A stretch of 64,000 bases of DNA from Ignavibacteria bacterium (lineage in GTDB: Bacteria > Bacteroidota > Ignavibacteria > Kapaibacteriales > Kapaibacteriaceae). Position 1 is the first letter of the stretch; each line of letters starts with the position of its first letter. The stretch lies in assembly GCA_013204605.1 (NCBI GenBank), contig JABMNI010000056.1, positions 1-64,000 on the forward strand, read 5' to 3'. Below are positions 1 through 64,000 of this stretch, piece by piece. The notes beneath the pieces are model-generated. The model did not search any database. It saw only the letters and a list, made by a program, of their open reading frames with translations, and was not told the DNA's origin. The position numbers and the translations under genes were made by a program.

Positions 1-6
1 CAATTG

Positions 7-90
7 CTCCCCGGCAGGAACTCCCCGGCAGGAACTCCCCGGCAGGAACTCCCCGGCAGGAACTCCCCGGCAGGAACTCCCCGGCAGGAA
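7..90. repeat. Six tandem copies of 14-bp unit CTCCCCGGCAGGAA
   Basis: Direct reading; perfect 14-bp periodicity from 7 to 90. Confidence 0.97.
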
Positions 91-183
91 CGTTTGTAAA
101 TTTGTTTTTTCAACGACATCCAATTCTAATGAGCACCATCCCCGCCTGCACCGCTTGCAATTCGCCCTACGCTTATGCTAAGG

Positions 184-283
184 CTAATGTGAAAATGTGA
201 AAATTTGAGAATGACGATCCTAAATGCAAAATCCATTTGCACACTTCCACATTTACACATTTCCACATTTCCACATTTACCAC
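184..283. repeat. TGTGAAA/TTTCACA-type repeat arranged as imperfect inverted repeat
   Basis: Left arm 186-207 aatgtgaaaatgtgaaaatttg vs reverse complement of 248-269, 3 mismatches in 22. Confidence 0.8.
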
Positions 284-794
284 CATATATCGTGAACACA
301 GCCGCATGATCTTTAACCTTGCGTTGCAGTACGTGCAGAACACATCGGATGCCGAGGAAATCACTCAGGATGTTTTTGTAACAGTGCATCAGCGGATGGA
401 TAGTTTTAAAGGCGACTCAACTATTTCAACGTGGGTGTACCGGATTGGCGTTAATAAGTGTTTAGACTTTATAAAGGCGAAAAAACGGGCGAAGCGGTTT
501 GCGTTTGTTACGTCGCTGTACAGGGACGACACCATGGAATTAGCTCACGATCCGCCAGACTTCGATCATCCGGGTGTGTTGCTTGAAAATAGGGAAGATC
601 TGCAGCGTCTGTTTGGATTCATTAATCAATTGCCGGATAATCAGCGGACCGCGCTCATCCTCCATAAAATCGAAGACCAGTCTCAGAGTGACGTCGCGGA
701 GATAATGGGGATTACCGTAAAGGCCGTGGAGAGTCTGGTGCAACGGGCCAAAGCAAACCTGTTAAAGAAAATCCACGAGGTGAACGAGGGATGA
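237..794 (+). CDS. ECF-type RNA polymerase sigma factor
   Basis: Region 2 (NTSDAEEITQDVFV) and region 4 (QRTALILHKIEDQSQSDVAEIMGITVKAVESLVQRAK) signatures; 5' start uncertain. Confidence 0.9.
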   Translation: MHTSTFTHFHISTFTTIYREHSRMIFNLALQYVQNTSDAEEITQDVFVTVHQRMDSFKGDSTISTWVYRIGVNKCLDFIKAKKRAKRFAFVTSLYRDDTMELAHDPPDFDHPGVLLENREDLQRLFGFINQLPDNQRTALILHKIEDQSQSDVAEIMGITVKAVESLVQRAKANLLKKIHEVNEG

Positions 795-909
795 AAACAA
801 GAACATCGTCTAAACTATTTGCCAACGCTACACACAATTTCTAAACACAATTGCAACACATATTTGCAACACACACAATAACTACACACACATTTCGATT
901 GCGCACACA

Positions 910-1206
910 ATGAACATTAACGATCTCGACAAAATTCAAAAAGTGGATGCGCCCCCTTACCTTTATGAAAAAATTCTGAACCGTATTGAGGATTCAAAAA
1001 AGAGTGCCAGCCTTTCCACACGTGTAAAAACTTCAAAAGTAATCAGTCCGCTTGGCGTTCGGTGGGCCATTGCAGCGTCCTTTATATTTATTGCTGCACT
1101 GAATGTTGGCGCGTTTGTTAAACTGACGCAAACTCAAAAATCAGATTCGATTTCAATGCTCGCAAAGTCCATGCGAATCACTCAGACTAACTCTCTGTAT
1201 CAATGA
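910..1206 (+). CDS. Small membrane protein, putative anti-sigma factor
   Basis: Directly downstream of the ECF sigma; N-terminal soluble segment plus one TM helix. Confidence 0.5.
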   Translation: MNINDLDKIQKVDAPPYLYEKILNRIEDSKKSASLSTRVKTSKVISPLGVRWAIAASFIFIAALNVGAFVKLTQTQKSDSISMLAKSMRITQTNSLYQ

Positions 1207-1730
1207 AAAAAACTACACTTCTCGTCGCGCTCTGCGTATTCATGGGTCTCATAAACGTCGGGTTGCTCTGGTGGATGCTATCAGGTCCGCCGCATCTAAA
1301 ACACGAAGGACCTCGCAACATTATTATTGAACGCCTAGATTTCGATGCTGGTCAGGGGGCTAGGTACGACGTGTTAATTGCAGACCACCGTAAAAGCATT
1401 CGTGCAATTGAGAAAAAAATATTCAATGAAAAGAATGCATTGTTTTCGTTACTTGATTTAAATGGAAACATCGAACATGATAAATCCAACGAAACGGATG
1501 AGTCGAAAAAATCTCGTACAACGGCGCAGATGTCTGCCGATTCCATTGCTGGAATCATCGGTCAATTACAACGAGAAATTGAGCTTGTTAACTTCCATCA
1601 CTTTTCTGAATTACGATCCATTTGCCGTCCAAATCAAATTGCGAATTACAACGCTTTGTGTTCTGAATTAGCCGAACTGTTTGCGCCGCCGCACATGGGC
1701 GGGGGACGCAAGGATGGTCCACCACGGTGA
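1203..1730 (+). CDS. Membrane-anchored periplasmic Spy/CpxP/CnrX-like metal sensor
   Basis: N-terminal TM, helical periplasmic domain with FHHFSELRSICRPNQIANY; 4-bp overlap with both neighbours. Confidence 0.6.
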   Translation: MKKTTLLVALCVFMGLINVGLLWWMLSGPPHLKHEGPRNIIIERLDFDAGQGARYDVLIADHRKSIRAIEKKIFNEKNALFSLLDLNGNIEHDKSNETDESKKSRTTAQMSADSIAGIIGQLQREIELVNFHHFSELRSICRPNQIANYNALCSELAELFAPPHMGGGRKDGPPR

Positions 1731-2452
1731 GCGCCATGAGGAACTTGTTCGCAATTGTGTTTGCGGTTTGCATGGCTCACGCAAAAGCAACCGCAAACGA
1801 TTCAGAAATTGTTTTGAACATTCGGTGCGTTTATGGCGAGCATCAAATTGACCTTTCCCGTGGACCGTTCCAGGCGAACGATGAACTACAAACACAGATT
1901 GATGTGCTTCGTTTTTATCTGTCGGACATTCAGTTGTTGCAGAACGATTCGATTGTATATCGAGAACCAAATAGTTTTCATTTGGTCGATGCGTCCTTGA
2001 CGGGGAGCATGAGAATACTGGTGGACAAATTCAATATGAATGGTGGGAAATCTGGGAAAGCCCCTTTCAATAAAATCCGATTCAGTGTGGGAATAGACAG
2101 CGCGACCAATGTTGGCGGGGCAATGGCGGGGGACCTCGACCCTACTCGCGGCATGTATTGGACGTGGCAGAGCGGATATATCAATGTGAAGTTGGAGGGT
2201 AAAAGCAAAAAGAGTTCGGCAGCAGCGCACGACTTTCAATTGCATTTAGGGGGCTATGCAGAACCGAATAATAGTTTACAGATTGTTATGATTAGGACGA
2301 AGGAAGTAAACAACGTTACTATTGAATTGGATGTGAAAAAGTTTATCGACGCAGTAAATATGGGTGAAAATCATCATGTAATGTCGCCTAGTCTATTTGC
2401 CGTGTTGTTGTCGAAATTCTTTGCCGATGCGTTTTCAGTAAAATCACAATGA
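1727..2452 (+). CDS. MbnP-family copper-binding protein
   Basis: LRFYLSDIQL, GDLDPTRGMYWTWQSGYINVKLEG and FQLHLGGY are characteristic of the family; next gene is MauG-like. Confidence 0.75.
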   Translation: MSAMRNLFAIVFAVCMAHAKATANDSEIVLNIRCVYGEHQIDLSRGPFQANDELQTQIDVLRFYLSDIQLLQNDSIVYREPNSFHLVDASLTGSMRILVDKFNMNGGKSGKAPFNKIRFSVGIDSATNVGGAMAGDLDPTRGMYWTWQSGYINVKLEGKSKKSSAAAHDFQLHLGGYAEPNNSLQIVMIRTKEVNNVTIELDVKKFIDAVNMGENHHVMSPSLFAVLLSKFFADAFSVKSQ

Positions 2453-3480
2453 ACCGATTGAGAAAAATCGCCACGATATTCGCATTGAGTTTACTTGCCA
2501 TGTTTACGGTTGCATTCCACAATGATCGCTTGTTATTCATTGTTCCAGACGGATGGCCAGCGCCGGTATACGACTTCTCGAAGAATGAACTGACTCAAGA
2601 GAAAGTAGAGCTGGGAAGGAAAATATTCTACGATCCTATTCTGTCGGGCAACAACACCGTTTCATGTGAAAACTGCCACTCTCCGTACACCGCGTTTACA
2701 CATGTAGACCATGCGTTGAGTCACGGCATTGAAGATCGAATTGGCACGCGCAATTCACCCGCACTGATGAACCTTGCATGGCAAAGTAGTTTTATGCGCG
2801 ACGGTGCCATTAACCACCTGGACATGCAGGCGTTGGCGCCCATAAGCAGTCACACGGAAATGGACAGCGACATTTCTGACGTGGTAAAAAAGTTATCGGC
2901 GCATGATGAGTATCCAAAACTTTTCGCCGCCGTCTATGGCAGGGGAGAAATCACGGGCGAGAAAATTCTGAAGTCGCTGTCGGCCTTCATGCTCACCCTC
3001 ATTTCCGGTAGCTCCCGTTACGACAGTGTGGGCAGGGGGCTTACCAGTTACACCACGCAGGAAAACAACGGCTATCAAATATTCAAACGCAGTTGTTCCA
3101 CCTGCCACGTTGAGCCGCTCTTTACAAACGACCAGTTCATGAACAACGGTCTACCGGCAGACTCAGCACTGGCCGATCTTGGCAGGTACAACGTAACAAA
3201 GAACCCCGCAGATTTTCTGAAGTTCAAGGTGCCAACGTTACGGAATATCGAATTTTCATTTCCCTATATGCACGACGGAAGATTCAGGAACTTGTCGCAG
3301 GTGCTCAATCACTACACCACAGGCATTGTGCAAAGCATTTCTCTCGCAGAACAGCTCCAGTACCCCATTCGCCTCACCTCTAACGAGAAGGTGGACCTAA
3401 CAGCCTTCCTCTTGACACTAACGGACAAATCGTTTTTGTTTAATCCGCGGTTTGTAGCGCCGCGGCGCCCTACGCGGTAG
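2449..3480 (+). CDS. Diheme cytochrome c peroxidase / MauG-like (MbnH) protein
   Basis: Two CxxCH motifs (CENCH, CSTCH); overlaps the MbnP-like gene by 4 bp. Confidence 0.85.
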   Translation: MNRLRKIATIFALSLLAMFTVAFHNDRLLFIVPDGWPAPVYDFSKNELTQEKVELGRKIFYDPILSGNNTVSCENCHSPYTAFTHVDHALSHGIEDRIGTRNSPALMNLAWQSSFMRDGAINHLDMQALAPISSHTEMDSDISDVVKKLSAHDEYPKLFAAVYGRGEITGEKILKSLSAFMLTLISGSSRYDSVGRGLTSYTTQENNGYQIFKRSCSTCHVEPLFTNDQFMNNGLPADSALADLGRYNVTKNPADFLKFKVPTLRNIEFSFPYMHDGRFRNLSQVLNHYTTGIVQSISLAEQLQYPIRLTSNEKVDLTAFLLTLTDKSFLFNPRFVAPRRPTR

Positions 3481-3482
3481 GC

Positions 3483-3541
3483 TTCCCCGGCAACGACAGC
3501 CGCTTCCCCGGCAGGAACTCCCCGGCAGGAACTCCCCGGCA
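3483..3541. repeat. CCCCGGC(A) repeat array upstream of RAYT
   Basis: cttccccggca / ctccccggcaggaa units. Confidence 0.9.
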
Positions 3542-3542
3542 G

Positions 3543-3557
3543 AAAGTGTCACACTTT
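3543..3557. repeat. Perfect palindrome AAAGTGT-C-ACACTTT
   Basis: Direct reading. Confidence 0.85.
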
Positions 3558-3655
3558 TACAAGTACAAGACACGATAGGGATAACCAACTTTTTAGTCGT
3601 CTGTTTAAGCCCTAAGCTTAAGAGTCGATACCATAATTAATCCATAGGAGACGTT

Positions 3656-4204
3656 ATGCCTAGACGCAAAATTCAATTCTATTCAGGAGGTTTATACCAC
3701 GTATTAAATAGAGGGGCCTTCAAACATCGTGTATTTGAAAAAGACAAGTATTGTCGGGAATTTCTAAGGCTGCTCAAAACATACAGTGAAAGGTTTCAGA
3801 TATCAATTGTTGCCTATTGCATTATGCCGAATCACTTCCATCTCGTAGTTAGACAGGAGGGCCCCCATTCCGTATCAATATTTATGCGGTGTGTGTCGCA
3901 CAGATTTGCCATGTACTACAATCTAATGCAGAAGAAAACGGGAGTTGTTTTCGAAGACAGATTCAAGTGCATCAGCGTTTCTGACGACTCCTATATGTAC
4001 ACGCTGATAAGCTACGTCCACCTCAATCCAGTAAAGGCTCGCCTTTGCAAACATCCCAAAGATTGGTTGTACTCTAATTTCAATGCTTTCGTGGGAAAGA
4101 AGGCGGATACGATTACCAATTCAATTGCGGTGCATGACTTGTTCGGCGACCTGGAATCTTATAAAAGCGTTATGACTGACAATCTTCGAAAGCTGAAATT
4201 CTGA
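3656..4204 (+). mobile_element. REP-associated tyrosine transposase (RAYT), IS200-like Y1 family
   Basis: YHVLNRG, HUH motif PNHFHLVV, YVHLNPVKA with candidate catalytic Tyr. Confidence 0.9.
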
Positions 4205-4210
4205 CGAATT

Positions 4211-4276
4211 CCTCCCCGGCAGCGGCCTCCTCCCCGGCAGGAACTCCCCGGCAGCGGCCTCCTCCCCGGCAGCGGC
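4211..4276. repeat. CCCCGGCA repeat array downstream of RAYT
   Basis: Four CCCCGGCA cores between agcggcctcct and ggaact spacers. Confidence 0.9.
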
Positions 4277-4309
4277 AATTCGTAATTCATAATTCGTAAT
4301 TCGTAATTC

Positions 4310-5839
4310 TCAGACCCGGTCTACCGCTACGATGTACGTCGGATCTTCCATCACATTCACGTCGATGATTTCCTCTGCATTCTTGAGGAGCAATTTGCAG
4401 TCTGGGCTCAGGTGCTTGAGGTGGATCTTTTTGCCGACCTTTAAATAACGCTCGGTGATTTTGTTGAGGGCTTCTATGGCCGACATGTCTACAACTCTGC
4501 TCTCGGCGAAGTCGATGATTACTTCGTGAGGGTCGTGGAGGACGTCGAATTTATCGTTGAAGGCGGAGACGGATCCGAAGAACAGTGGACCATATATCTC
4601 GTAGTGTTTTATGCCGGCAGCGTCGATGTGCTTTCGTGCGCGAATGCGTTTTGCGTTGTCCCACGCAAAAACCAATGCAGAAATTATCACGCCAATTATC
4701 ACAGCAAGTGCAAGATTATGGAGGAACACGGTAACGAGTGTAACCAGCACCATTACAAAAATATCCGACCTAGGCATCTTTGTAAACGTGCGCAGGCTGG
4801 CCCACTCAAACGTTCCAATTGATACCATGATCATGAGACCAGTCAAAGCCGCCATGGGAACTTGCTCGATCAAACTTGAGCCGAACATTACGAACACGAG
4901 CAACATTACCGATGCTACTACACCGGATACTCGAGCGCGAGCGCCATTTGAAACGTTGATCAAACTCTGTCCGATCATGGCGCAGCCGCCCATACCAGAA
5001 AAGAAACCCGACAGAATGTTAGCGGCACCTTGCGCAACGGCCTCTTTGTTACTGCGACCTCGAGTCTCGGTAATCTCATCAACAATGTTCAGCGTCAGCA
5101 AACTTTCAATCAATCCCACACCCGCAACAATTGCGGCGAACGGAAAAATAATTTGTAGCGTTTCAAAAGTGAATGGGAGAAATGGAATGTGGAAAGGGGG
5201 AAAGCCCCCTTGAATAGAAGCGATATCGCCGACAGTTTTTGTGTCGATTCCGAATGCAGCTACAATTCCAAACACAACCAAAATTGCGGTGAGCGATGCG
5301 GGGACGGCCTTGGTGATTCTGGGGAGGCCCCAGATAATTAGCATGGTGAGAAAAACAAGTCCAAGTAAAATGTACAGCGCGGGTCCGCCCAACCAGTTTC
5401 CAGCGACGTCTTTGAATTGGTCTAACTGCGACATAAAAATTATCACAGCCAAGCCATTAACGAAACCGAAAATCACGGGGTGCGGGACTAGGCGAATAAG
5501 TTTGCCGAGCCGCAGGAAACCTGCTGTCATTTGCATTAGGCCGGCTAGTACCACCGTTGCAAAAACGTATTCAACGCCGTGTGTTTTTGCGAGTACAACT
5601 ACAACTACGGCGACGGCACCGGTTGCGCCAGAGATCATGCCGGGACGTCCACCGAACAACGATGTGACAAGGCCCATCACGAACGCTGCGTAGAGTCCGG
5701 TGAGCGGCGAAAGACCGGCTATCAAGGCAAACGCAACAGCTTCGGGCACTAATGCTAACGCAACCGTAAGACCCGAAAGAACCTCGATTTTGTAGTCAAC
5801 CTTACGCGACAAATCAAAGAAATTCAAATATTTTTCCAT
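4310..5839 (-). CDS. SulP-family anion transporter with C-terminal STAS domain
   Basis: PEAVAFALIAGLSPLTGLYAAFV signature; C-terminal STAS-like VIIDFAESRVVDMSAIEALNKI. Confidence 0.9.
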   Translation of the reverse strand: MEKYLNFFDLSRKVDYKIEVLSGLTVALALVPEAVAFALIAGLSPLTGLYAAFVMGLVTSLFGGRPGMISGATGAVAVVVVVLAKTHGVEYVFATVVLAGLMQMTAGFLRLGKLIRLVPHPVIFGFVNGLAVIIFMSQLDQFKDVAGNWLGGPALYILLGLVFLTMLIIWGLPRITKAVPASLTAILVVFGIVAAFGIDTKTVGDIASIQGGFPPFHIPFLPFTFETLQIIFPFAAIVAGVGLIESLLTLNIVDEITETRGRSNKEAVAQGAANILSGFFSGMGGCAMIGQSLINVSNGARARVSGVVASVMLLVFVMFGSSLIEQVPMAALTGLMIMVSIGTFEWASLRTFTKMPRSDIFVMVLVTLVTVFLHNLALAVIIGVIISALVFAWDNAKRIRARKHIDAAGIKHYEIYGPLFFGSVSAFNDKFDVLHDPHEVIIDFAESRVVDMSAIEALNKITERYLKVGKKIHLKHLSPDCKLLLKNAEEIIDVNVMEDPTYIVAVDRV

Positions 5840-6003
5840 TGCCGCAAGTTACGGGTACAAGAGTGAACAGGATGAAAGCGTAAGTATGTTATTTTGTTAC
5901 GTTATATAATTTGTTCAAAAACAAAAACAAGCAGCATGGCACAGCAAATTGGAACAAAAGCAAATCCGTCGAAATTTGAAACTCCTCCGCGCTGGAGTAT
6001 TTT

Positions 6004-8148
6004 ATGAAATACTACGGCATAGTTTCAGCAGGGTATTATGCTTTCTATCGCGCCCTCACTCATTCGAGAGTGTATTTAGCAGCGTTCACTTTACTTTCCG
6101 CTTTTCTTTGCACTTCAATCGTAACAGTTTCTGTTCAAGCGCAAACGAAGGACCGCCGAGCAGTGTTAGATGTTCAGGGCAAAGTAGCGGAGCTAACGGT
6201 TTCTCCCGACGAAAATATTTGGCTTGTGACGTCGTACGGCAACACCTACGTTACCGTTGACGCTAAAACCGAACTGACTGATTGGCACATCGATACTCCG
6301 CTGAAAAATTTGTCCGAAAGTATTGATGTCAAGTCTGCCGACCTATCAAGAATTACGTTCTTCAATGAAAATGTTGCCATAATGACGGGCTACATTGTTT
6401 ATGTAAAAGGTGAATCGCCTATACATGGCATATTGCGCACCGAGGATGGTGGACACACGTGGCAGTTTGTTGAATATGATTTTAACGGGACGGTGTATAG
6501 TGCCTATGCTAAATCCACAGGAGAAGCGTGGCTGACTACCAGCGCTGTTAATCAATTGTATTACACAAAAGATTACGGTAATACATGGACTGCAAAGAGG
6601 ACTATTTTGAAATCATCGTCTGACTTTGAGGTATCATCTCGCGTCTTTGCTATTTGCATGCGGGATTCCCAGCACGGAATTGCTGGGTCGGAAATAGGCA
6701 AGGCTTTCGTAACCGATGACAACTGGGAGACGGCAACGTTGTTTCTTACTCCTCGAGATATGTCATTGATACCTCGAACACAACTCTCCTCCGAACTCCG
6801 GAGAATGCCGCGTAAAATTACCATCGTCTCTACTAATGGAGTGCAACGAATGGCATATTGGAAAAACTACGTCGTTATTGTACAGGATAAACATGCCTTT
6901 TACGCTGAGAAGAACACAACTCAATGGAAAGCCTTTCCATCAGATTTGATTGAGTTTGGAGTAGATGCACGCACCGGTACACTGTTCGGCGTTACAAAGG
7001 AAAACAAAATTGTTTCTCACTCTACACCTTCCGACTTTAAAATTATTGCCCAACTTCCCGCTGATGAAATTCTTGTCGATGTACAAGCAGTGAATGGCTC
7101 GCTGTACGTGCTGGGACGTGACAATCACGTTTTCAAGATTAATGGAAAGGGGCTTACCAGATTTGAATTGTACACTTCTGATCATAGTATTCCTACGCCG
7201 GAGATTGTTAAATCGGCAGGTAAGTTTGCGTGGGGTCTGAGCAAAAACGAATTGTATGTTTCAGAAAATGGAGTTGATGACTGGGTACGTGAGCAGACGT
7301 TGGACTTCAACGCTGATAACTTTAGAATAGTTGACGAGCAGAAAATAATCTTGTGGGACGGTATTTCCAAGAGCTACGAATATTCGCGAGGGAGTAACAA
7401 CGTTGCTGAGTATCATCAAAAGAATCCACTAAAGAACTTTTTAAGTTCGCCGCTTCAATCAATTTCAATTGCGATTTCAGGATCGGGCGAGTACCAAGGG
7501 TACAGTATGTTGCTAGTCTACAACAGTAGTTCGAATTCGGATTTGAAGTCAGGCGAGTTAGTAGAATACAACTACCATCCTGAATATACAAATCCATTTC
7601 AAAAAACAATTGACAAAACTCAAATTCAAAATGTTCTAACGGAAGTCAGCGCATCGCCCGAAGCTCCACCAAGGTATGCAGACTTTCAAATTAGTGGCCC
7701 CGAAATACAAAAGTATTTGCATATGGTAAAAACTGAACGAGGTAACAGTACCAGAGCTGAGTTAGCGGATGAGGGGGCTCGGATGAAGAAATATTACCCA
7801 ACGGTACCAACGTTGTTGGACACATTGAATCCGCATATTATTAAGTCTGCCATTGAGCAGTCCCTAAAGCCCCTTGACAAAACAATTGAATTTACACAAA
7901 CGGTGAAGTTTATAAATCAGAATGCCGATACCGTGACGGTGGTACGTAGCATGGGAACCAGGATGGCGCTTTACTATATCCCATGGACGATTGAATACAT
8001 GGATCAAAAAATCGTTTCGTATAACGTGAATCTTTCTCAAAGCATTGTATCGTTGCTTCCAGAGCGTTACGTGATAAGTCAATTTTTTAAAGGCGAACAG
8101 CTGTTGCTCATGTTGGCAGACTATCTGTTTTCTGAGCAGAACAGGTAA
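6004..8148 (+). CDS. Secreted BNR/Asp-box repeat protein
   Basis: TEDGGHTWQF and TKDYGNTWTA Asp-box motifs; N-terminal signal; related to 26615..28756. Confidence 0.6.
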   Translation: MKYYGIVSAGYYAFYRALTHSRVYLAAFTLLSAFLCTSIVTVSVQAQTKDRRAVLDVQGKVAELTVSPDENIWLVTSYGNTYVTVDAKTELTDWHIDTPLKNLSESIDVKSADLSRITFFNENVAIMTGYIVYVKGESPIHGILRTEDGGHTWQFVEYDFNGTVYSAYAKSTGEAWLTTSAVNQLYYTKDYGNTWTAKRTILKSSSDFEVSSRVFAICMRDSQHGIAGSEIGKAFVTDDNWETATLFLTPRDMSLIPRTQLSSELRRMPRKITIVSTNGVQRMAYWKNYVVIVQDKHAFYAEKNTTQWKAFPSDLIEFGVDARTGTLFGVTKENKIVSHSTPSDFKIIAQLPADEILVDVQAVNGSLYVLGRDNHVFKINGKGLTRFELYTSDHSIPTPEIVKSAGKFAWGLSKNELYVSENGVDDWVREQTLDFNADNFRIVDEQKIILWDGISKSYEYSRGSNNVAEYHQKNPLKNFLSSPLQSISIAISGSGEYQGYSMLLVYNSSSNSDLKSGELVEYNYHPEYTNPFQKTIDKTQIQNVLTEVSASPEAPPRYADFQISGPEIQKYLHMVKTERGNSTRAELADEGARMKKYYPTVPTLLDTLNPHIIKSAIEQSLKPLDKTIEFTQTVKFINQNADTVTVVRSMGTRMALYYIPWTIEYMDQKIVSYNVNLSQSIVSLLPERYVISQFFKGEQLLLMLADYLFSEQNR

Positions 8149-8249
8149 CAAGACTCATGTAGTGAAATGAACGACTGTTTCAGTTGGTAGGTGACTATAT
8201 GACTCGTCCTGACGAACGCTGACACCACAGTGGTCGAGGCATAAATAAG

Positions 8250-8273
8250 ATTTAAGTGTCTATTATCTTAAAT
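8250..8273. promoter_or_regulatory. Inverted repeat ATTTAAG-N10-CTTAAAT upstream of nirK
   Basis: Perfect 7-bp arms, just upstream of a TAnnTTTG element. Confidence 0.5.
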
Positions 8274-8276
8274 GTG

Positions 8277-8284
8277 TATATTTG
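8277..8284 (+). promoter_or_regulatory. Bacteroidota-type -7 element TATATTTG
   Basis: Match to TAnnTTTG upstream of nirK. Confidence 0.5.
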
Positions 8285-8353
8285 TAGTAAGAATCTCAGT
8301 CGGCAGTGCACAACCCTGGCCGATTTCTAACTCACATTTACACGGTCATCGAC

Positions 8354-9820
8354 ATGAAAAAGAGATATAGAACAGTAAAATTTACCTTGGTATTGACTGC
8401 TCTGATAAGCGTAGTCTTCACGTCCTGCTCGCCACCTTTTCAATCCGAAAGAGATCCCGCAGATGCATCGCTGATAAAAGTATCTGGCGAAATGAAGGCA
8501 GTGTTAACTTCTCCACCGTACGTGCCTGTATCGGTCGGTAAACGCGGCGCGATGAAGTTGAGCGTTGACATGGAAATAGTGGAAAGAGAGGGGACCATGA
8601 CAAATGGTGTTACGTACATATATTGGACGTTTGGTGGCACTGTTCCCGGCAGTTTTATCAGAACTTGAGTTGGCGATGAAGTTCACTTCACATTAAAAAA
8701 TCATCCCGACAATAAGCTGCCTCACAATATAGACTTGCACGCGGTAACTGGTCCTGGTGGCGGTGCAGCGTCTTCGTTTGTTGCGCCCGGCCACGAGGTT
8801 ACGTTTTCGTTTCAAACTTTGAATCCCGGACTCTACGTATATCACTGCGCAACCGCTCCTGTTGGAATGCACATCGCGAACGGTATGTACGGTCTAATTC
8901 TTGTCGAGCCGGCTGGGGGCTTACCCAAGGTTGACAAAGAGTACTACATAATGCAAGGTGATTTATACACTGCTGGCGCAAACGGTCAGCCAGGCCTACA
9001 GCCATTCGACATGCAAAAAGCCGTGGATGAAAAAGCAGACTATGTTGTGTTTAACGGTTCGGTTGGATCGCTCACCGGTGACAAAGCAATCACGGCCAAG
9101 GTTGGCGAAACTGTACGACTGTATGTTGGAAATGGTGGACCAAATCTTGTTTCGTCGTTTCACGTGATTGGTGAAATATTCGACAAAGTTCACATTGAAG
9201 GCGGCGAACTGATAAACAAAAATGTGCAAGTCACCTTGATACCCGCAGGTGGCGCGGCGATAGTCGAGTTCAAGGTTGATGTTCCCGGAACGTTTATTAT
9301 TGTTGATCACTCCATTTTCAGAGCATTCAATAAGGGGGCTTTGGGGATGTTAAAAGTTGAAGGTGCCGAGAACAAAACAATTTACTCTGGTAAACAAGTT
9401 GAGGGCATTTATCACCCGGAAGGTGGTTCAATTCAAGCCATGCCTAGTGCCGGCAATGCTCTTGCACCCATTAAAGCAGCCAGCATTGCTGAAAGAATTG
9501 CTGCAGGTAAACAGATTTATTCGCAGACGTGTTTTGCTTGTCACCAAGGTGCGGGACAAGGGATTGCAAGTGCATTTCCGCCCCTTGCCAAATCAGACTA
9601 CTTGAATGAAGATGTAAACCGTGCAATTGGAATTGTGCTTAACGGTAAGACTGGCGAGATTACGGTTAACGGGAAAAAGTTCAACAGTGTTATGACGGCG
9701 CAAACATTAACCGACGAAGAGATTGCAAATGTACTGACCTACGTATACGATAGTTGGGGTAACAAAAAGCAAGAGGTTACGCCAGCCATGGTTTCAAAGG
9801 TGAGGGGTGGACGCAAATAA
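8354..9820 (+). pseudogene. nirK: Copper nitrite reductase with C-terminal cytochrome c domain, interrupted by in-frame TGA at 8666-8668
   Basis: Frame continues past [58 protein letters not shown]-terminal CFACH. Confidence 0.8.
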
Positions 9821-10587
9821 TGTTCGTAGTTGTTGTCTTGCTGGGATTGATGTTTGGATGTATTACTGCAAGCAGTCAAATCGTATCGCAAATGAAATCG
9901 ATAAAAGGGGGGACATTTGTCCCCCTTTATGGTTCCGACTCCTCCGTGGTAAAAATTAAAACATTCGAGCTTGACGTGTATCCCGTTACGAATTCGCAGT
10001 ATCTGGAGTTTGTGAAGAAGAATTCAAAGTGGAGAAAATCAAAGGTCCTTCGATTGTTCGCCAACGAAAAGTATCTAGCAGCTTGGGACTCAGATATTTC
10101 GATTGGTAGTGCGTTGAGTATGCAAGCTCCTGTAACCATGGTCTCGTGGTACGCCGCAAAAGAGTACTGTGCCTGTCAAGGCAAGCGCCTTCCCGAAATG
10201 GATGAGTGGGAATACGTTGCTATGGCAAGCGAAAAAAAACGCAATGCTCAACACGATAGCTCATTCAATAAGCGCATAGTTGAAGGCTATGAAGTACCAA
10301 CAACCTATTTGAAGAATGTTGGAAGTACCTTCAAAAATTACTGGGGAATCTATGATATGCATGGTTTGATTTGGGAGTGGACCAGCGATTTCAACTCTGT
10401 ATTGATCAGCGGAGAATCCCGGCAAGATGTCGATACAGAACGCAATTTGTTCTGCGGAAGCGCATCCATAAACGCAACTAATCTTATGGACTACGCAGCG
10501 TTCATGCGATATGCATTTCGAGGAAGTATCAAGGCGAACTACTGCATTCGAAACCTCGGTTTCCGATGCGCAAGGAGTGTGAAATAA
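9820..10587 (+). CDS. nirV: SUMF1/FGE-like domain protein, NirV-like
   Basis: PVTNSQYLEF, APVTMVSWYAAKEYCACQGKRLPEMDEWEYVA, GFRCARS; follows nirK. Confidence 0.7.
   Translation: MFVVVVLLGLMFGCITASSQIVSQMKSIKGGTFVPLYGSDSSVVKIKTFELDVYPVTNSQYLEFVKKNSKWRKSKVLRLFANEKYLAAWDSDISIGSALSMQAPVTMVSWYAAKEYCACQGKRLPEMDEWEYVAMASEKKRNAQHDSSFNKRIVEGYEVPTTYLKNVGSTFKNYWGIYDMHGLIWEWTSDFNSVLISGESRQDVDTERNLFCGSASINATNLMDYAAFMRYAFRGSIKANYCIRNLGFRCARSVK
9901..9930. repeat. Strong inverted repeat ATAAAAGGGGGGACATTTGTCCCCCTTTAT inside nirV
   Basis: Direct reading. Confidence 0.85.
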
Positions 10588-11348
10588 TGAGTAGGTCAAA
10601 GATCGTTCAGTCAAAAATCAATCAGTCAACAATAAGCTTGTTTGCTTTGATAGTAGTGGTGGCATCGCTTGTCTCATGCATGCAAGAGTCACCCCCTGAA
10701 ACCCCTCCCCAAAACGTACAACATTACGCCTGCCCGATGGAGTGCGAAGGAAGCAAAACGTATTTAGTCCCGGGGAGCTGTCCGATTTGTAAAATGGATC
10801 TCGAACTCGTGGAACGTGATTTCAATTCGAAAATCTGAGAGGATTCAATTTCCGACGAAACAATTTCTGATGCTTCTATTTTCAATCTAACGTCAAAGTG
10901 GAATACGCAGGCGGGTAAGACTATCGAACTCCGTGAGTTAAAAGGCGAAGTATTAGTTGTGGTGATGATCTACACCTCTCGTAAGGCCGCGTGCCCACGA
11001 TTAGTTGCCGACATGAAACGCATCTACGCCAAGGTGAATAACCCACACGTGAAGTACGTCATGGTCAGCATCGATCCCGAAACCGACACGCCAGCTAAAC
11101 TCAAAAGCTTTGCCATCAAAAACGAGTTAGCGGGCGACCAATGGATATTGCTTCAAGGAACAGTCGAAAACGTTCGCGAATTCTCCAACGTACTCTCCGT
11201 CAAATACAAACAAATCGCACCGCTCGATTTTTCGCACTCAAACATCATTTCTGTCTTCAACAAAAAAGGCGAGTTAGTACATCAACAAGAAGGACTCGGC
11301 GTAGACAACAAAATCCTAGTTGATAAGGTTCACAAACTCACGAGTTAA
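10587..11348 (+). pseudogene. Heavy-metal-binding domain + SCO1/SenC fusion lipoprotein, interrupted by in-frame TGA at 10836-10838
   Basis: ACPMECEGSKTYLVPGSCPICKMDL then * then SIFNLTSKWNTQAGKTIELRELKGEVLVVVMIYTSRKAACPRLVADM in the same frame. Confidence 0.75.
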
Positions 11349-11440
11349 TCCAACGCACCAATGTTAATCCAACGCACCAATGTTAATTCAACGCAACAAT
11401 GTTAATTCAACGCATGAATGTTAATTCAACGCATGAATAG
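11346..11440. repeat. Five 19-bp tandem units (TAATCCAACGCACCAATGT and variants), first TAA is the sco stop codon
   Basis: Direct reading, 5x19 bp. Confidence 0.95.
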
Positions 11441-11452
11441 TAAATACTTAAC

Positions 11453-11842
11453 ATGAACAACAAACAAGATATTCTGGTAAGGGGCGATGTGGTCCGCTTA
11501 ATAGACGCGTTCTACAACGAAGTTCGAAAGGACCCCGTGATAGGCCACATATTCAACGAAGTGGTAAGCGTGGATTGGGATGCCCACATGCCCACAATGT
11601 ATTCGTTTTGGTCAACGTTGCTGCTTAATGAGCAGACCTACTCTGGAAATCCAATGCTCAAGCACGTAGCATTGAGCAAAAAAACTCCGATGACCAACGT
11701 AGAATTTACTCAGTGGTTAAAGCTATTCAACACTACGGTTGATGAATTGTTCGAAGGGGCGACAGCCACAATGGCAAAGCAACGTGCAGCCACAATAGCA
11801 GAGTTGATGATGGTAAAAATTCAGGACGCCGTGGCGGTGTAG
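11453..11842 (+). CDS. Group III truncated hemoglobin-like protein
   Basis: IDAFYNEVRKDPVIGHIFN..W..H.P.MYSFWSTLLL..Y.GNPM..H. Confidence 0.85.
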   Translation: MNNKQDILVRGDVVRLIDAFYNEVRKDPVIGHIFNEVVSVDWDAHMPTMYSFWSTLLLNEQTYSGNPMLKHVALSKKTPMTNVEFTQWLKLFNTTVDELFEGATATMAKQRAATIAELMMVKIQDAVAV

Positions 11843-11909
11843 TTCTCCGGCACGTTCTCTCCGGCACGTTCTCCCCGGCACGTTCTCCCCGGCACGTTCT
11901 CCCCGGCAC
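11843..11909. repeat. CCCCGGCA-type 14-bp tandem array (TTCTCCCCGGCACG)
   Basis: Five cores starting immediately after the globin stop. Confidence 0.93.
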
Positions 11910-12051
11910 TTTTTCTGTCACTTGCCCAAACCGACGTAACGCTGATTGCCGTTATCGTCTTAATTTCGCAGATGACCGAAGCGACTTGCAAATACTTGGT
12001 GTGTTGTGTGGGTGTGTGATAAACTTAGTGTGGACGTGGTAAATAGCGTAA

Positions 12052-12963
12052 ATGACAGAATTTGATTTTGACGAAGTGCCCGATATGTCGGGCGCTGTGG
12101 CAGTGGTTACTGGAGCTAAAGTAGGACTCGGCTTTGAAACCACCATAGGACTGACCAAAAAAAACATCACTGTAATAATGGCTTGCCGAGATTTGCAAAA
12201 AGCACAATCGGCAAAGAGCTTGATTTTGGCTCGAGTACCAAATGCCAAACTTGATATCATTAAACTTGATTTGAGCAGCTTTGCATCGGTGCGAGAATTT
12301 GTGTCGACCGTGCTGAGTACATACGACCGACTAGATCTGCTAATCAACAACGCCGGAATAATGATTCCCGAATTCGATTTGACAGAGGATAATTTGGAGA
12401 GTCAGATGGGCGTGAATTACTTCGGACATTTCCTTCTGACGAATCTGCTGATGCCGTTAATAAAGAAGCAGCCTCATTCGAGAATAGTATCGGTGAGTAG
12501 TATCGCGCACGAAAAGGGCGCAATAGATTTTGATAATCTCAACTCTGAAATCAGCTACAAAAAATTCGATGCCTACCGTCAAAGCAAATTGGCGTGTCTG
12601 ATGTTCGCGTATGAACTGCAACGCCACATCGATTTTGTAGGGGGCTCTGTGGTTTCTGTAGCTGCGCATCCAGGGGTAACAAATACAAATCTAGCGCGCC
12701 ACATTCCACGTTTCTTGTACTACGCGCTCCTTCCGCTAACCGCGCCGTTCCGCCACTCCGTTCAACGTGCAGTGCAACCAATATTAATGGCTGCACTGGC
12801 ACCGAATGTGAATGGCGGAGAATACTTTGGTCCAAAAGGACTTCGTGGCATGAAAGGCTTGCCGGGCAAGATTACTTCAAAACCACACTCGTACAATAAA
12901 GAAGTTGCCGAAAAATTGTGGGAAGAATCCGAGTTGATTACCGGCGAGATATTTATGGTTTGA
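12052..12963 (+). CDS. Short-chain dehydrogenase/reductase
   Basis: VVTGAKVGLGFET, LINNAGIM, YRQSKLACLMF. Confidence 0.9.
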   Translation: MTEFDFDEVPDMSGAVAVVTGAKVGLGFETTIGLTKKNITVIMACRDLQKAQSAKSLILARVPNAKLDIIKLDLSSFASVREFVSTVLSTYDRLDLLINNAGIMIPEFDLTEDNLESQMGVNYFGHFLLTNLLMPLIKKQPHSRIVSVSSIAHEKGAIDFDNLNSEISYKKFDAYRQSKLACLMFAYELQRHIDFVGGSVVSVAAHPGVTNTNLARHIPRFLYYALLPLTAPFRHSVQRAVQPILMAALAPNVNGGEYFGPKGLRGMKGLPGKITSKPHSYNKEVAEKLWEESELITGEIFMV

Positions 12964-12999
12964 AGAACTGAAAGTTCATGGTGAAAAACGGTTCTACTA

Positions 13000-14463
13000 T
13001 CACTTAACAAAAACGGTTTTTCTGTTTACGAATTCCATCATTCCATCTCTGCAAAGTTCGCGTCCGTAGCCAGATTGTTTTGTCCCACCAAACGGTAATC
13101 GTGGATCTGACTTTACAAGCTCGTTAACAAAGTACGCGCCATCTGAAACTCGATCTGCGTACGTCAGCGCCTTTTCGACATCTGTTGTACACACGGTTAC
13201 GCCGAGTCCAAAGGGTGATAATTCAGAAAGTTCAAATGCGTGATCAACATCGCGTGCGCGAATCATGGCGGCCAACGGACCAAATGTTTCCTGATTAAAT
13301 GCTGCCATGTCAGCCGTTACTTCGCCCAACACTGTTGGGTCGTGATAACATTTGTTTTGCAATCCTCCAAGCAAACACAAAGCCCCTTGCCGAATAGATT
13401 CTTGCACCTGAGCTTGTAATTCGTCGGCCAGATCTAACCGGGCTAGCGGTCCGACTTGTGTGTCTTCTTCTAGAGGATCGCCAGTTTTCAAATTGCTGAC
13501 AGCATCTACAAACTTGGCAACAAATTTGTCGTACACGTTGCCAACAAGAATGAATCGCTTAGCAGCAATGCAACTCTGACCACAGTTCAACATTCGGGCA
13601 GTAACAGCAGTTTGCACTGCATGTTCGATATCGGCATCTTCAAAAACTATGAACGCATTGCTTCCGCCCAACTCCAACACCGATTTCTTAATATGCTGTC
13701 CGGCAATTGCAGCCACCGCCGACCCAGCCCGTCCACTGCCTGTTAGCGTAACTGCCTTAACAGTGCTGTGCGCAATTACACCTTCAATTTTATCGTGATC
13801 AACAATCAAATTCTGAAATACACCCTCTGGAAAGCCCGCTTCAAGAAAAATATTCTCGATTGAATTTGCACAGTTCAATACGTTTGTCGCGTGCTTTAGA
13901 ATGGCTGTATTGCCTGCTAACAACGTAGGCACCGCAAATCGGAACACCTGATAAAACGGGAAATTCCACGGCATAATTGCAAGCACGCAACCAATAGGAT
14001 CGTGCCGGACAAAACTTTGTTGAGCATCGGTGGCAATAACTTCATCGGCGAGAAAATGTGCGGCATGCTCGGCGTAATAATCACACACCCATGCACACTT
14101 ATAAATTTCAGCTCGCGATTCTGTAAGGGGCTTCCCCATTTCCAACGAGATGGTACGTGCGTACAGATCAACATTATTACGGAGGGCATTGGCCACGTTT
14201 TGTATAAGACCAACACGGTGTGCAATTGACTGTTTGCTCCACGCGGTATAGGCTGTTTCTGATGAGGATAGAGTGTTTGCAACCTTGGCAACAGTATGCT
14301 CGTGGTGGCTGCCAATTACCTCGGCGTTGTGCGGATTGATTGAATAGAATATCACAAGTATCCTTTTAAATATGTAACTGCGGAAAACAAGGCCGACAAT
14401 GATAGTCACCATCGACAATTTAGGATATATAGTAGGAACTTGACGAATGTTGGAAAGTTGCAC
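13000..14463 (-). CDS. NAD(P)-dependent aldehyde dehydrogenase (succinate-semialdehyde type)
   Basis: PWNFPFYQVFR, SVLELGGSNAFIV, NCGQSCIAAKRFI; start codon uncertain. Confidence 0.88.
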   Translation of the reverse strand: MQLSNIRQVPTIYPKLSMVTIIVGLVFRSYIFKRILVIFYSINPHNAEVIGSHHEHTVAKVANTLSSSETAYTAWSKQSIAHRVGLIQNVANALRNNVDLYARTISLEMGKPLTESRAEIYKCAWVCDYYAEHAAHFLADEVIATDAQQSFVRHDPIGCVLAIMPWNFPFYQVFRFAVPTLLAGNTAILKHATNVLNCANSIENIFLEAGFPEGVFQNLIVDHDKIEGVIAHSTVKAVTLTGSGRAGSAVAAIAGQHIKKSVLELGGSNAFIVFEDADIEHAVQTAVTARMLNCGQSCIAAKRFILVGNVYDKFVAKFVDAVSNLKTGDPLEEDTQVGPLARLDLADELQAQVQESIRQGALCLLGGLQNKCYHDPTVLGEVTADMAAFNQETFGPLAAMIRARDVDHAFELSELSPFGLGVTVCTTDVEKALTYADRVSDGAYFVNELVKSDPRLPFGGTKQSGYGRELCRDGMMEFVNRKTVFVK

Positions 14464-14578
14464 TTGGAATTCACGTTGAGGTATTGATCTTTTTCCTACA
14501 CTAAGAAAAGTAAATGGGTGTAATTTTGATCTCGATTCGATTGAACTTTACAACACAATATATAAGGGGCATGTAGGT

Positions 14579-15100
14579 ATGAGTGACAACTACTTGCAAA
14601 GCGTAATTCAGCAGTTTGGATATTATAAATCACTGGCCGAAAAAACTTTTGCGCAGGTGACGGACGAGCAATTGTTGTGGCAGTTCAATGCAGAGTCAAA
14701 CAGCATTGCGATAATAGTGCAACACATGTATGGCAACATGCTATCACGTTGGACAGATTTTCTAACCACTGACGGAGAGAAGGAAAACAGAAATCGTGAT
14801 ACCGAATTCGAGAAAGTGATAGCTACTCGGGTTGAAATGACGGAGCGATGGAACGCGGGATGGGATTGTACGTTTGCAGCCATAAAGCCCCTTACCGAAA
14901 CCGACTTGGAGCGTGTAATATTAATCAGAGCCGAACCGCACACCGTTGTTGAGGCCATTAACAGACAGCTAGCGCATTACGCCTATCATGTGGGACAAAT
15001 TGTTTCGATTGGAAAAATGGTACGTAGTGATTCTTGGCAATCACTTTCTATTCCACGTAGTGATTCGCAGAAATTCAACGACGAGAAATTCGTACGATGA
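14579..15100 (+). CDS. DinB/DUF1572-like protein
   Basis: IIVQHMYGNMLSRWTDFLTTDGEK..LAHYAYHVGQIVSIGKM. Confidence 0.75.
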   Translation: MSDNYLQSVIQQFGYYKSLAEKTFAQVTDEQLLWQFNAESNSIAIIVQHMYGNMLSRWTDFLTTDGEKENRNRDTEFEKVIATRVEMTERWNAGWDCTFAAIKPLTETDLERVILIRAEPHTVVEAINRQLAHYAYHVGQIVSIGKMVRSDSWQSLSIPRSDSQKFNDEKFVR

Positions 15101-15432
15101 TGGTTGGCGATTTGTGATACTGGAAAAACTGCTTTATGGGAAATGGGTGGCGCGAAAGATAGCGGGGAGAGGCTGTCAGCTTTTGTTATGGGAATGCAAA
15201 AGAAATGAGACCGTAGGAGACGACCTTGCGAGCGGTTGAACCCCTTACTTGGTTACCAAACCTTCATTATTGGCTGCTCTAATTTTGACGGAACTCTAAG
15301 TACGCATAAAATAAGGCACTTAGCAGGTGCAAATAACCCCAGTTTCGTGAACGAACTTTAATTTTAGTTCTCTCCTTTATTCCCGAACTTTGTACTTCAA
15401 CCGTGTCACCTGTGTACCAAGACTATTTTATT

Positions 15433-17139
15433 ATGAGCACAACGTGGCTGCGTTCTTTGACAATTGGACTTACAATCAGCATTATTTGTATTTCCTGTAC
15501 GAAGCATAGCAATGTTGCTATGCAGCAACTGGACACGTTCGTGTATAACGAACCGGACGGAATAGCCAGTTTAGACCCGGCAGTAGCCGTGTACCGAAGC
15601 TCCATTTGGGGATGCACGCATCTTTTTAATGGACTAGTCGAACTCGACTCCACGCAGCAGATAGCCCCCTGTATCGCTAAAAATTGGAGTGTAAATCAAA
15701 GTGGTCTGGAATGGACATTTACTTTACGAAGTGATGTGCAGTTCCAAAAAGACCCTTGCTTTGGTTCGAAAAAAACACGAACTGTGACTGCGGCGGATGT
15801 TAAATACTCTATCGAGCGTATTTGCGACGCCCGCACAAAATCAACCGGACTGTGGGCATTCAGAACGAAAATTCTGGGTGCAAACGAATTTCATCAGACT
15901 ACAAAACAGGGAGTGAACGGACACATCAGTGGAATTGCCGTAGTGAATGACACCGTAGTTCGAATAACACTAACAGAACCCTTTGCCCCCTTCCTTGCAA
16001 TTCTTACCATGCCGTACGCTTCGATCGTTCCTAAGGAAGCGATCGAGTTGTATCAGACCGATTTCGGACGCCATCCCGTAGGCACGGGCCCGTTCAAATT
16101 TGGTAGGTGGACCCAGGATGTGGAGTTGATGTTGGAAAAAAATGACGTCTACTTTAAAAGAGACGCTTCGCATAAACCGCTACCATATCTCAACAAGATT
16201 CAGGTAACATTTCTGCGAGATCCGAAAAACGAATTCCTTGAGTTTAACCGCGGACAAATCGATATGATTAGTTCCGTGGACGGATCTTTTACCCCAACCA
16301 TCTTTCAGGCAAACGGCCAATTAAAGGCGCCGTATGATAAGTTCCGGCTTTTTAAATCGCCGGCACAATCAGTAGAATATTATGGCATTTTGCTGGACAC
16401 GGCATATCCGGCAGCAAAACGCGTTCCGTTAGCAAGTTCAAAGTACCTACGTCAGGCACTCAATTACGCCATCGATCGGCATCGAATTGTAACCTACCTG
16501 CTTTTTGGCAAAGCCACTCCGGCAATTTATGGAGTGCTTCCACCAAGTATGCCCGGCTTTTCTAAAGCAACTAAGGGCTATGATTACAATCCCGCAGAAG
16601 CACGAAGATTACTTCGGTTAGCGGGCTTTCCAGACGGAAAAGGATGTCCACCACTCCTATTACAATTAGGCAACAGCCAACGCACTGCATCGGTAGCCGA
16701 AGCAGTGCAAGAACAATGGCGCGAGATTGGAATTAACGTGGAGCTACGACAGGTAGACTTTCCACAGCACCTTTCAATGGTGCGTTCGGGCGAACTCGCA
16801 ATGTGGAGAACAAGTTGGATAGGTGACTATCCCGACCCCGAAAATTTCTTATCGCTGTTTATCTCTTCGAACATGGCACCTAACGGTCCCAATTCAACGC
16901 GAATGAATCGCAAAGATTTAGACTCATTGTATCGCGCGGCATTATCGCCAACCTTGCAAACGACCGAGCGTTACGCTCTTTACAACCAGATGGAGAAAAT
17001 TGTACTCGATGAATCCCCTTGGATTTTTATGTACTACGACGGACTCCTCAGGTTAACTCAACCAAACGTCAGCGGATTTTCGCTTGACGGATCAGATCGG
17101 CTGGTTTTAGAACGTACGTTCAAAACCAACGCCAGATAA
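15433..17139 (+). CDS. ABC transporter peptide/solute-binding lipoprotein (SBP family 5)
   Basis: SLDPAVAVYRSS, lipobox ISC, RQALNYAIDRHRI. Confidence 0.9.
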   Translation: MSTTWLRSLTIGLTISIICISCTKHSNVAMQQLDTFVYNEPDGIASLDPAVAVYRSSIWGCTHLFNGLVELDSTQQIAPCIAKNWSVNQSGLEWTFTLRSDVQFQKDPCFGSKKTRTVTAADVKYSIERICDARTKSTGLWAFRTKILGANEFHQTTKQGVNGHISGIAVVNDTVVRITLTEPFAPFLAILTMPYASIVPKEAIELYQTDFGRHPVGTGPFKFGRWTQDVELMLEKNDVYFKRDASHKPLPYLNKIQVTFLRDPKNEFLEFNRGQIDMISSVDGSFTPTIFQANGQLKAPYDKFRLFKSPAQSVEYYGILLDTAYPAAKRVPLASSKYLRQALNYAIDRHRIVTYLLFGKATPAIYGVLPPSMPGFSKATKGYDYNPAEARRLLRLAGFPDGKGCPPLLLQLGNSQRTASVAEAVQEQWREIGINVELRQVDFPQHLSMVRSGELAMWRTSWIGDYPDPENFLSLFISSNMAPNGPNSTRMNRKDLDSLYRAALSPTLQTTERYALYNQMEKIVLDESPWIFMYYDGLLRLTQPNVSGFSLDGSDRLVLERTFKTNAR

Positions 17140-17166
17140 TTTTTTCATGAATTTTGCTAACGGAGT

Positions 17167-18078
17167 ATGTGTATGATAAAGACTACCTCCGGATTTACAT
17201 TTCTTTGTGTACTGATTGCAGCATTGTTCTCTTTTACTACGTTCGTACCAGATTCGGTAAGTGCGTATTCAAAAAAAGTAGTAATTGCTAAGGCATCGGT
17301 AAACAATAAATCAAGTAGAAAGAAACGTAGACGTAAATCCAAATGCACTGTGGCATCTCGTGCCGTAGGCAAAAAACAAGCAATCGAATTAGTGAAAACG
17401 CAAAGTGAACGTCTTTGCAAACTGTCGGGACTAGAATATGAAACAACGGCCGACGCGGTAACAGGCGCCAAGCTTCATGTAGAGGCTGATGGGGAAACCC
17501 TGACAGACAACGAAGGCATGCAGAATATCGAAGAAGGCGAAGAGCTAGCCGAACTCGAACTGGAAGATGATGTTCCCGTGAACGTCGACAACTTCAGAAC
17601 TCTTTGGCTAAGCTATGTAGATGACGAAGGCGACAACCTTACGTGGGCAGGAATTGAAAAAGCGCAGATCCTCGACGTCATAATGGACTGGCTTGGTACC
17701 CGCTACCACTACGGTGGTACTGTCCGCACGGGCATCGACTGCTCAGCCTTCACCAGAATGATTTATAACACCGTTGCAACTGCCGAGCTTCCTCGAACTG
17801 CAGCTTCGCAATACACCGTTGGCGCCCCAATATCAAAAAACGCAGACTTACAGTTCGGAGACCTAGTGTTCTTTAACACGCGTCGCCGTACCTACGTTTC
17901 GCACGTTGGCATTTATCTGGGCGATAATTTATTCGCGCACTCATCATCGCGATACGGCGTTACCATTTCATCGCTCGAATCAACCTACTACGCAAAGCGT
18001 CTCATTGGCGCCCGCAGGTTGGACGATCAAGATGTTCTAAGACTCGCTTCAAACCAAGATTCAGCAAGTACGAATTAA
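17167..18078 (+). CDS. NlpC/P60 family cell-wall hydrolase
   Basis: GTRYHYGGTVRTGIDCSAFTRMIY, GDLVFF, SHVGIYLG. Confidence 0.9.
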   Translation: MCMIKTTSGFTFLCVLIAALFSFTTFVPDSVSAYSKKVVIAKASVNNKSSRKKRRRKSKCTVASRAVGKKQAIELVKTQSERLCKLSGLEYETTADAVTGAKLHVEADGETLTDNEGMQNIEEGEELAELELEDDVPVNVDNFRTLWLSYVDDEGDNLTWAGIEKAQILDVIMDWLGTRYHYGGTVRTGIDCSAFTRMIYNTVATAELPRTAASQYTVGAPISKNADLQFGDLVFFNTRRRTYVSHVGIYLGDNLFAHSSSRYGVTISSLESTYYAKRLIGARRLDDQDVLRLASNQDSASTN

Positions 18079-18116
18079 TCTCAAGTACAACCTAATTTCA
18101 AGTACGAGTTGATTTG
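18066..18116. repeat. 17-bp tandem units AAGTACGAATTAATCTC spanning the nlpC stop codon
   Basis: Three diverged 17-bp units; stop TAA 18076-18078 lies in unit 1. Confidence 0.85.
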
Positions 18117-18142
18117 TTACTGAAGTTAAAAACAAAAAAATA

Positions 18143-18179
18143 GGCGATCCGGTTTTAACATCGGGTCGCCTTTTTTTTT
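18143..18179 (+). terminator. Rho-independent terminator
   Basis: Stem GGCGATCCG/CGGGTCGCC followed by T9. Confidence 0.85.
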
Positions 18180-18223
18180 ACCTGCATTTTTCATTCTGCA
18201 TTTTTAATTCTTAATTTCATGTA

Positions 18224-20656
18224 TTAGGCAGGGGGCTTTCTGTTTGGTTTCCCCTTATTCGTAGAACGCTTCTTTCCGCCACCGTGCTTTTTACCACTCG
18301 CACTTGGAGCAGAATTTGAACCGCCGCTAGGCGTTGATTTGCCACTACCGCCGCGCGGTTCTGACTTGCCACCGCCACTGCGTGGTTCAGACTTTCCACC
18401 ACCGCTGCGTGGTTCAGACTTTCCACCACCGCTGCGTGGTTCTGACTTGCCACCGCTGTGTGATATTTTCTTAGGTCTGTCATCGGTTCTTTCTTCGCCA
18501 GTTTTCTTCGGCTCGGTTTCATCCAATGGAATGTCGGCCAAATGCAAATCAACCATTCGCTTCTTGATATCGGCTCGAACAATTTTCACCTTCACCATGG
18601 TGCCAAACTGAAATGTGCGTCCGCGTTTGCGTCCTACCAAACGGAATTTGCGTTCGTCGAAGAAGTAGTAGTCATCCTTGATATCCTTAATGTGCAGCAG
18701 ACCCTCGCAGTACAAACCTTCCAACAGCACAAAAACCCCAAAGCCCGTTATCCCAGTAATCCTGCCGTTAAATTCTTCGGCAAGGTGTTCTGAGGCGAGA
18801 ATGGTTTGCGCGAGTTTGTTTGAAGCGCGTTCGGCTTCGACACTTTTTCGTTCAGTAATTGAACACTGACTTGATACCTCTTCGGCTTGTTGGTACAAAT
18901 CATTCCAGCGTTTCGGATCTGGTTTTCCCAGCGCATATTCTTTGATTGCTCGGTGTACAATTAGGTCGGGGTAGCGCCGGATAGGGGACGTAAAGTGCGC
19001 ATACTCCTCGAAGCCCAGACCAAAGTGTCCCACGTTAAACTCAGAGTAAATCGCCTTTGCCATCGACCTCAGAAGCAGACTATTGATAACGGGCTTTTCG
19101 GCGCGGTTGTGGGCTTGGGCAATGATGGCGTTAATCTCGCGCGGACCCAACTTTCCACTCGGTACGTCAAAACCAAGTGCGCGAATAACGGAAACAGCAT
19201 CAGTTAATTTTTCTACGTTGGGAGTTTCGTGTACGCGGTACACGAGTGCCGGAGCCTTTTTTGTACCCCAGATTTTTTTCAAACTATTCACATGCTCGGC
19301 TACTGTTTTGTTTGCGGCCAACATACACTCTTCAACCAACGAAGTGCTTTCGGTTCTGGATTTCACTGAAGCGCTGATTGGTTGTTTGAATTCGTCCAAC
19401 TGAAATTTTATCTCCTGCGTTTCAAAATCAATTCCGCCTTGTTTCATTCGGTTGCGATAAAGAACTTGCGACAGTTTATGAAGTCGTAAAACTTCTACGG
19501 CAAACTCACCCTGTCCCGTTTCGATTATTTGAAGTGCTTCATCGTACGTAAACCGGCGCACACTTTTTATCAGTGATTCGTGAATTCGGTAGTTGCGTAC
19601 AACGCCTTGCGGATCGAATTCCATGAACACCGAAAATGCGAAACGATGCTTGTTGGGAACAAGAGAACAAATATTGTTCGACAAATGTTCGGGCAACATA
19701 GGCACTACGCGGTCGGCCAAATACGTACTGTTACCCCGCGCCATGGCTTCATTATCGATGGCTGAACCCTCGGTTACATAGGCCGATACATCGGCAATGT
19801 GCACGCCCAATTCAAGATTTCCATTTGCTAAATCATTTATCGAAAGTGCATCGTCAAAATCGCGTGCATCATCAGGATCGATGGTGATAATCGTTTCGGC
19901 AGTCAAGTCAACGCGGCCACGAGGTGCGCGTGCTGACGGCTCTGAAAAAGCAGCCGCTTCACGTTCTACTGCATCAGTAAAACCAATTGGTAAATCGAAT
20001 TCTTTAACAATTGCCTCGAACTCAACAGCAGCGTTGCCCGACTTGCCAACAATTTCAGACACTTCAACTTCGGGCGAAGAATTGGGATGCTTCCATTGCA
20101 AAAATTTTGCAATCACTTTATCGGAATGCTTGGCTCCTTTTAAATTTTTCTCAGCAACTATGAAGTCGATATAATATTTTGCTTCATCTGGAACCAGATA
20201 ATAAAAATTACCCTCCAACTCGATAGTTCCACTAATTAACTGGCTAGACCGCTCGACAATGTCAACCACTTCGCCCTTGATTTTTTGTCCGGTGCGAACT
20301 GCGTGCGGCTTCACGCGCACTATATCGCCATCGAGCGCGGTGTACAAATTCTGCCGGTCAATGTGAATTATCGGAAACGCTTCGTCGGTAGTCTGCACCG
20401 TTGCACGGTTATGATAGAACGTAATCACCCCTTCAAAACCATGCGAATCTTGCGGTCGAATTCTAAACCTTCGACGGCTCATTTTTTCAACCAGATTTTC
20501 ATCAACCAATTTTTGCAGCATGTGACGAAGCATTTCATCGTCTTCGCCGTCGGCACGTACCCGAAGTTGTTTCGAAATTTCTATTAATTGAAGGGGCTCA
20601 GTGGCTCCCGTAAGAAGTGCGATTATTTCATCGCGATAGTCGGATTGGATTGCCAT
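18224..20656 (-). CDS. rnr: Ribonuclease R with repetitive basic C-terminal tail
   Basis: DPDDARDFDDALS catalytic motif, S1 domain, KSEPRSGGG repeats. Confidence 0.93.
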   Translation of the reverse strand: MAIQSDYRDEIIALLTGATEPLQLIEISKQLRVRADGEDDEMLRHMLQKLVDENLVEKMSRRRFRIRPQDSHGFEGVITFYHNRATVQTTDEAFPIIHIDRQNLYTALDGDIVRVKPHAVRTGQKIKGEVVDIVERSSQLISGTIELEGNFYYLVPDEAKYYIDFIVAEKNLKGAKHSDKVIAKFLQWKHPNSSPEVEVSEIVGKSGNAAVEFEAIVKEFDLPIGFTDAVEREAAAFSEPSARAPRGRVDLTAETIITIDPDDARDFDDALSINDLANGNLELGVHIADVSAYVTEGSAIDNEAMARGNSTYLADRVVPMLPEHLSNNICSLVPNKHRFAFSVFMEFDPQGVVRNYRIHESLIKSVRRFTYDEALQIIETGQGEFAVEVLRLHKLSQVLYRNRMKQGGIDFETQEIKFQLDEFKQPISASVKSRTESTSLVEECMLAANKTVAEHVNSLKKIWGTKKAPALVYRVHETPNVEKLTDAVSVIRALGFDVPSGKLGPREINAIIAQAHNRAEKPVINSLLLRSMAKAIYSEFNVGHFGLGFEEYAHFTSPIRRYPDLIVHRAIKEYALGKPDPKRWNDLYQQAEEVSSQCSITERKSVEAERASNKLAQTILASEHLAEEFNGRITGITGFGVFVLLEGLYCEGLLHIKDIKDDYYFFDERKFRLVGRKRGRTFQFGTMVKVKIVRADIKKRMVDLHLADIPLDETEPKKTGEERTDDRPKKISHSGGKSEPRSGGGKSEPRSGGGKSEPRSGGGKSEPRGGSGKSTPSGGSNSAPSASGKKHGGGKKRSTNKGKPNRKPPA

Positions 20657-20772
20657 GTACAAAGCTAAGGTCAAACCCCGACATGGTAGGACGGAGCGGA
20701 ACACAAAGCCCCATACAAAAATCTTTCTAAACAGAATTGAAAAAAAGATAGGCATAAAAACAAATGAATTTG

Positions 20773-20780
20773 TAGGTTTG
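20773..20780 (+). promoter_or_regulatory. -7 element TAGGTTTG, 5 nt upstream of pntA ATG
   Basis: Match to TAnnTTTG. Confidence 0.45.
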
Positions 20781-20785
20781 ACACC

Positions 20786-21886
20786 ATGACGATAGGAATA
20801 CTTCTTGAGATGGCACAGGGAGAGCGCAGAGTAGCGCTTGTGCCGGCGTCATGCGCATCCCTAATTAAGGCTGGTCACAGCATTATTATTCAATCTGGTG
20901 CGGGAGCCGAGGCCGGTTTCCCCGACGACGCATACGTACAGGTAGGTGCCCAGGTGGCTGCCCGTGCCGAAGTGCTGGCGCAGGCCGCATGTATTGCGCA
21001 CGTTGCCGTACCCACCACTGCCGAAATTGGCGAGTACCCCAAGGGAACATCGGTGATTACGCTGGTGTATCCGAAACGTAATCCGGATACGTTGGCGGCG
21101 TTGGCGCAGGCCGGTGTGAGCGTGTTTGCTATGGATGCAATGCCACGCACTACGCGGGCGCAAAACATGGACGTGCTGAGTTCGCAGAATAATCTGGCCG
21201 GTTATAAGGCAGTGGTGGTGGGTGCGAATGCCGTTGGACGCATTTTTCCGCTTATGATGACGGCGGCTGGAACGGTTACTCCCGTGAAAATGCTGATCTA
21301 TGGTGCCGGTGTAGCGGGTTTGCAGGCCATTGCTACGGCAAAACGACTGGGAGCGCGCGTTGAGGTGACCGATATCCGTCCCGAGACAAAGGAGCAAGTT
21401 GAATCTTTAGGCGCAAAATTTATCTGGGTAGAGGGTCTGGAGAATGTCCGCATTGAAGGGGGCTATGTAGCCGGTGTAACCGATGAAATTCTACAAAAAC
21501 AAAAAGAAGCTGTCGAAAAATCGTTGTTCGCTGCCGACGTAGTAATTACTACCGCGTTGGTTGCCGGCGGGAAAGCGCCAACATTAATTACGGCTGAACA
21601 GGTTAGTAAAATGAAATTCGGATCTGTGATTGTAGATATGGCTACAGATGCGGGTGGAAATTGCGAATCATCACAGCACGACACACAAGTAACCGTTGGC
21701 GGCGTGACAATCATTGGTGGCGGAAATCTTGCGGCCACAGTTCCAACGCACGCAAGTGAGTTGTACGGAAAAAACGTGGTGAACTTTTTGGCACATATAG
21801 CAAAGCCCGACGGAATTTCGTTCGACACTGAAGATGAAATTATCAAAGCAACCTTGGTTGTTCACAATGGCGAGGTGAAAGTTTAA
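20786..21886 (+). CDS. pntA: NAD(P) transhydrogenase subunit alpha part 1
   Basis: Ala dehydrogenase/PNT-type N-terminus and Rossmann domain, family-typical GNLAATVPTHASELYGKNVVNFL. Confidence 0.95.
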   Translation: MTIGILLEMAQGERRVALVPASCASLIKAGHSIIIQSGAGAEAGFPDDAYVQVGAQVAARAEVLAQAACIAHVAVPTTAEIGEYPKGTSVITLVYPKRNPDTLAALAQAGVSVFAMDAMPRTTRAQNMDVLSSQNNLAGYKAVVVGANAVGRIFPLMMTAAGTVTPVKMLIYGAGVAGLQAIATAKRLGARVEVTDIRPETKEQVESLGAKFIWVEGLENVRIEGGYVAGVTDEILQKQKEAVEKSLFAADVVITTALVAGGKAPTLITAEQVSKMKFGSVIVDMATDAGGNCESSQHDTQVTVGGVTIIGGGNLAATVPTHASELYGKNVVNFLAHIAKPDGISFDTEDEIIKATLVVHNGEVKV

Positions 21887-21887
21887 T

Positions 21888-22172
21888 ATGGATGCATCAA
21901 CACTTCAACTAATCTACCTTATAGTGCTTATGGCATTTTTAGGCGTAGAACTTATTGGTCACGTCCCGTCGGTACTGCACACGCCCCTCATGAGCGGTGC
22001 TAACGCCATTCACGGCGTAGTGATAATTGGATCGATCATCGTAATGGGCCACGCTACAGATACTGCCTCCATAATTCTTGGATTTGCAGCCGTGGTGCTT
22101 GGTACTCTTAATGTGGTAGGGGGCTTTGTGGTCACCAACCGAATGTTAGAAATGTTTAGGAAGAAGCAATGA
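21888..22172 (+). CDS. NAD(P) transhydrogenase subunit alpha part 2
   Basis: Short 3-TM protein, FLGVELIGHVPSVLHTPLMSGANAIHGVV. Confidence 0.92.
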   Translation: MDASTLQLIYLIVLMAFLGVELIGHVPSVLHTPLMSGANAIHGVVIIGSIIVMGHATDTASIILGFAAVVLGTLNVVGGFVVTNRMLEMFRKKQ

Positions 22173-23560
22173 TAGAAACGTTACTACCAATACTTTATCT
22201 CGTTGCTTCGGTTACGTTTATTATCGGACTCAAAATGTTGGGTTCGCCAAAGTCTGCACGTAAAGGAAACTTAATTGCAGGCTTCGGTATGTGTTTGGCT
22301 ATTGCCGGAACAATATTGTTCCACACAGATTCCGCCGGTACACACTTGCACAATATTCCGCTGATTCTTGGCGGTATTGCAGTGGGAACCATTATTGGCT
22401 GGATGATGGCCGTGAAGGTAAAAATGACGGCGATGCCCCAAATGGTTTCGTTCTTTAATGGAATGGGTGGCGCTTGCGCTGCACTGATTTCGTTGATGGA
22501 GTATAAAGAAACGGGAAGTGTATCTGCCGGACACGGTGCCGCTACTATGGCCGGATTGATAATAGGTTCGATCTCTTTTAGTGGGTCGATCATTGCCTAT
22601 GTTAAGCTCGAAGAACGCATGGGCGATATTCGATTTACCGGACAACAACTCGTTAACAACGGTTTACTACTTGCTGTTTTAATTGTTGGTGCGTGTCTTG
22701 CATTAAGCGCATTAACTGGATTCCCACTAGCGTTACTTTTAACAGCTGGTGCATTATTATTCGGCGTCTTGTTTGTACTTCCAATTGGTGGTGCGGACAT
22801 GCCGGTAGTAATTTCTCTACTCAACTCATTCACCGGCGTTGCCGCTGCGTGTGGTGGTTTCTTGTACAACAATATGCCAATGTTGATTGGTGGAATTCTT
22901 GTTGGTAGTGCCGGAACGTTGTTAACGGTTGTTATGTGTAAGAGCATGAACCGTTCCATTTGGAACGTGCTGCTTGGCAATTTCTCTGCGCAAGGTGCTG
23001 CATCAGGAGCAACCGAAGGCGCCACCGGTACCGTACGCGAAGTAAGTGCTACCGATGCTGCTGTACTTATGGCGTATGCTAAAACCGTTGTAATTGTACC
23101 CGGCTATGGTTTGGCCGTGGCCCAAGCACAACACGCCTGCCATCAGTTAGAAAACGAACTCGAAGAAAAAGGCGTAACGGTAAAGTACGCGGTTCACCCC
23201 GTTGCCGGCAGAATGCCGGGTCACATGAACGTGCTACTTGCCGAAGCCGATGTATCGTATGATAAACTTGTCGAGATGGAAGAAATCAATCCTGAGTTTC
23301 CAACTACCGATGTTGTGTTAGTTGTGGGTGCAAACGATGTGGTGAACCCCGCAGCAAAAACCGATACGGCCTCTCCTATTTACGGAATGCCAATTCTCGA
23401 CGTCGAACTTGCAAAGCAAGTTATTGTCATGAAACGTTCCATGAAAGCCGGCTACGCCGGAATCGAAAATGAACTCTTCTACCGTCCGAACACGTCCATG
23501 CTGTTTGGCGATGCGAAGACGAGTATGTCGGCGTTGGTAGCGGAGATCAAGTTGATCTAA
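22169..23560 (+). CDS. pntB: NAD(P) transhydrogenase subunit beta
   Basis: VVIVPGYGLAVAQAQH, NDVVNPAAKTDTASPIYGMPIL, GYAGIENELFY. Confidence 0.95.
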   Translation: MIETLLPILYLVASVTFIIGLKMLGSPKSARKGNLIAGFGMCLAIAGTILFHTDSAGTHLHNIPLILGGIAVGTIIGWMMAVKVKMTAMPQMVSFFNGMGGACAALISLMEYKETGSVSAGHGAATMAGLIIGSISFSGSIIAYVKLEERMGDIRFTGQQLVNNGLLLAVLIVGACLALSALTGFPLALLLTAGALLFGVLFVLPIGGADMPVVISLLNSFTGVAAACGGFLYNNMPMLIGGILVGSAGTLLTVVMCKSMNRSIWNVLLGNFSAQGAASGATEGATGTVREVSATDAAVLMAYAKTVVIVPGYGLAVAQAQHACHQLENELEEKGVTVKYAVHPVAGRMPGHMNVLLAEADVSYDKLVEMEEINPEFPTTDVVLVVGANDVVNPAAKTDTASPIYGMPILDVELAKQVIVMKRSMKAGYAGIENELFYRPNTSMLFGDAKTSMSALVAEIKLI

Positions 23561-23561
23561 T

Positions 23562-23706
23562 GTGAAAATGTGGAAATGTGAGAATGGCAATGTGAGTCAA
23601 ATGTGAAAATGTGAAAATGTGAGAATGCCAATCTCAATGTGAAAATGTGGAAATGTGAGAATGGCAATGGCAATGCCAATGAGAAAATGTGGAAATGTGA
23701 GAATGG
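23562..23706. repeat. AATGTGAAAATGTGGAAATGTGAGAATGGC intergenic repeat cluster
   Basis: At least four related units beginning at the pntB stop. Confidence 0.9.
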
Positions 23707-23739
23707 CAATGTCCAAAAGAGTATAGTCCAAAAAGTGTA

Positions 23740-24081
23740 ATGAGATTCACGCTAACACTTAGACCCCTCAACATTGGTGACGAGCAGGAGTTTTTGAGTG
23801 CGCACCGTGCTACTTCGCCGGATTTCCCGAACTTTTTGCACTACTATGAAGAGGGGATGGAGTTTGGCAAGTACATTGAGCGGTTGGCCGAAGTTGAAGA
23901 GGGGATCAATCTGCCTTCGCACAAGATTGTGCCGTCGTCGTTTTTGTTTGCGTTTGATGGTGAGCGGATTGTGGGGCGAACGTCAATCAGACACAGGCTG
24001 AATGAATTTTTAATGGTGGAGGGCGGCCATATAGGATATGCGGTTGTGCCTGAATTTCGACGACGAGTTATTACCGGGTAG
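23740..24081 (+). pseudogene. C-terminally truncated GNAT acetyltransferase
   Basis: N-terminal GNAT fold; ends at VPEFRRRVITG* where the RRxGxG/A acetyl-CoA loop is expected. Confidence 0.65.
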
Positions 24082-24094
24082 TTATTACCGGGTA
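24067..24094. repeat. 14-bp direct duplication GTTATTACCGGGTA spanning the stop codon
   Basis: Direct reading. Confidence 0.95.
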
Positions 24095-24097
24095 CAT

Positions 24098-25033
24098 TTA
24101 GATGAGTATTGAGGTGTCTGAAACCTTATCCAGTGCGTTCAACGTTAGTGTTTCAAGACCCTCATCTGCCAAGACGGAGGTGGTGTTTTCGATGTGCAGA
24201 ACCTCTACTTTTCCAACTTCTACGCCCGACTTCTTGCGCGGAGCAGCGGATACATTGTGCAGCCGAAGGTTTGCAAAAACTGTGGGGAGCACCACGCGCA
24301 CGGGTCCAAACTTTTCGGTTGTGTGTGCATCTGCATGTTGAAGAATAATGCTCCGATCATATTCGCTAAATGCTTCAGCTGGTAACGAGACAATCGGAAC
24401 CAGCGTCTCATTTTTTTTGATACCGAAGTGAAAATGAAATCCGTCGGCGTCGCGTTTTACTGAAAGTAGAACAGCCGTCACGTCGAATGGAGCGCCGTTA
24501 ACAAATGTCGGCGCTTCGATGCTCAACAAGTAGTTATCAGAAACACAAAGCCCCTTAACAATACTCGATCTGAATCCGCCAACCAGCATTCGGTTAAACA
24601 GGATTCGCTCGGGCGTGTGGAGTTGCATCCAGGTGGTGGAAATGAGTTCGCGTTGGGCAGATGGCGCGCTGATGGAAAGTTGGTCGAGAATTGTTAGCAC
24701 GTAATGTAGGGAGGGGGCTTTGCAGCGCGCATCGGTGAGCGGCACACAGAGCGCAGAGCTTTCGGAGATCGAGGCGGTGTGAAGTTTGCATTGGTCGAAT
24801 AGCCATAGTGGAATGTTTGCAACTGCGCATGTAAGATCGGCTAGTGTGGTGTAGGAAATGATGCGCTTGGTGTGCCTGCCCGTTGCAAGGTTGCAAAGGA
24901 ATTGTTTGTGGGTTGCATCGGGTAGGCTTTGTATTACGCTGTTTAGCTCCGACACTACGCTATGTAACTGCGACACTTTGTTCGATGGTAGCGTTAGTAT
25001 GCTTGGCGTGAATATTGGTGTTAGTCGTTGCAA
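24098..25033 (-). CDS. ATP-dependent DNA-ligase-like protein lacking the adenylation domain (ligase N-terminal domain + OB domain)
   Basis: LFNRMLVGGFRSSIVKGL (ligase N-domain end) runs into OB-domain-like TEKFGPVRVVLP..VSAAPRKKSGVEV; no KxDG; 311 aa. Confidence 0.65.
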   Translation of the reverse strand: MQRLTPIFTPSILTLPSNKVSQLHSVVSELNSVIQSLPDATHKQFLCNLATGRHTKRIISYTTLADLTCAVANIPLWLFDQCKLHTASISESSALCVPLTDARCKAPSLHYVLTILDQLSISAPSAQRELISTTWMQLHTPERILFNRMLVGGFRSSIVKGLCVSDNYLLSIEAPTFVNGAPFDVTAVLLSVKRDADGFHFHFGIKKNETLVPIVSLPAEAFSEYDRSIILQHADAHTTEKFGPVRVVLPTVFANLRLHNVSAAPRKKSGVEVGKVEVLHIENTTSVLADEGLETLTLNALDKVSDTSILI

Positions 25034-25060
25034 AGTAGAGAGGGAATTAAGCAGTGAAAA

Positions 25061-26047
25061 TTATTCAGTGAGAATTTCTGAAATGTCGAAGGCTTCGGTG
25101 TTTTGCTGACGCAAGAATTTTACAAAGGCTGAAGTATCGCCGTGCATGGCAATCACGCGCGAGCAATTCACATCCTTTACGGTTTGAATGAGTGTGGGCC
25201 AGTCTGCGTGATCACTTACCACAAAGCCCCTTGCACCATTTGAATCAAATCGTTTTTGCGAGACGTTCCAGCCGGAGGCGGTTGCGAGTGAGAGGCGCGT
25301 GTTGGGTCCGTGCAGAGTGTTGACGTTTCCATTGGGTCCGTGCTGCGTGTTGGCGCTCCCACCTGCAGACGTGAGCACCAGGCCATCGGCGGTTGCAACC
25401 GGCAGACGCGAATACTGCGGTACCGGGATTCCGGTGTTTACGATTACTTGGTTGGTGGCGTGAATGGAATCATCAACATACACTGTTCCGATGGACTGAT
25501 CTAGCGCGCACAGAAGGCGTTGCGCCTTTCCAAGTGGATACACGTGAATGACGCTGGTCCTGCCAGACAAAATATTTTGCTGCCACCACGCGTGAACGTC
25601 GCGCATTACGAGTTGCATATCGGGCCACTGATAAATTGGCAGACCAAATGTACACTCAGTTACAAAGGTGTCGCAGACGATTGGTTGGAAGGGGGCTGCA
25701 ATAGGATCGGAATCTCGTTTGTAATCGCCGGTGCACACCCATACTTCGCCTTGGTGTTCAACGCGAACTTGGGCCGAACCAATCACGTGACCAGCGGGAT
25801 GAAGTGAAATCCATGCATCGCCAAGTTTTATTTGTTGGTCGTATTCTAATTCGGTGACGTTAATGTTGTTGCCCAGGCGGTGACGCAGTATTGGGGCTGT
25901 GTGCTTGTGCGTGATATAGTGCTGCATACCACGACGCGCATGATCGGAATGTCCATGCGTAATAACGGCAGTATGAGTAGATCGCACCGGATCGATGCAA
26001 AAATCGCCAGGCACACAGTGCAGTCCATTACGTCGAGTAAACATCAT
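25061..26047 (-). CDS. Ligase-associated metallo-beta-lactamase-fold DNA exonuclease
   Basis: THGHSDHARRG, PAGHVIGSAQV, CTGDYKRDSDP, SDHADWP. Confidence 0.85.
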   Translation of the reverse strand: MMFTRRNGLHCVPGDFCIDPVRSTHTAVITHGHSDHARRGMQHYITHKHTAPILRHRLGNNINVTELEYDQQIKLGDAWISLHPAGHVIGSAQVRVEHQGEVWVCTGDYKRDSDPIAAPFQPIVCDTFVTECTFGLPIYQWPDMQLVMRDVHAWWQQNILSGRTSVIHVYPLGKAQRLLCALDQSIGTVYVDDSIHATNQVIVNTGIPVPQYSRLPVATADGLVLTSAGGSANTQHGPNGNVNTLHGPNTRLSLATASGWNVSQKRFDSNGARGFVVSDHADWPTLIQTVKDVNCSRVIAMHGDTSAFVKFLRQQNTEAFDISEILTE

Positions 26048-26087
26048 AGAAGCGGCAACCTACGAGTTTCGTGCCATTTCGATTACG

Positions 26088-26095
26088 TATTTTTG
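26088..26095 (+). promoter_or_regulatory. -7 element TATTTTTG, 4 nt upstream of ATG 26100
   Basis: Match to TAnnTTTG. Confidence 0.4.
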
Positions 26096-26099
26096 TCTG

Positions 26100-26624
26100 A
26101 TGCCAACAATTGCAATGTTAATAATCGCACTCTTTACAACATGTTACACTTATGCTCAGGATTCGCAAGAATTCGCGGGCAAAGCACATAACGAAGTAGA
26201 GCGTGGTGATTTTACAAAGGCGATAGAGTTATACACAAGGGCTATCGAACTCGAAAACGACTTTTACTTATTCTACTTTAATCGGGCATCGTGCTACTTG
26301 AAAGTGAACGAACCCCTTTTAGCGTTGGCGGATTTGAATACAAGCATAGCGCTGGATTCAAACAGAATACCTACTCGTTTCCAGCGTGGAATAGTTTTGG
26401 CGCAACTCAAAAACTATGAAGCGGCCATCGCAGATATGTCGGTTGTGATTACCAGCGACTCAACAAATAGTGAAGCGTTACTAGTTGGTAAGGCGTACTT
26501 AGTGCGTGGCCGACTCCACCTCGACTTCGATTCGAACACTTCAGCAGCGTGCGCTGATTTGCACCAAGCCTTTGATGCGGGAGAAAAATCAGCATCGCAA
26601 TATTTCCCTGAAGAATGCAAATGA
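26100..26624 (+). CDS. TPR-repeat protein with signal peptide
   Basis: A.NEVERGDFTKAIELYTRAIEL..YFNRASCYLKV. Confidence 0.8.
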   Translation: MPTIAMLIIALFTTCYTYAQDSQEFAGKAHNEVERGDFTKAIELYTRAIELENDFYLFYFNRASCYLKVNEPLLALADLNTSIALDSNRIPTRFQRGIVLAQLKNYEAAIADMSVVITSDSTNSEALLVGKAYLVRGRLHLDFDSNTSAACADLHQAFDAGEKSASQYFPEECK

Positions 26625-28756
26625 AATTATTAGTCGAACAATATGTTTTCGCGTTTGTTGCTGTGTTTGTTGCTGTGTTTGTTACCGCGTTTCTTTTCGC
26701 TCTCAATATCGCGTCAGCTACCGACACTCGCTCGTTAGTACTCGAAGCTTCCGATGTGGTATCGGTGGTTCCCGGCGCCGGCAATTCGGTGCGTATGATT
26801 ACAAGGGGCTTTAAGGGATTTACTATTGATGCAAAAGGAAACTGGGTTGAGTTTCCGATGAAGATACAAACAGAAGAGACGCGAGTTTTTGTTCGACGCA
26901 TTTTGCACGTTGCGCCAATTGGCGAAAATGTATTGATGGCAGTGGGTCAGGTGATTCATGAGCTGACCAGCGGAGATGCATCTACTTCGATTCTCCGATC
27001 GACCGATGGCGGTGTGAATTGGAAGTCAGTACCACTCGGAAAAGATACATTGGCGTATGCGGATGGATTTAGATTATCGGAAGGCCAACACGTGTTTTTT
27101 CTTGACGGTGTTGGTAGGTATTGGTTTTCGAATGATTTGGGATTGACATGGGGATTCAAATTGTTTCCCAAACAAATTCAGCCCGGTGCCGTTTTGGAGC
27201 TTGACATGGTGAGTCCGCAAATGGGAGTTTGCTTGGACAGATTTCGAGGAGTACATTTCACCGTTGACGCATGGCAGAGTATTATAAAACCCCAGCGAGT
27301 AGAAGACTTAAACTACCCGGTTCAGCCCCTTTTACATAATCAAATTTCGTGGAACAGAGAATTTTTCATGTGGGATAATTCGTTGTACATGACGGACGGT
27401 AGAGATGTGTTTGTGTCGGGAATCGATAAGGTGAATTGGCGAAGATGGGATACAGTATTTCGCGTGGCAATGTGTTCGGATAGATCGGCAATTGTGTATT
27501 TGGATATAGAAGGACGAGTGTGGAGCAAGTTACCCGGAGGTGCAGATCCAGTGCTACTGGCATCGAATGTGTCGTTGTGTAATCTTCTTGATTTTAATCT
27601 CCAATTTGTTAGTGCGTATTCGGCCGATACAGGGCCTCAATTGATACGTAATGGGTCGAGCAATGCGCACCGTCCGTACACTACAGCAAAACCTATTAGT
27701 CCAACCGATCAAATTATAACGTTCAAGTCATCGCAGTGGATGGCAAAGAAAATTAGCACAGATGCAGCAATGGTTGATGTTTATTCCCGCCCACTTCCGA
27801 ATGGGGAATGGATAAGAGATACGGTGTTGCAAATTGGATCGAAAGAAATTTCCAAGCTTGGAAATGATTCGTTGTTGATTGGTGGGGTAGAAAATCAATT
27901 GGTCTACAACGTTAAAACCAGATCGGTGACTCCATACAAAGTGGTAAAGCCCCTTTCAGCATATTTAAAATCTCCAACGGCGAGCATTCGTGTATTGGTT
28001 GCGCGAGATGGTGACGATTCAACGCATGTGAAGTGGTGCGACTATAGGCTGCAAGGAAATTTATTTCGATGTGCGGAAATTGTAGACAGTAGCAAATTTG
28101 GAGTGAAGAGCGAATCGTTCTTCCATGACATCTCGAAAGCACAAATTGATCAGTTTTTGCAAGGTGCAAACGAAGAAAGAAACCGTCCACCTACGGTTAA
28201 AGACATCTCATACTCAGAGAGTGATGTAATAGAAATTAAGACAATGTTGGATACGGTGTTTATGTATGATGCGTATTTGGATACGTTGGATTTATATAGG
28301 ACACCACCCAATGCAGATGTTCATGCCAGATTGTTGAGATCGGATTTTTCGAATATTGTAGAGCGGATTTCGAGGGTATCGGACCAAGAGTTACTGATGG
28401 CCTTGCAATCTTGGCGCAGGTGGCCGACTGATGACGTATCGAAGTATCACATAGAATTTCAAAACCAATCCGGAAATTTGCTGGTAATGAAATTGGAACG
28501 AAACGATGAGGCGCATCCGCCACTCCTGATGCCATGGATACTATCATACGGCAGTAGTAGTTGGCTTTGGTACTCACGAAAAACGGCCGCCTTATATAGT
28601 GAGCTTCTTGCTAAAAAATTGGTTCCTGAATTATTTACCGAAATGAGCCGCACGGCGTGGTATTTTGCGGCTATTGCATCGTACTACGACGCAACGGAAC
28701 GCGGACGTTATCACCGATGGCTATCAAGGAAGGTAGTACCTGAATATGCGGATTAG
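26615..28756 (+). CDS. Secreted BNR/Asp-box repeat protein, related to 6004..8148
   Basis: STDGGVNWKSV, SNDLGLTWGF; similar length and layout. Confidence 0.6.
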   Translation: MQMKLLVEQYVFAFVAVFVAVFVTAFLFALNIASATDTRSLVLEASDVVSVVPGAGNSVRMITRGFKGFTIDAKGNWVEFPMKIQTEETRVFVRRILHVAPIGENVLMAVGQVIHELTSGDASTSILRSTDGGVNWKSVPLGKDTLAYADGFRLSEGQHVFFLDGVGRYWFSNDLGLTWGFKLFPKQIQPGAVLELDMVSPQMGVCLDRFRGVHFTVDAWQSIIKPQRVEDLNYPVQPLLHNQISWNREFFMWDNSLYMTDGRDVFVSGIDKVNWRRWDTVFRVAMCSDRSAIVYLDIEGRVWSKLPGGADPVLLASNVSLCNLLDFNLQFVSAYSADTGPQLIRNGSSNAHRPYTTAKPISPTDQIITFKSSQWMAKKISTDAAMVDVYSRPLPNGEWIRDTVLQIGSKEISKLGNDSLLIGGVENQLVYNVKTRSVTPYKVVKPLSAYLKSPTASIRVLVARDGDDSTHVKWCDYRLQGNLFRCAEIVDSSKFGVKSESFFHDISKAQIDQFLQGANEERNRPPTVKDISYSESDVIEIKTMLDTVFMYDAYLDTLDLYRTPPNADVHARLLRSDFSNIVERISRVSDQELLMALQSWRRWPTDDVSKYHIEFQNQSGNLLVMKLERNDEAHPPLLMPWILSYGSSSWLWYSRKTAALYSELLAKKLVPELFTEMSRTAWYFAAIASYYDATERGRYHRWLSRKVVPEYAD

Positions 28757-30437
28757 GGCAATTCTGTCCATTTATCGCAGTGTATGCATTGCGATATTTA
28801 GTTTGGTTGTTATGGTTGGTGCCACGTACGCTCAGCCAAGAAAGCCTGTTGTTCAGCCTGATGTGACCGTACTAGCGGCGTTGCCTGCCGTTGTAGTTGC
28901 GGATTCTATGCGCTCGGACGCGTTGAGACTTATAGAGCCTACGGCAACTGTGAAAGTTTTCGGTCGCGATATTGTTACGCTTCGCGGCAACATTGCCGGC
29001 GTGGCGCCGAAGCAACGCGCCTCGGTTGCAGCGGATAGGATTGTTCATGCGCTCGAGAATATGCCTACCGGTGTGGTGAGTACGAAAATTGTTTCAGACG
29101 GCGAAAGCGTTTTTATCGACAACACTCTTGTAGTGTTTCTTGCAAACAGTGACGTAGATGTTTCTTCTGGAGAGTCGCTCCATTTTCTTACGCAACGCAC
29201 TTCCGAGCAACTCCAATTGTTAGTGGTCGAGTATCAAGAACAACGGAGTTTACCTGACATACTTTTGGCAATTGGGCTTACAATTCTAGCAACCGTAGCG
29301 TTTATAATTCTACTAAGAGTATTGTTCATGGCCCGGGGTGTGGTTGTGAAGCGAGTTATGCACTCGGTGAATCAGCGTGTAAAGGTTGCGCACATGCGCG
29401 ACCTTATGTCGACGTCGAAAATGCTCCCCATGGTGCTTGCCAGATTAGTGTCGATATCTGCCTACGCAGCTAGCGCTGTGATGTCATACATATACGCAAC
29501 GTTTGTGCTAAACAGATTTCCTATTACCCGGCCTTGGGGCGAGGGAATGAGTGATGCAATTATAGATGTAATTGGAGTAATAGTATCGTCGATAATTGCA
29601 GCTGTTCCAAATCTCGCCTTCGTGGTTGTGATAATTATTGTGGCAAGATTCACACAAAGATTTGTAGCAAAGGTGTTCGACAAAATAGAAGACGGCACGA
29701 TACAGATTTCAATGATTAGTGTCGAAACAATTACACCTACACGCAGAATTACCGCCGTTCTAATTTGGCTTTTTGCTATCGCCGTTATTTACCCCTTTCT
29801 TCCTGGTGCGCAAAGCGATGCGTTTAAAGGCGTGAGTGTTTTGTTTGGCTTAATGATTTCGTTGGGTGCAAGTGGAATTGTTGGGCAGGGAATGTCGGGT
29901 TTAATCTTACTGTACCTGCGTACTGTTCGTACCGGCGAACTCATTACCGTAGGCGAGATAACGGGTACCGTTTTGAAGATTGGTTTCTTCAATACTCGAA
30001 TTCAAACTTCATTTCGCGAAGAAGTTACGTTAGCAAATTCGGTGCTGATGAATTCAACTATCATTAATCACAGCCGTTTTCAAGAAGGTCAAGTTGCACA
30101 CACAACGGCAGTGACCATAGGATATGACACACCGTGGCGTCAGGTACATGAAATGTTACATCAGGCAGCTGTAGATTGTGAGCTAGTATCCACTGAGCCC
30201 CCTCCCAGCATTGCTCAAACATCACTGCGGGATTTTTATGTTGAGTATAAAATGACGGTATTGCTTATCGATCCGCTGCAACGGTTGGAGGCGATAACGC
30301 AACTCCACGGAAAAATTCAAGACGTGTTTAATCGCAATGGTGTACAAATCATGAGTCCGAATTACATTGCCGACCCCGCTTCAAACAAAATAGTTCCACC
30401 ACCAGCATGGAATCCGGGATTAAAAAGTTCGGAGTAA
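28746..30437 (+). CDS. MscS-family mechanosensitive channel
   Basis: SLGASGIVGQGMSGLILLYLRTVRTGELITVGEITGTVLKIGFFNTRIQT. Confidence 0.88.
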   Translation: MRIRAILSIYRSVCIAIFSLVVMVGATYAQPRKPVVQPDVTVLAALPAVVVADSMRSDALRLIEPTATVKVFGRDIVTLRGNIAGVAPKQRASVAADRIVHALENMPTGVVSTKIVSDGESVFIDNTLVVFLANSDVDVSSGESLHFLTQRTSEQLQLLVVEYQEQRSLPDILLAIGLTILATVAFIILLRVLFMARGVVVKRVMHSVNQRVKVAHMRDLMSTSKMLPMVLARLVSISAYAASAVMSYIYATFVLNRFPITRPWGEGMSDAIIDVIGVIVSSIIAAVPNLAFVVVIIIVARFTQRFVAKVFDKIEDGTIQISMISVETITPTRRITAVLIWLFAIAVIYPFLPGAQSDAFKGVSVLFGLMISLGASGIVGQGMSGLILLYLRTVRTGELITVGEITGTVLKIGFFNTRIQTSFREEVTLANSVLMNSTIINHSRFQEGQVAHTTAVTIGYDTPWRQVHEMLHQAAVDCELVSTEPPPSIAQTSLRDFYVEYKMTVLLIDPLQRLEAITQLHGKIQDVFNRNGVQIMSPNYIADPASNKIVPPPAWNPGLKSSE

Positions 30438-31297
30438 TATTTTTCCTTTTGTTTGCGCTTGAGTGCTCGGCGCAAAAAATGCATCCGCCAATTATTAACG
30501 TGCGTCATGCTACAGCAGAGTTTATTTGCGACGATTACAATCCGTGGTTTGTAGTGAAGGGTGTTCGAGTTTCCGGCAAATACGATACGTTAAAAGCCGT
30601 TGTGCAAACTTCTACAATTCGCAGCGTGGGCCAAGACTACAACCGGTTCAAAGCTGTTGTTGATTCGATAGTTGATATCGGCGAGGTGCCCGACTCATTA
30701 ATCATGGCCATCACTGGTAGCTCCACGCACGAGCTCGCAATATTTATGCACCTCGATGGAAAGGGGCTTCCCCTGCCCGCCGATAGTGTGCGCGGCGCCG
30801 CCCGCTTGACAGTGAGTGCCGCATTTTGGAATGGCACTGATTGGGTTGGTACCACCAGTGAGGTTTTTCAAGCGCACGTTATGAACGTCCCCATTGCCAA
30901 ACCCCGCGTGCGAATGCCCGCTGATAAAAACGTGAAAATTGTGAACGCCGCCGATCCCACATTCAGTGTTAAGGGGCTAGTTGTTTCGGTGCCCGAAGCT
31001 GCAATTGTGGATGGTGTGCGAGACACGCGAGATTGCCAATTGGATGCCGTTGAAGTTGTGGTATCATCAGTAAAACTTAAGGACGGATTAAATCAAAGAT
31101 TCTCCGTTAACGCCGTATACTCACTCACCGAGCAAGGCGTCCCGGAATTGTTGTGCCGAATAATTGCACCCATCCTCCCATTTCAACAAGGAACCTTAAG
31201 CGGCACTGTCACGTTCTCTATAAAGTCGAGATTGCTCTACCGCGGCGTACCAGGTCCGCACCGCACGGTTCCGCTAACGATAAACATCAATGGCTAG
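30407..31297 (+). CDS. Secreted hypothetical protein
   Basis: Signal peptide FFLLFALECSA; overlaps the MscS gene. Confidence 0.6.
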   Translation: MESGIKKFGVIFFLLFALECSAQKMHPPIINVRHATAEFICDDYNPWFVVKGVRVSGKYDTLKAVVQTSTIRSVGQDYNRFKAVVDSIVDIGEVPDSLIMAITGSSTHELAIFMHLDGKGLPLPADSVRGAARLTVSAAFWNGTDWVGTTSEVFQAHVMNVPIAKPRVRMPADKNVKIVNAADPTFSVKGLVVSVPEAAIVDGVRDTRDCQLDAVEVVVSSVKLKDGLNQRFSVNAVYSLTEQGVPELLCRIIAPILPFQQGTLSGTVTFSIKSRLLYRGVPGPHRTVPLTINING

Positions 31298-31427
31298 TGA
31301 AGCCCAATGTGGAAATGTGGAAATTTGAGAATGCCAATGCCAAACAACAATTAATAATTGTTAATTGCAAATTGCTAATTGAATTAATTCCGTTAGTTTT
31401 GTATTGATAGACTTTCGCTTTAGAACA

Positions 31428-31742
31428 ATGCCCTCGCTAATTACCATACTTCTCGTAATACTTACAACAGCCGGATGCATTTCAGCTGCGGTAGGAACGG
31501 GTACACAGAAGAGTGGTAAGACAACGTTTACAACACAGAACGTTAAGCACCGCCCTTCTGTGGCCGAAGCTGAACAAACAGAAATTGAGTTAGAGCGTTT
31601 AAAGTGCTTGTCAACTCGTGTTATTGCAGAGTTCATTTTAACTGAAAATGTAAAAGTAGTTTGTACCGCTGAGTACAACTCGGAAGTAAGCGCAGCACTG
31701 CACGACGTGTATTTTGCTAGGCTTCATACCCTCCTCATATAG
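31428..31742 (+). CDS. Small lipoprotein-like hypothetical
   Basis: Lipobox-like LTTAGC. Confidence 0.5.
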   Translation: MPSLITILLVILTTAGCISAAVGTGTQKSGKTTFTTQNVKHRPSVAEAEQTEIELERLKCLSTRVIAEFILTENVKVVCTAEYNSEVSAALHDVYFARLHTLLI

Positions 31743-31776
31743 ACTGAAGTAATAGCCCAGTCTGCAGCCACGCTGC

Positions 31777-33735
31777 TTGCTTGACAAACTCAAGCCTCCC
31801 AAAATATTAACATTTCAAATCTGGATCTTTATGTCAATGAAGTTCGGCTTCATAGTAGCCGTTGCATTCTCCATTGTTCTAGCCGTTATTACCTCCGTTT
31901 GGGTAATGCCCGCATTTAGTGGGGTTACTACGCTGACGGTTACGATTGGAAATCTGGTGTTGCATGCCGATGCTATTTCCGCTGGCATGACGCTACTCAT
32001 CAACACAGGCGTAATCCTCGGCGCACTGTATGGCGTGCTCTACCTAGCCCCTTACAAAAACAAATCCGGTACCGAAGTTTTCATTCATGCGGCGTCGTTT
32101 TTTGCGCTGCACATTTCCATGCTTTTTGTGGTGTATATGCGCGACGTGGTAAGCCTGCTGATTTGGTGGGAGGTGATGTCGGTATCGTCGTTCTTCCTGG
32201 TACTGTTCGACGGTCACCGCGCCAAGGTCCGCGAAGCCGCCATTTCGTACATCGTTCAAATGCACGTGGGTGCAGCCTGTATTTTGGCAGGGGGCTCTGT
32301 GTTGTTTGCAACTACGGGCAGTTGGGAGTTTTCGGCAATTCAAACGCTGGCGGTTGGGAGTGAAGCGTGGTGGTGGGTGTTCGGACTCATGATTACGGGT
32401 TTTTCTATGAAGGCGGGTCTTGTGCCGTTGCATTCGTGGTTGCCCAATGCGCACCCCGCAGCCCCCTCGCATGTGTCGGGCGTGATGTCGGGCGTGATGA
32501 TCAAGCTCGGGATTTACGGAATTGTTCGAATGCTATGGCTGAGCAATTCGCCCTCGGAATCGCTTGGTATGGTGCTGCTTGTGGCTGGTGCCGTTACTGC
32601 CGTGTATGGAATTTTAAAAGCAACCGTGCAGACAGATTTGAAGCGTTTGTTGGCGTATTCGAGCATCGAAAACATGGGACTTTTAGTGATGAGTATTGGT
32701 ATGGCCGAAGTTGCAACAGCGCTCAACTCGCCGGTAGTGGCAGCGTTTGCATGGTGCGCCGTAGTGCTACATGCGGTGGTGCACATGCTGGCAAAGACAA
32801 TGTTGTTTCAGGGTGCAGGAAATATTTATGCAGCAACGCACTCCAGAAATTTGAACGACCTTGGTGGACTGGTGCACCGAATGCCGAAGACCGTTCTACT
32901 TATCACAGTTTCGGGAATTGTGATATGCGGTCTGCCGCCCTTTGGAGCCTTCGCATCGGAATTCCTGATGTACAGCGCCGGTATTCGCGGAATGTGGATT
33001 GAAAATGTTTCGAGTAGCATTGTCTATTTAGCTGCTGTTGTTGCTATGTGCGTGGCAGGGGGCTTGGCAATAATTGCTTTCACAAAGGCAATTGGTATTG
33101 GACTACTTGGCACTGCACGCACTCCGCAGGCACTACATGCAGAAGAGCGGTCCAAGCTTATGCTGATGCCGCAATACCTAGCACTAATTTTTGTTGTAGC
33201 CATCGCGGTGTATCCGCAAGGAATTGTTGATGCTACGTACGGAGTGCTTTCGAATCTTTCCGGTGGACTTGATCTAACAGGCGCAAGAGCATCGTTAGTA
33301 AATATTGGACAGGTGAACATTGTGCTGTTGTTGGGAACGACGATAGTGTTTGGCTTGCGCCGCATTGCGCGCAGCAACACCATCATCGAACGAGGTCCAA
33401 CATGGGGCTGCGGCTTCACCGCCGGCGATTCGCGCGTGCAGTACACGGCTACTACCTATGGTGACAGCATCAATGAAATTGCCGGCGGGAAAATTGGAAT
33501 TGTGCACGATTATCATGCGCTGAATTCCGAAGATGTTTTTCCGCGCACTAGGTGGTATACCTCGCACGAAGTTGATATCGTAGAACTCTCCGTTGTCAAA
33601 AAAATCACACATGCCATTAGCCGAGGAATTCAGCGAATAGCAATTGTACAAACCGGCAGCATCCGCGCCTACATCTCTTATGCGTTTGTTTTCATTCTTG
33701 GAATTGCGCTGCTAACTGTGATGGGGGCTTTATGA
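31777..33735 (+). CDS. Proton-translocating NuoL/N/HyfB-like subunit
   Basis: KAGLVPLHSWLPNAHPAAPSHVSGVMSGVMIKLGIYGIVR. Confidence 0.9.
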   Translation: MLDKLKPPKILTFQIWIFMSMKFGFIVAVAFSIVLAVITSVWVMPAFSGVTTLTVTIGNLVLHADAISAGMTLLINTGVILGALYGVLYLAPYKNKSGTEVFIHAASFFALHISMLFVVYMRDVVSLLIWWEVMSVSSFFLVLFDGHRAKVREAAISYIVQMHVGAACILAGGSVLFATTGSWEFSAIQTLAVGSEAWWWVFGLMITGFSMKAGLVPLHSWLPNAHPAAPSHVSGVMSGVMIKLGIYGIVRMLWLSNSPSESLGMVLLVAGAVTAVYGILKATVQTDLKRLLAYSSIENMGLLVMSIGMAEVATALNSPVVAAFAWCAVVLHAVVHMLAKTMLFQGAGNIYAATHSRNLNDLGGLVHRMPKTVLLITVSGIVICGLPPFGAFASEFLMYSAGIRGMWIENVSSSIVYLAAVVAMCVAGGLAIIAFTKAIGIGLLGTARTPQALHAEERSKLMLMPQYLALIFVVAIAVYPQGIVDATYGVLSNLSGGLDLTGARASLVNIGQVNIVLLLGTTIVFGLRRIARSNTIIERGPTWGCGFTAGDSRVQYTATTYGDSINEIAGGKIGIVHDYHALNSEDVFPRTRWYTSHEVDIVELSVVKKITHAISRGIQRIAIVQTGSIRAYISYAFVFILGIALLTVMGAL

Positions 33736-34643
33736 TAACTGTAATTGTGGTATGTGTGTTCGGATTGGTTTTTCTTGGAATAATCAATCGCGCAAAAAGT
33801 GTATTTGGTGGTCGTATTGGTCCTCGTGCTGTTCAGAGTATTTGGGATGTGGTACGGCTGTTCAAAAAGGGAAGTGTGATTAGCACCACCACCAGTTCCA
33901 TATTCCAGTTAGCCCCCTCCATTTCGTTTGTGTGTGTGATTGTCGCTACGCTGCTTATACCGTTTGGACCCTATCCTGCGGTGATGCATTTCGATTACGA
34001 CGTGGTGCTGTTTGCCTACGTGCTTGCGCTGTCGAGATTCGTGATGATTATTGCTGCGCTTGATACGGGTAGTCCGTTTCAGGGCATGGGTGCAAATCGC
34101 GAGGGTCTGTACGGCATGCTGGTCGAGCCGGCATTCTTTGTGCTTTTTGGATCGCTATCGTTGTTTACCGGTCACACCTCATTCACCGACATGTTCCGTG
34201 AGTTGCATCTAGGTGGGGGAGTATCATACATGATGGCCGGACTTGCAGCCTACATTGTAATACAAACGGCAATGATCGAGAGCAGTCGGTTACCGGTTGA
34301 CGATCCAAAAACTCACCTCGAGTTGACGATGATTCATGAGGTGATGATTCTTGATCACAGCGGATTCGATCTTGGATTAATCACGGTAACTAGCGGATTA
34401 AAATTTGCCATGTACGGCGTGATGCTCACCAACTTCTTTTTGCCTCATAACGTGTGGCTTCCCATTGCGCTTGCAATTGGAATTGTTGTGCAGTTCGCAT
34501 TTGCAATTACTGCCGGTGGCTTGGAATCATTCCGCGCCCGATTTAAAATGACCCGAAATCCGCAGTTCATTATTACGCTCACCTCGATTGCCATGCTGGT
34601 GTATTTCAGCGTGTTAATTCTTATGCACAAGATTGGAATGTGA
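33732..34643 (+). CDS. NuoH/HyfC-like membrane subunit
   Basis: GRIGPRAVQSIWDVVRLFKK, ESSRLPVDDPKTHLELTMIHE. Confidence 0.9.
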   Translation: MITVIVVCVFGLVFLGIINRAKSVFGGRIGPRAVQSIWDVVRLFKKGSVISTTTSSIFQLAPSISFVCVIVATLLIPFGPYPAVMHFDYDVVLFAYVLALSRFVMIIAALDTGSPFQGMGANREGLYGMLVEPAFFVLFGSLSLFTGHTSFTDMFRELHLGGGVSYMMAGLAAYIVIQTAMIESSRLPVDDPKTHLELTMIHEVMILDHSGFDLGLITVTSGLKFAMYGVMLTNFFLPHNVWLPIALAIGIVVQFAFAITAGGLESFRARFKMTRNPQFIITLTSIAMLVYFSVLILMHKIGM

Positions 34644-35274
34644 TATGATTAGTGTAATGATTCTGCTCTTCGTTATCACACTGGTGTACATAGCCGTGTC
34701 TGACAGACTAGTCTCCATGGTACGGCTGCTTTCCTTGCAAGGTGTGTTATTGTTTGTTGTTGCAATTCTAGAATTGCACAAGGTAGATGCCCTAAACTTC
34801 GGCTTCATTATCGCCGAAACGTTGTTGGTGAAAGGCGTTGTACTACCGTACTTGCTTTTTCGAACCATAAAGAAAAACAAACTAGAGCGAGAAACAAATC
34901 TCACTGTGTCACCCATACTGTCACTCATCATTGTATCTGGTTTTGTGTTTGGCAGTTTTCTAATGGGGTTCACCTTGCACGATCATCACATCAAGGTTGG
35001 GTATTTCACGGCTTCGGTGTCGGCGCTACTCACCGGACTCTTCATTGTGGTGGCGCGTCAAAAAATTGTGACTCATGTAATGGGCTATCTGGTTCTCGAG
35101 AATGGAATATTTCTACTCTCGCTTGCCGTTGGAAATGAAATGCCCCTTGCCGTAAATACTGCAATCTTACTCGATCTTCTCTCCAGCGTGTTGCTGTTAG
35201 CGTTCCTCGTTGACGCTGTAGGCAAGACGTTCAAAACAACTGATGTGCACGAACTAAACGAATTGACAGATTAA
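34633..35274 (+). CDS. HyfE-like membrane subunit
   Basis: Order, hydrophobicity, AETLLVKGVVLPYLLFR. Confidence 0.8.
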   Translation: MECDMISVMILLFVITLVYIAVSDRLVSMVRLLSLQGVLLFVVAILELHKVDALNFGFIIAETLLVKGVVLPYLLFRTIKKNKLERETNLTVSPILSLIIVSGFVFGSFLMGFTLHDHHIKVGYFTASVSALLTGLFIVVARQKIVTHVMGYLVLENGIFLLSLAVGNEMPLAVNTAILLDLLSSVLLLAFLVDAVGKTFKTTDVHELNELTD

Positions 35275-35276
35275 GA

Positions 35277-36713
35277 ATGATGAACTTGAATATTCCTATA
35301 CTAGTATTGCTGGGATCCGCTGCGCTAGCCGTAAGCATGTATTTCACCCGGTCCGTGCTTATACAGCGGGTTCTGGCAGTACTACATATTTCCACTTTGG
35401 CATTTTTTACTGTACACGAATTTGGTAGTCTTAACCAAATCGAATCTGTGTACCTAAAAGCCGATGCTATGGCCGTCCTTTTTCTGGCGGTACTCACCAT
35501 TATTGGAGCCTGTGCCTACTTTTACAGCTTCATTTATACCAAGCAAAGGGGCGATGCGCCACAACGCGCTGCTTCGCACCATGCAGCCCTAATTCTGTTC
35601 CTCACCATGTTGGCGGGAGTGTACGTTTCGCGTCATATTGGTATGGTGTGGGCATTTCTTGAAGCCTCTACGTTAACGGCCGCATTACTTATCTATCACA
35701 ACCGAACTAAGCATAGCATCGAAGCAACATGGAAGTATGTGTTTGTGTGCTCGATTGGAATTGCAATTGCCTTTGCAGGAATCTTGGTTTTGAGTATTGC
35801 CGGCGAATCCAAAGAAGTGCACGACCTGAGCTTTGAAATTCTGACGAAAAATGCGCACCTAATGGATCCGAAGTGGTTGAAAATATCCTTCTTGTTTATG
35901 CTAACTGGCTTTAGTGTTAAGATGGGTGTGGTGCCGTTGTTTAACGTAGATATCGACGCCAAGGATGGCGGTCCCAGCCATGTAGCGGCTTTGTTATCAT
36001 CAGTATTGATGATAGCGGGCTTTGTGGCTATCTACAGAGTGTATTCTGTTTTCTCTACTACGAGTATCCGACACTGGATGGACACCGTGCTCATGATTTG
36101 CGGTATACTTTCTATAGTGTTTGCCACAGGTTACATTTTGAAAACGAAGAATTTAAAGCGCCTTCTGGCATACTCTAGCCTTGAACACGCCGGCATAGTG
36201 TTGATAGCCATCGCCACGGGTGCGTGGTATGCGGCAGTGTTGCACGTTATTCTGCATGCGTTTGCAAAGTCGGCAATGTTCTTTCAGTACGCCCACTTCT
36301 TCCGTCTTTTCAAAAACAAAAACCTCGATACAAAATCGAACTACATTCAAACCCATCCATGGGGTGCCGGTGTGTTTGTGTTGGGCGTAATCGCATTGTG
36401 TGCGTTGCCACCTATGGGAACATTTATGAGTGAGTTGTACACGTTTCAGTATTTGTTGGCCGGACCATTTTGGTGGACAGCACCTGTAATATTTATTCTG
36501 ATGGCCGTTTTGGTTTGGGCTATTGGCAGTCACTTTTTTGGCATACTGTACAACAAAAACGAAGCCGAGGCACATCCCACATCGCATCTTTCTAACCGCG
36601 TAATGAATTGGGAGACTCTACCGCAATACATTCTTTTACTCGCGGTGCTGTGGCTTGGCTTCCTTGCCCCGCATTCCGTTATTGATTTTATCAACAATGC
36701 AGCTCATCTGTAA
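35277..36713 (+). CDS. NuoN/L / HyfF-like antiporter subunit
   Basis: KMGVVPLFNVDIDAKDGGPSHVAALLSSVLM, LKRLLAYSSLEHAG. Confidence 0.88.
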   Translation: MMNLNIPILVLLGSAALAVSMYFTRSVLIQRVLAVLHISTLAFFTVHEFGSLNQIESVYLKADAMAVLFLAVLTIIGACAYFYSFIYTKQRGDAPQRAASHHAALILFLTMLAGVYVSRHIGMVWAFLEASTLTAALLIYHNRTKHSIEATWKYVFVCSIGIAIAFAGILVLSIAGESKEVHDLSFEILTKNAHLMDPKWLKISFLFMLTGFSVKMGVVPLFNVDIDAKDGGPSHVAALLSSVLMIAGFVAIYRVYSVFSTTSIRHWMDTVLMICGILSIVFATGYILKTKNLKRLLAYSSLEHAGIVLIAIATGAWYAAVLHVILHAFAKSAMFFQYAHFFRLFKNKNLDTKSNYIQTHPWGAGVFVLGVIALCALPPMGTFMSELYTFQYLLAGPFWWTAPVIFILMAVLVWAIGSHFFGILYNKNEAEAHPTSHLSNRVMNWETLPQYILLLAVLWLGFLAPHSVIDFINNAAHL

Positions 36714-36741
36714 CACAAATAGTGAAGCTAACTTTTAACAC

Positions 36742-38244
36742 ATGAACACCCTAGTAACAAAAAATGGTGAGTCGTTCTTGGTATCTGAAATTCCTTTTGT
36801 ACCATATCAAGAATTCACCGGCACCGTACTTGCACTTTTGCACGACTACAATAATCATGTGGTGCACTATATATCGTTGAAGTCCACCTCAGGAATTCTG
36901 CCAATTGTTATTTGCATTGCAAATGATGCAACGGCTGAAATTCATGTGGTTGGTTTTGAATACGATACCACAACCTTGCGTTCCATCGAGTCGATCACTC
37001 TGCATAACGCCGCTTTGCACATTTTTGAACGCGATCTCTGGGAACGTCATGGAATAGCATATCAAAATCATCCATGGCTAAAGCCAGTTAGGTTCCCGAA
37101 AAACAGTTCGCATGGACAGACGATAGATGATTACGCCTTCTTCCGTATAGAGGGTGGCGAGATTCACGAGGTTGGAGTTGGTCCAATACATGCCGGCGTA
37201 ATCGAACCGGGCCATTTCAGATTTCAATGCGTTGGTGAAGAGGTTGTTCACTTAGAAATCAAACTCGGATACCAACATCGTGGTGTAGAAGGTGAGTTTG
37301 TCAAGGCACGGAACGACGTTCAGCGTTCGGTTATTGCCGAATCCATTGCCGGCGACACTAGCATAGGCAATGCATGGGCGCATGCTATGTGTATGGAAGG
37401 GTTACGCGGAATCACGCCTGATCATTCCACGCAGGCCGATCGGACTATAGCGCTTGAACTAGAACGCATAGCAATTCACATGGGCGATCTCAGTGCGTTG
37501 AACACCGATGTTGCCTACCAACTTGGTAGCGCCGTATTTGGAACTCTTCGCACTCCCCTCATCAATTATTTCCAGCATTGGTGTGGAAACCGATTTGGTA
37601 AGGGGCTAATCCGGCCCGGCTATAATCGATTTGAACTTACTACTGCATTGCAAAATAGACTTTCGGAAATGCTTGATGATATTAACAAACAGTACACCGC
37701 CATGGCAGAGAAAATGTTTAACTCACCAAGTGTTGTTAATCGTTTTGAAGGTGTAGGCGCTGTGCCAGAAAACGTTGCGAGAAAAATAGGCGTGGTGGGA
37801 ATGCCGGCGCGTACCGCTGGAATTCTTCGCGATGTTCGAATCTCACATCCTTTTGGGGTGTATGGGAAAGCCCCTTACCCAGCCATACTGCTGCATACCG
37901 GCGATGTGTTGGCGCGCGCGAAATTGAGAAGGTTGGAGATTGATGCATCAATGGACTACATGCAAGGACTGTTGGCCGATCCGAGGTCTGCATACGAGGC
38001 GCGTCCGACGGTTAAAAAAATGCCGCCACGGAGTATGGTTATAAGTATGGTTGAAGCATGGCGGGGAGAGCTTGCTCACATTGTGCTGACAGATGAAGTG
38101 GGCGAGATTGAAATGGTGCGCGTGAAGGACCCATCAATGCATAACTGGTTTGCGTTGGCGCAGGCGCTGCGCAACACGCCAATATCAGATTTTCCAATCA
38201 ACAATAAAAGTTTTGATCTGTCCTACTGTGGACATGATTTGTGA
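36742..38244 (+). CDS. HyfG/NuoCD-like large subunit lacking Ni-binding L1/L2 Cys pairs (Ehr type)
   Basis: YQHRGVEGEFVKARNDVQRSVIAESIAGDTSIGNAWAHAMC; C-terminus FPINNKSFDLSYCGHDL. Confidence 0.8.
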   Translation: MNTLVTKNGESFLVSEIPFVPYQEFTGTVLALLHDYNNHVVHYISLKSTSGILPIVICIANDATAEIHVVGFEYDTTTLRSIESITLHNAALHIFERDLWERHGIAYQNHPWLKPVRFPKNSSHGQTIDDYAFFRIEGGEIHEVGVGPIHAGVIEPGHFRFQCVGEEVVHLEIKLGYQHRGVEGEFVKARNDVQRSVIAESIAGDTSIGNAWAHAMCMEGLRGITPDHSTQADRTIALELERIAIHMGDLSALNTDVAYQLGSAVFGTLRTPLINYFQHWCGNRFGKGLIRPGYNRFELTTALQNRLSEMLDDINKQYTAMAEKMFNSPSVVNRFEGVGAVPENVARKIGVVGMPARTAGILRDVRISHPFGVYGKAPYPAILLHTGDVLARAKLRRLEIDASMDYMQGLLADPRSAYEARPTVKKMPPRSMVISMVEAWRGELAHIVLTDEVGEIEMVRVKDPSMHNWFALAQALRNTPISDFPINNKSFDLSYCGHDL

Positions 38245-38250
38245 GGCACC

Positions 38251-39021
38251 ATGATTGAGTCAATAAAAATATTACGTCGTCAAGGCAAACAAACAATTCC
38301 TGATGTAACCAACGTTACGCTGCCAGGCGTGTTTAGAGGTATTCCGATTATTCAAGACAAGCCCTGTGCCGATGGGTGTTCCGCGTGCATTGAGCAGTGT
38401 CCGACGGATGCGATTCTGTTGGACGTGAACGGACGCATTTCCATCGACATGGGCAAGTGTGTGTTTTGCGGAGAGTGTGCCGAGGTGTGTCCGTCGGATA
38501 AAATTTCGTTCTCCAAGAACCATTTAAACGCAACCACAACGCGCAAGAATCTTGTAATTGCTCAGGGCATGCCGGCCGAAGTGAAGTTTGATGCCGATGC
38601 TATTCGAAAAGAAATTCAAACGGTGTTTCACAAATCATTGAAGCTGCGCCAAGTATCGGCGGCGGGATGCAATGCCTGCGAGTTGGAGTTGAATGCATGT
38701 GGCAATGCAAACTTCGATATGGGCAGGTTTGGAATAGAGTTTGTTGCATCGCCGCGGCATGCCGATGGAATTGTAATTACCGGCCCAATCTCTACTAACA
38801 TGTCGGCCGCAATGCAGATATGCCACGAGGCCGTTCCGCATCCAAAAATTATTGTCCTCACCGGCGCTTGCGCAATTAGTGGCGGCATCTTCGAAAAATC
38901 TGAAGTACTTCAACGCCAATATGTAGAAGAAGTTGGAGTGGATTTGTACGTGCCCGGTTGCCCTCCGCACCCGCTTACATTTATCAATGGAATTTTACAG
39001 TTAATAAGAAAGCGAAATTAA
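38251..39021 (+). CDS. Two-[4Fe-4S] ferredoxin + NuoB/HyfI-like small subunit fusion
   Basis: CADGCSACIEQCPTDAI, CVFCGECAEVCPSD, GCNACELELNACG, PGCPPHPLTFINGIL. Confidence 0.88.
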   Translation: MIESIKILRRQGKQTIPDVTNVTLPGVFRGIPIIQDKPCADGCSACIEQCPTDAILLDVNGRISIDMGKCVFCGECAEVCPSDKISFSKNHLNATTTRKNLVIAQGMPAEVKFDADAIRKEIQTVFHKSLKLRQVSAAGCNACELELNACGNANFDMGRFGIEFVASPRHADGIVITGPISTNMSAAMQICHEAVPHPKIIVLTGACAISGGIFEKSEVLQRQYVEEVGVDLYVPGCPPHPLTFINGILQLIRKRN

Positions 39022-40629
39022 ATGAGTACCGAAAAACTCACCTTTATGAATAGTTGGAAAACCGATGCACTGTCTGGTTTTCTGGTATTCTTAATTGCAC
39101 TCCCACTTTGTTTAGGAATTTCTGCAGCCTCTGGGTTTCCTCCCGTAGCAGGAATTCTTACGGCTATTGTAGGGGGCTTGGTGGTATCGTTCTTCACCGG
39201 TTCCGAACTAACAATTAAGGGTCCGGCAGCCGGCCTGATTGTTATTGCGTTAGGAGCCGTGCAAGAGTTGGGTCACGGAGATGCGATGCTGGGTTACAAA
39301 CTAACCCTTGCCGTTATTGTTGTGGCAGGAATTGTTCAGATCGGATTTGGAATTATTAAGTCGGGCGTGCTCGGCGACTTCTTTCCTACTTCGGCAGTAC
39401 ACGGAATGTTGGCGGCTATTGGAATTATCATCATCACAAAACAAGCTCATGTGTTGCTAGGTGTGAAGCCGGTAAGCAAGGAACTCTTCGGACAAATTGC
39501 CGAGATTCCGCATAGCTTTAGCGTGATGAATCCGGAGATAGCAATCATTGGAATTCTGAGTTTGGTGATACTATTTGGATTGCCCCTTTTCAAAAATAAA
39601 TATGTGAAAATGGTGCCGGGTCCGATGGTTGTGTTGCTCATCGCCGTACCACTTGGAATGTATTTCGATCTTGGACACGAGCACACGTATCTGTTCTTGG
39701 ATCATCATCAGTATGCGTTGGGTCCAAAGTTTTTAGTCACCCTTCCAGCACAACTATCCTCCGCCATAACCTTCCCCGATTTCTCGCAACTGTTTAGTGC
39801 TACCTCAATTAAGTACATCGTGATGTTTGCGCTGGTGGGAAGTATCGAGAGTCTGCTGAGTGCAAAGGCCGTCGATTCACTAGATAAATTCAAGCGCAAG
39901 TCGAATTTGAACAAAGACATGGTGGCGGTTGGAATTGGAAATACTATTAGTGGATTGATAGGGGGCTTACCCATGATCTCGGAGATCGTGCGTAGTTCCG
40001 CTAATGCAAACAACGGTGCTCGCACGCGCTGGGCAAACTTTTTTCACGGTGGATTTTTATTGTTGTTTGTTGCGTTGGTGCCCGATCTCATCCATCAAAT
40101 ACCACTAGCAGCGCTGGCTGCCATGCTTGTCTACACAGGGTTCCGATTAGCATCGCCATTGGAGTTTATTAAAACTTATCGCATTGGAAAAGAGCAACTT
40201 CTAATTTTCCTAATTACGGTGGTAACAACCTTGGCAACCGACCTGTTAATTGGTGTTGGAGCTGGAATAGTTACCAAGATGGTGTTACATTTGTTTAACG
40301 GTGTTCCCGTTAGATGGTTCTTTACGCCGTTCTTGACCATCCAAAAAAATGCTGACGGAGCGTATGAAGTTGACGTGAAACACTCTGCGATTTTTGCAAA
40401 TTTCATCGGACTTAAAAAACGACTCGAGTCGTTGGAATCGTCACACACCGTAATTTTGAACTTCTCCAACACAAAACTTGTCGACCACACCGTTATGCAC
40501 AACATCGAAGTACTGCAAATGGATTTTGCGCGAAAGGGTAGGACGCTCACAGTGATCGGCTTGGAGAATCACGTTGCTTCGTCGGATCATCCAACGTCGG
40601 CACGTAAACTTGCGAGCAAGACAACGTAA
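39022..40629 (+). CDS. SulP-family transporter (possible bicarbonate transporter)
   Basis: FLVFLIALPLCLGISAASGFPPVAGILTAIVGGLVVSFF; C-terminal STAS-like segment; starts 1 bp after the Ehr small subunit ORF. Confidence 0.88.
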   Translation: MSTEKLTFMNSWKTDALSGFLVFLIALPLCLGISAASGFPPVAGILTAIVGGLVVSFFTGSELTIKGPAAGLIVIALGAVQELGHGDAMLGYKLTLAVIVVAGIVQIGFGIIKSGVLGDFFPTSAVHGMLAAIGIIIITKQAHVLLGVKPVSKELFGQIAEIPHSFSVMNPEIAIIGILSLVILFGLPLFKNKYVKMVPGPMVVLLIAVPLGMYFDLGHEHTYLFLDHHQYALGPKFLVTLPAQLSSAITFPDFSQLFSATSIKYIVMFALVGSIESLLSAKAVDSLDKFKRKSNLNKDMVAVGIGNTISGLIGGLPMISEIVRSSANANNGARTRWANFFHGGFLLLFVALVPDLIHQIPLAALAAMLVYTGFRLASPLEFIKTYRIGKEQLLIFLITVVTTLATDLLIGVGAGIVTKMVLHLFNGVPVRWFFTPFLTIQKNADGAYEVDVKHSAIFANFIGLKKRLESLESSHTVILNFSNTKLVDHTVMHNIEVLQMDFARKGRTLTVIGLENHVASSDHPTSARKLASKTT

Positions 40630-40678
40630 AACTCCCAGGCAACATTTGCCAAAAGAAAACATCAGGAGCGTTAGTAAA

Positions 40679-42013
40679 ATGAAATTCAGTTCAATTCTTC
40701 AAGTGGTAGTTGTTTGTATGGCCTTGGTATGCGTGGGCCAGCAGGTTCGGGCACAGGATGCGCGGATCAATTTGGATTCGAGCGGATCGAAGTATGTGAA
40801 ATTCAATTTCCTGAACCAGGTGTGGCTGCGGTATAACCAGAGCAATCCAGGCACCACGGTTGGCAATGAGACAGCGGATAATACCGTCGATATCGGGCTG
40901 CGCAGAACACGACTGGTAATTCAGTCTCAGATAAATGATCGCACCTATATGTTCTTCCAAATTGGTATGAACAACTTCAACTCCGCCTATGCAATTGGAG
41001 GCAATCGGAAGAACGCAATATTCATTCACGATGCGTTGGCCGAATATCGAGTGTCTGACAATCGCGAGTTAATACTAGGTGGTGGACTCACTATTGCAAA
41101 CGGGCTTTCCAGATTTAGTCAGCCGTCAGTAGGAACTATAATGACTACCGATGTTCCCGTTACGGCCCAAGCAACGGTGGATCAAACCGACGAATTTTCG
41201 CGCAAACTTTCCGTGTTTGCACGAGGTCAAGTAGGACCCATCGATTACCGCGTTTGTTTGTCTGATCCATTTCCAATAACATCAAATGGCACCCAGCCCC
41301 CTTCAATAAATACGTACAGTCAATTCACGCCCATGGGCCACAGTCTGCAGCAACAAGCGTACGTTGCGTGGCAGTTTTTCGATCACGAACCGCACACCAC
41401 ACCATACATGACGGGCACGTATCTCGGGGAACGAAAAGTGTTCAACATTGCGGGCGGCGTGGTGCGTCAACCGCGCGCCATGTGGCGTCTGGGGAACAAT
41501 GCCGACACCGTCTACGAAGACATGACCCTAGCCTGCATCGAATCATTCTACGACGCACCAATATCCACCGACGGCGTCGCCCTCTCCGCCTACGCGGGCT
41601 TTTTCCACTACAACTACGGTCAGAACTATCTCCGCTTCAACGGTCTCATGAACCCCGCCACCGGCACATCCAGTACTGTTGGCATGCAGGGGGCTGGCCC
41701 AACGCACGGAAACGCATATCCAATGTTCGGAACTGGAAATGCAGTGTACACACAGTGTGGTCTGTACGTTCCCAGTGCAATTGGAAGCGCCGGATTGCTG
41801 CCATACGCATCACTATTCTACGCCAACTGGGATCGGGTAACTTTACCCACTGCCGTTGTGAGTGTGGGTTGTTCGGTGCTGTTGGACAAGCACCGCTCCA
41901 AAATTTCATTGGACCTACAAAACCGTCCAACGTACACCACCAACACCGTCGGCACCATCCTTACGGGTGACCGCAAAACGCAGGTAACGGTACAGTACCA
42001 GGTTATGCTTTAG
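40679..42013 (+). CDS. Outer-membrane porin-like protein
   Basis: Signal peptide; FLNQVWLRYNQSNPGT..RRTRLVIQSQINDRTYMFFQIGMNNF. Confidence 0.65.
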   Translation: MKFSSILQVVVVCMALVCVGQQVRAQDARINLDSSGSKYVKFNFLNQVWLRYNQSNPGTTVGNETADNTVDIGLRRTRLVIQSQINDRTYMFFQIGMNNFNSAYAIGGNRKNAIFIHDALAEYRVSDNRELILGGGLTIANGLSRFSQPSVGTIMTTDVPVTAQATVDQTDEFSRKLSVFARGQVGPIDYRVCLSDPFPITSNGTQPPSINTYSQFTPMGHSLQQQAYVAWQFFDHEPHTTPYMTGTYLGERKVFNIAGGVVRQPRAMWRLGNNADTVYEDMTLACIESFYDAPISTDGVALSAYAGFFHYNYGQNYLRFNGLMNPATGTSSTVGMQGAGPTHGNAYPMFGTGNAVYTQCGLYVPSAIGSAGLLPYASLFYANWDRVTLPTAVVSVGCSVLLDKHRSKISLDLQNRPTYTTNTVGTILTGDRKTQVTVQYQVML

Positions 42014-42018
42014 CACGA

Positions 42019-42054
42019 TGTGCGACACGTTGTGCGACACGTTGTGCGACACAC
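42019..42054. repeat. Three 12-bp units TGTGCGACACGT
   Basis: Direct reading. Confidence 0.95.
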
Positions 42055-42062
42055 GAGTGTTC

Positions 42063-42446
42063 TTACAAATCCAGAATTGTTAGGTCTGTGCGAACGTTGC
42101 CAGTATTGATTGTGGTGGCGGGCTCGAATAACATTATCCAGGCTTCGGTTTTGGCAACGGGGCGGTGCTCGACGCCGCGGGGGACAACGCAATAGTCGCC
42201 CTCGGAAAGTTCGATTGTGGTGTCGCGGAATTCAATAATCATGGAGCCCCTTACCACATAAAACATTTCATCTTCATCGGCATGGTTGTGCCAGACAAAC
42301 TCACCAAGAATTTTGGCAACTCTAACGTGTTGGTTGTTGAGCGTTGCAATTACGTGGGGCCGCCAATGAGCACTAATTTGGTCGAATTGCGCGTGTACAT
42401 TTCCCGTGTTGATGGAGGGGGCGGAGTTGGAATCTGGTTGTAGCAT
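42063..42446 (-). CDS. Cupin-domain protein
   Basis: FVWHNHADEDEMFYVVRGSMIIEF..LSEGDYCVVPRGVEHRP. Confidence 0.88.
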   Translation of the reverse strand: MLQPDSNSAPSINTGNVHAQFDQISAHWRPHVIATLNNQHVRVAKILGEFVWHNHADEDEMFYVVRGSMIIEFRDTTIELSEGDYCVVPRGVEHRPVAKTEAWIMLFEPATTINTGNVRTDLTILDL

Positions 42447-42663
42447 ATTCAGCTAAATAATATTTTCAAAAGTGATTCTAATAATCGGAATATGTAATGT
42501 CTCAGTCAGGTACTGGCGAAGCCCAAATTTGCGTACATGCAATTGGATGCTAGAAGTTTGCGTTGAACCGCAAATTCCGGATTCGAAACTGCCCTAGGTT
42601 TTGAATCTGTTGTCCGTCTCGAAAATATTACCTGCGTAACAACTACTTGACGGTAGTAAAAAT

Positions 42664-42906
42664 TCAGTGTAAGAACTCGGAATTAGCTGATAAAGTTTTG
42701 GAGATATTCTTTACGGCTTGCTGAGCTTCGACGTCCGAAATTTCGTGCTTCTGCAAAGCCCGTTTAATAATTTTTACCTGCTTGTTGTATGCGTTGCAAA
42801 TCTTGCACAACATGGTGTGCATCTTAACGCCAAGTTTTTCGCGCAACGTTAACGGCCGAATGTCGGCAGTGGTTAGTAGTTCTATGGTTTCTTTACAGGT
42901 GTACAT
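42664..42906 (-). CDS. Small Cys-containing putative anti-sigma factor
   Basis: Overlaps the ECF sigma 3' end; CKE..H.MLCKIC zinc-finger-like spacing. Confidence 0.6.
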   Translation of the reverse strand: MYTCKETIELLTTADIRPLTLREKLGVKMHTMLCKICNAYNKQVKIIKRALQKHEISDVEAQQAVKNISKTLSANSEFLH

Positions 42907-43450
42907 CTAGGCATTTTCTGAGCTTAAGGCGGGCGCGGTGAAGTAACACCCACATGTTCGACGCGGTAATGTTTAATTCCTGACGGATTTCTTCGGAGTC
43001 GGCACTATCAACATACGTCAGCACAAAAACCGACTTCTGAACGGGGGGGAGTTTGTCCAGACATCCTTGAAGGATGTTGTTGAATTCTTGGTTCTCAATA
43101 TCATCCGAAGGTGAATGCGTCCACGGCTTAGGCGCCGCCGTTGGCAGCCAATGCCCAGCAGCGTCGAAGAACGAAATCTCTTCTTGCGATTCTTCGTTGA
43201 TTATCGAAACCGTGTCACGCCGTTTACGAACGAGATCGATTATTCTACTTCTGACAATCAGATACAACCAGTTCCGCTCACTGATATCGCCACGGTACGT
43301 TTCACGATTGCGCCATGCTGTCAAAAAGGCCTCCTGTACCACATCCTCGGCATCTTCCGTATTCCGCAATCGCTGCATAGCATACCGAAAGAGTTCTTTT
43401 CCGTACGTCTCTATCCAACTCTCCGGCTGCAGCGTGTGCGAGGGCTTCAT
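42893..43450 (-). CDS. ECF-type RNA polymerase sigma factor
   Basis: RLRNTEDAEDVVQEAFLTAWRNRETYRGD, LPPVQKSVFVLTYVDSADSEEIRQELNITASNMWVLLHRARLKLRKCL. Confidence 0.93.
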   Translation of the reverse strand: MKPSHTLQPESWIETYGKELFRYAMQRLRNTEDAEDVVQEAFLTAWRNRETYRGDISERNWLYLIVRSRIIDLVRKRRDTVSIINEESQEEISFFDAAGHWLPTAAPKPWTHSPSDDIENQEFNNILQGCLDKLPPVQKSVFVLTYVDSADSEEIRQELNITASNMWVLLHRARLKLRKCLDVHL

Positions 43451-43497
43451 ACGTAAAAGTGCAAATCTATTCTGTCTTTTTGAAAGGGGCTTTGTGG

Positions 43498-44463
43498 TTA
43501 TACCGCAGGGGCGCCGTAATGTGTTTGCGATGCGTCGGCCTGCGATGATTCAGCGTCTGATTGCATTGCAGAGGCCTGAGATTTCAGCGCAGACGCTGCC
43601 TGTTGCTCCCTGGCAATACGAGCCAACCGTAAGCTCTTGGTCCGCATTTTTGGAATGAACGCCCCAAGAAAATAGTTGCGTGTTATGTACCACCAAAAGC
43701 TGCGCTCGATTAACACGGGGTTAATTTTATGGGTAACTGCTGCATGCAGTTCCGGTGCCTTACTCCAATGACTCCCAGCCTTATCGTGGTGGACAGTGTG
43801 ATAGCCATTGTTAAATAACATCACGTTTAGAAATCCAACAAAATTCCGAGAGTGATCGATGGCGGATTCTTCATCTGCATGAACGTGCTGCACGTAGTTA
43901 AACACTAGCACGGCAAAAAGTCCAAGCTGCTGCGGAATAATGATGTACAGAATTGCTTTCTGCCAATCCAATATTAAGCCCCCTACAATCCATACAGCCA
44001 AAGCCACATATTGAAAAGTACACAGCCAAAAACCACGTCTGTTTTTCGCCCACAAATTTTTCAGAAAATCGCGAATGGGTTTCTGCTGGTAGTACGAACT
44101 CATGGTGGGGTAGAACAGAATCATGAGCAGATGGTTGTGTTCCGTCAAGCGGTACGTGAGGGTGTAATCGCCTTCCTTGTTGTTCAAGTTGTGGTGATTC
44201 ATGTTGTGCGTTGGCACCCACGCGAACGCCGGAAAGCCGTAAAATATTGTCAGCCAATAATCAACAATATTATTGAGACCCTTCTTCTTGAAGATGGGTA
44301 AGTGATTGTGGTTGTGGGCTATAACCGTTACAGCCACAGACAAGAACAGATAGAAAAACCAAACGAATGGATTCCAATCAAGTACTGTCCACTGAAGTAT
44401 AAAAACCGCAGTAGTAACCACCATATAGGCTATGGTGCGTCGGTCTGCTTTGTGCCTGAGTAA
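43498..44463 (-). CDS. Membrane fatty-acid desaturase-like protein
   Basis: His boxes HNHNHLP, HNMNHHNLN, HTVHH. Confidence 0.88.
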   Translation of the reverse strand, partial: LLRHKADRRTIAYMVVTTAVFILQWTVLDWNPFVWFFYLFLSVAVTVIAHNHNHLPIFKKKGLNNIVDYWLTIFYGFPAFAWVPTHNMNHHNLNNKEGDYTLTYRLTEHNHLLMILFYPTMSSYYQQKPIRDFLKNLWAKNRRGFWLCTFQYVALAVWIVGGLILDWQKAILYIIIPQQLGLFAVLVFNYVQHVHADEESAIDHSRNFVGFLNVMLFNNGYHTVHHDKAGSHWSKAPELHAAVTHKINPVLIERSFWWYITRNYFLGAFIPKMRTKSLRLARIAREQQAASALKSQASAMQSDAESSQADASQTHYGAPAV

Positions 44464-44542
44464 CATTTCAATTTCCTTTATTCCGTATAGGTGCAATTTA
44501 CGGAATTCACGACTAAGGATTGATCTACAGAAGTAAGGCAAT

Positions 44543-44559
44543 GTTAGCTACCAGCTAAC
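44543..44559. promoter_or_regulatory. Palindrome GTTAGCT-ACC-AGCTAAC in divergent desaturase/crtI region
   Basis: Perfect 7-bp arms; TAATTTTG (-7-like) at 44571-44578. Confidence 0.55.
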
Positions 44560-44582
44560 TCATTAACTCGTAATTTTGCGTT

Positions 44583-46070
44583 ATGAAAAAAGTGATTGTG
44601 ATTGGCGGAGGTTTTGGTGGGTTGGCCGAGGCGATTAGATTACAGGCTAGAGGTTATGCTGTAACTATACTTGAAAAACGTGACCAGGTGGGTGGAAGAG
44701 CCTATCAACTGAAGAAGAACGGATATACGTTCGACATGGGGCCATCATTAATAACGGCTCCTGATATTATTGAGAGTGTGTTCTTGGCAGCTGGAAAGAA
44801 GAGTGCCGATTACATCGAGGTTGAGAAGTTAGATCCGTTCTACCGAATTTACTTTCACGACGGCGCCTATATGGATTATACCGGCGACAGTGAGAAGATG
44901 AAGGCAGAGATGGCAAAGTTCAGCACAGCAGATGCCAACAACTACGATGCCTTTATGAAGGCAGTGAAGCCTATTTACGATGCCGTGATCACCGAGGGGC
45001 TAGGTTCCACAATGTTTGCCGATTGGTCAGGATTTATGAAATTCGTTCCCCGGGCATTGAAGCTGGGCGGACTTACACCAGTGTACAAATTCGCCTCGAA
45101 ATATTTTTCGCACGAATACAATAGGTTCGCGTTCTCCTTTCATCCACTTTTCATAGGTGGCTCACCTTTTCGTGCTCCCAGCATTTATATCATGATTCCG
45201 TATCTGGAGAAAAACGGTGGAGTGTGGTATGCGAAAGGTGGAATGTACAGTTTGGTTAAGGCTTTCTTACAAGTTTTTACCGAGTTGGGTGGTATCGTGC
45301 GCACGAATTCCGATGTAACCAATATTCAGGTTACAAACGGAAGGGCAACCGGCGTCTTTATCGGGTCTGAATTTCATAGTGCCGACGCAGTTGTGTGCAA
45401 TTCCGATGTTCCGTTTACTTATCTCAACTTGATAGATGAAAAGAATCGGAAAAAGTGGACCGATAAACGCGTGAAACGATTGCACATGACCATGAGTTGT
45501 TACCTGCTCTACATTGGTACGAATAAGCAGTTCCCTGAACTCAAACACCATACGCTAATTTTAAGCGAGCGATATAAAGAGCTTGTGAAAGACATTTTTG
45601 ACCGCAAGGTACTGCCAGAAGATTTCTCAATTTATTTACACGTTCCAACCCGATCCGATTCAACCATGGCGCCTCCCGGATGCGAAAGTATGTATCTGTT
45701 GGTACCAGTGCCGCACCTTGGTGCAGACGTAGACTGGAAAAAAATGGGTCCCGTGTTTTTGGAAAAAATTCTCAACTTTTTGGAAAAAGATTTTGGGATG
45801 AAGGGGCTCAGAGATTCTATTGAAGTTCTGGAGCAATTCACCCCATTAGATTTTGAAAGCGAGCTAAGCTCATACATGGGCAGTGCTTTTGCAATAGAGC
45901 CCCGACTTTCTCAAAGTGCCTTGTTCCGACCTCATAACCGTGATCAAGACATTGAACGACTTTATTTTGTTGGTGCCGGAACACACCCCGGAGGAGGCGT
46001 TCCAGGTGTTTTACTATCTGCAGAAGCAACAGAAAAATGTGTGGTTGAAGACCTAGGATCCGCAGTGTGA
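44583..46070 (+). CDS. crtI: Phytoene desaturase
   Basis: VIGGGFGGLAEAIRLQARGYAVTILEKRDQVGGRAY; FVGAGTHPGGGVPGVLLSA. Confidence 0.94.
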   Translation: MKKVIVIGGGFGGLAEAIRLQARGYAVTILEKRDQVGGRAYQLKKNGYTFDMGPSLITAPDIIESVFLAAGKKSADYIEVEKLDPFYRIYFHDGAYMDYTGDSEKMKAEMAKFSTADANNYDAFMKAVKPIYDAVITEGLGSTMFADWSGFMKFVPRALKLGGLTPVYKFASKYFSHEYNRFAFSFHPLFIGGSPFRAPSIYIMIPYLEKNGGVWYAKGGMYSLVKAFLQVFTELGGIVRTNSDVTNIQVTNGRATGVFIGSEFHSADAVVCNSDVPFTYLNLIDEKNRKKWTDKRVKRLHMTMSCYLLYIGTNKQFPELKHHTLILSERYKELVKDIFDRKVLPEDFSIYLHVPTRSDSTMAPPGCESMYLLVPVPHLGADVDWKKMGPVFLEKILNFLEKDFGMKGLRDSIEVLEQFTPLDFESELSSYMGSAFAIEPRLSQSALFRPHNRDQDIERLYFVGAGTHPGGGVPGVLLSAEATEKCVVEDLGSAV

Positions 46071-46945
46071 TCGAGTACGTCACATCAAAAGCCGTTATGG
46101 ATTTCGAAGCTGCACGCTCCGTTACCAAGCAATATGCACGTACGTTTTACTTCACGTCTCACGTGTTATCGAAAGATAAACGCCAAGCTGCATATGCACT
46201 GTATGGTTTTTGTAGGTTAGCTGATGAGGTTGTTGATAGTGCAGCAGCGCATGAAGACCACCACGCAGTGCACAATAAGATTGATGAGCTGAGAAATTTG
46301 TTGCACGAGGTTTATAGCCCGAATAAGAGCACGCCTTTCGTAGCGTTACGGCACACGGTAAATCGGTACAATATTCCAATTGAATATTTTCTAGATTTAT
46401 TGCGAGGCGTGGAAATGGACTTGCATGTGAGTCGAATACAGAACTTTGAAGAACTTTATGACTACTGCTATTGTGTTGCATCTGTAGTTGGACTTATGAT
46501 GACGTGCGTGTTTGGGGTAAAAGACAACACTGCCTTCGAATACGCGGAAAATCTGGGAACTGCAATGCAGCTTACGAATATCTTGCGCGATGTTGGAGAA
46601 GACTTTGAACGGGGTAGAATTTATCTTCCCCTGGATGAACTTCGGCAATTCAATTGTGATGAGAACGTTCTTAAACAGCAATTGGTAAATGACGACTTTG
46701 TGCGTTTAATGAAGTTTCAAATTGAGCGCGCCAGAGAGTACTATAAGAAAGCTGAATTGGGAATTCCTTTAGTAAGCAACGATGGGTCTCAGTTTTGTGT
46801 TAGATTGATGAGTACAACATATGGCAGAATACTTGACCGTATCGAAAAAAATGAATACGATGTCTTTTCAAAGCGTGCCTTTGTGCCGATTCAACAAAAA
46901 ATTATTATTGCGGTTTCCGAATATTTCAAAACTCGATTTCAATAA
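46067..46945 (+). CDS. crtB: Phytoene synthase
   Basis: DEVVD; NILRDVGEDFERGRIYLP. Confidence 0.94.
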   Translation: MIEYVTSKAVMDFEAARSVTKQYARTFYFTSHVLSKDKRQAAYALYGFCRLADEVVDSAAAHEDHHAVHNKIDELRNLLHEVYSPNKSTPFVALRHTVNRYNIPIEYFLDLLRGVEMDLHVSRIQNFEELYDYCYCVASVVGLMMTCVFGVKDNTAFEYAENLGTAMQLTNILRDVGEDFERGRIYLPLDELRQFNCDENVLKQQLVNDDFVRLMKFQIERAREYYKKAELGIPLVSNDGSQFCVRLMSTTYGRILDRIEKNEYDVFSKRAFVPIQQKIIIAVSEYFKTRFQ

Positions 46946-46963
46946 GAACTCGATTTCAATAAG
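46930..46963. repeat. 17-bp direct duplication AACTCGATTTCAATAAG spanning the crtB stop
   Basis: Direct reading. Confidence 0.95.
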
Positions 46964-46988
46964 ATCGATAGATTTGTAGAATAATAAA

Positions 46989-47453
46989 ATGCGTTTTGCC
47001 CTAATCATATTTGTTTGTGCCTTCCTGATGGAGTTTGTGTCGTACTTGGCTCATCGATACATCTACCACGGTATAGGCTGGCTTTTTCACAAAAGCCACC
47101 ATTCTGCGCGCGAAGGCGCTTTCGAATGGAATGACATTTTTCCGTTATGTTTTTCTGCTATTTCCATTAGCATCATGGCCTGGGGTGTATTAGATGCTTC
47201 GCGGTCGGACGCTATTGCCGTTGCAATAGGGGTTAGCACATATGGCATGATATACTTTTTTATCCATGACCTGTATATTCATCGCAGAGCTAAATGGCTG
47301 CGAATTCGAATTCCTTGGTTTCAAAAGATGAAACGCGCTCACGCAATTCACCACGCATTTGGTGGCGAGCCTTATGGACTGTTGTTCTATTGGAAGCTAG
47401 ACAAGTCCAAAAAAAATCAACCCACACTTGATAACGTCGACGTAGAGGCATGA
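46989..47453 (+). CDS. crtZ: Beta-carotene hydroxylase-like protein
   Basis: AHRYIYHG..HKSHHSAREG, HDLYIHRR, HAIHHAFGGEPYG. Confidence 0.88.
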   Translation: MRFALIIFVCAFLMEFVSYLAHRYIYHGIGWLFHKSHHSAREGAFEWNDIFPLCFSAISISIMAWGVLDASRSDAIAVAIGVSTYGMIYFFIHDLYIHRRAKWLRIRIPWFQKMKRAHAIHHAFGGEPYGLLFYWKLDKSKKNQPTLDNVDVEA

Positions 47454-47761
47454 AGTTCGAATACTTCTTGGTGCTCGGAGCAACCCTGTTGTTCCCTCTC
47501 CTTATAAGTTTCCATCCCCGTCTGCGGATTTATCAGGCACCGCTGCGACTTGTGGCATCCATACTTGGCATGTGCGTACCATTTTGGATTTGGGACGCTA
47601 TCGTGACTGCCCGCGGACACTGGTCTTTCAACCCAGAATATGTTGTCGGGTGGAATATGTTCGCACTCCCAATCGAAGAAATTCTTTTCTTCATTGTTAT
47701 TGGATTCAACGCCATATTCACGTGGGAAGCGCTCAATACCTTAGTTGGAAAACGACGTTGA
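47450..47761 (+). CDS. crtYc: Lycopene cyclase subunit C-type
   Basis: IWDAIVTARGHWSFNPEYVVGWNMFALPIEEILFFI. Confidence 0.85.
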   Translation: MKFEYFLVLGATLLFPLLISFHPRLRIYQAPLRLVASILGMCVPFWIWDAIVTARGHWSFNPEYVVGWNMFALPIEEILFFIVIGFNAIFTWEALNTLVGKRR

Positions 47762-48051
47762 AAGAGTACACGCTTTTCTCGGTGATAGCCATGCTTATTA
47801 CCCTTGGTCTGGATATTTACATTACAAAAACCAAGGTGGTTACTCGTGGGGTTTTTTGGATATTCCTAGCTGTAATGTACTTCTTTAAGTTGCTTATGAA
47901 CGGGTATCTCACATGGCGTCCCATTGTCATCTATAACCCCGACCACTTCATGAACCTCCGCATCGGCACCATCCCCGCAGAAGACTTTATTTACGCCTTT
48001 ACCTTGGTAACCTTGCCTATCATATTGTGGGAAAAACTCCGTAAATCATAA
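47758..48051 (+). CDS. crtYd: Lycopene cyclase subunit D-type (TTG start in TTGA overlap)
   Basis: NGYLTWRPIVIYNPDHFMNLRIGTIPAEDFIYAFTLV. Confidence 0.78.
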   Translation: MKEYTLFSVIAMLITLGLDIYITKTKVVTRGVFWIFLAVMYFFKLLMNGYLTWRPIVIYNPDHFMNLRIGTIPAEDFIYAFTLVTLPIILWEKLRKS

Positions 48052-48084
48052 CACAAAAAATCGGTACGTTTGAATTCTACTGAC

Positions 48085-48175
48085 CTGCCGGGCACTTCTG
48101 GCCGGGACAAATTGGCCGGGGAAGTCTGGCCGGGACAAATTGGCCGGGGAAGAACTGGCCGGGGAAGAACTGTCC
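48085..48175. repeat. GGCCGGGGAAGAACT / CCCCGGC-family array
   Basis: Five to six GCCGGG cores at 14-15 bp spacing. Confidence 0.88.
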
Positions 48176-48187
48176 TCTATCAAAGCT

Positions 48188-49351
48188 ATGACTTTACTCA
48201 TGCACAAGACTGCACGCACTGTACCCAAGTTCATAATAATGCTTTTAGCGCTTGGAATTATTGAAGGAGGCGATGCGGTTGCGCAGCAAGGACCCTGGAG
48301 AAGCCCCCTAAAGATAGCGAGGTCGGTGGATGGGGTACAATTTGACACGCCGACTATTTTTCAAGATTCATCGGGAGTGCCAAGTATTTCTCGACGGCCG
48401 GGAACCGACACATTGTATTGTGCGTTTCAGTGGTTTCGGGCGCCGAAGGATGGACCCACGTGGGACAAGGTAGCGGTGCGAATATCGCCGGATTTGGGCG
48501 CAACGTGGTCGGAGCCACAGCCAATTCAAATTGAAAATTTTCCTGCGGGTTGGCAGCGTCCGTTCGATCCAGCAATTGTGGTAGTTGGAAATAGCGTGCG
48601 CATTTATTTTTCATCCAGCAAAACCAAGCCGGCCGGTGGTCTCGACTCAGTGGTGGATACGTATTCTGCGATTGGTGTTGGCGGTATCAATTACACGTTT
48701 GAAAGTGGCGAACGCTTTGGCAACCCCACGCGTCCGGTGATCGATCCCACGGTGTTTCGGTACAAAAACTTGTGGCATTACATTGCGCCAATTGGTGCAC
48801 CTCAAGAGGGAGCATATTATGCAACCAGTGCCGACGGTTTGAACTTTGACCGTCGGAAAAACATTGCGTCCGACAACACGCACAATTGGACTGGCAACAT
48901 GTGCAATGACAATTCGGGTCGGCTGCGGTTTTATGGAAGTGGTCCGTGGCTTTGGTACGCCAATCAAATCACAGATTCCACCTGGTCGGCCTACACCAAC
49001 ACAAACCTGCATGGTGGTGATCCGTCGGTAATTCACATTCCGGAAAAGAATCAGTACGTTATAATTTATGTAGGTGAACCCTACGTTACCGGCTTCGAAG
49101 ACGACCATTCAGAAATTCAAAATTCGTCACATGCATTGTCAATCTACCCTCAGCCCGCTTCTACATTTTGCATTGTGAAAAATCTCCCTCCCGATGAATA
49201 TCAGGTTGTCGCAACAGATTTACTCGGCAACCAATTCCACGTTCCGTTCTCCAACTCGGTCGTCAACACCTCCGCACTAAACCCCGGCTGTTATTATTTG
49301 CATTTTAGGGGGCTAAGTGTTAGCGTGGGTAGTTTTACAATGGTAGAATAG
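48188..49351 (+). CDS. Secreted glycosidase-like protein with T9SS C-terminal tail
   Basis: Beta-propeller GH-like body; C-terminal SIYPQPASTFCIVKNLPPDEYQVVATDLLG..L. Confidence 0.65.
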   Translation: MTLLMHKTARTVPKFIIMLLALGIIEGGDAVAQQGPWRSPLKIARSVDGVQFDTPTIFQDSSGVPSISRRPGTDTLYCAFQWFRAPKDGPTWDKVAVRISPDLGATWSEPQPIQIENFPAGWQRPFDPAIVVVGNSVRIYFSSSKTKPAGGLDSVVDTYSAIGVGGINYTFESGERFGNPTRPVIDPTVFRYKNLWHYIAPIGAPQEGAYYATSADGLNFDRRKNIASDNTHNWTGNMCNDNSGRLRFYGSGPWLWYANQITDSTWSAYTNTNLHGGDPSVIHIPEKNQYVIIYVGEPYVTGFEDDHSEIQNSSHALSIYPQPASTFCIVKNLPPDEYQVVATDLLGNQFHVPFSNSVVNTSALNPGCYYLHFRGLSVSVGSFTMVE

Positions 49352-49438
49352 AATTACGAATTGCGAATTGCGAGTCCCGAGCGCGACGAGGGACGAACTA
49401 GACAATTATCAATTAGTAATTAGCAATTAACAATTCAT

Positions 49439-49462
49439 TGTCGCACAACGTGTCGCACAACG
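49439..49462. repeat. Two 12-bp units TGTCGCACAACG (reverse complement of the 42019 array)
   Basis: Direct reading. Confidence 0.95.
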
Positions 49463-49466
49463 TGTT

Positions 49467-49536
49467 TCGCCTTCAGCTTTCGCCTTTAGCTTTCGCCTTT
49501 AGCTTTCGCCTTTAGCTTTCGCCTTTAGCTTTCGCC
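49467..49536. repeat. 12-bp tandem array CGCCTTTAGCTTT
   Basis: About six units containing AGCTTTCGCCTT. Confidence 0.93.
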
Positions 49537-49549
49537 CTTGGGTTTAGCC

Positions 49550-50368
49550 CTACAGTGTTTTCAGCTTCTTCTGCAGCTGATTCTTGCTCATATACCCCAA
49601 CCCTTGCCATACCAACTTGCCATTCTTGTACGCATGAAACGTTGGTAGTGCCTCGATGTTCTTAGCCGTGGCGATGCTGGGATTTTCATCAACGTCTATG
49701 CGGATAATCTCAAGCGTTGATGACATTTCAGTTGAGAGTTGTTTGAGGAAGGGTTCCATGCGTTTGCATGGACCGCACCAAACTGCATTAAAATCTACAA
49801 GAACAAGTTTTGGAGTTTCGAGTAGTTTGTTAAACTGGACAATGTTCATTCCAGATTCGTTGTCAATAACCGAACCACCATTCATCCCCGAATCACCGTT
49901 TTCAACTTCAACGCCCGTTACAACAGGAAACCCGGACGCTTGCCATTTCATTATTCCGCCATTTAGCTCTATAACATTATATCCGTCAGTGCGCATAATT
50001 TTTGCAGCCGCCGCGCTACGTGAGCCACTACGGCAGTATATATACACGGGTTTGTCCTTTGCAATTTTGTTTGCGTTGGATTTAAAGTCGGCACCGTTAT
50101 AATCTATGTTGACGGCACTTTTAATATGTCCACCAACAAACTCTTCTGGTGTGCGAACATCCAACAGTACCGCTTCTTTGTGTTTAATGAATTCATTATT
50201 GAATTCCACAGCGTTAAGTACAGTTTCCTGTCCGCCGGCTGCACCAGACTCCTTGGCGCAAGAAGTTGCGATGCTAAGTGTTCCAACAAACAGAAAAAAT
50301 AATGTCAGCCAATTTCGGTTTTGTTTCACGTGATATCTATTAAAATGTGAGATGCAAACGGCAATCAA
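49550..50368 (-). CDS. Rhodanese-thioredoxin fusion lipoprotein
   Basis: YCRSGSRSAAAA; DFNAVWCGPCKRMEPFL. Confidence 0.92.
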   Translation of the reverse strand: MIAVCISHFNRYHVKQNRNWLTLFFLFVGTLSIATSCAKESGAAGGQETVLNAVEFNNEFIKHKEAVLLDVRTPEEFVGGHIKSAVNIDYNGADFKSNANKIAKDKPVYIYCRSGSRSAAAAKIMRTDGYNVIELNGGIMKWQASGFPVVTGVEVENGDSGMNGGSVIDNESGMNIVQFNKLLETPKLVLVDFNAVWCGPCKRMEPFLKQLSTEMSSTLEIIRIDVDENPSIATAKNIEALPTFHAYKNGKLVWQGLGYMSKNQLQKKLKTL

Positions 50369-50649
50369 ATGTGTTTCCCTGCATTACCAGCCATACAAAT
50401 ATCGGTATGAAAAATTTGGAGCCCTCGCGTGGTGGCTGCAAAGCCCCTTTCACCATAAATTAGTCTAATGTTCAAAGTTCATTTAGCGAGGTGTTTATGC
50501 GTGCCGTTATGTACGAGGCATTGAAGTGTACCTGGCTGTGCCTGCCATTGCGCCGCGACGTGTGGAATTTGTTTTTGATCCGAACCGCGCTATGCGTGAC
50601 AGTGATGGGTAACGTGCTGAACTTGCCTGTGATACGTACAGCGCATTTG

Positions 50650-52656
50650 ATGCGTACGGTTCTGTTCCTGCTTGGGATGTTGGCGATGAGTTGCGCCATG
50701 AGTGCGCAGGTTCGAATTACGTTGCCGAATGGGGGCGAGGTGCTGCAGGCCGGGGGAGCGGCGTTTGTTGATTGGACAGGGTATGCGGCGCTTGATACTG
50801 CTCAGCTGGATTACAGCACGAATGGTGGCGTATCGTGGAATTTGATTGTGAAGGGGCTGGTTGGTACGGGCACATATCGGTGGACGCCGATCCCGAACGT
50901 GAGTAGTACCTCGTGCCGCGTGCGGGTGCAACTGAGGGGTCCGGCGGGGACGCAAAAAGTTCTGTATTTAAAAAATCCTGCCGATCCAACTCCGGGCAAC
51001 GGGAACTGTGCCACGTTTACACCCGACGGACGTTACGCCATTGTTGGCGATGACAAGGGTACAATTTCTATATACGATGCAACCTCCGGTGCTTTACTTG
51101 CGCAGCGTTATTTGAATTTGTACGGAGTGATGCGTGTGAGTTGTAACCGTGCCGGCACGTGGGTAGCTGCGCTTACCGATGCTGATAGTGTGTACGTGTT
51201 GAATATTCCCGATCTCTCCACCAAGTTCCAATGGTACGCGAACATCCCGCGTCAGGCAGTTCCGCGCGAAGACCGCGGACTGGATGTAAATCCGCGCGAT
51301 GAACGAATTGCGGTAGGGGGCTTTCGCAGAACCGCTATTTTTTCGGCCGACGGAGTTGAACTGAATTCTGTGCCAGTAATTACCAACGGATCGAACACGT
51401 GGGTGGAGTGGTTGCCCGATGATCAACTCATTGTTGCCAGCGGAGCTACCGATAGAATGGTTATTGTGAATCCGTTTACGATGGTTGTTGAGCGTTCCTG
51501 GACGGGCACGGGACGTACGTTCAAAGCATGGGGTTCGGCAGATGGACGGAGCATTTATTCGACTGGAAAAAATCTTCCGCACATAACACGGTGGGACAGA
51601 TTTAACACGGCACTATCTGATAATCTTTACTCGGGAACGATAGGTGCATTAGGAATCGCGATGTATGCCGATGGTTCAATTCTGCGCGCGTTCTACGGAC
51701 CTCCTTCAACCTACGAGCACAATAACGGCACCACGCTTTCACCTATCGACACATTGATATCGAACATCGGTGGTGGCGATGAAATTGATATTCATCCTGA
51801 TCAGCAGCGTGTGCTTGCAACATATTCATCTGGTGGAGTTATTATTTTTCCAAAGGGGGCTGCAACACTCAGTGAAGATATTTCTGATGCAAACTTTACG
51901 ATACAGGGAACTGTTGTTCCACAAGATAGCGTGGTGCTGATTGCCATCGATACAATTGTGACCACCACAAGGCGCGATATGAAAATTCCAATTCGGTTGT
52001 TGAAATCAGATACCGCTGCAAAAAATCTGCAGGGCTACGAAGTAAAATTCAGTTTCAATTCTACCATGATGGTAATAACAGATCCACTTCCCGGAACACT
52101 GCTGAATGAAAGAATGACCATTACGGTGAGCGTACCATCGAGCCCCTTGCGTGAAAATATCCTTGCTGAGATATCGGCGCATACGGCGTTGGGAACTGAT
52201 TCGGCAACGGACATCCGTATTGATACGGTGATTGCCGTGGGTGCTACGCCGGTTATTGAAGTGCAGCATGGCAGGCTGGTGCTAACCGACATTTGTAGAG
52301 CTGGCGGCGCACGGATGGTGAATGGTGCGGGGCGAGCAAACGTTATTGTACAACCTTCGGTAGTGGGCGATGTGGCGCAGATGGAAATTGCGGTGGTTGA
52401 AAACGGATATTATTTACTACGAGTGGTTGATGTGCGATCGAACATTGTTGCTACAAAAACATTCTATGTAGCGGATGCGAGTGAAATATCATTTGATAAT
52501 AATGTTCAGCAAATTGAGAGAGGTTCTTTGCGAAATTCAAATACTGTGTATTTCGCTCACCAGTTTGATTGCGCTGAATTCGGATCGGGTTTGTACTACG
52601 TTCAGTTATTGTGTCCATCGCAAAACGTCACAACTACTATGCAGGTAGTTCGATGA
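50650..52656 (+). CDS. Secreted WD40-like beta-propeller protein
   Basis: Signal peptide MRTVLFLLGMLAMSCAMSAQ; ATFTPDGRYAIVGDDKGTISIYDATSG. Confidence 0.75.
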   Translation: MRTVLFLLGMLAMSCAMSAQVRITLPNGGEVLQAGGAAFVDWTGYAALDTAQLDYSTNGGVSWNLIVKGLVGTGTYRWTPIPNVSSTSCRVRVQLRGPAGTQKVLYLKNPADPTPGNGNCATFTPDGRYAIVGDDKGTISIYDATSGALLAQRYLNLYGVMRVSCNRAGTWVAALTDADSVYVLNIPDLSTKFQWYANIPRQAVPREDRGLDVNPRDERIAVGGFRRTAIFSADGVELNSVPVITNGSNTWVEWLPDDQLIVASGATDRMVIVNPFTMVVERSWTGTGRTFKAWGSADGRSIYSTGKNLPHITRWDRFNTALSDNLYSGTIGALGIAMYADGSILRAFYGPPSTYEHNNGTTLSPIDTLISNIGGGDEIDIHPDQQRVLATYSSGGVIIFPKGAATLSEDISDANFTIQGTVVPQDSVVLIAIDTIVTTTRRDMKIPIRLLKSDTAAKNLQGYEVKFSFNSTMMVITDPLPGTLLNERMTITVSVPSSPLRENILAEISAHTALGTDSATDIRIDTVIAVGATPVIEVQHGRLVLTDICRAGGARMVNGAGRANVIVQPSVVGDVAQMEIAVVENGYYLLRVVDVRSNIVATKTFYVADASEISFDNNVQQIERGSLRNSNTVYFAHQFDCAEFGSGLYYVQLLCPSQNVTTTMQVVR

Positions 52657-54881
52657 AGCCGTACATGAAGAAGCCGTACATGAAGATGCAGTGCATAAAG
52701 ATGCAGTGCATAAAGATGCAGTTCATGAATAGGGAGCATATGTTGAAGCAGTATCTGATGAAACAGTACGTCACGAGGCGATACGATGTAAAATCTAATG
52801 CGTCGAATTCATTGTACTTTTTACAACGTCGAGTTGTTGTGTGCATCACCGTGTTACTGTTGGGTTTCACATCGGTATTTGCACAGTTTGATATGGGTGG
52901 AATGGAGCTCGACAGCATGCGCACACGGTTTGGTGCGGGCGTTCATTTGCTTGGTACATTTAATCGAGCATCGTTTGGTGGACTACCTCAGGCCCCAACG
53001 TGTTGTAGTGAATTCACCTCAGTGTTGGGTGTAACTGCGTCGGCATCGGTGTTATTCGAAACTCCACTTTCACGAAACATGCTATTCACCTCTCGCATTT
53101 CTTATTTGCCTGGGAGTGCCCCCTTCAAAGAAGTTGAAATGGTGGATGTAATTGATGGACAGCAGTTAACGAACGGCTCGATGGAACACACGCTGAATTC
53201 CACCTGGAATATGATGGCGCTGCAGGGCGGCATTTCGTACCGCAGTTCGAAGTGGTTGTTTTTAGATGCTGCGGTGAGGTTGGGAGCGCGCTTTGGAAGT
53301 ACGTATTCGATGTCGGAAAAATTGTCGGCCGAAACTCCGGGTACATTTTTAAACGACGACGGTAGTAATTCTTTTTCGCGAACGCGGAATGTATCGAGCG
53401 GGTCAGTACAAGATTTGCAGGTACTAGATATTGCTGTGGTTGCCGGAGTGCACACAGAATTTCCGATGAACTTTGAAAAGTCGATTCTGTTTTGTCCGGA
53501 GATCGATTATGCGTTCAGCGCAACTCCTATGATAAGCGGCGTATCTTGGAGCGCAGATAACATTCGCTTTGGTGCCAGCATAAAGTGGCAAGTGCCCGTG
53601 CGTGAAATACGAGTACCCGATACAATGTTAACGCCGCCGCCTATGCTGCAGCCTACCCCGCAACTGGTTGCAGTGCCGGTGCAGCCCATGCTGATGCTGA
53701 TTCCTACCATCCGTTTCACGGCTGTAGACAATGGAGTGGAGAGTCCAGTGGAAAGAATACGATTCGAAGAATTTCAATCGGAACAAATCACGAGCCTCTT
53801 GCCGTACGTGTTTTTTGAAAAGGGGAGAGCGGATATACCCGAACGTTATTCCACCGTGGATGCAACTTCCACCACGCAGTTCAACGAAAAAAACTTATTT
53901 GGTCTAGGCACGCTTGACGTTTACCACCAAATATTAAACATCCTCGGTCAGCGCATGCAAACATTTTCAGATGCCAGCATCGTGCTTACCGGTTGCATAA
54001 TGCCCGATGCCGAAACAGAAATTGAAGGCGGTACGCTTGCAGCAAATCGTGCCGACGCCGTCAAAGAATATTTGACAGACGTATGGCACATCAACGCATC
54101 GAGAATATCAATTGTTGAAAGGGGCTTGCCAGAATCGAAATCCAATCCGGCTTCGACCGACGGACAGGAAGAGAATCGCCGAGTTGAAATTGCAACGAGT
54201 AATTCAAAAATGCTCGACCTAGTTCAGGTGGCCGATACCATACGAACAACTACAGTTCCATTTTTACGAACCAAGACTCACGTTGCGGCCGATACTTCAA
54301 TTGCACATTGGTACTTCTCGATAGCTATGAATGGCAATTCTGTTTACACCAACTCCGGACTTGGTGACCCGCCAGGTGTAATTGATTGGAACATCGAACA
54401 AAATCTCAGACGCATTCCACGCGCTGGTGATACACTTGTAGCATCGCTTTCGTTGACGGATGCAATTGGAACTTTACGAACAGATCATCGACAAATATTT
54501 GTGAATCACCTGACCATTGCAAAGAAGCGTGAGAATAGAGTAGGCGACAAACGCATTGATGAGTACGGACTCGTTCTGTTTGCTTTTGGAAAATCGGATA
54601 TGGGCGAGGCTAACGAAAGGATATTTAGGCTTATTAAGTCGCGGTGCACGGCGGCTTCGAAGGCCATAGTGACGGGTCATACGGATAGAACTGGCTCCGA
54701 AGAAGGCAATCTAAAACTCTCACAAAAACGTGCCGACGCCATTGGGCAGACCCTGAAACCGTACACTGTAAGCGCCACTGGGTATGGCGAGCAGGACATG
54801 CCGTATAGTAACGATCTGCCCGAAGGACGGTACTACAACCGAACCGTGCGGGTAAGAGTTGAGACCCCCATAACCCCATAA
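52611..54881 (+). CDS. OmpA-family outer-membrane protein
   Basis: Two OmpA-like segments; AIVTGHTDRTGSEEGNLKLSQKRADAIGQTL; start uncertain. Confidence 0.85.
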   Translation: MSIAKRHNYYAGSSMKPYMKKPYMKMQCIKMQCIKMQFMNREHMLKQYLMKQYVTRRYDVKSNASNSLYFLQRRVVVCITVLLLGFTSVFAQFDMGGMELDSMRTRFGAGVHLLGTFNRASFGGLPQAPTCCSEFTSVLGVTASASVLFETPLSRNMLFTSRISYLPGSAPFKEVEMVDVIDGQQLTNGSMEHTLNSTWNMMALQGGISYRSSKWLFLDAAVRLGARFGSTYSMSEKLSAETPGTFLNDDGSNSFSRTRNVSSGSVQDLQVLDIAVVAGVHTEFPMNFEKSILFCPEIDYAFSATPMISGVSWSADNIRFGASIKWQVPVREIRVPDTMLTPPPMLQPTPQLVAVPVQPMLMLIPTIRFTAVDNGVESPVERIRFEEFQSEQITSLLPYVFFEKGRADIPERYSTVDATSTTQFNEKNLFGLGTLDVYHQILNILGQRMQTFSDASIVLTGCIMPDAETEIEGGTLAANRADAVKEYLTDVWHINASRISIVERGLPESKSNPASTDGQEENRRVEIATSNSKMLDLVQVADTIRTTTVPFLRTKTHVAADTSIAHWYFSIAMNGNSVYTNSGLGDPPGVIDWNIEQNLRRIPRAGDTLVASLSLTDAIGTLRTDHRQIFVNHLTIAKKRENRVGDKRIDEYGLVLFAFGKSDMGEANERIFRLIKSRCTAASKAIVTGHTDRTGSEEGNLKLSQKRADAIGQTLKPYTVSATGYGEQDMPYSNDLPEGRYYNRTVRVRVETPITP
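52653..52740. repeat. 15-bp-period array ATGAAGCCGTACATGAAG... with repeated in-frame ATG
   Basis: Direct reading; overlaps stop of upstream ORF and 5' end of OmpA ORF. Confidence 0.85.
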
Positions 54882-54986
54882 AAGAATATTCGCATAAATT
54901 CGGGGTTTTTTTCCAGATACTTTGGCGCTATTCGTTATAACAATAAACCGAGCAAGTCGAGTGATTTGCTCTACACAACTTGATTC

Positions 54987-55388
54987 ATGGAGAGACTGAT
55001 GGAAAGCAAAGCAAATGCATTAAGCTGGTTTGAAATTCCGGCTACTGACATCGAGCGTGCTGGAAAATTCTACGCTGAGATATTTGGCGTGGAGTTATCG
55101 CCAATGCAAGAAATGATGGGTATGAAAATGGTAATGTTCCCAACCGATATGGAAAGCGGAAAAGTTGGCGGTGGTCTAGCGCAGAGTGATATGCATACGC
55201 CGTCTGCTACAGGAACTGTTGTGTACCTAAATGCAAACCCAAGTGTGAACGGCGTGTTAAGCAAGGTGGAAGCTGCGGGAGGAAAGGTTGCAATGCCAAC
55301 CATGCAGATCAGTCCGGAGATTGGCTACATGGCGTTCTTCATCGACACCGAGGGCAACAAAATTGGCCTGCACGCCAACGGAGAATAA
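54987..55388 (+). CDS. VOC/glyoxalase family protein
   Basis: WFEIPATDIERAGKFYAEIFGVEL..GYMAFFIDTEGNKIGLH. Confidence 0.92.
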   Translation: MERLMESKANALSWFEIPATDIERAGKFYAEIFGVELSPMQEMMGMKMVMFPTDMESGKVGGGLAQSDMHTPSATGTVVYLNANPSVNGVLSKVEAAGGKVAMPTMQISPEIGYMAFFIDTEGNKIGLHANGE

Positions 55389-55670
55389 TGATGAACGAGT
55401 ATCCATAGCAAAGGATTATCTTTTGTTAGGCGCGACTTGTTAGCCGCGACCTCCGTGAAAAACCCAGCAGAGCGTGAGGTTATACTATCGCGTCTGGCAA
55501 GTATTGCTTGAAACCGATAGTGAATCCTAATGCGGCAATAGTAAAACGTAAGAACATGGGTCTGCCCATTAGCGTCCTAAATCGTGACGTATCTGATTTG
55601 CATCTTTCGGATTTGTCGGCTATATCCTGGTTAGTAGTAAGTGGGCGCACTTTAGCCTGGCTGCAAATTA

Positions 55671-55698
55671 TTGGCAGCAAATGGCTGTTTGCTGCCAA
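55671..55698. repeat. Perfect inverted repeat TTGGCAGCAAA-N6-TTTGCTGCCAA
   Basis: 11-bp arms. Confidence 0.95.
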
Positions 55699-55741
55699 TC
55701 CTTTGTTTATCGGATAATCGTCGCAAATGTGCCCCACTTAA

Positions 55742-55806
55742 CACCCGCACAGTCACGTTAGGCCCTCCGCACAGTCACGTTAAGCCCTCCGCACAGTCAC
55801 ACTTAG
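55742..55806. repeat. 22-bp tandem array CCGCACAGTCACGTTAGGCCCT
   Basis: Three units. Confidence 0.9.
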
Positions 55807-55997
55807 CCCCTAATGTCACACTGGGTGATAGTGTGTCGCCTGTTGCCGGACTCCTACAAAGTTTACAATTGTATTGTGAATAGCTGGCTCGTGTGTTGGA
55901 TAGTGCCCTGAATGGCAGATAGAAGCCTGCACCGACATTGGATGCCAGCAGCTTGGATAGTTGACCATTATTGAACATCAATTCGAAAGCAAATTAC

Positions 55998-56023
55998 TGG
56001 CAGCAAATGATCGTTTGCTGCCA
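55998..56023. promoter_or_regulatory. Inverted repeat TGGCAGCAAA-N6-TTTGCTGCCA, second copy, 20 nt before start codon
   Basis: 10-bp arms identical to those at 55671-55698. Confidence 0.7.
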
Positions 56024-56043
56024 ATAATTTGATTACATAGCAT

Positions 56044-56796
56044 ATGCGAAAAAAGAGTACAAACAACAAAGAGAAAGCAGAACAGCTAGCGCAAGCGTTT
56101 AAAGAAAAAACTATCATTACTACCGGTGATATAGTGGAATATTGTCAGAGCACCGAACCGAACGTATTGAAGTCTACGATTAATTGGCGAGTATACGAAT
56201 GGGTTCAGAATGGTGTTCTAACACGAGTTAGCAGGGGACACTTCAAACTGGGAGAAGTACTCAACTATGTCCCAGATTTGAGCAAGAAGGCACTTCAAGT
56301 GTGGTCGCATCTGATTTCCGGACTACCATTTGTTCGATACTGCGTTTGGGATGCCGCGTCGATAATTGAATTTGCAGACCGAATTCAAAAAATCAACATG
56401 ATCTTTGTTGACGTGGAAAGGGGCTCAGAAGAGTCTACCTACCATCTTCTGAAACAGCGGTTTCAAAATGTATGGTTGAAACCAAAAAAGAGTCTGCTTG
56501 AAAGTCATATTGTTGAGACAAACAAACCCATCGTGGTGCGCGTACTTGTTTCTGAAGCACCAATATTGTTGGCCGAAGGAATTCCAACTGCTCCACTCGA
56601 AAAAATTCTAGTTGATGTAGTGTCCGATCCGGAATTTTACTTTCTGAATGGCTATGAAATTGAGCATATCTTTGGTAAAGCACTGACCACATACACTGTT
56701 GATGAAAACAAAATGAAACGATACGCATCACGAAAACGAAAGCAAGAAAAACTTGCTGAAGTGTTGCGACGTATTCCATCGATTTCTGATTTGTGA
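56044..56796 (+). CDS. AbiEi-like winged-HTH antitoxin/regulator
   Basis: N-terminal wHTH (ITTGDIVEYCQ..INWRVYEWVQNGVLTRVSRGHFKL) plus nucleotidyltransferase-like C-terminal region. Confidence 0.55.
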   Translation: MRKKSTNNKEKAEQLAQAFKEKTIITTGDIVEYCQSTEPNVLKSTINWRVYEWVQNGVLTRVSRGHFKLGEVLNYVPDLSKKALQVWSHLISGLPFVRYCVWDAASIIEFADRIQKINMIFVDVERGSEESTYHLLKQRFQNVWLKPKKSLLESHIVETNKPIVVRVLVSEAPILLAEGIPTAPLEKILVDVVSDPEFYFLNGYEIEHIFGKALTTYTVDENKMKRYASRKRKQEKLAEVLRRIPSISDL

Positions 56797-56813
56797 TTTT
56801 TTCTAGTTGCGAT

Positions 56814-56960
56814 TAGGGCAGGCCTAACGCACTGGGCAGGCCTAACGCACTGGGCAGGCCTAACGCACTGGGCAGGCCTAGCGCACTAGACAGGCCTAGC
56901 GCACTGGGCAGGCCTAGCGCACAGGGTAGGCCTAGCGCACAGGGTAGGCCTAGGGCACTA
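56814..56960. repeat. 18-bp tandem array GGGCAGGCCTAACGCACT, about eight units
   Basis: Direct reading. Confidence 0.95.
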
Positions 56961-57031
56961 GACAGCACAATTGCAGCAATTGTGTTTGAATTCACGAAGG
57001 TTTAGTCGAGCGAACCACAGACTGGTATAAA

Positions 57032-57068
57032 AAAAGAGCCGATGAGCTAAGTGCTCATCGGCTCTTTT
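57032..57068. terminator. Bidirectional Rho-independent terminator
   Basis: Perfect 16-bp stem AAAAGAGCCGATGAGC/GCTCATCGGCTCTTTT. Confidence 0.95.
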
Positions 57069-57109
57069 GCTTGCAGAGAAATCTATTCTGCTTGCAGAGA
57101 AATCTATTC
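57068..57109. repeat. 21-bp direct duplication TGCTTGCAGAGAAATCTATTC next to ice-binding gene stop
   Basis: Direct reading. Confidence 0.95.
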
Positions 57110-57111
57110 GA

Positions 57112-59796
57112 TTATCTTCCGAAGACAACCTTTGTGATCACGGCGTTGCCGTTGGCAATTGTTTCAAGGAAATATACGCCGGCATTCAAACCTGAACCGT
57201 CGTATGAAGTTTTGCTTGAACCCGACTGAACAGTGGGTGCAAGAATTTCCGCAATCTTAACGCCTAACACATCATACAGATTCATGCTGACCACTGCTTG
57301 GTGTGGTAGCGTGTATGAGATGTTCAAATTTCCGGAAGTTGGATTTGGATACACGGCAAGCGTTGAAGCAAAATATTCTTCATCAACTCCACTGGTTAAA
57401 CATACAACTGTTAACGTGTCGCTAATTGCAATGCATCCGTTTGCGACAGTGCTGTTCACGTAGTATTCACCACTACCGTTGCAAACAATTCGATTGCCAG
57501 AACCAACAGAGTTTGCATTACCAACCTTGTACCATGTATTTGCACCGGTGTACGGCGAGAACAAGGTGTCTTGAGTTTGAGTAATGGCAAGTCCATGAGG
57601 AACGGGTTTGACGGTAACGTTAATAGGATTTGTAACAATTTTACATCCGTCGGAAGTTGTTATGGTGACCGTGTACGCACCGGCGGTACCGGCTTTTATT
57701 GTTTTGGTCGTATCGCCGTTCGACCACAAATAGGTGGCACCGTCGGCGGCTATAAGATCAACGGGATAGCCTTGGCAAATGTCTGTGCTTCCATTTGTTG
57801 AGATAGTTGCCGATGCCGGAGCGTGAACTAAAACTATTTGATTTTTAGACTTCGTCACACAGCCCCCTTCACCAGTAACAGTAACCTTGAAATCGCCTGT
57901 TTTGTTTACAATAATTCCTTGCGTGATTGCGCCGGTGTTCCACAGATACGATTTACCTGGACTGGCTAAAAGTGTAACTGTGCCGGGACCGCAAAATGTT
58001 GTTGGGCCGTTGGCTGTGATGGTGTCTATGGGGAATGGATATACAGTAACGTTGACAAAACCAGACGTTCCAGGGCAACCTTTTGAACTAAGAACGGTGA
58101 CTGTGTACTTGCCGCTGGTATCTACGGTTATGGTCTCGGTGGTCTTACCATTTGACCAAAGGTAGGAGCCGCCAGAGGGTTTAGCAGTGAGTTGTACAGA
58201 ACTACCTTGGCAGAATGCGGTATCGCCTACAACGGTAATTGCAGCATTCGGAATACTATCTATATTAGCGTAAACGGTGGGAGACACGCCCGTACAACCT
58301 GAGTTGTTGTCGACAGTCACGGAAAACGAACCAATGCTGCGAACTACAATACTTTGAGTGGTAGCGCCTGTTGACCATTGATAGGCGGTACCAGTGTTTG
58401 CTTTTAGAACAACGGAGTCGCCTTTGCAGAAACTTCTTCTTTCACTACCTTCAATCCATGAGCCCGTAGAAACATTGTTGATGGTAAACGCTTGAGTATT
58501 TACAACCCCAGTTCTTACAAGTGCTCGGCCATCAATAACAGTGCCTGTCCTAATTTTAAGCGATCCATTGTTTACAACAATCGTTCCGCTCATTTTTGTG
58601 TTTGAATTCAAATCGGTAGCTCCATCAATTAGCCAGTACACATTTTTTGCCTGCGTTCCATTTGATAAAACAACCGAGGCGGCAGCTGCAGTAGTAAATG
58701 TTCCCTTAACCTTGATCACAAAAATTGCATCGGCATTACCACGCGCATTTAGCGTTACCGTCCCGGCAAACGTTGTGGTTGAATTCATGAGATATGTATG
58801 AGGTGTTAACACCAAAGCATTTCCAAACTCAGCCGGAGCCATGAGTTCAATATCGGTTGGCAGCGCATTTAGATAATTATAAACAGTTGTAATGTCCGTA
58901 GCTGCAGTTGCGGTAGAAGCGTCAGGAATAAGATGCATTGTGCACGATACGTTTGCTTGATCGAAGCCTGTCGTTGCCCCTACGTTGGTGCCAATAGTTC
59001 CAGCCACGTTAGACCCCCCCCCTAGGTTGGTAACCGCTCCATTTGAAGAGAAAAGACCATATGCACCGGTAGCACCTAGTTCGGGTGGTACAGGACCGTT
59101 AAGAGTTTTGCTTCCACATCCAATTGGGGTGTACGCAAACAGTTTGTTGACGGTAATAGCACCGGTTGTAGTAAGTGCCCGACCCTCCAAGGTGCAGCCA
59201 GTACTGAAGTCAATTGCCCCGTCTTTCGAAACAAATGTTCCGCGCATCACCGAGCCCGCTGCCACATTAATCTTTCCTTCGGCAAGCCAAAAAACATTGC
59301 AAGCCTGAGCGCCGTTAACGAGGTCCACACTTGCCGCAGCTGCGGTAGAAAACGCTCCTGTGAATTTGAAAATGAACACCGCTGAAGAATTCCCTTTTGC
59401 ATCGAGAATTAGGTTGCCATCTAGTATGGTTGCCGAATTCACCTTGTGCACACCGGCTAGAAGTGTGTTGCCGCCTCCAATTGGTGACGCTAAAGCATTG
59501 GTTTGAACGGCCTCACTAAGCTTTGTGTACAACGCTGTAAGATCGGCTTTTGCGTTCGCTGTAGCAGCATCACCACCGTGCATTGTACCGTCAACGTTTC
59601 CGAACCCTGAGCTGTATATGCTGTTCGATCCAACCTTGCCGGTAATCTTCGATGTACCGGTGTTTGTGATTGGTCCGAAGGCTGTGTACAGAACAAAATC
59701 TGCCGTCGATTTTAGGTCGGGGGCTTGGCAGTGCGCCCTATTTGGCATTATTAACGTTAAGGCCAAGCAGGCTGTAATTAGTAAAATGTGTTTCAT
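57112..59796 (-). CDS. Secreted protein with two DUF3494 ice-binding-like domains, Ig-like repeats and T9SS tail
   Basis: Two copies of F..FGPITN.G.S...G.IG.N / ATAAADLT..Y..L...; LWSTGATTQSIVV repeats; VYPNPTSGNLNISYTLP. Confidence 0.85.
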   Translation of the reverse strand: MKHILLITACLALTLIMPNRAHCQAPDLKSTADFVLYTAFGPITNTGTSKITGKVGSNSIYSSGFGNVDGTMHGGDAATANAKADLTALYTKLSEAVQTNALASPIGGGNTLLAGVHKVNSATILDGNLILDAKGNSSAVFIFKFTGAFSTAAAASVDLVNGAQACNVFWLAEGKINVAAGSVMRGTFVSKDGAIDFSTGCTLEGRALTTTGAITVNKLFAYTPIGCGSKTLNGPVPPELGATGAYGLFSSNGAVTNLGGGSNVAGTIGTNVGATTGFDQANVSCTMHLIPDASTATAATDITTVYNYLNALPTDIELMAPAEFGNALVLTPHTYLMNSTTTFAGTVTLNARGNADAIFVIKVKGTFTTAAAASVVLSNGTQAKNVYWLIDGATDLNSNTKMSGTIVVNNGSLKIRTGTVIDGRALVRTGVVNTQAFTINNVSTGSWIEGSERRSFCKGDSVVLKANTGTAYQWSTGATTQSIVVRSIGSFSVTVDNNSGCTGVSPTVYANIDSIPNAAITVVGDTAFCQGSSVQLTAKPSGGSYLWSNGKTTETITVDTSGKYTVTVLSSKGCPGTSGFVNVTVYPFPIDTITANGPTTFCGPGTVTLLASPGKSYLWNTGAITQGIIVNKTGDFKVTVTGEGGCVTKSKNQIVLVHAPASATISTNGSTDICQGYPVDLIAADGATYLWSNGDTTKTIKAGTAGAYTVTITTSDGCKIVTNPINVTVKPVPHGLAITQTQDTLFSPYTGANTWYKVGNANSVGSGNRIVCNGSGEYYVNSTVANGCIAISDTLTVVCLTSGVDEEYFASTLAVYPNPTSGNLNISYTLPHQAVVSMNLYDVLGVKIAEILAPTVQSGSSKTSYDGSGLNAGVYFLETIANGNAVITKVVFGR

Positions 59797-60006
59797 AATA
59801 TCGAACTTTCAGTCATCAAAGAATTATATAGTAAATTATCGTGCTAGGGGCCGTTGAGGTCGAAATTTTACGACCAACAATGCCAGCTGCTAAAACTGTT
59901 CACCACATATAATGGTTACACAATGGTCACAGAATGTTGGGCAGTACGGTAAAAATACAACTTGCCCAGTTTTTGAAGATGGCGAGCTTGAATTACTTAA
60001 CCTCGG

Positions 60007-60567
60007 TCACCGCACCACGCTTACTGGTACGGTGGCTACGCTTGCGTGTAAATAAAGGACCAGCGAATAGATTCCAGATGGGATTTGAGAAACGCTGAAG
60101 GAAATCGTGGAAGTTTCTGGTTCCACAATTCCGGTTGCGATTTGACGACCATCTGGTGATACCACGACGTACCGTCCAGGTTTCTTTTGAGGAATGATGG
60201 TTACGGTCACAGCGTCCGAAGCCGGCATGGGCCATGCGGTTACGACTGCGTTGGCAGACCTCACGCTTTCTTCGTTAACAGAATTGATGTTCGGAGCGGT
60301 CAGCGGCAAAAATCCAAAGGTGCCACGATCGGAGCGTCCGGCGAATGCCTGACCGATGATAAAGCGAGCCACGGCTGGTTTGGCCGAGGGCGGCGTGGTG
60401 ACGGTGTGACCCGGTACCAGACCCATACGGTCAACCTGAGCAACCGTCTGCCCCGAACCATCCACAGCAAACAACATTACCAGAATAGAGAATAATCCTA
60501 CGGTTAGCTGATTTCTTACAATTAGATTTTGCAAGTTTTTCAGAACTGCACTCAGCAAGTTTTTCAT
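60007..60567 (-). CDS. Small secreted protein with C-terminal sorting-like domain
   Basis: Signal peptide; PSGIYSLVLYLHASVATVPVSVVR. Confidence 0.6.
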   Translation of the reverse strand: MKNLLSAVLKNLQNLIVRNQLTVGLFSILVMLFAVDGSGQTVAQVDRMGLVPGHTVTTPPSAKPAVARFIIGQAFAGRSDRGTFGFLPLTAPNINSVNEESVRSANAVVTAWPMPASDAVTVTIIPQKKPGRYVVVSPDGRQIATGIVEPETSTISFSVSQIPSGIYSLVLYLHASVATVPVSVVR

Positions 60568-60569
60568 AT

Positions 60570-61304
60570 CTACCTCACTCGAATGATGTACATCATTGTT
60601 ACTGAGGGCAGGGCTGCCGCAACGGCATCGTCATCGCCATTATTTGTCGACATTTCAGGCAGCGGTCTCACCAAATCAGTATTGCGAACCCCAGAGCCCC
60701 TTACAAAAACTCCTCGCAAATCTGGGATATTAAAATCGGGCTGGCCATCGCCATTGGCATCCTCGTTGCCCCAAATAGTCCCAATTACGGCGTATAGCGG
60801 GGCATTCGCGGCAATGCTCAGGGCACGTCCGTCGCACGCCAACCAATTTTGTGGTATCGACGCGGCAGACCCAGCGAACAGCTGAACAGCACCAATGGGC
60901 GACATTCCGGGGGCCGATCTGGCACGCAATGCAAGCGGCACGCTACCAACACGCATTCTTGGTTTAAGGGGCTCGATGGAAATTTGCGCCACGGTGATCT
61001 CGGCATAAAGTGGAGAATCGGCGGCGTTAGGCGGAAAATCGATGGCCTGTAATTCAGCTGTAAAGGCTCCATGAATTTGCGTGAGCTTCAATGAAATTGG
61101 TTCACCTAATATTTGGCCTTCAGTAAAAACGTCGAACCATTTTAGTGTTCCATTGTAATCGCCATCGGGCAGCGGCACACCGTTCAACGATGTAAGAACA
61201 CCCTGCAGTGATACCACATCGGTAGCTGGTTGTTGAGCGTTACTCGATAAAGCGAAAATCGAAAAAAGCATTAATGCGCAGAGAACAGCGGATGGATTTT
61301 TCAT
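60570..61304 (-). CDS. Secreted phage tail-collar-domain protein
   Basis: WLACDGRALSIAANAPLYAVIGTIWG..FNIPDLRGVFVRG plus signal peptide. Confidence 0.8.
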   Translation of the reverse strand: MKNPSAVLCALMLFSIFALSSNAQQPATDVVSLQGVLTSLNGVPLPDGDYNGTLKWFDVFTEGQILGEPISLKLTQIHGAFTAELQAIDFPPNAADSPLYAEITVAQISIEPLKPRMRVGSVPLALRARSAPGMSPIGAVQLFAGSAASIPQNWLACDGRALSIAANAPLYAVIGTIWGNEDANGDGQPDFNIPDLRGVFVRGSGVRNTDLVRPLPEMSTNNGDDDAVAAALPSVTMMYIIRVR

Positions 61305-61867
61305 TACTGCCTCCAATCGTCGATGGCTGTTACTCCACCGGCAACATAGGTCCACTCAATTTTCTGATACGTAAATGATATCGTCTGCCGCGGACCGCGT
61401 GCATTCGTACCTTCCTCAATCTTCCAGCTTGCGGCTACACCTACTACCCTGGCCCCCGTGAGCTTGGTTGTTGCCACAAGAACACCCTGCTGCCACAACT
61501 CAATGCTGACCTCTGTTAATATTTCGCCAGTTGTCATTGCTTTGTATAACTGAGGCGTTGCTGCTCCCCACTCTTTGATAATGGTAAGGGGCTTGTGTTG
61601 ACGTTTACCCGTGGGCAAACCCGACGCGGCATCCCTAGGGGAAACAATTTCATGATCTACCGACGGAATTTTAATCGCGCCCTTCTTTTGAAGATCGGCG
61701 TCGGCATTTTCGCCGTTAAACTTACCCTGCGTAGCTCCGGTAATGTACATGCGTACTTCGGTAACGGCACCCGTCTGTGCAATTGCAGATGTGGCGGTAA
61801 AGCACGCAATTACGCCAAGCCCAATAATCCATTTATACATGACCAGCTCCATTTGTGTAAAACACAA
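61304..61867 (-). CDS. Hcp-like tube protein with N-terminal signal peptide
   Basis: MYKWIIGLGVIACFTATSAIAQ; DHEIVSPRDAASGLPTGKRQHKPLTIIKEWGAATPQLYKAMTTGE. Confidence 0.75.
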   Translation of the reverse strand: MCFTQMELVMYKWIIGLGVIACFTATSAIAQTGAVTEVRMYITGATQGKFNGENADADLQKKGAIKIPSVDHEIVSPRDAASGLPTGKRQHKPLTIIKEWGAATPQLYKAMTTGEILTEVSIELWQQGVLVATTKLTGARVVGVAASWKIEEGTNARGPRQTISFTYQKIEWTYVAGGVTAIDDWRQ

Positions 61868-61895
61868 AACTACAGATCAATGCGAAAACGCAAGA

Positions 61896-61940
61896 TCTTG
61901 CCGGGGAACTTTGGCCGGGGAAGAATGGCCGGGGAAGAAT
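61896..61940. repeat. GGCCGGGGAAGAAT / CCCCGGC-family array
   Basis: Three cores. Confidence 0.88.
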
Positions 61941-63985
61941 CACCTCACAACAACCAGATTCCCATGCAGCGCCAACGCACCACTATCGATGCGCACGGTG
62001 TGCTGGCCGACAGGGATTCCAAGCGTACTAAACGAAACTTGATTGCCGGTGATGGTGAACGTAGTAATAGTTCGCTGAATTCCTAACGCATCAACAAGAG
62101 TTATTGCGGAGAGGTCTTGGAGGATTTGAGATTCTGCCGATGTGGGATGATGATGAATTGCATCAAGCTCAGGCAAAAAGACAGAGACCTCGTTCGAAGC
62201 CGGGTTGGGGACGATACGCATTGAAGTGCGCAGAGCCCTGGGCGTTTCGTTGTCTTCGACCTGCGTAATAGGTTTTGCCGTAATAGGAAAGTTGGCGAAT
62301 GTGAGAGCCCCAATGCCCCTTGCATTAACAATCCACGGACCCTCGTACACTACCGTTGTGTTGTTGTAATACACGGCGGGTATGTACGAAATGTTGGAGG
62401 CGTTCGAGGCCGCCGCAAGATGCAGGAAAATAGTGTCGGCCGAAGTTGAAATGGAATTGATCTTGGCTCCACCGTCAAGATAGATGTGGTCGCGAACAGA
62501 CTGCGCAATATTATTCGCCATCACGTCTGCTTGAATTTGTAAACCACCGGTTTTCGGTTTGAAAACCACAGCAATTTTGGTGCGATCGGTGCCGGTAAAG
62601 TATGCACGTAAAATGGCGGGGGCCGACACTCCAATGTCATCTGTCGAGTTGTAAAAATCACGTTCGACTAATCGGAATAAATTGTTGCCGAGTGCGGTGT
62701 AACCAACGGGGGTGTAGTGGCAGCCGTCGTGTCCGGGCAGCGCCACGGCCGACGTTACTTCAAGTTTTGGTAGCGAGTCCTGCATAGCCCGTTGCACATC
62801 TCGAAGCAAATCATGCGATGCGAAATTCGCGCACCCCGGACGGATTTGCACCATGTACACTCTTTGCAAACTCGGATAATCGCTCAACCAATCAGTGTGA
62901 AGTTTTCTAAAATTTTGAGCATAGTTTGTTACCTGGTTACTCTCGCCCTGATACCAAAAAAGTGCCTTTGCCTTGTCAGTAAATTTCGACTTTCGGACGC
63001 GGTATAGCATCGATCCATAAATCGAAGTCAACAGTTCCGGTTGATTATCAATGCGACTATTTTGCTCAATTGATGTTCCACCCACACCACCATTAATGAT
63101 ACAAACCGGCACCGCGTGGTTCTGCATTATCAGCTCTGCAAGACGCATTCCAAACGCACCAATATTCGAGCCGCCGCCCGATGCATTTGCATTCGAAAAA
63201 AGTGTGTCGCCCTTATTCGCACTCGCCGTTCCGCCATACGTACGCACAAATTCCAGCGCATTACTAACACCACCAAAAACCGTATTGCTCTGTCCCGCAA
63301 TTAAATACACATCGCCACACACAATACTATCGCGCACCGCGAGCATCGTACCAACCCCGTTTTTTACAGTCAGAACTTCAATGCGATATTCTCGCAACTC
63401 ACTTTGTATTCTAGTATTTAATTGAAAAGGGGCTGACCCATTTGTGTAACTCAGTTTTTGCGAAGTGCGTTCAATTAACAACTGATCACGGTACAACAGT
63501 AACGCGGCCGAATCTGCATTTGGTGCAACCACATAGCCCCTTACAGAAATATCGGCGCCATTATTTGCATCGCGCGGATAGAATTGCCTGGGCTGCGGGA
63601 TGGACGTAAAAGTAGTGTCGACAGGGGGCGCAACGTAACGCGTAATTCCGTATCGCTGCAACAAATACTCTTCGGTTTTGCGAGTGTCGGCGGCGGAAAG
63701 CGCCCGTGGGTAGAGTACCACTTCTGCAATGTCGCCGGTCATGAAATTCCCACCTGCATAGGCGGCGAGGTAGATGGTGGAATCGAGGTTGGTGCCAACA
63801 AAGGCAGAATCGCCCTGTTGACCGTTGATGGAAATCGACGCGTTCTGACTACCCTGGTTGTAGCGGACAGTTACCAGTGTAGGAGCAGTTGTTAGTGCAA
63901 CAGGGGCGGTTGCCAGGGTGCCGAAATCGCCGTGTAAGAGTCTGGTGGGATTGGCGTATGTGGCGTGCGTGGTGCCACTCACCAC
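61940..63985 (-). CDS. Sialate O-acetylesterase (SASA)-like secreted protein with LamG-like region and T9SS tail, N-terminus beyond window
   Basis: YLIAGQSNTVFGGVSNA, GGVGGTSIEQNSR, LFWYQGESN; C-terminal RIVPNPASNEVSVFLP. Confidence 0.8.
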   Translation of the reverse strand: MVSGTTHATYANPTRLLHGDFGTLATAPVALTTAPTLVTVRYNQGSQNASISINGQQGDSAFVGTNLDSTIYLAAYAGGNFMTGDIAEVVLYPRALSAADTRKTEEYLLQRYGITRYVAPPVDTTFTSIPQPRQFYPRDANNGADISVRGYVVAPNADSAALLLYRDQLLIERTSQKLSYTNGSAPFQLNTRIQSELREYRIEVLTVKNGVGTMLAVRDSIVCGDVYLIAGQSNTVFGGVSNALEFVRTYGGTASANKGDTLFSNANASGGGSNIGAFGMRLAELIMQNHAVPVCIINGGVGGTSIEQNSRIDNQPELLTSIYGSMLYRVRKSKFTDKAKALFWYQGESNQVTNYAQNFRKLHTDWLSDYPSLQRVYMVQIRPGCANFASHDLLRDVQRAMQDSLPKLEVTSAVALPGHDGCHYTPVGYTALGNNLFRLVERDFYNSTDDIGVSAPAILRAYFTGTDRTKIAVVFKPKTGGLQIQADVMANNIAQSVRDHIYLDGGAKINSISTSADTIFLHLAAASNASNISYIPAVYYNNTTVVYEGPWIVNARGIGALTFANFPITAKPITQVEDNETPRALRTSMRIVPNPASNEVSVFLPELDAIHHHPTSAESQILQDLSAITLVDALGIQRTITTFTITGNQVSFSTLGIPVGQHTVRIDSGALALHGNLVVVR

Positions 63986-64000
63986 ATTTATCGATCCGCT

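Follow-up and report, generated by a model that had tools for sequence, protein, structure and literature searches.

The locus described here raises a simple question: what use does a bacterium make of a DNA ligase from which the catalytic domain is missing? The gene lies within a window (the whole stretch of DNA that was analysed) of 64,000 nucleotides from the genome of an Ignavibacteria bacterium, hereafter G000 (2.69 Mb, 100% complete, a draft of 86 contigs), a member of the Candidatus Kapaibacterium lineage, and is followed by profile, structure, tree and selection analyses in its relatives. The reading that we regard, taken as a whole, as reasonably likely is that of a retired LigB ligase which serves the exonuclease encoded next to it as a non-catalytic DNA clamp or adaptor, with sealing left to LigA.

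A ligase-like frame and its partner exonuclease

The gene occupies positions 24098–25033 of the window, on the reverse strand as all features of the locus given below, and encodes an adenylation-domain-less LigB-type protein of 311 amino acids, with a TTG start. The ORF lies precisely at the coordinates originally given, and its frame is a real coding sequence: the other two frames of its strand contain 14 and 13 stops, none of 5000 base shuffles stayed open, and codon usage across the ORF favours the annotated frame. Two NCBIfam models match the protein, NF006701 (1.7e-18) and TIGR04120 (5.2e-12), each in two stretches; the best TIGR04120 stretch aligns aa 28–160 with profile positions 21–150, and a second one, on profile positions 424–499, was recovered at the DNA level. 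The TIGR04120 score, 45.5 bits, is below the curated family cut-off of 400 bits, and a Pfam search of the ORF gave no match.

The two stretches correspond to an N-terminal all-helical ligase DNA-binding domain (DBD; aa 1–157, positions 24563–25033), recognized by both models, and to a ligase OB fold (aa 183–282, positions 24188–24487). Between them, at the site of the nucleotidyltransferase (NTase), or adenylation, domain, the alignment places only a short linker of about 25 residues (aa 158–182, positions 24488–24562). The KxDG motif and NTase motifs I–V are missing, as had been noted from the sequence; the extent of the loss, put at about 200 aa, had been underestimated, the gap amounting to some 240–270 profile positions. 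Within the OB fold, GPVR (aa 243–246, positions 24296–24307) and RKKSG (aa 266–270, positions 24224–24238), the latter corresponding to the conserved RxKSG directly before motif VI, are still recognizable; motif VI itself is degenerate, GKVE (aa 274–277, positions 24203–24214) being aligned with the usual RFPR, in keeping with the absence of this motif in the original prediction.

An AlphaFold model, built on a 39-row alignment (mean pLDDT 85), features a helical domain (aa 4–151, pLDDT mostly 84–98) and an OB fold of beta strands (aa 183–282, pLDDT about 84–96), separated by the uncertain linker (pLDDT 58–76). All of its top fold matches in PDB are ATP-dependent DNA ligases, archaeal and human ones being the best, with E values down to 2.6e-8; their TM-scores are low because the middle domain is missing. 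Matches from a viral fold library were mainly to viral DNA ligases, and a search of PDB by sequence, with this protein alone as query, produced repeat-protein noise only. Both the two-part profile match and the model agree with a ligase N-terminal domain joined directly to the OB fold. The protein is thus predicted to be unable to adenylate or seal DNA and, since the defining catalytic ligase features fail, should not be called a ligase.

The adjacent gene (positions 25061–26047) encodes an MBL-fold "ligase-associated DNA damage response exonuclease" (TIGR04122; 344.6 bits, against a cut-off of 325), in which all metal-site His and Asp residues of the family are kept: the partner is intact, as had been claimed. 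Lying on the same strand, with a gap of only 27 nt (positions 25034–25060) between the exonuclease stop and the ligase-like start, the two genes probably form one transcript. Around positions 25300–25350 the exonuclease contains an internal near-duplicate (HGPNGNVNTLHGPN), located in a variable loop and without counterpart in relatives.

Deleted, inactivated and fused forms in related genomes

In the host's family, 23 genomes were surveyed. The exonuclease was detected over the cut-off in 13 of them, and the same 13 carry a ligase-like gene, which was found in none of the 10 genomes lacking the exonuclease. Only one of the 13, G006, has the catalytic form, with KWDG and RFPR. G008 (locus L053) encodes a full-length LigB-type protein with TYDG in place of KWDG, and G002 (L056) a nearly full-length one with LVEG at the same site. 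DBD-OB is a separate gene in five genomes (G000, G003, G005, G016, G019), overlapping the exonuclease gene in G005, G016 and G019 and located about 10 kb from it in G003. In another five, all from one genus (G009, G011, G013, G015, G017), the exonuclease continues in frame, at its C-terminus, into a reduced DBD remnant and the OB fold. The model of the G013 fusion (mean pLDDT 88) contains the MBL domain, three DBD helices and the OB fold, its nuclease part matching CPSF73, RNase J and SNM1A. Side-by-side survival of active enzyme, dead enzyme, domain deletion and nuclease fusion in one bacterial family is rare.

Searches beyond the family covered the order, the class, a sample of the phylum and a large set of species genomes. 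Among the 123 genomes of the order, the ligase model gave a single further full match, to an intact ligase in G029; in G062 it matched part of the catalytic domain only. The class (391 genomes) yielded DBD-OB genes, 293–331 aa long, in all four sampled matching genomes of genus g55 (family f14), away from the exonuclease gene, about 40 kb apart in G126. At these loci (L164, L165, L166 and L167), the neighbours of the deleted gene were noted: in G126 and G136 they include a conserved protein some 500 aa long (N-terminus MPRTTLLPEKFLHEVW), as well as an adjoining gene resembling orotidine-phosphate decarboxylase. In G353 (family f28) the deletion lies inside one contig and its junction differs, sequence being kept up to the NTase start; the DBD of this gene is split by a contig break. 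Overall, the architecture sought in relatives was found with DBD-OB as a separate gene in 9 genomes, split over two contigs in one and fused in 5.

Two full-length proteins of the class are also altered at the KxDG site, which reads GFGSG in G275 (L179, f28) and SIDG in G272 (L180, f15). Together with G008 and G002, they indicate that putative pseudo-ligases of full length, devoid of the KxDG lysine, recur in the class. The ligases of genus g64 (f22), found in G137 (L176), G270 (L177) and G164 (L178), keep KWDG, and their motif V, WWKWK, is changed to RFSLN, WLSLN or VSMVN, with loss of the motif V lysines; these enzymes are perhaps partly inactive.

Adenylation-domain deletion appears to be rare elsewhere, as judged from the sequences retrieved. 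Of 396 genomes sampled from the phylum, 122 gave a match, with no further short form among the matches listed. Among the 80 exonuclease loci closest to that of the window, drawn from 84,980 species genomes, a ligase neighbour was detectable in 70. Complete neighbour ligases numbered 68, and the KxDG-type motif was missing only in G005's own locus; with this exception, K(W/Y)(D/E)G is kept wherever the motif I region is covered, a few loci being cut by contig ends. The other 10 exonucleases, the flanks of which were inspected, have no ligase nearby, and the ligase remnant is therefore not obligatory. At one verrucomicrobial exonuclease locus, L118, the ligase is divergent, has KWEG at the motif and is truncated by the end of the contig.

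The host genome being a draft of 86 contigs, the deletion might be ascribed to assembly or sequencing error, or be private to G000. The probability of this is negligible, because the same architecture is repeated in 14 other genomes, from 6 further genera and at high protein divergence, and the coding signal spans the whole ORF. The orthologues are not, as a rule, full-length proteins with KxDG, which had been named as the observation that would speak for a private deletion; the other objection named, a structure devoid of ligase domains, is contradicted by the modelled DBD and OB folds.

Origins of the remnant and selection acting on it

The exonuclease tree unites the host's family (99/96). 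One subgroup (91/85) holds G008, G002 and the pair G016/G019; the remaining deleted or fused forms fall mostly in another, near which the catalytic G006 is found. When f14 and G353 are counted, the tree suggests about four separate deletions, a tentative figure, several of its forks being weak and long branches distorting the tree of the ligase domains; the same DBD-OB product has at least two origins, and probably more. G275 and G272 suggest extra point inactivations beyond the deletions; the count of catalytic losses is approximate, G272 having been scored as full in this tree despite its SIDG. In the tree of the ligase domains, where the non-catalytic forms sit on very long branches, a single family clade is rejected (p-AU 0.015, with a warning of long-branch effects). 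The two trees also give different answers as to a single group of fused forms, and the number of fusion events is accordingly put at one to three. Because of its long branches and of this conflict, the ligase-domain tree was not used for counting events.

No other member evolves as fast as the window copy, whose end branch in the ligase-domain tree is 5.08 and whose best identity is 28%. Such divergence, along with the loss of motif VI and of many ligase-invariant residues, speaks for a decaying pseudogene, in which the ligase has become dispensable and the open frame is accidental. Selection, as far as pairs of relatives allow it to be gauged, contradicts this explanation. By the Nei-Gojobori method, applied to relatives only, the window copy having no close pair, and with some dS values near saturation, dN/dS is 0.13 for DBD-OB of G016/G019, 0.13–0.16 for f14 pairs, and, in two fused pairs, 0.29 and 0.36 for the ligase part as against 0.15 for the MBL part. 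The proposed dN/dS check thus finds the remnant under purifying selection in every measurable pair of relatives (dN/dS 0.13–0.36), well below 1.

Residue conservation was evaluated on 14 aligned deleted forms, all of which have open reading frames. All 14 share GP of GPVR and the R, K and G of RxKSG. By contrast, the motif VI arginine, present in 23 of 23 full-length enzymes, is found in only one of the 14, and the phenylalanine, present in 21 of 23, in none. Conserved OB residues next to a decaying motif VI are what one would expect if ATP chemistry had been given up and a surface for binding DNA or a partner retained. With catalytic residues lost and the fold under purifying selection, the relatives' proteins are candidate pseudoenzymes with a retained role.

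A pseudogene is also hard to reconcile with fusions that stay in frame, with a DBD-OB product reached more than once, and with the fact that, in the family, presence of the exonuclease perfectly predicts the ligase-like protein; we consider it improbable. The window-type protein is very probably a retained, non-catalytic one, as had been proposed, the conclusion drawing on recurrence, on purifying selection in relatives, on the invariant OB residues and on the absence of an adenylation domain elsewhere in the genome.

A proposed non-catalytic role beside the exonuclease

This last point also bears on a different explanation, a split ligase whose adenylation domain is supplied in trans, for which the modular behaviour of ligase domains might be invoked. 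A profile search of G000 and of the 14 other genomes with a deleted form detected no PF01068 adenylation domain, and motif VI, needed to work with that domain, has decayed. A split enzyme is accordingly a very remote prospect, and an NTase domain encoded elsewhere in these genomes was discarded on the same search. The separate full-length ATP-dependent ligase looked for in G000 is thus missing; the genome has a single normal NAD-dependent LigA, encoded on a different contig, and LigA was found in all six genomes checked. The expected Lhr-type helicase is likewise absent, the best TIGR04121 (Lhr-Core) match in G000 reaching 62 bits against a cut-off of 850; the ligase-like protein, therefore, does not need Lhr.

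In ATP-dependent ligases, DBD, NTase and OB domains together encircle nicked DNA, the roles of the domains being those given in PMC4037875. We propose that a vertically inherited LigB-type (TIGR04120) ATP-dependent ligase became degenerate, losing with the NTase domain both adenylation and sealing, and that DBD and OB would have been kept because of a second, non-catalytic job. As two half-clamps, they could grip a DNA substrate in the manner of a flexible two-part clamp and, by contact with the MBL exonuclease, tether or position it; nick sealing would fall to LigA. As the natural fusions show, DBD remnant and OB are able to work in cis with the exonuclease; the separate-gene, operon form plausibly works likewise in trans.

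The same domains might instead make up a free-standing DNA-binding protein, with no physical link to the exonuclease, which guards or competes for nicks and ends as an inhibitor or chaperone of LigA or of repair. DBD and OB are, in established ligase structures, DNA-encircling parts, and in f14 and G003 the gene is separate and not adjacent to that of the exonuclease. Such a protein is nevertheless unlikely, in view of the five in-frame fusions, of genes that overlap or adjoin in G000, G005, G016 and G019, and of the perfect co-occurrence with the exonuclease in the family. A clamp or adaptor for the exonuclease, which fusions and overlapping genes support, is a moderately likely mechanism. 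More tentatively, somewhat short of an even chance, MBL exonuclease and dead-ligase clamp may constitute a new class of bacterial repair nuclease, of several independent origins in the class, in which the clamp would serve processivity or substrate choice. If a dead-ligase clamp does act on the exonuclease, catalytic LigB ligases would also have a non-catalytic role there.

Other ligases have a reduced set of domains as well: the minimal ATP-dependent enzymes LigC and LigE keep NTase and OB and have dropped the DBD, the opposite of the window protein, which has dropped the NTase and kept DBD and OB. LigB, exonuclease, Lhr and a phosphoesterase form a described cluster, whose job is described as unknown (PMC10140301). 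The window locus shares with it the DBD and OB folds, the TIGR04122 partner and the exonuclease-then-ligase order, but its protein has neither adenylation domain nor motif VI, and G000 lacks the Lhr helicase. Fusions of MBL nuclease and LigB are known from Opitutus terrae and from Antarctic Dry Valley metagenomes, the ligase module of one being active (PMC10140301). As in the Kapaibacterial fusions, the exonuclease is on the N-terminal side of the LigB-type protein; all ligase domains are retained there, whereas the Kapaibacterial proteins lack the adenylation domain and have a partial DBD. No description of LigB proteins without adenylation domain was found in the literature searched, most subscription journals being outside its scope.

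The nearest functional analogy, one of mode of action and not of kinship, is human DNA ligase IV. Its DBD binds Artemis, an MBL-fold nuclease (PMC4037875, PMC9956705), and the catalytically inactive form of this ligase continues to promote repair (PMC9638927). The eukaryotic system is not orthologous and, unlike the window protein, keeps its domains in full. The Kapaibacterial remnant is a small protein in which a structural role such as that of inactive ligase IV can be examined directly. Since the catalytic domain has been repeatedly discarded, and the DNA-gripping domains kept beside or inside a nuclease, the ligase's indispensable contribution to this partnership would not be sealing.

Some further features of the window were noted. 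An apparently shortened GNAT-like ORF of 113 aa (positions 23740–24081, forward strand) ends in a perfect 14-bp duplication (AGTTATTACCGGGT, positions 24066–24094), just beyond the 3' end of the ligase-like gene. Short tandem arrays are found at positions 7–91, 3505–3542, 4210–4276 and 23559–23711; the CTCCCCGGCAGGAA unit recurs at several places in the window, and a AATGTGAAAATGTGG array is located upstream of the GNAT-like ORF. At positions 18335–18454, tandem repeats of 27 bp at the 3' end of an RNase R-like gene encode a tail of GKSEPRSGG repeats.
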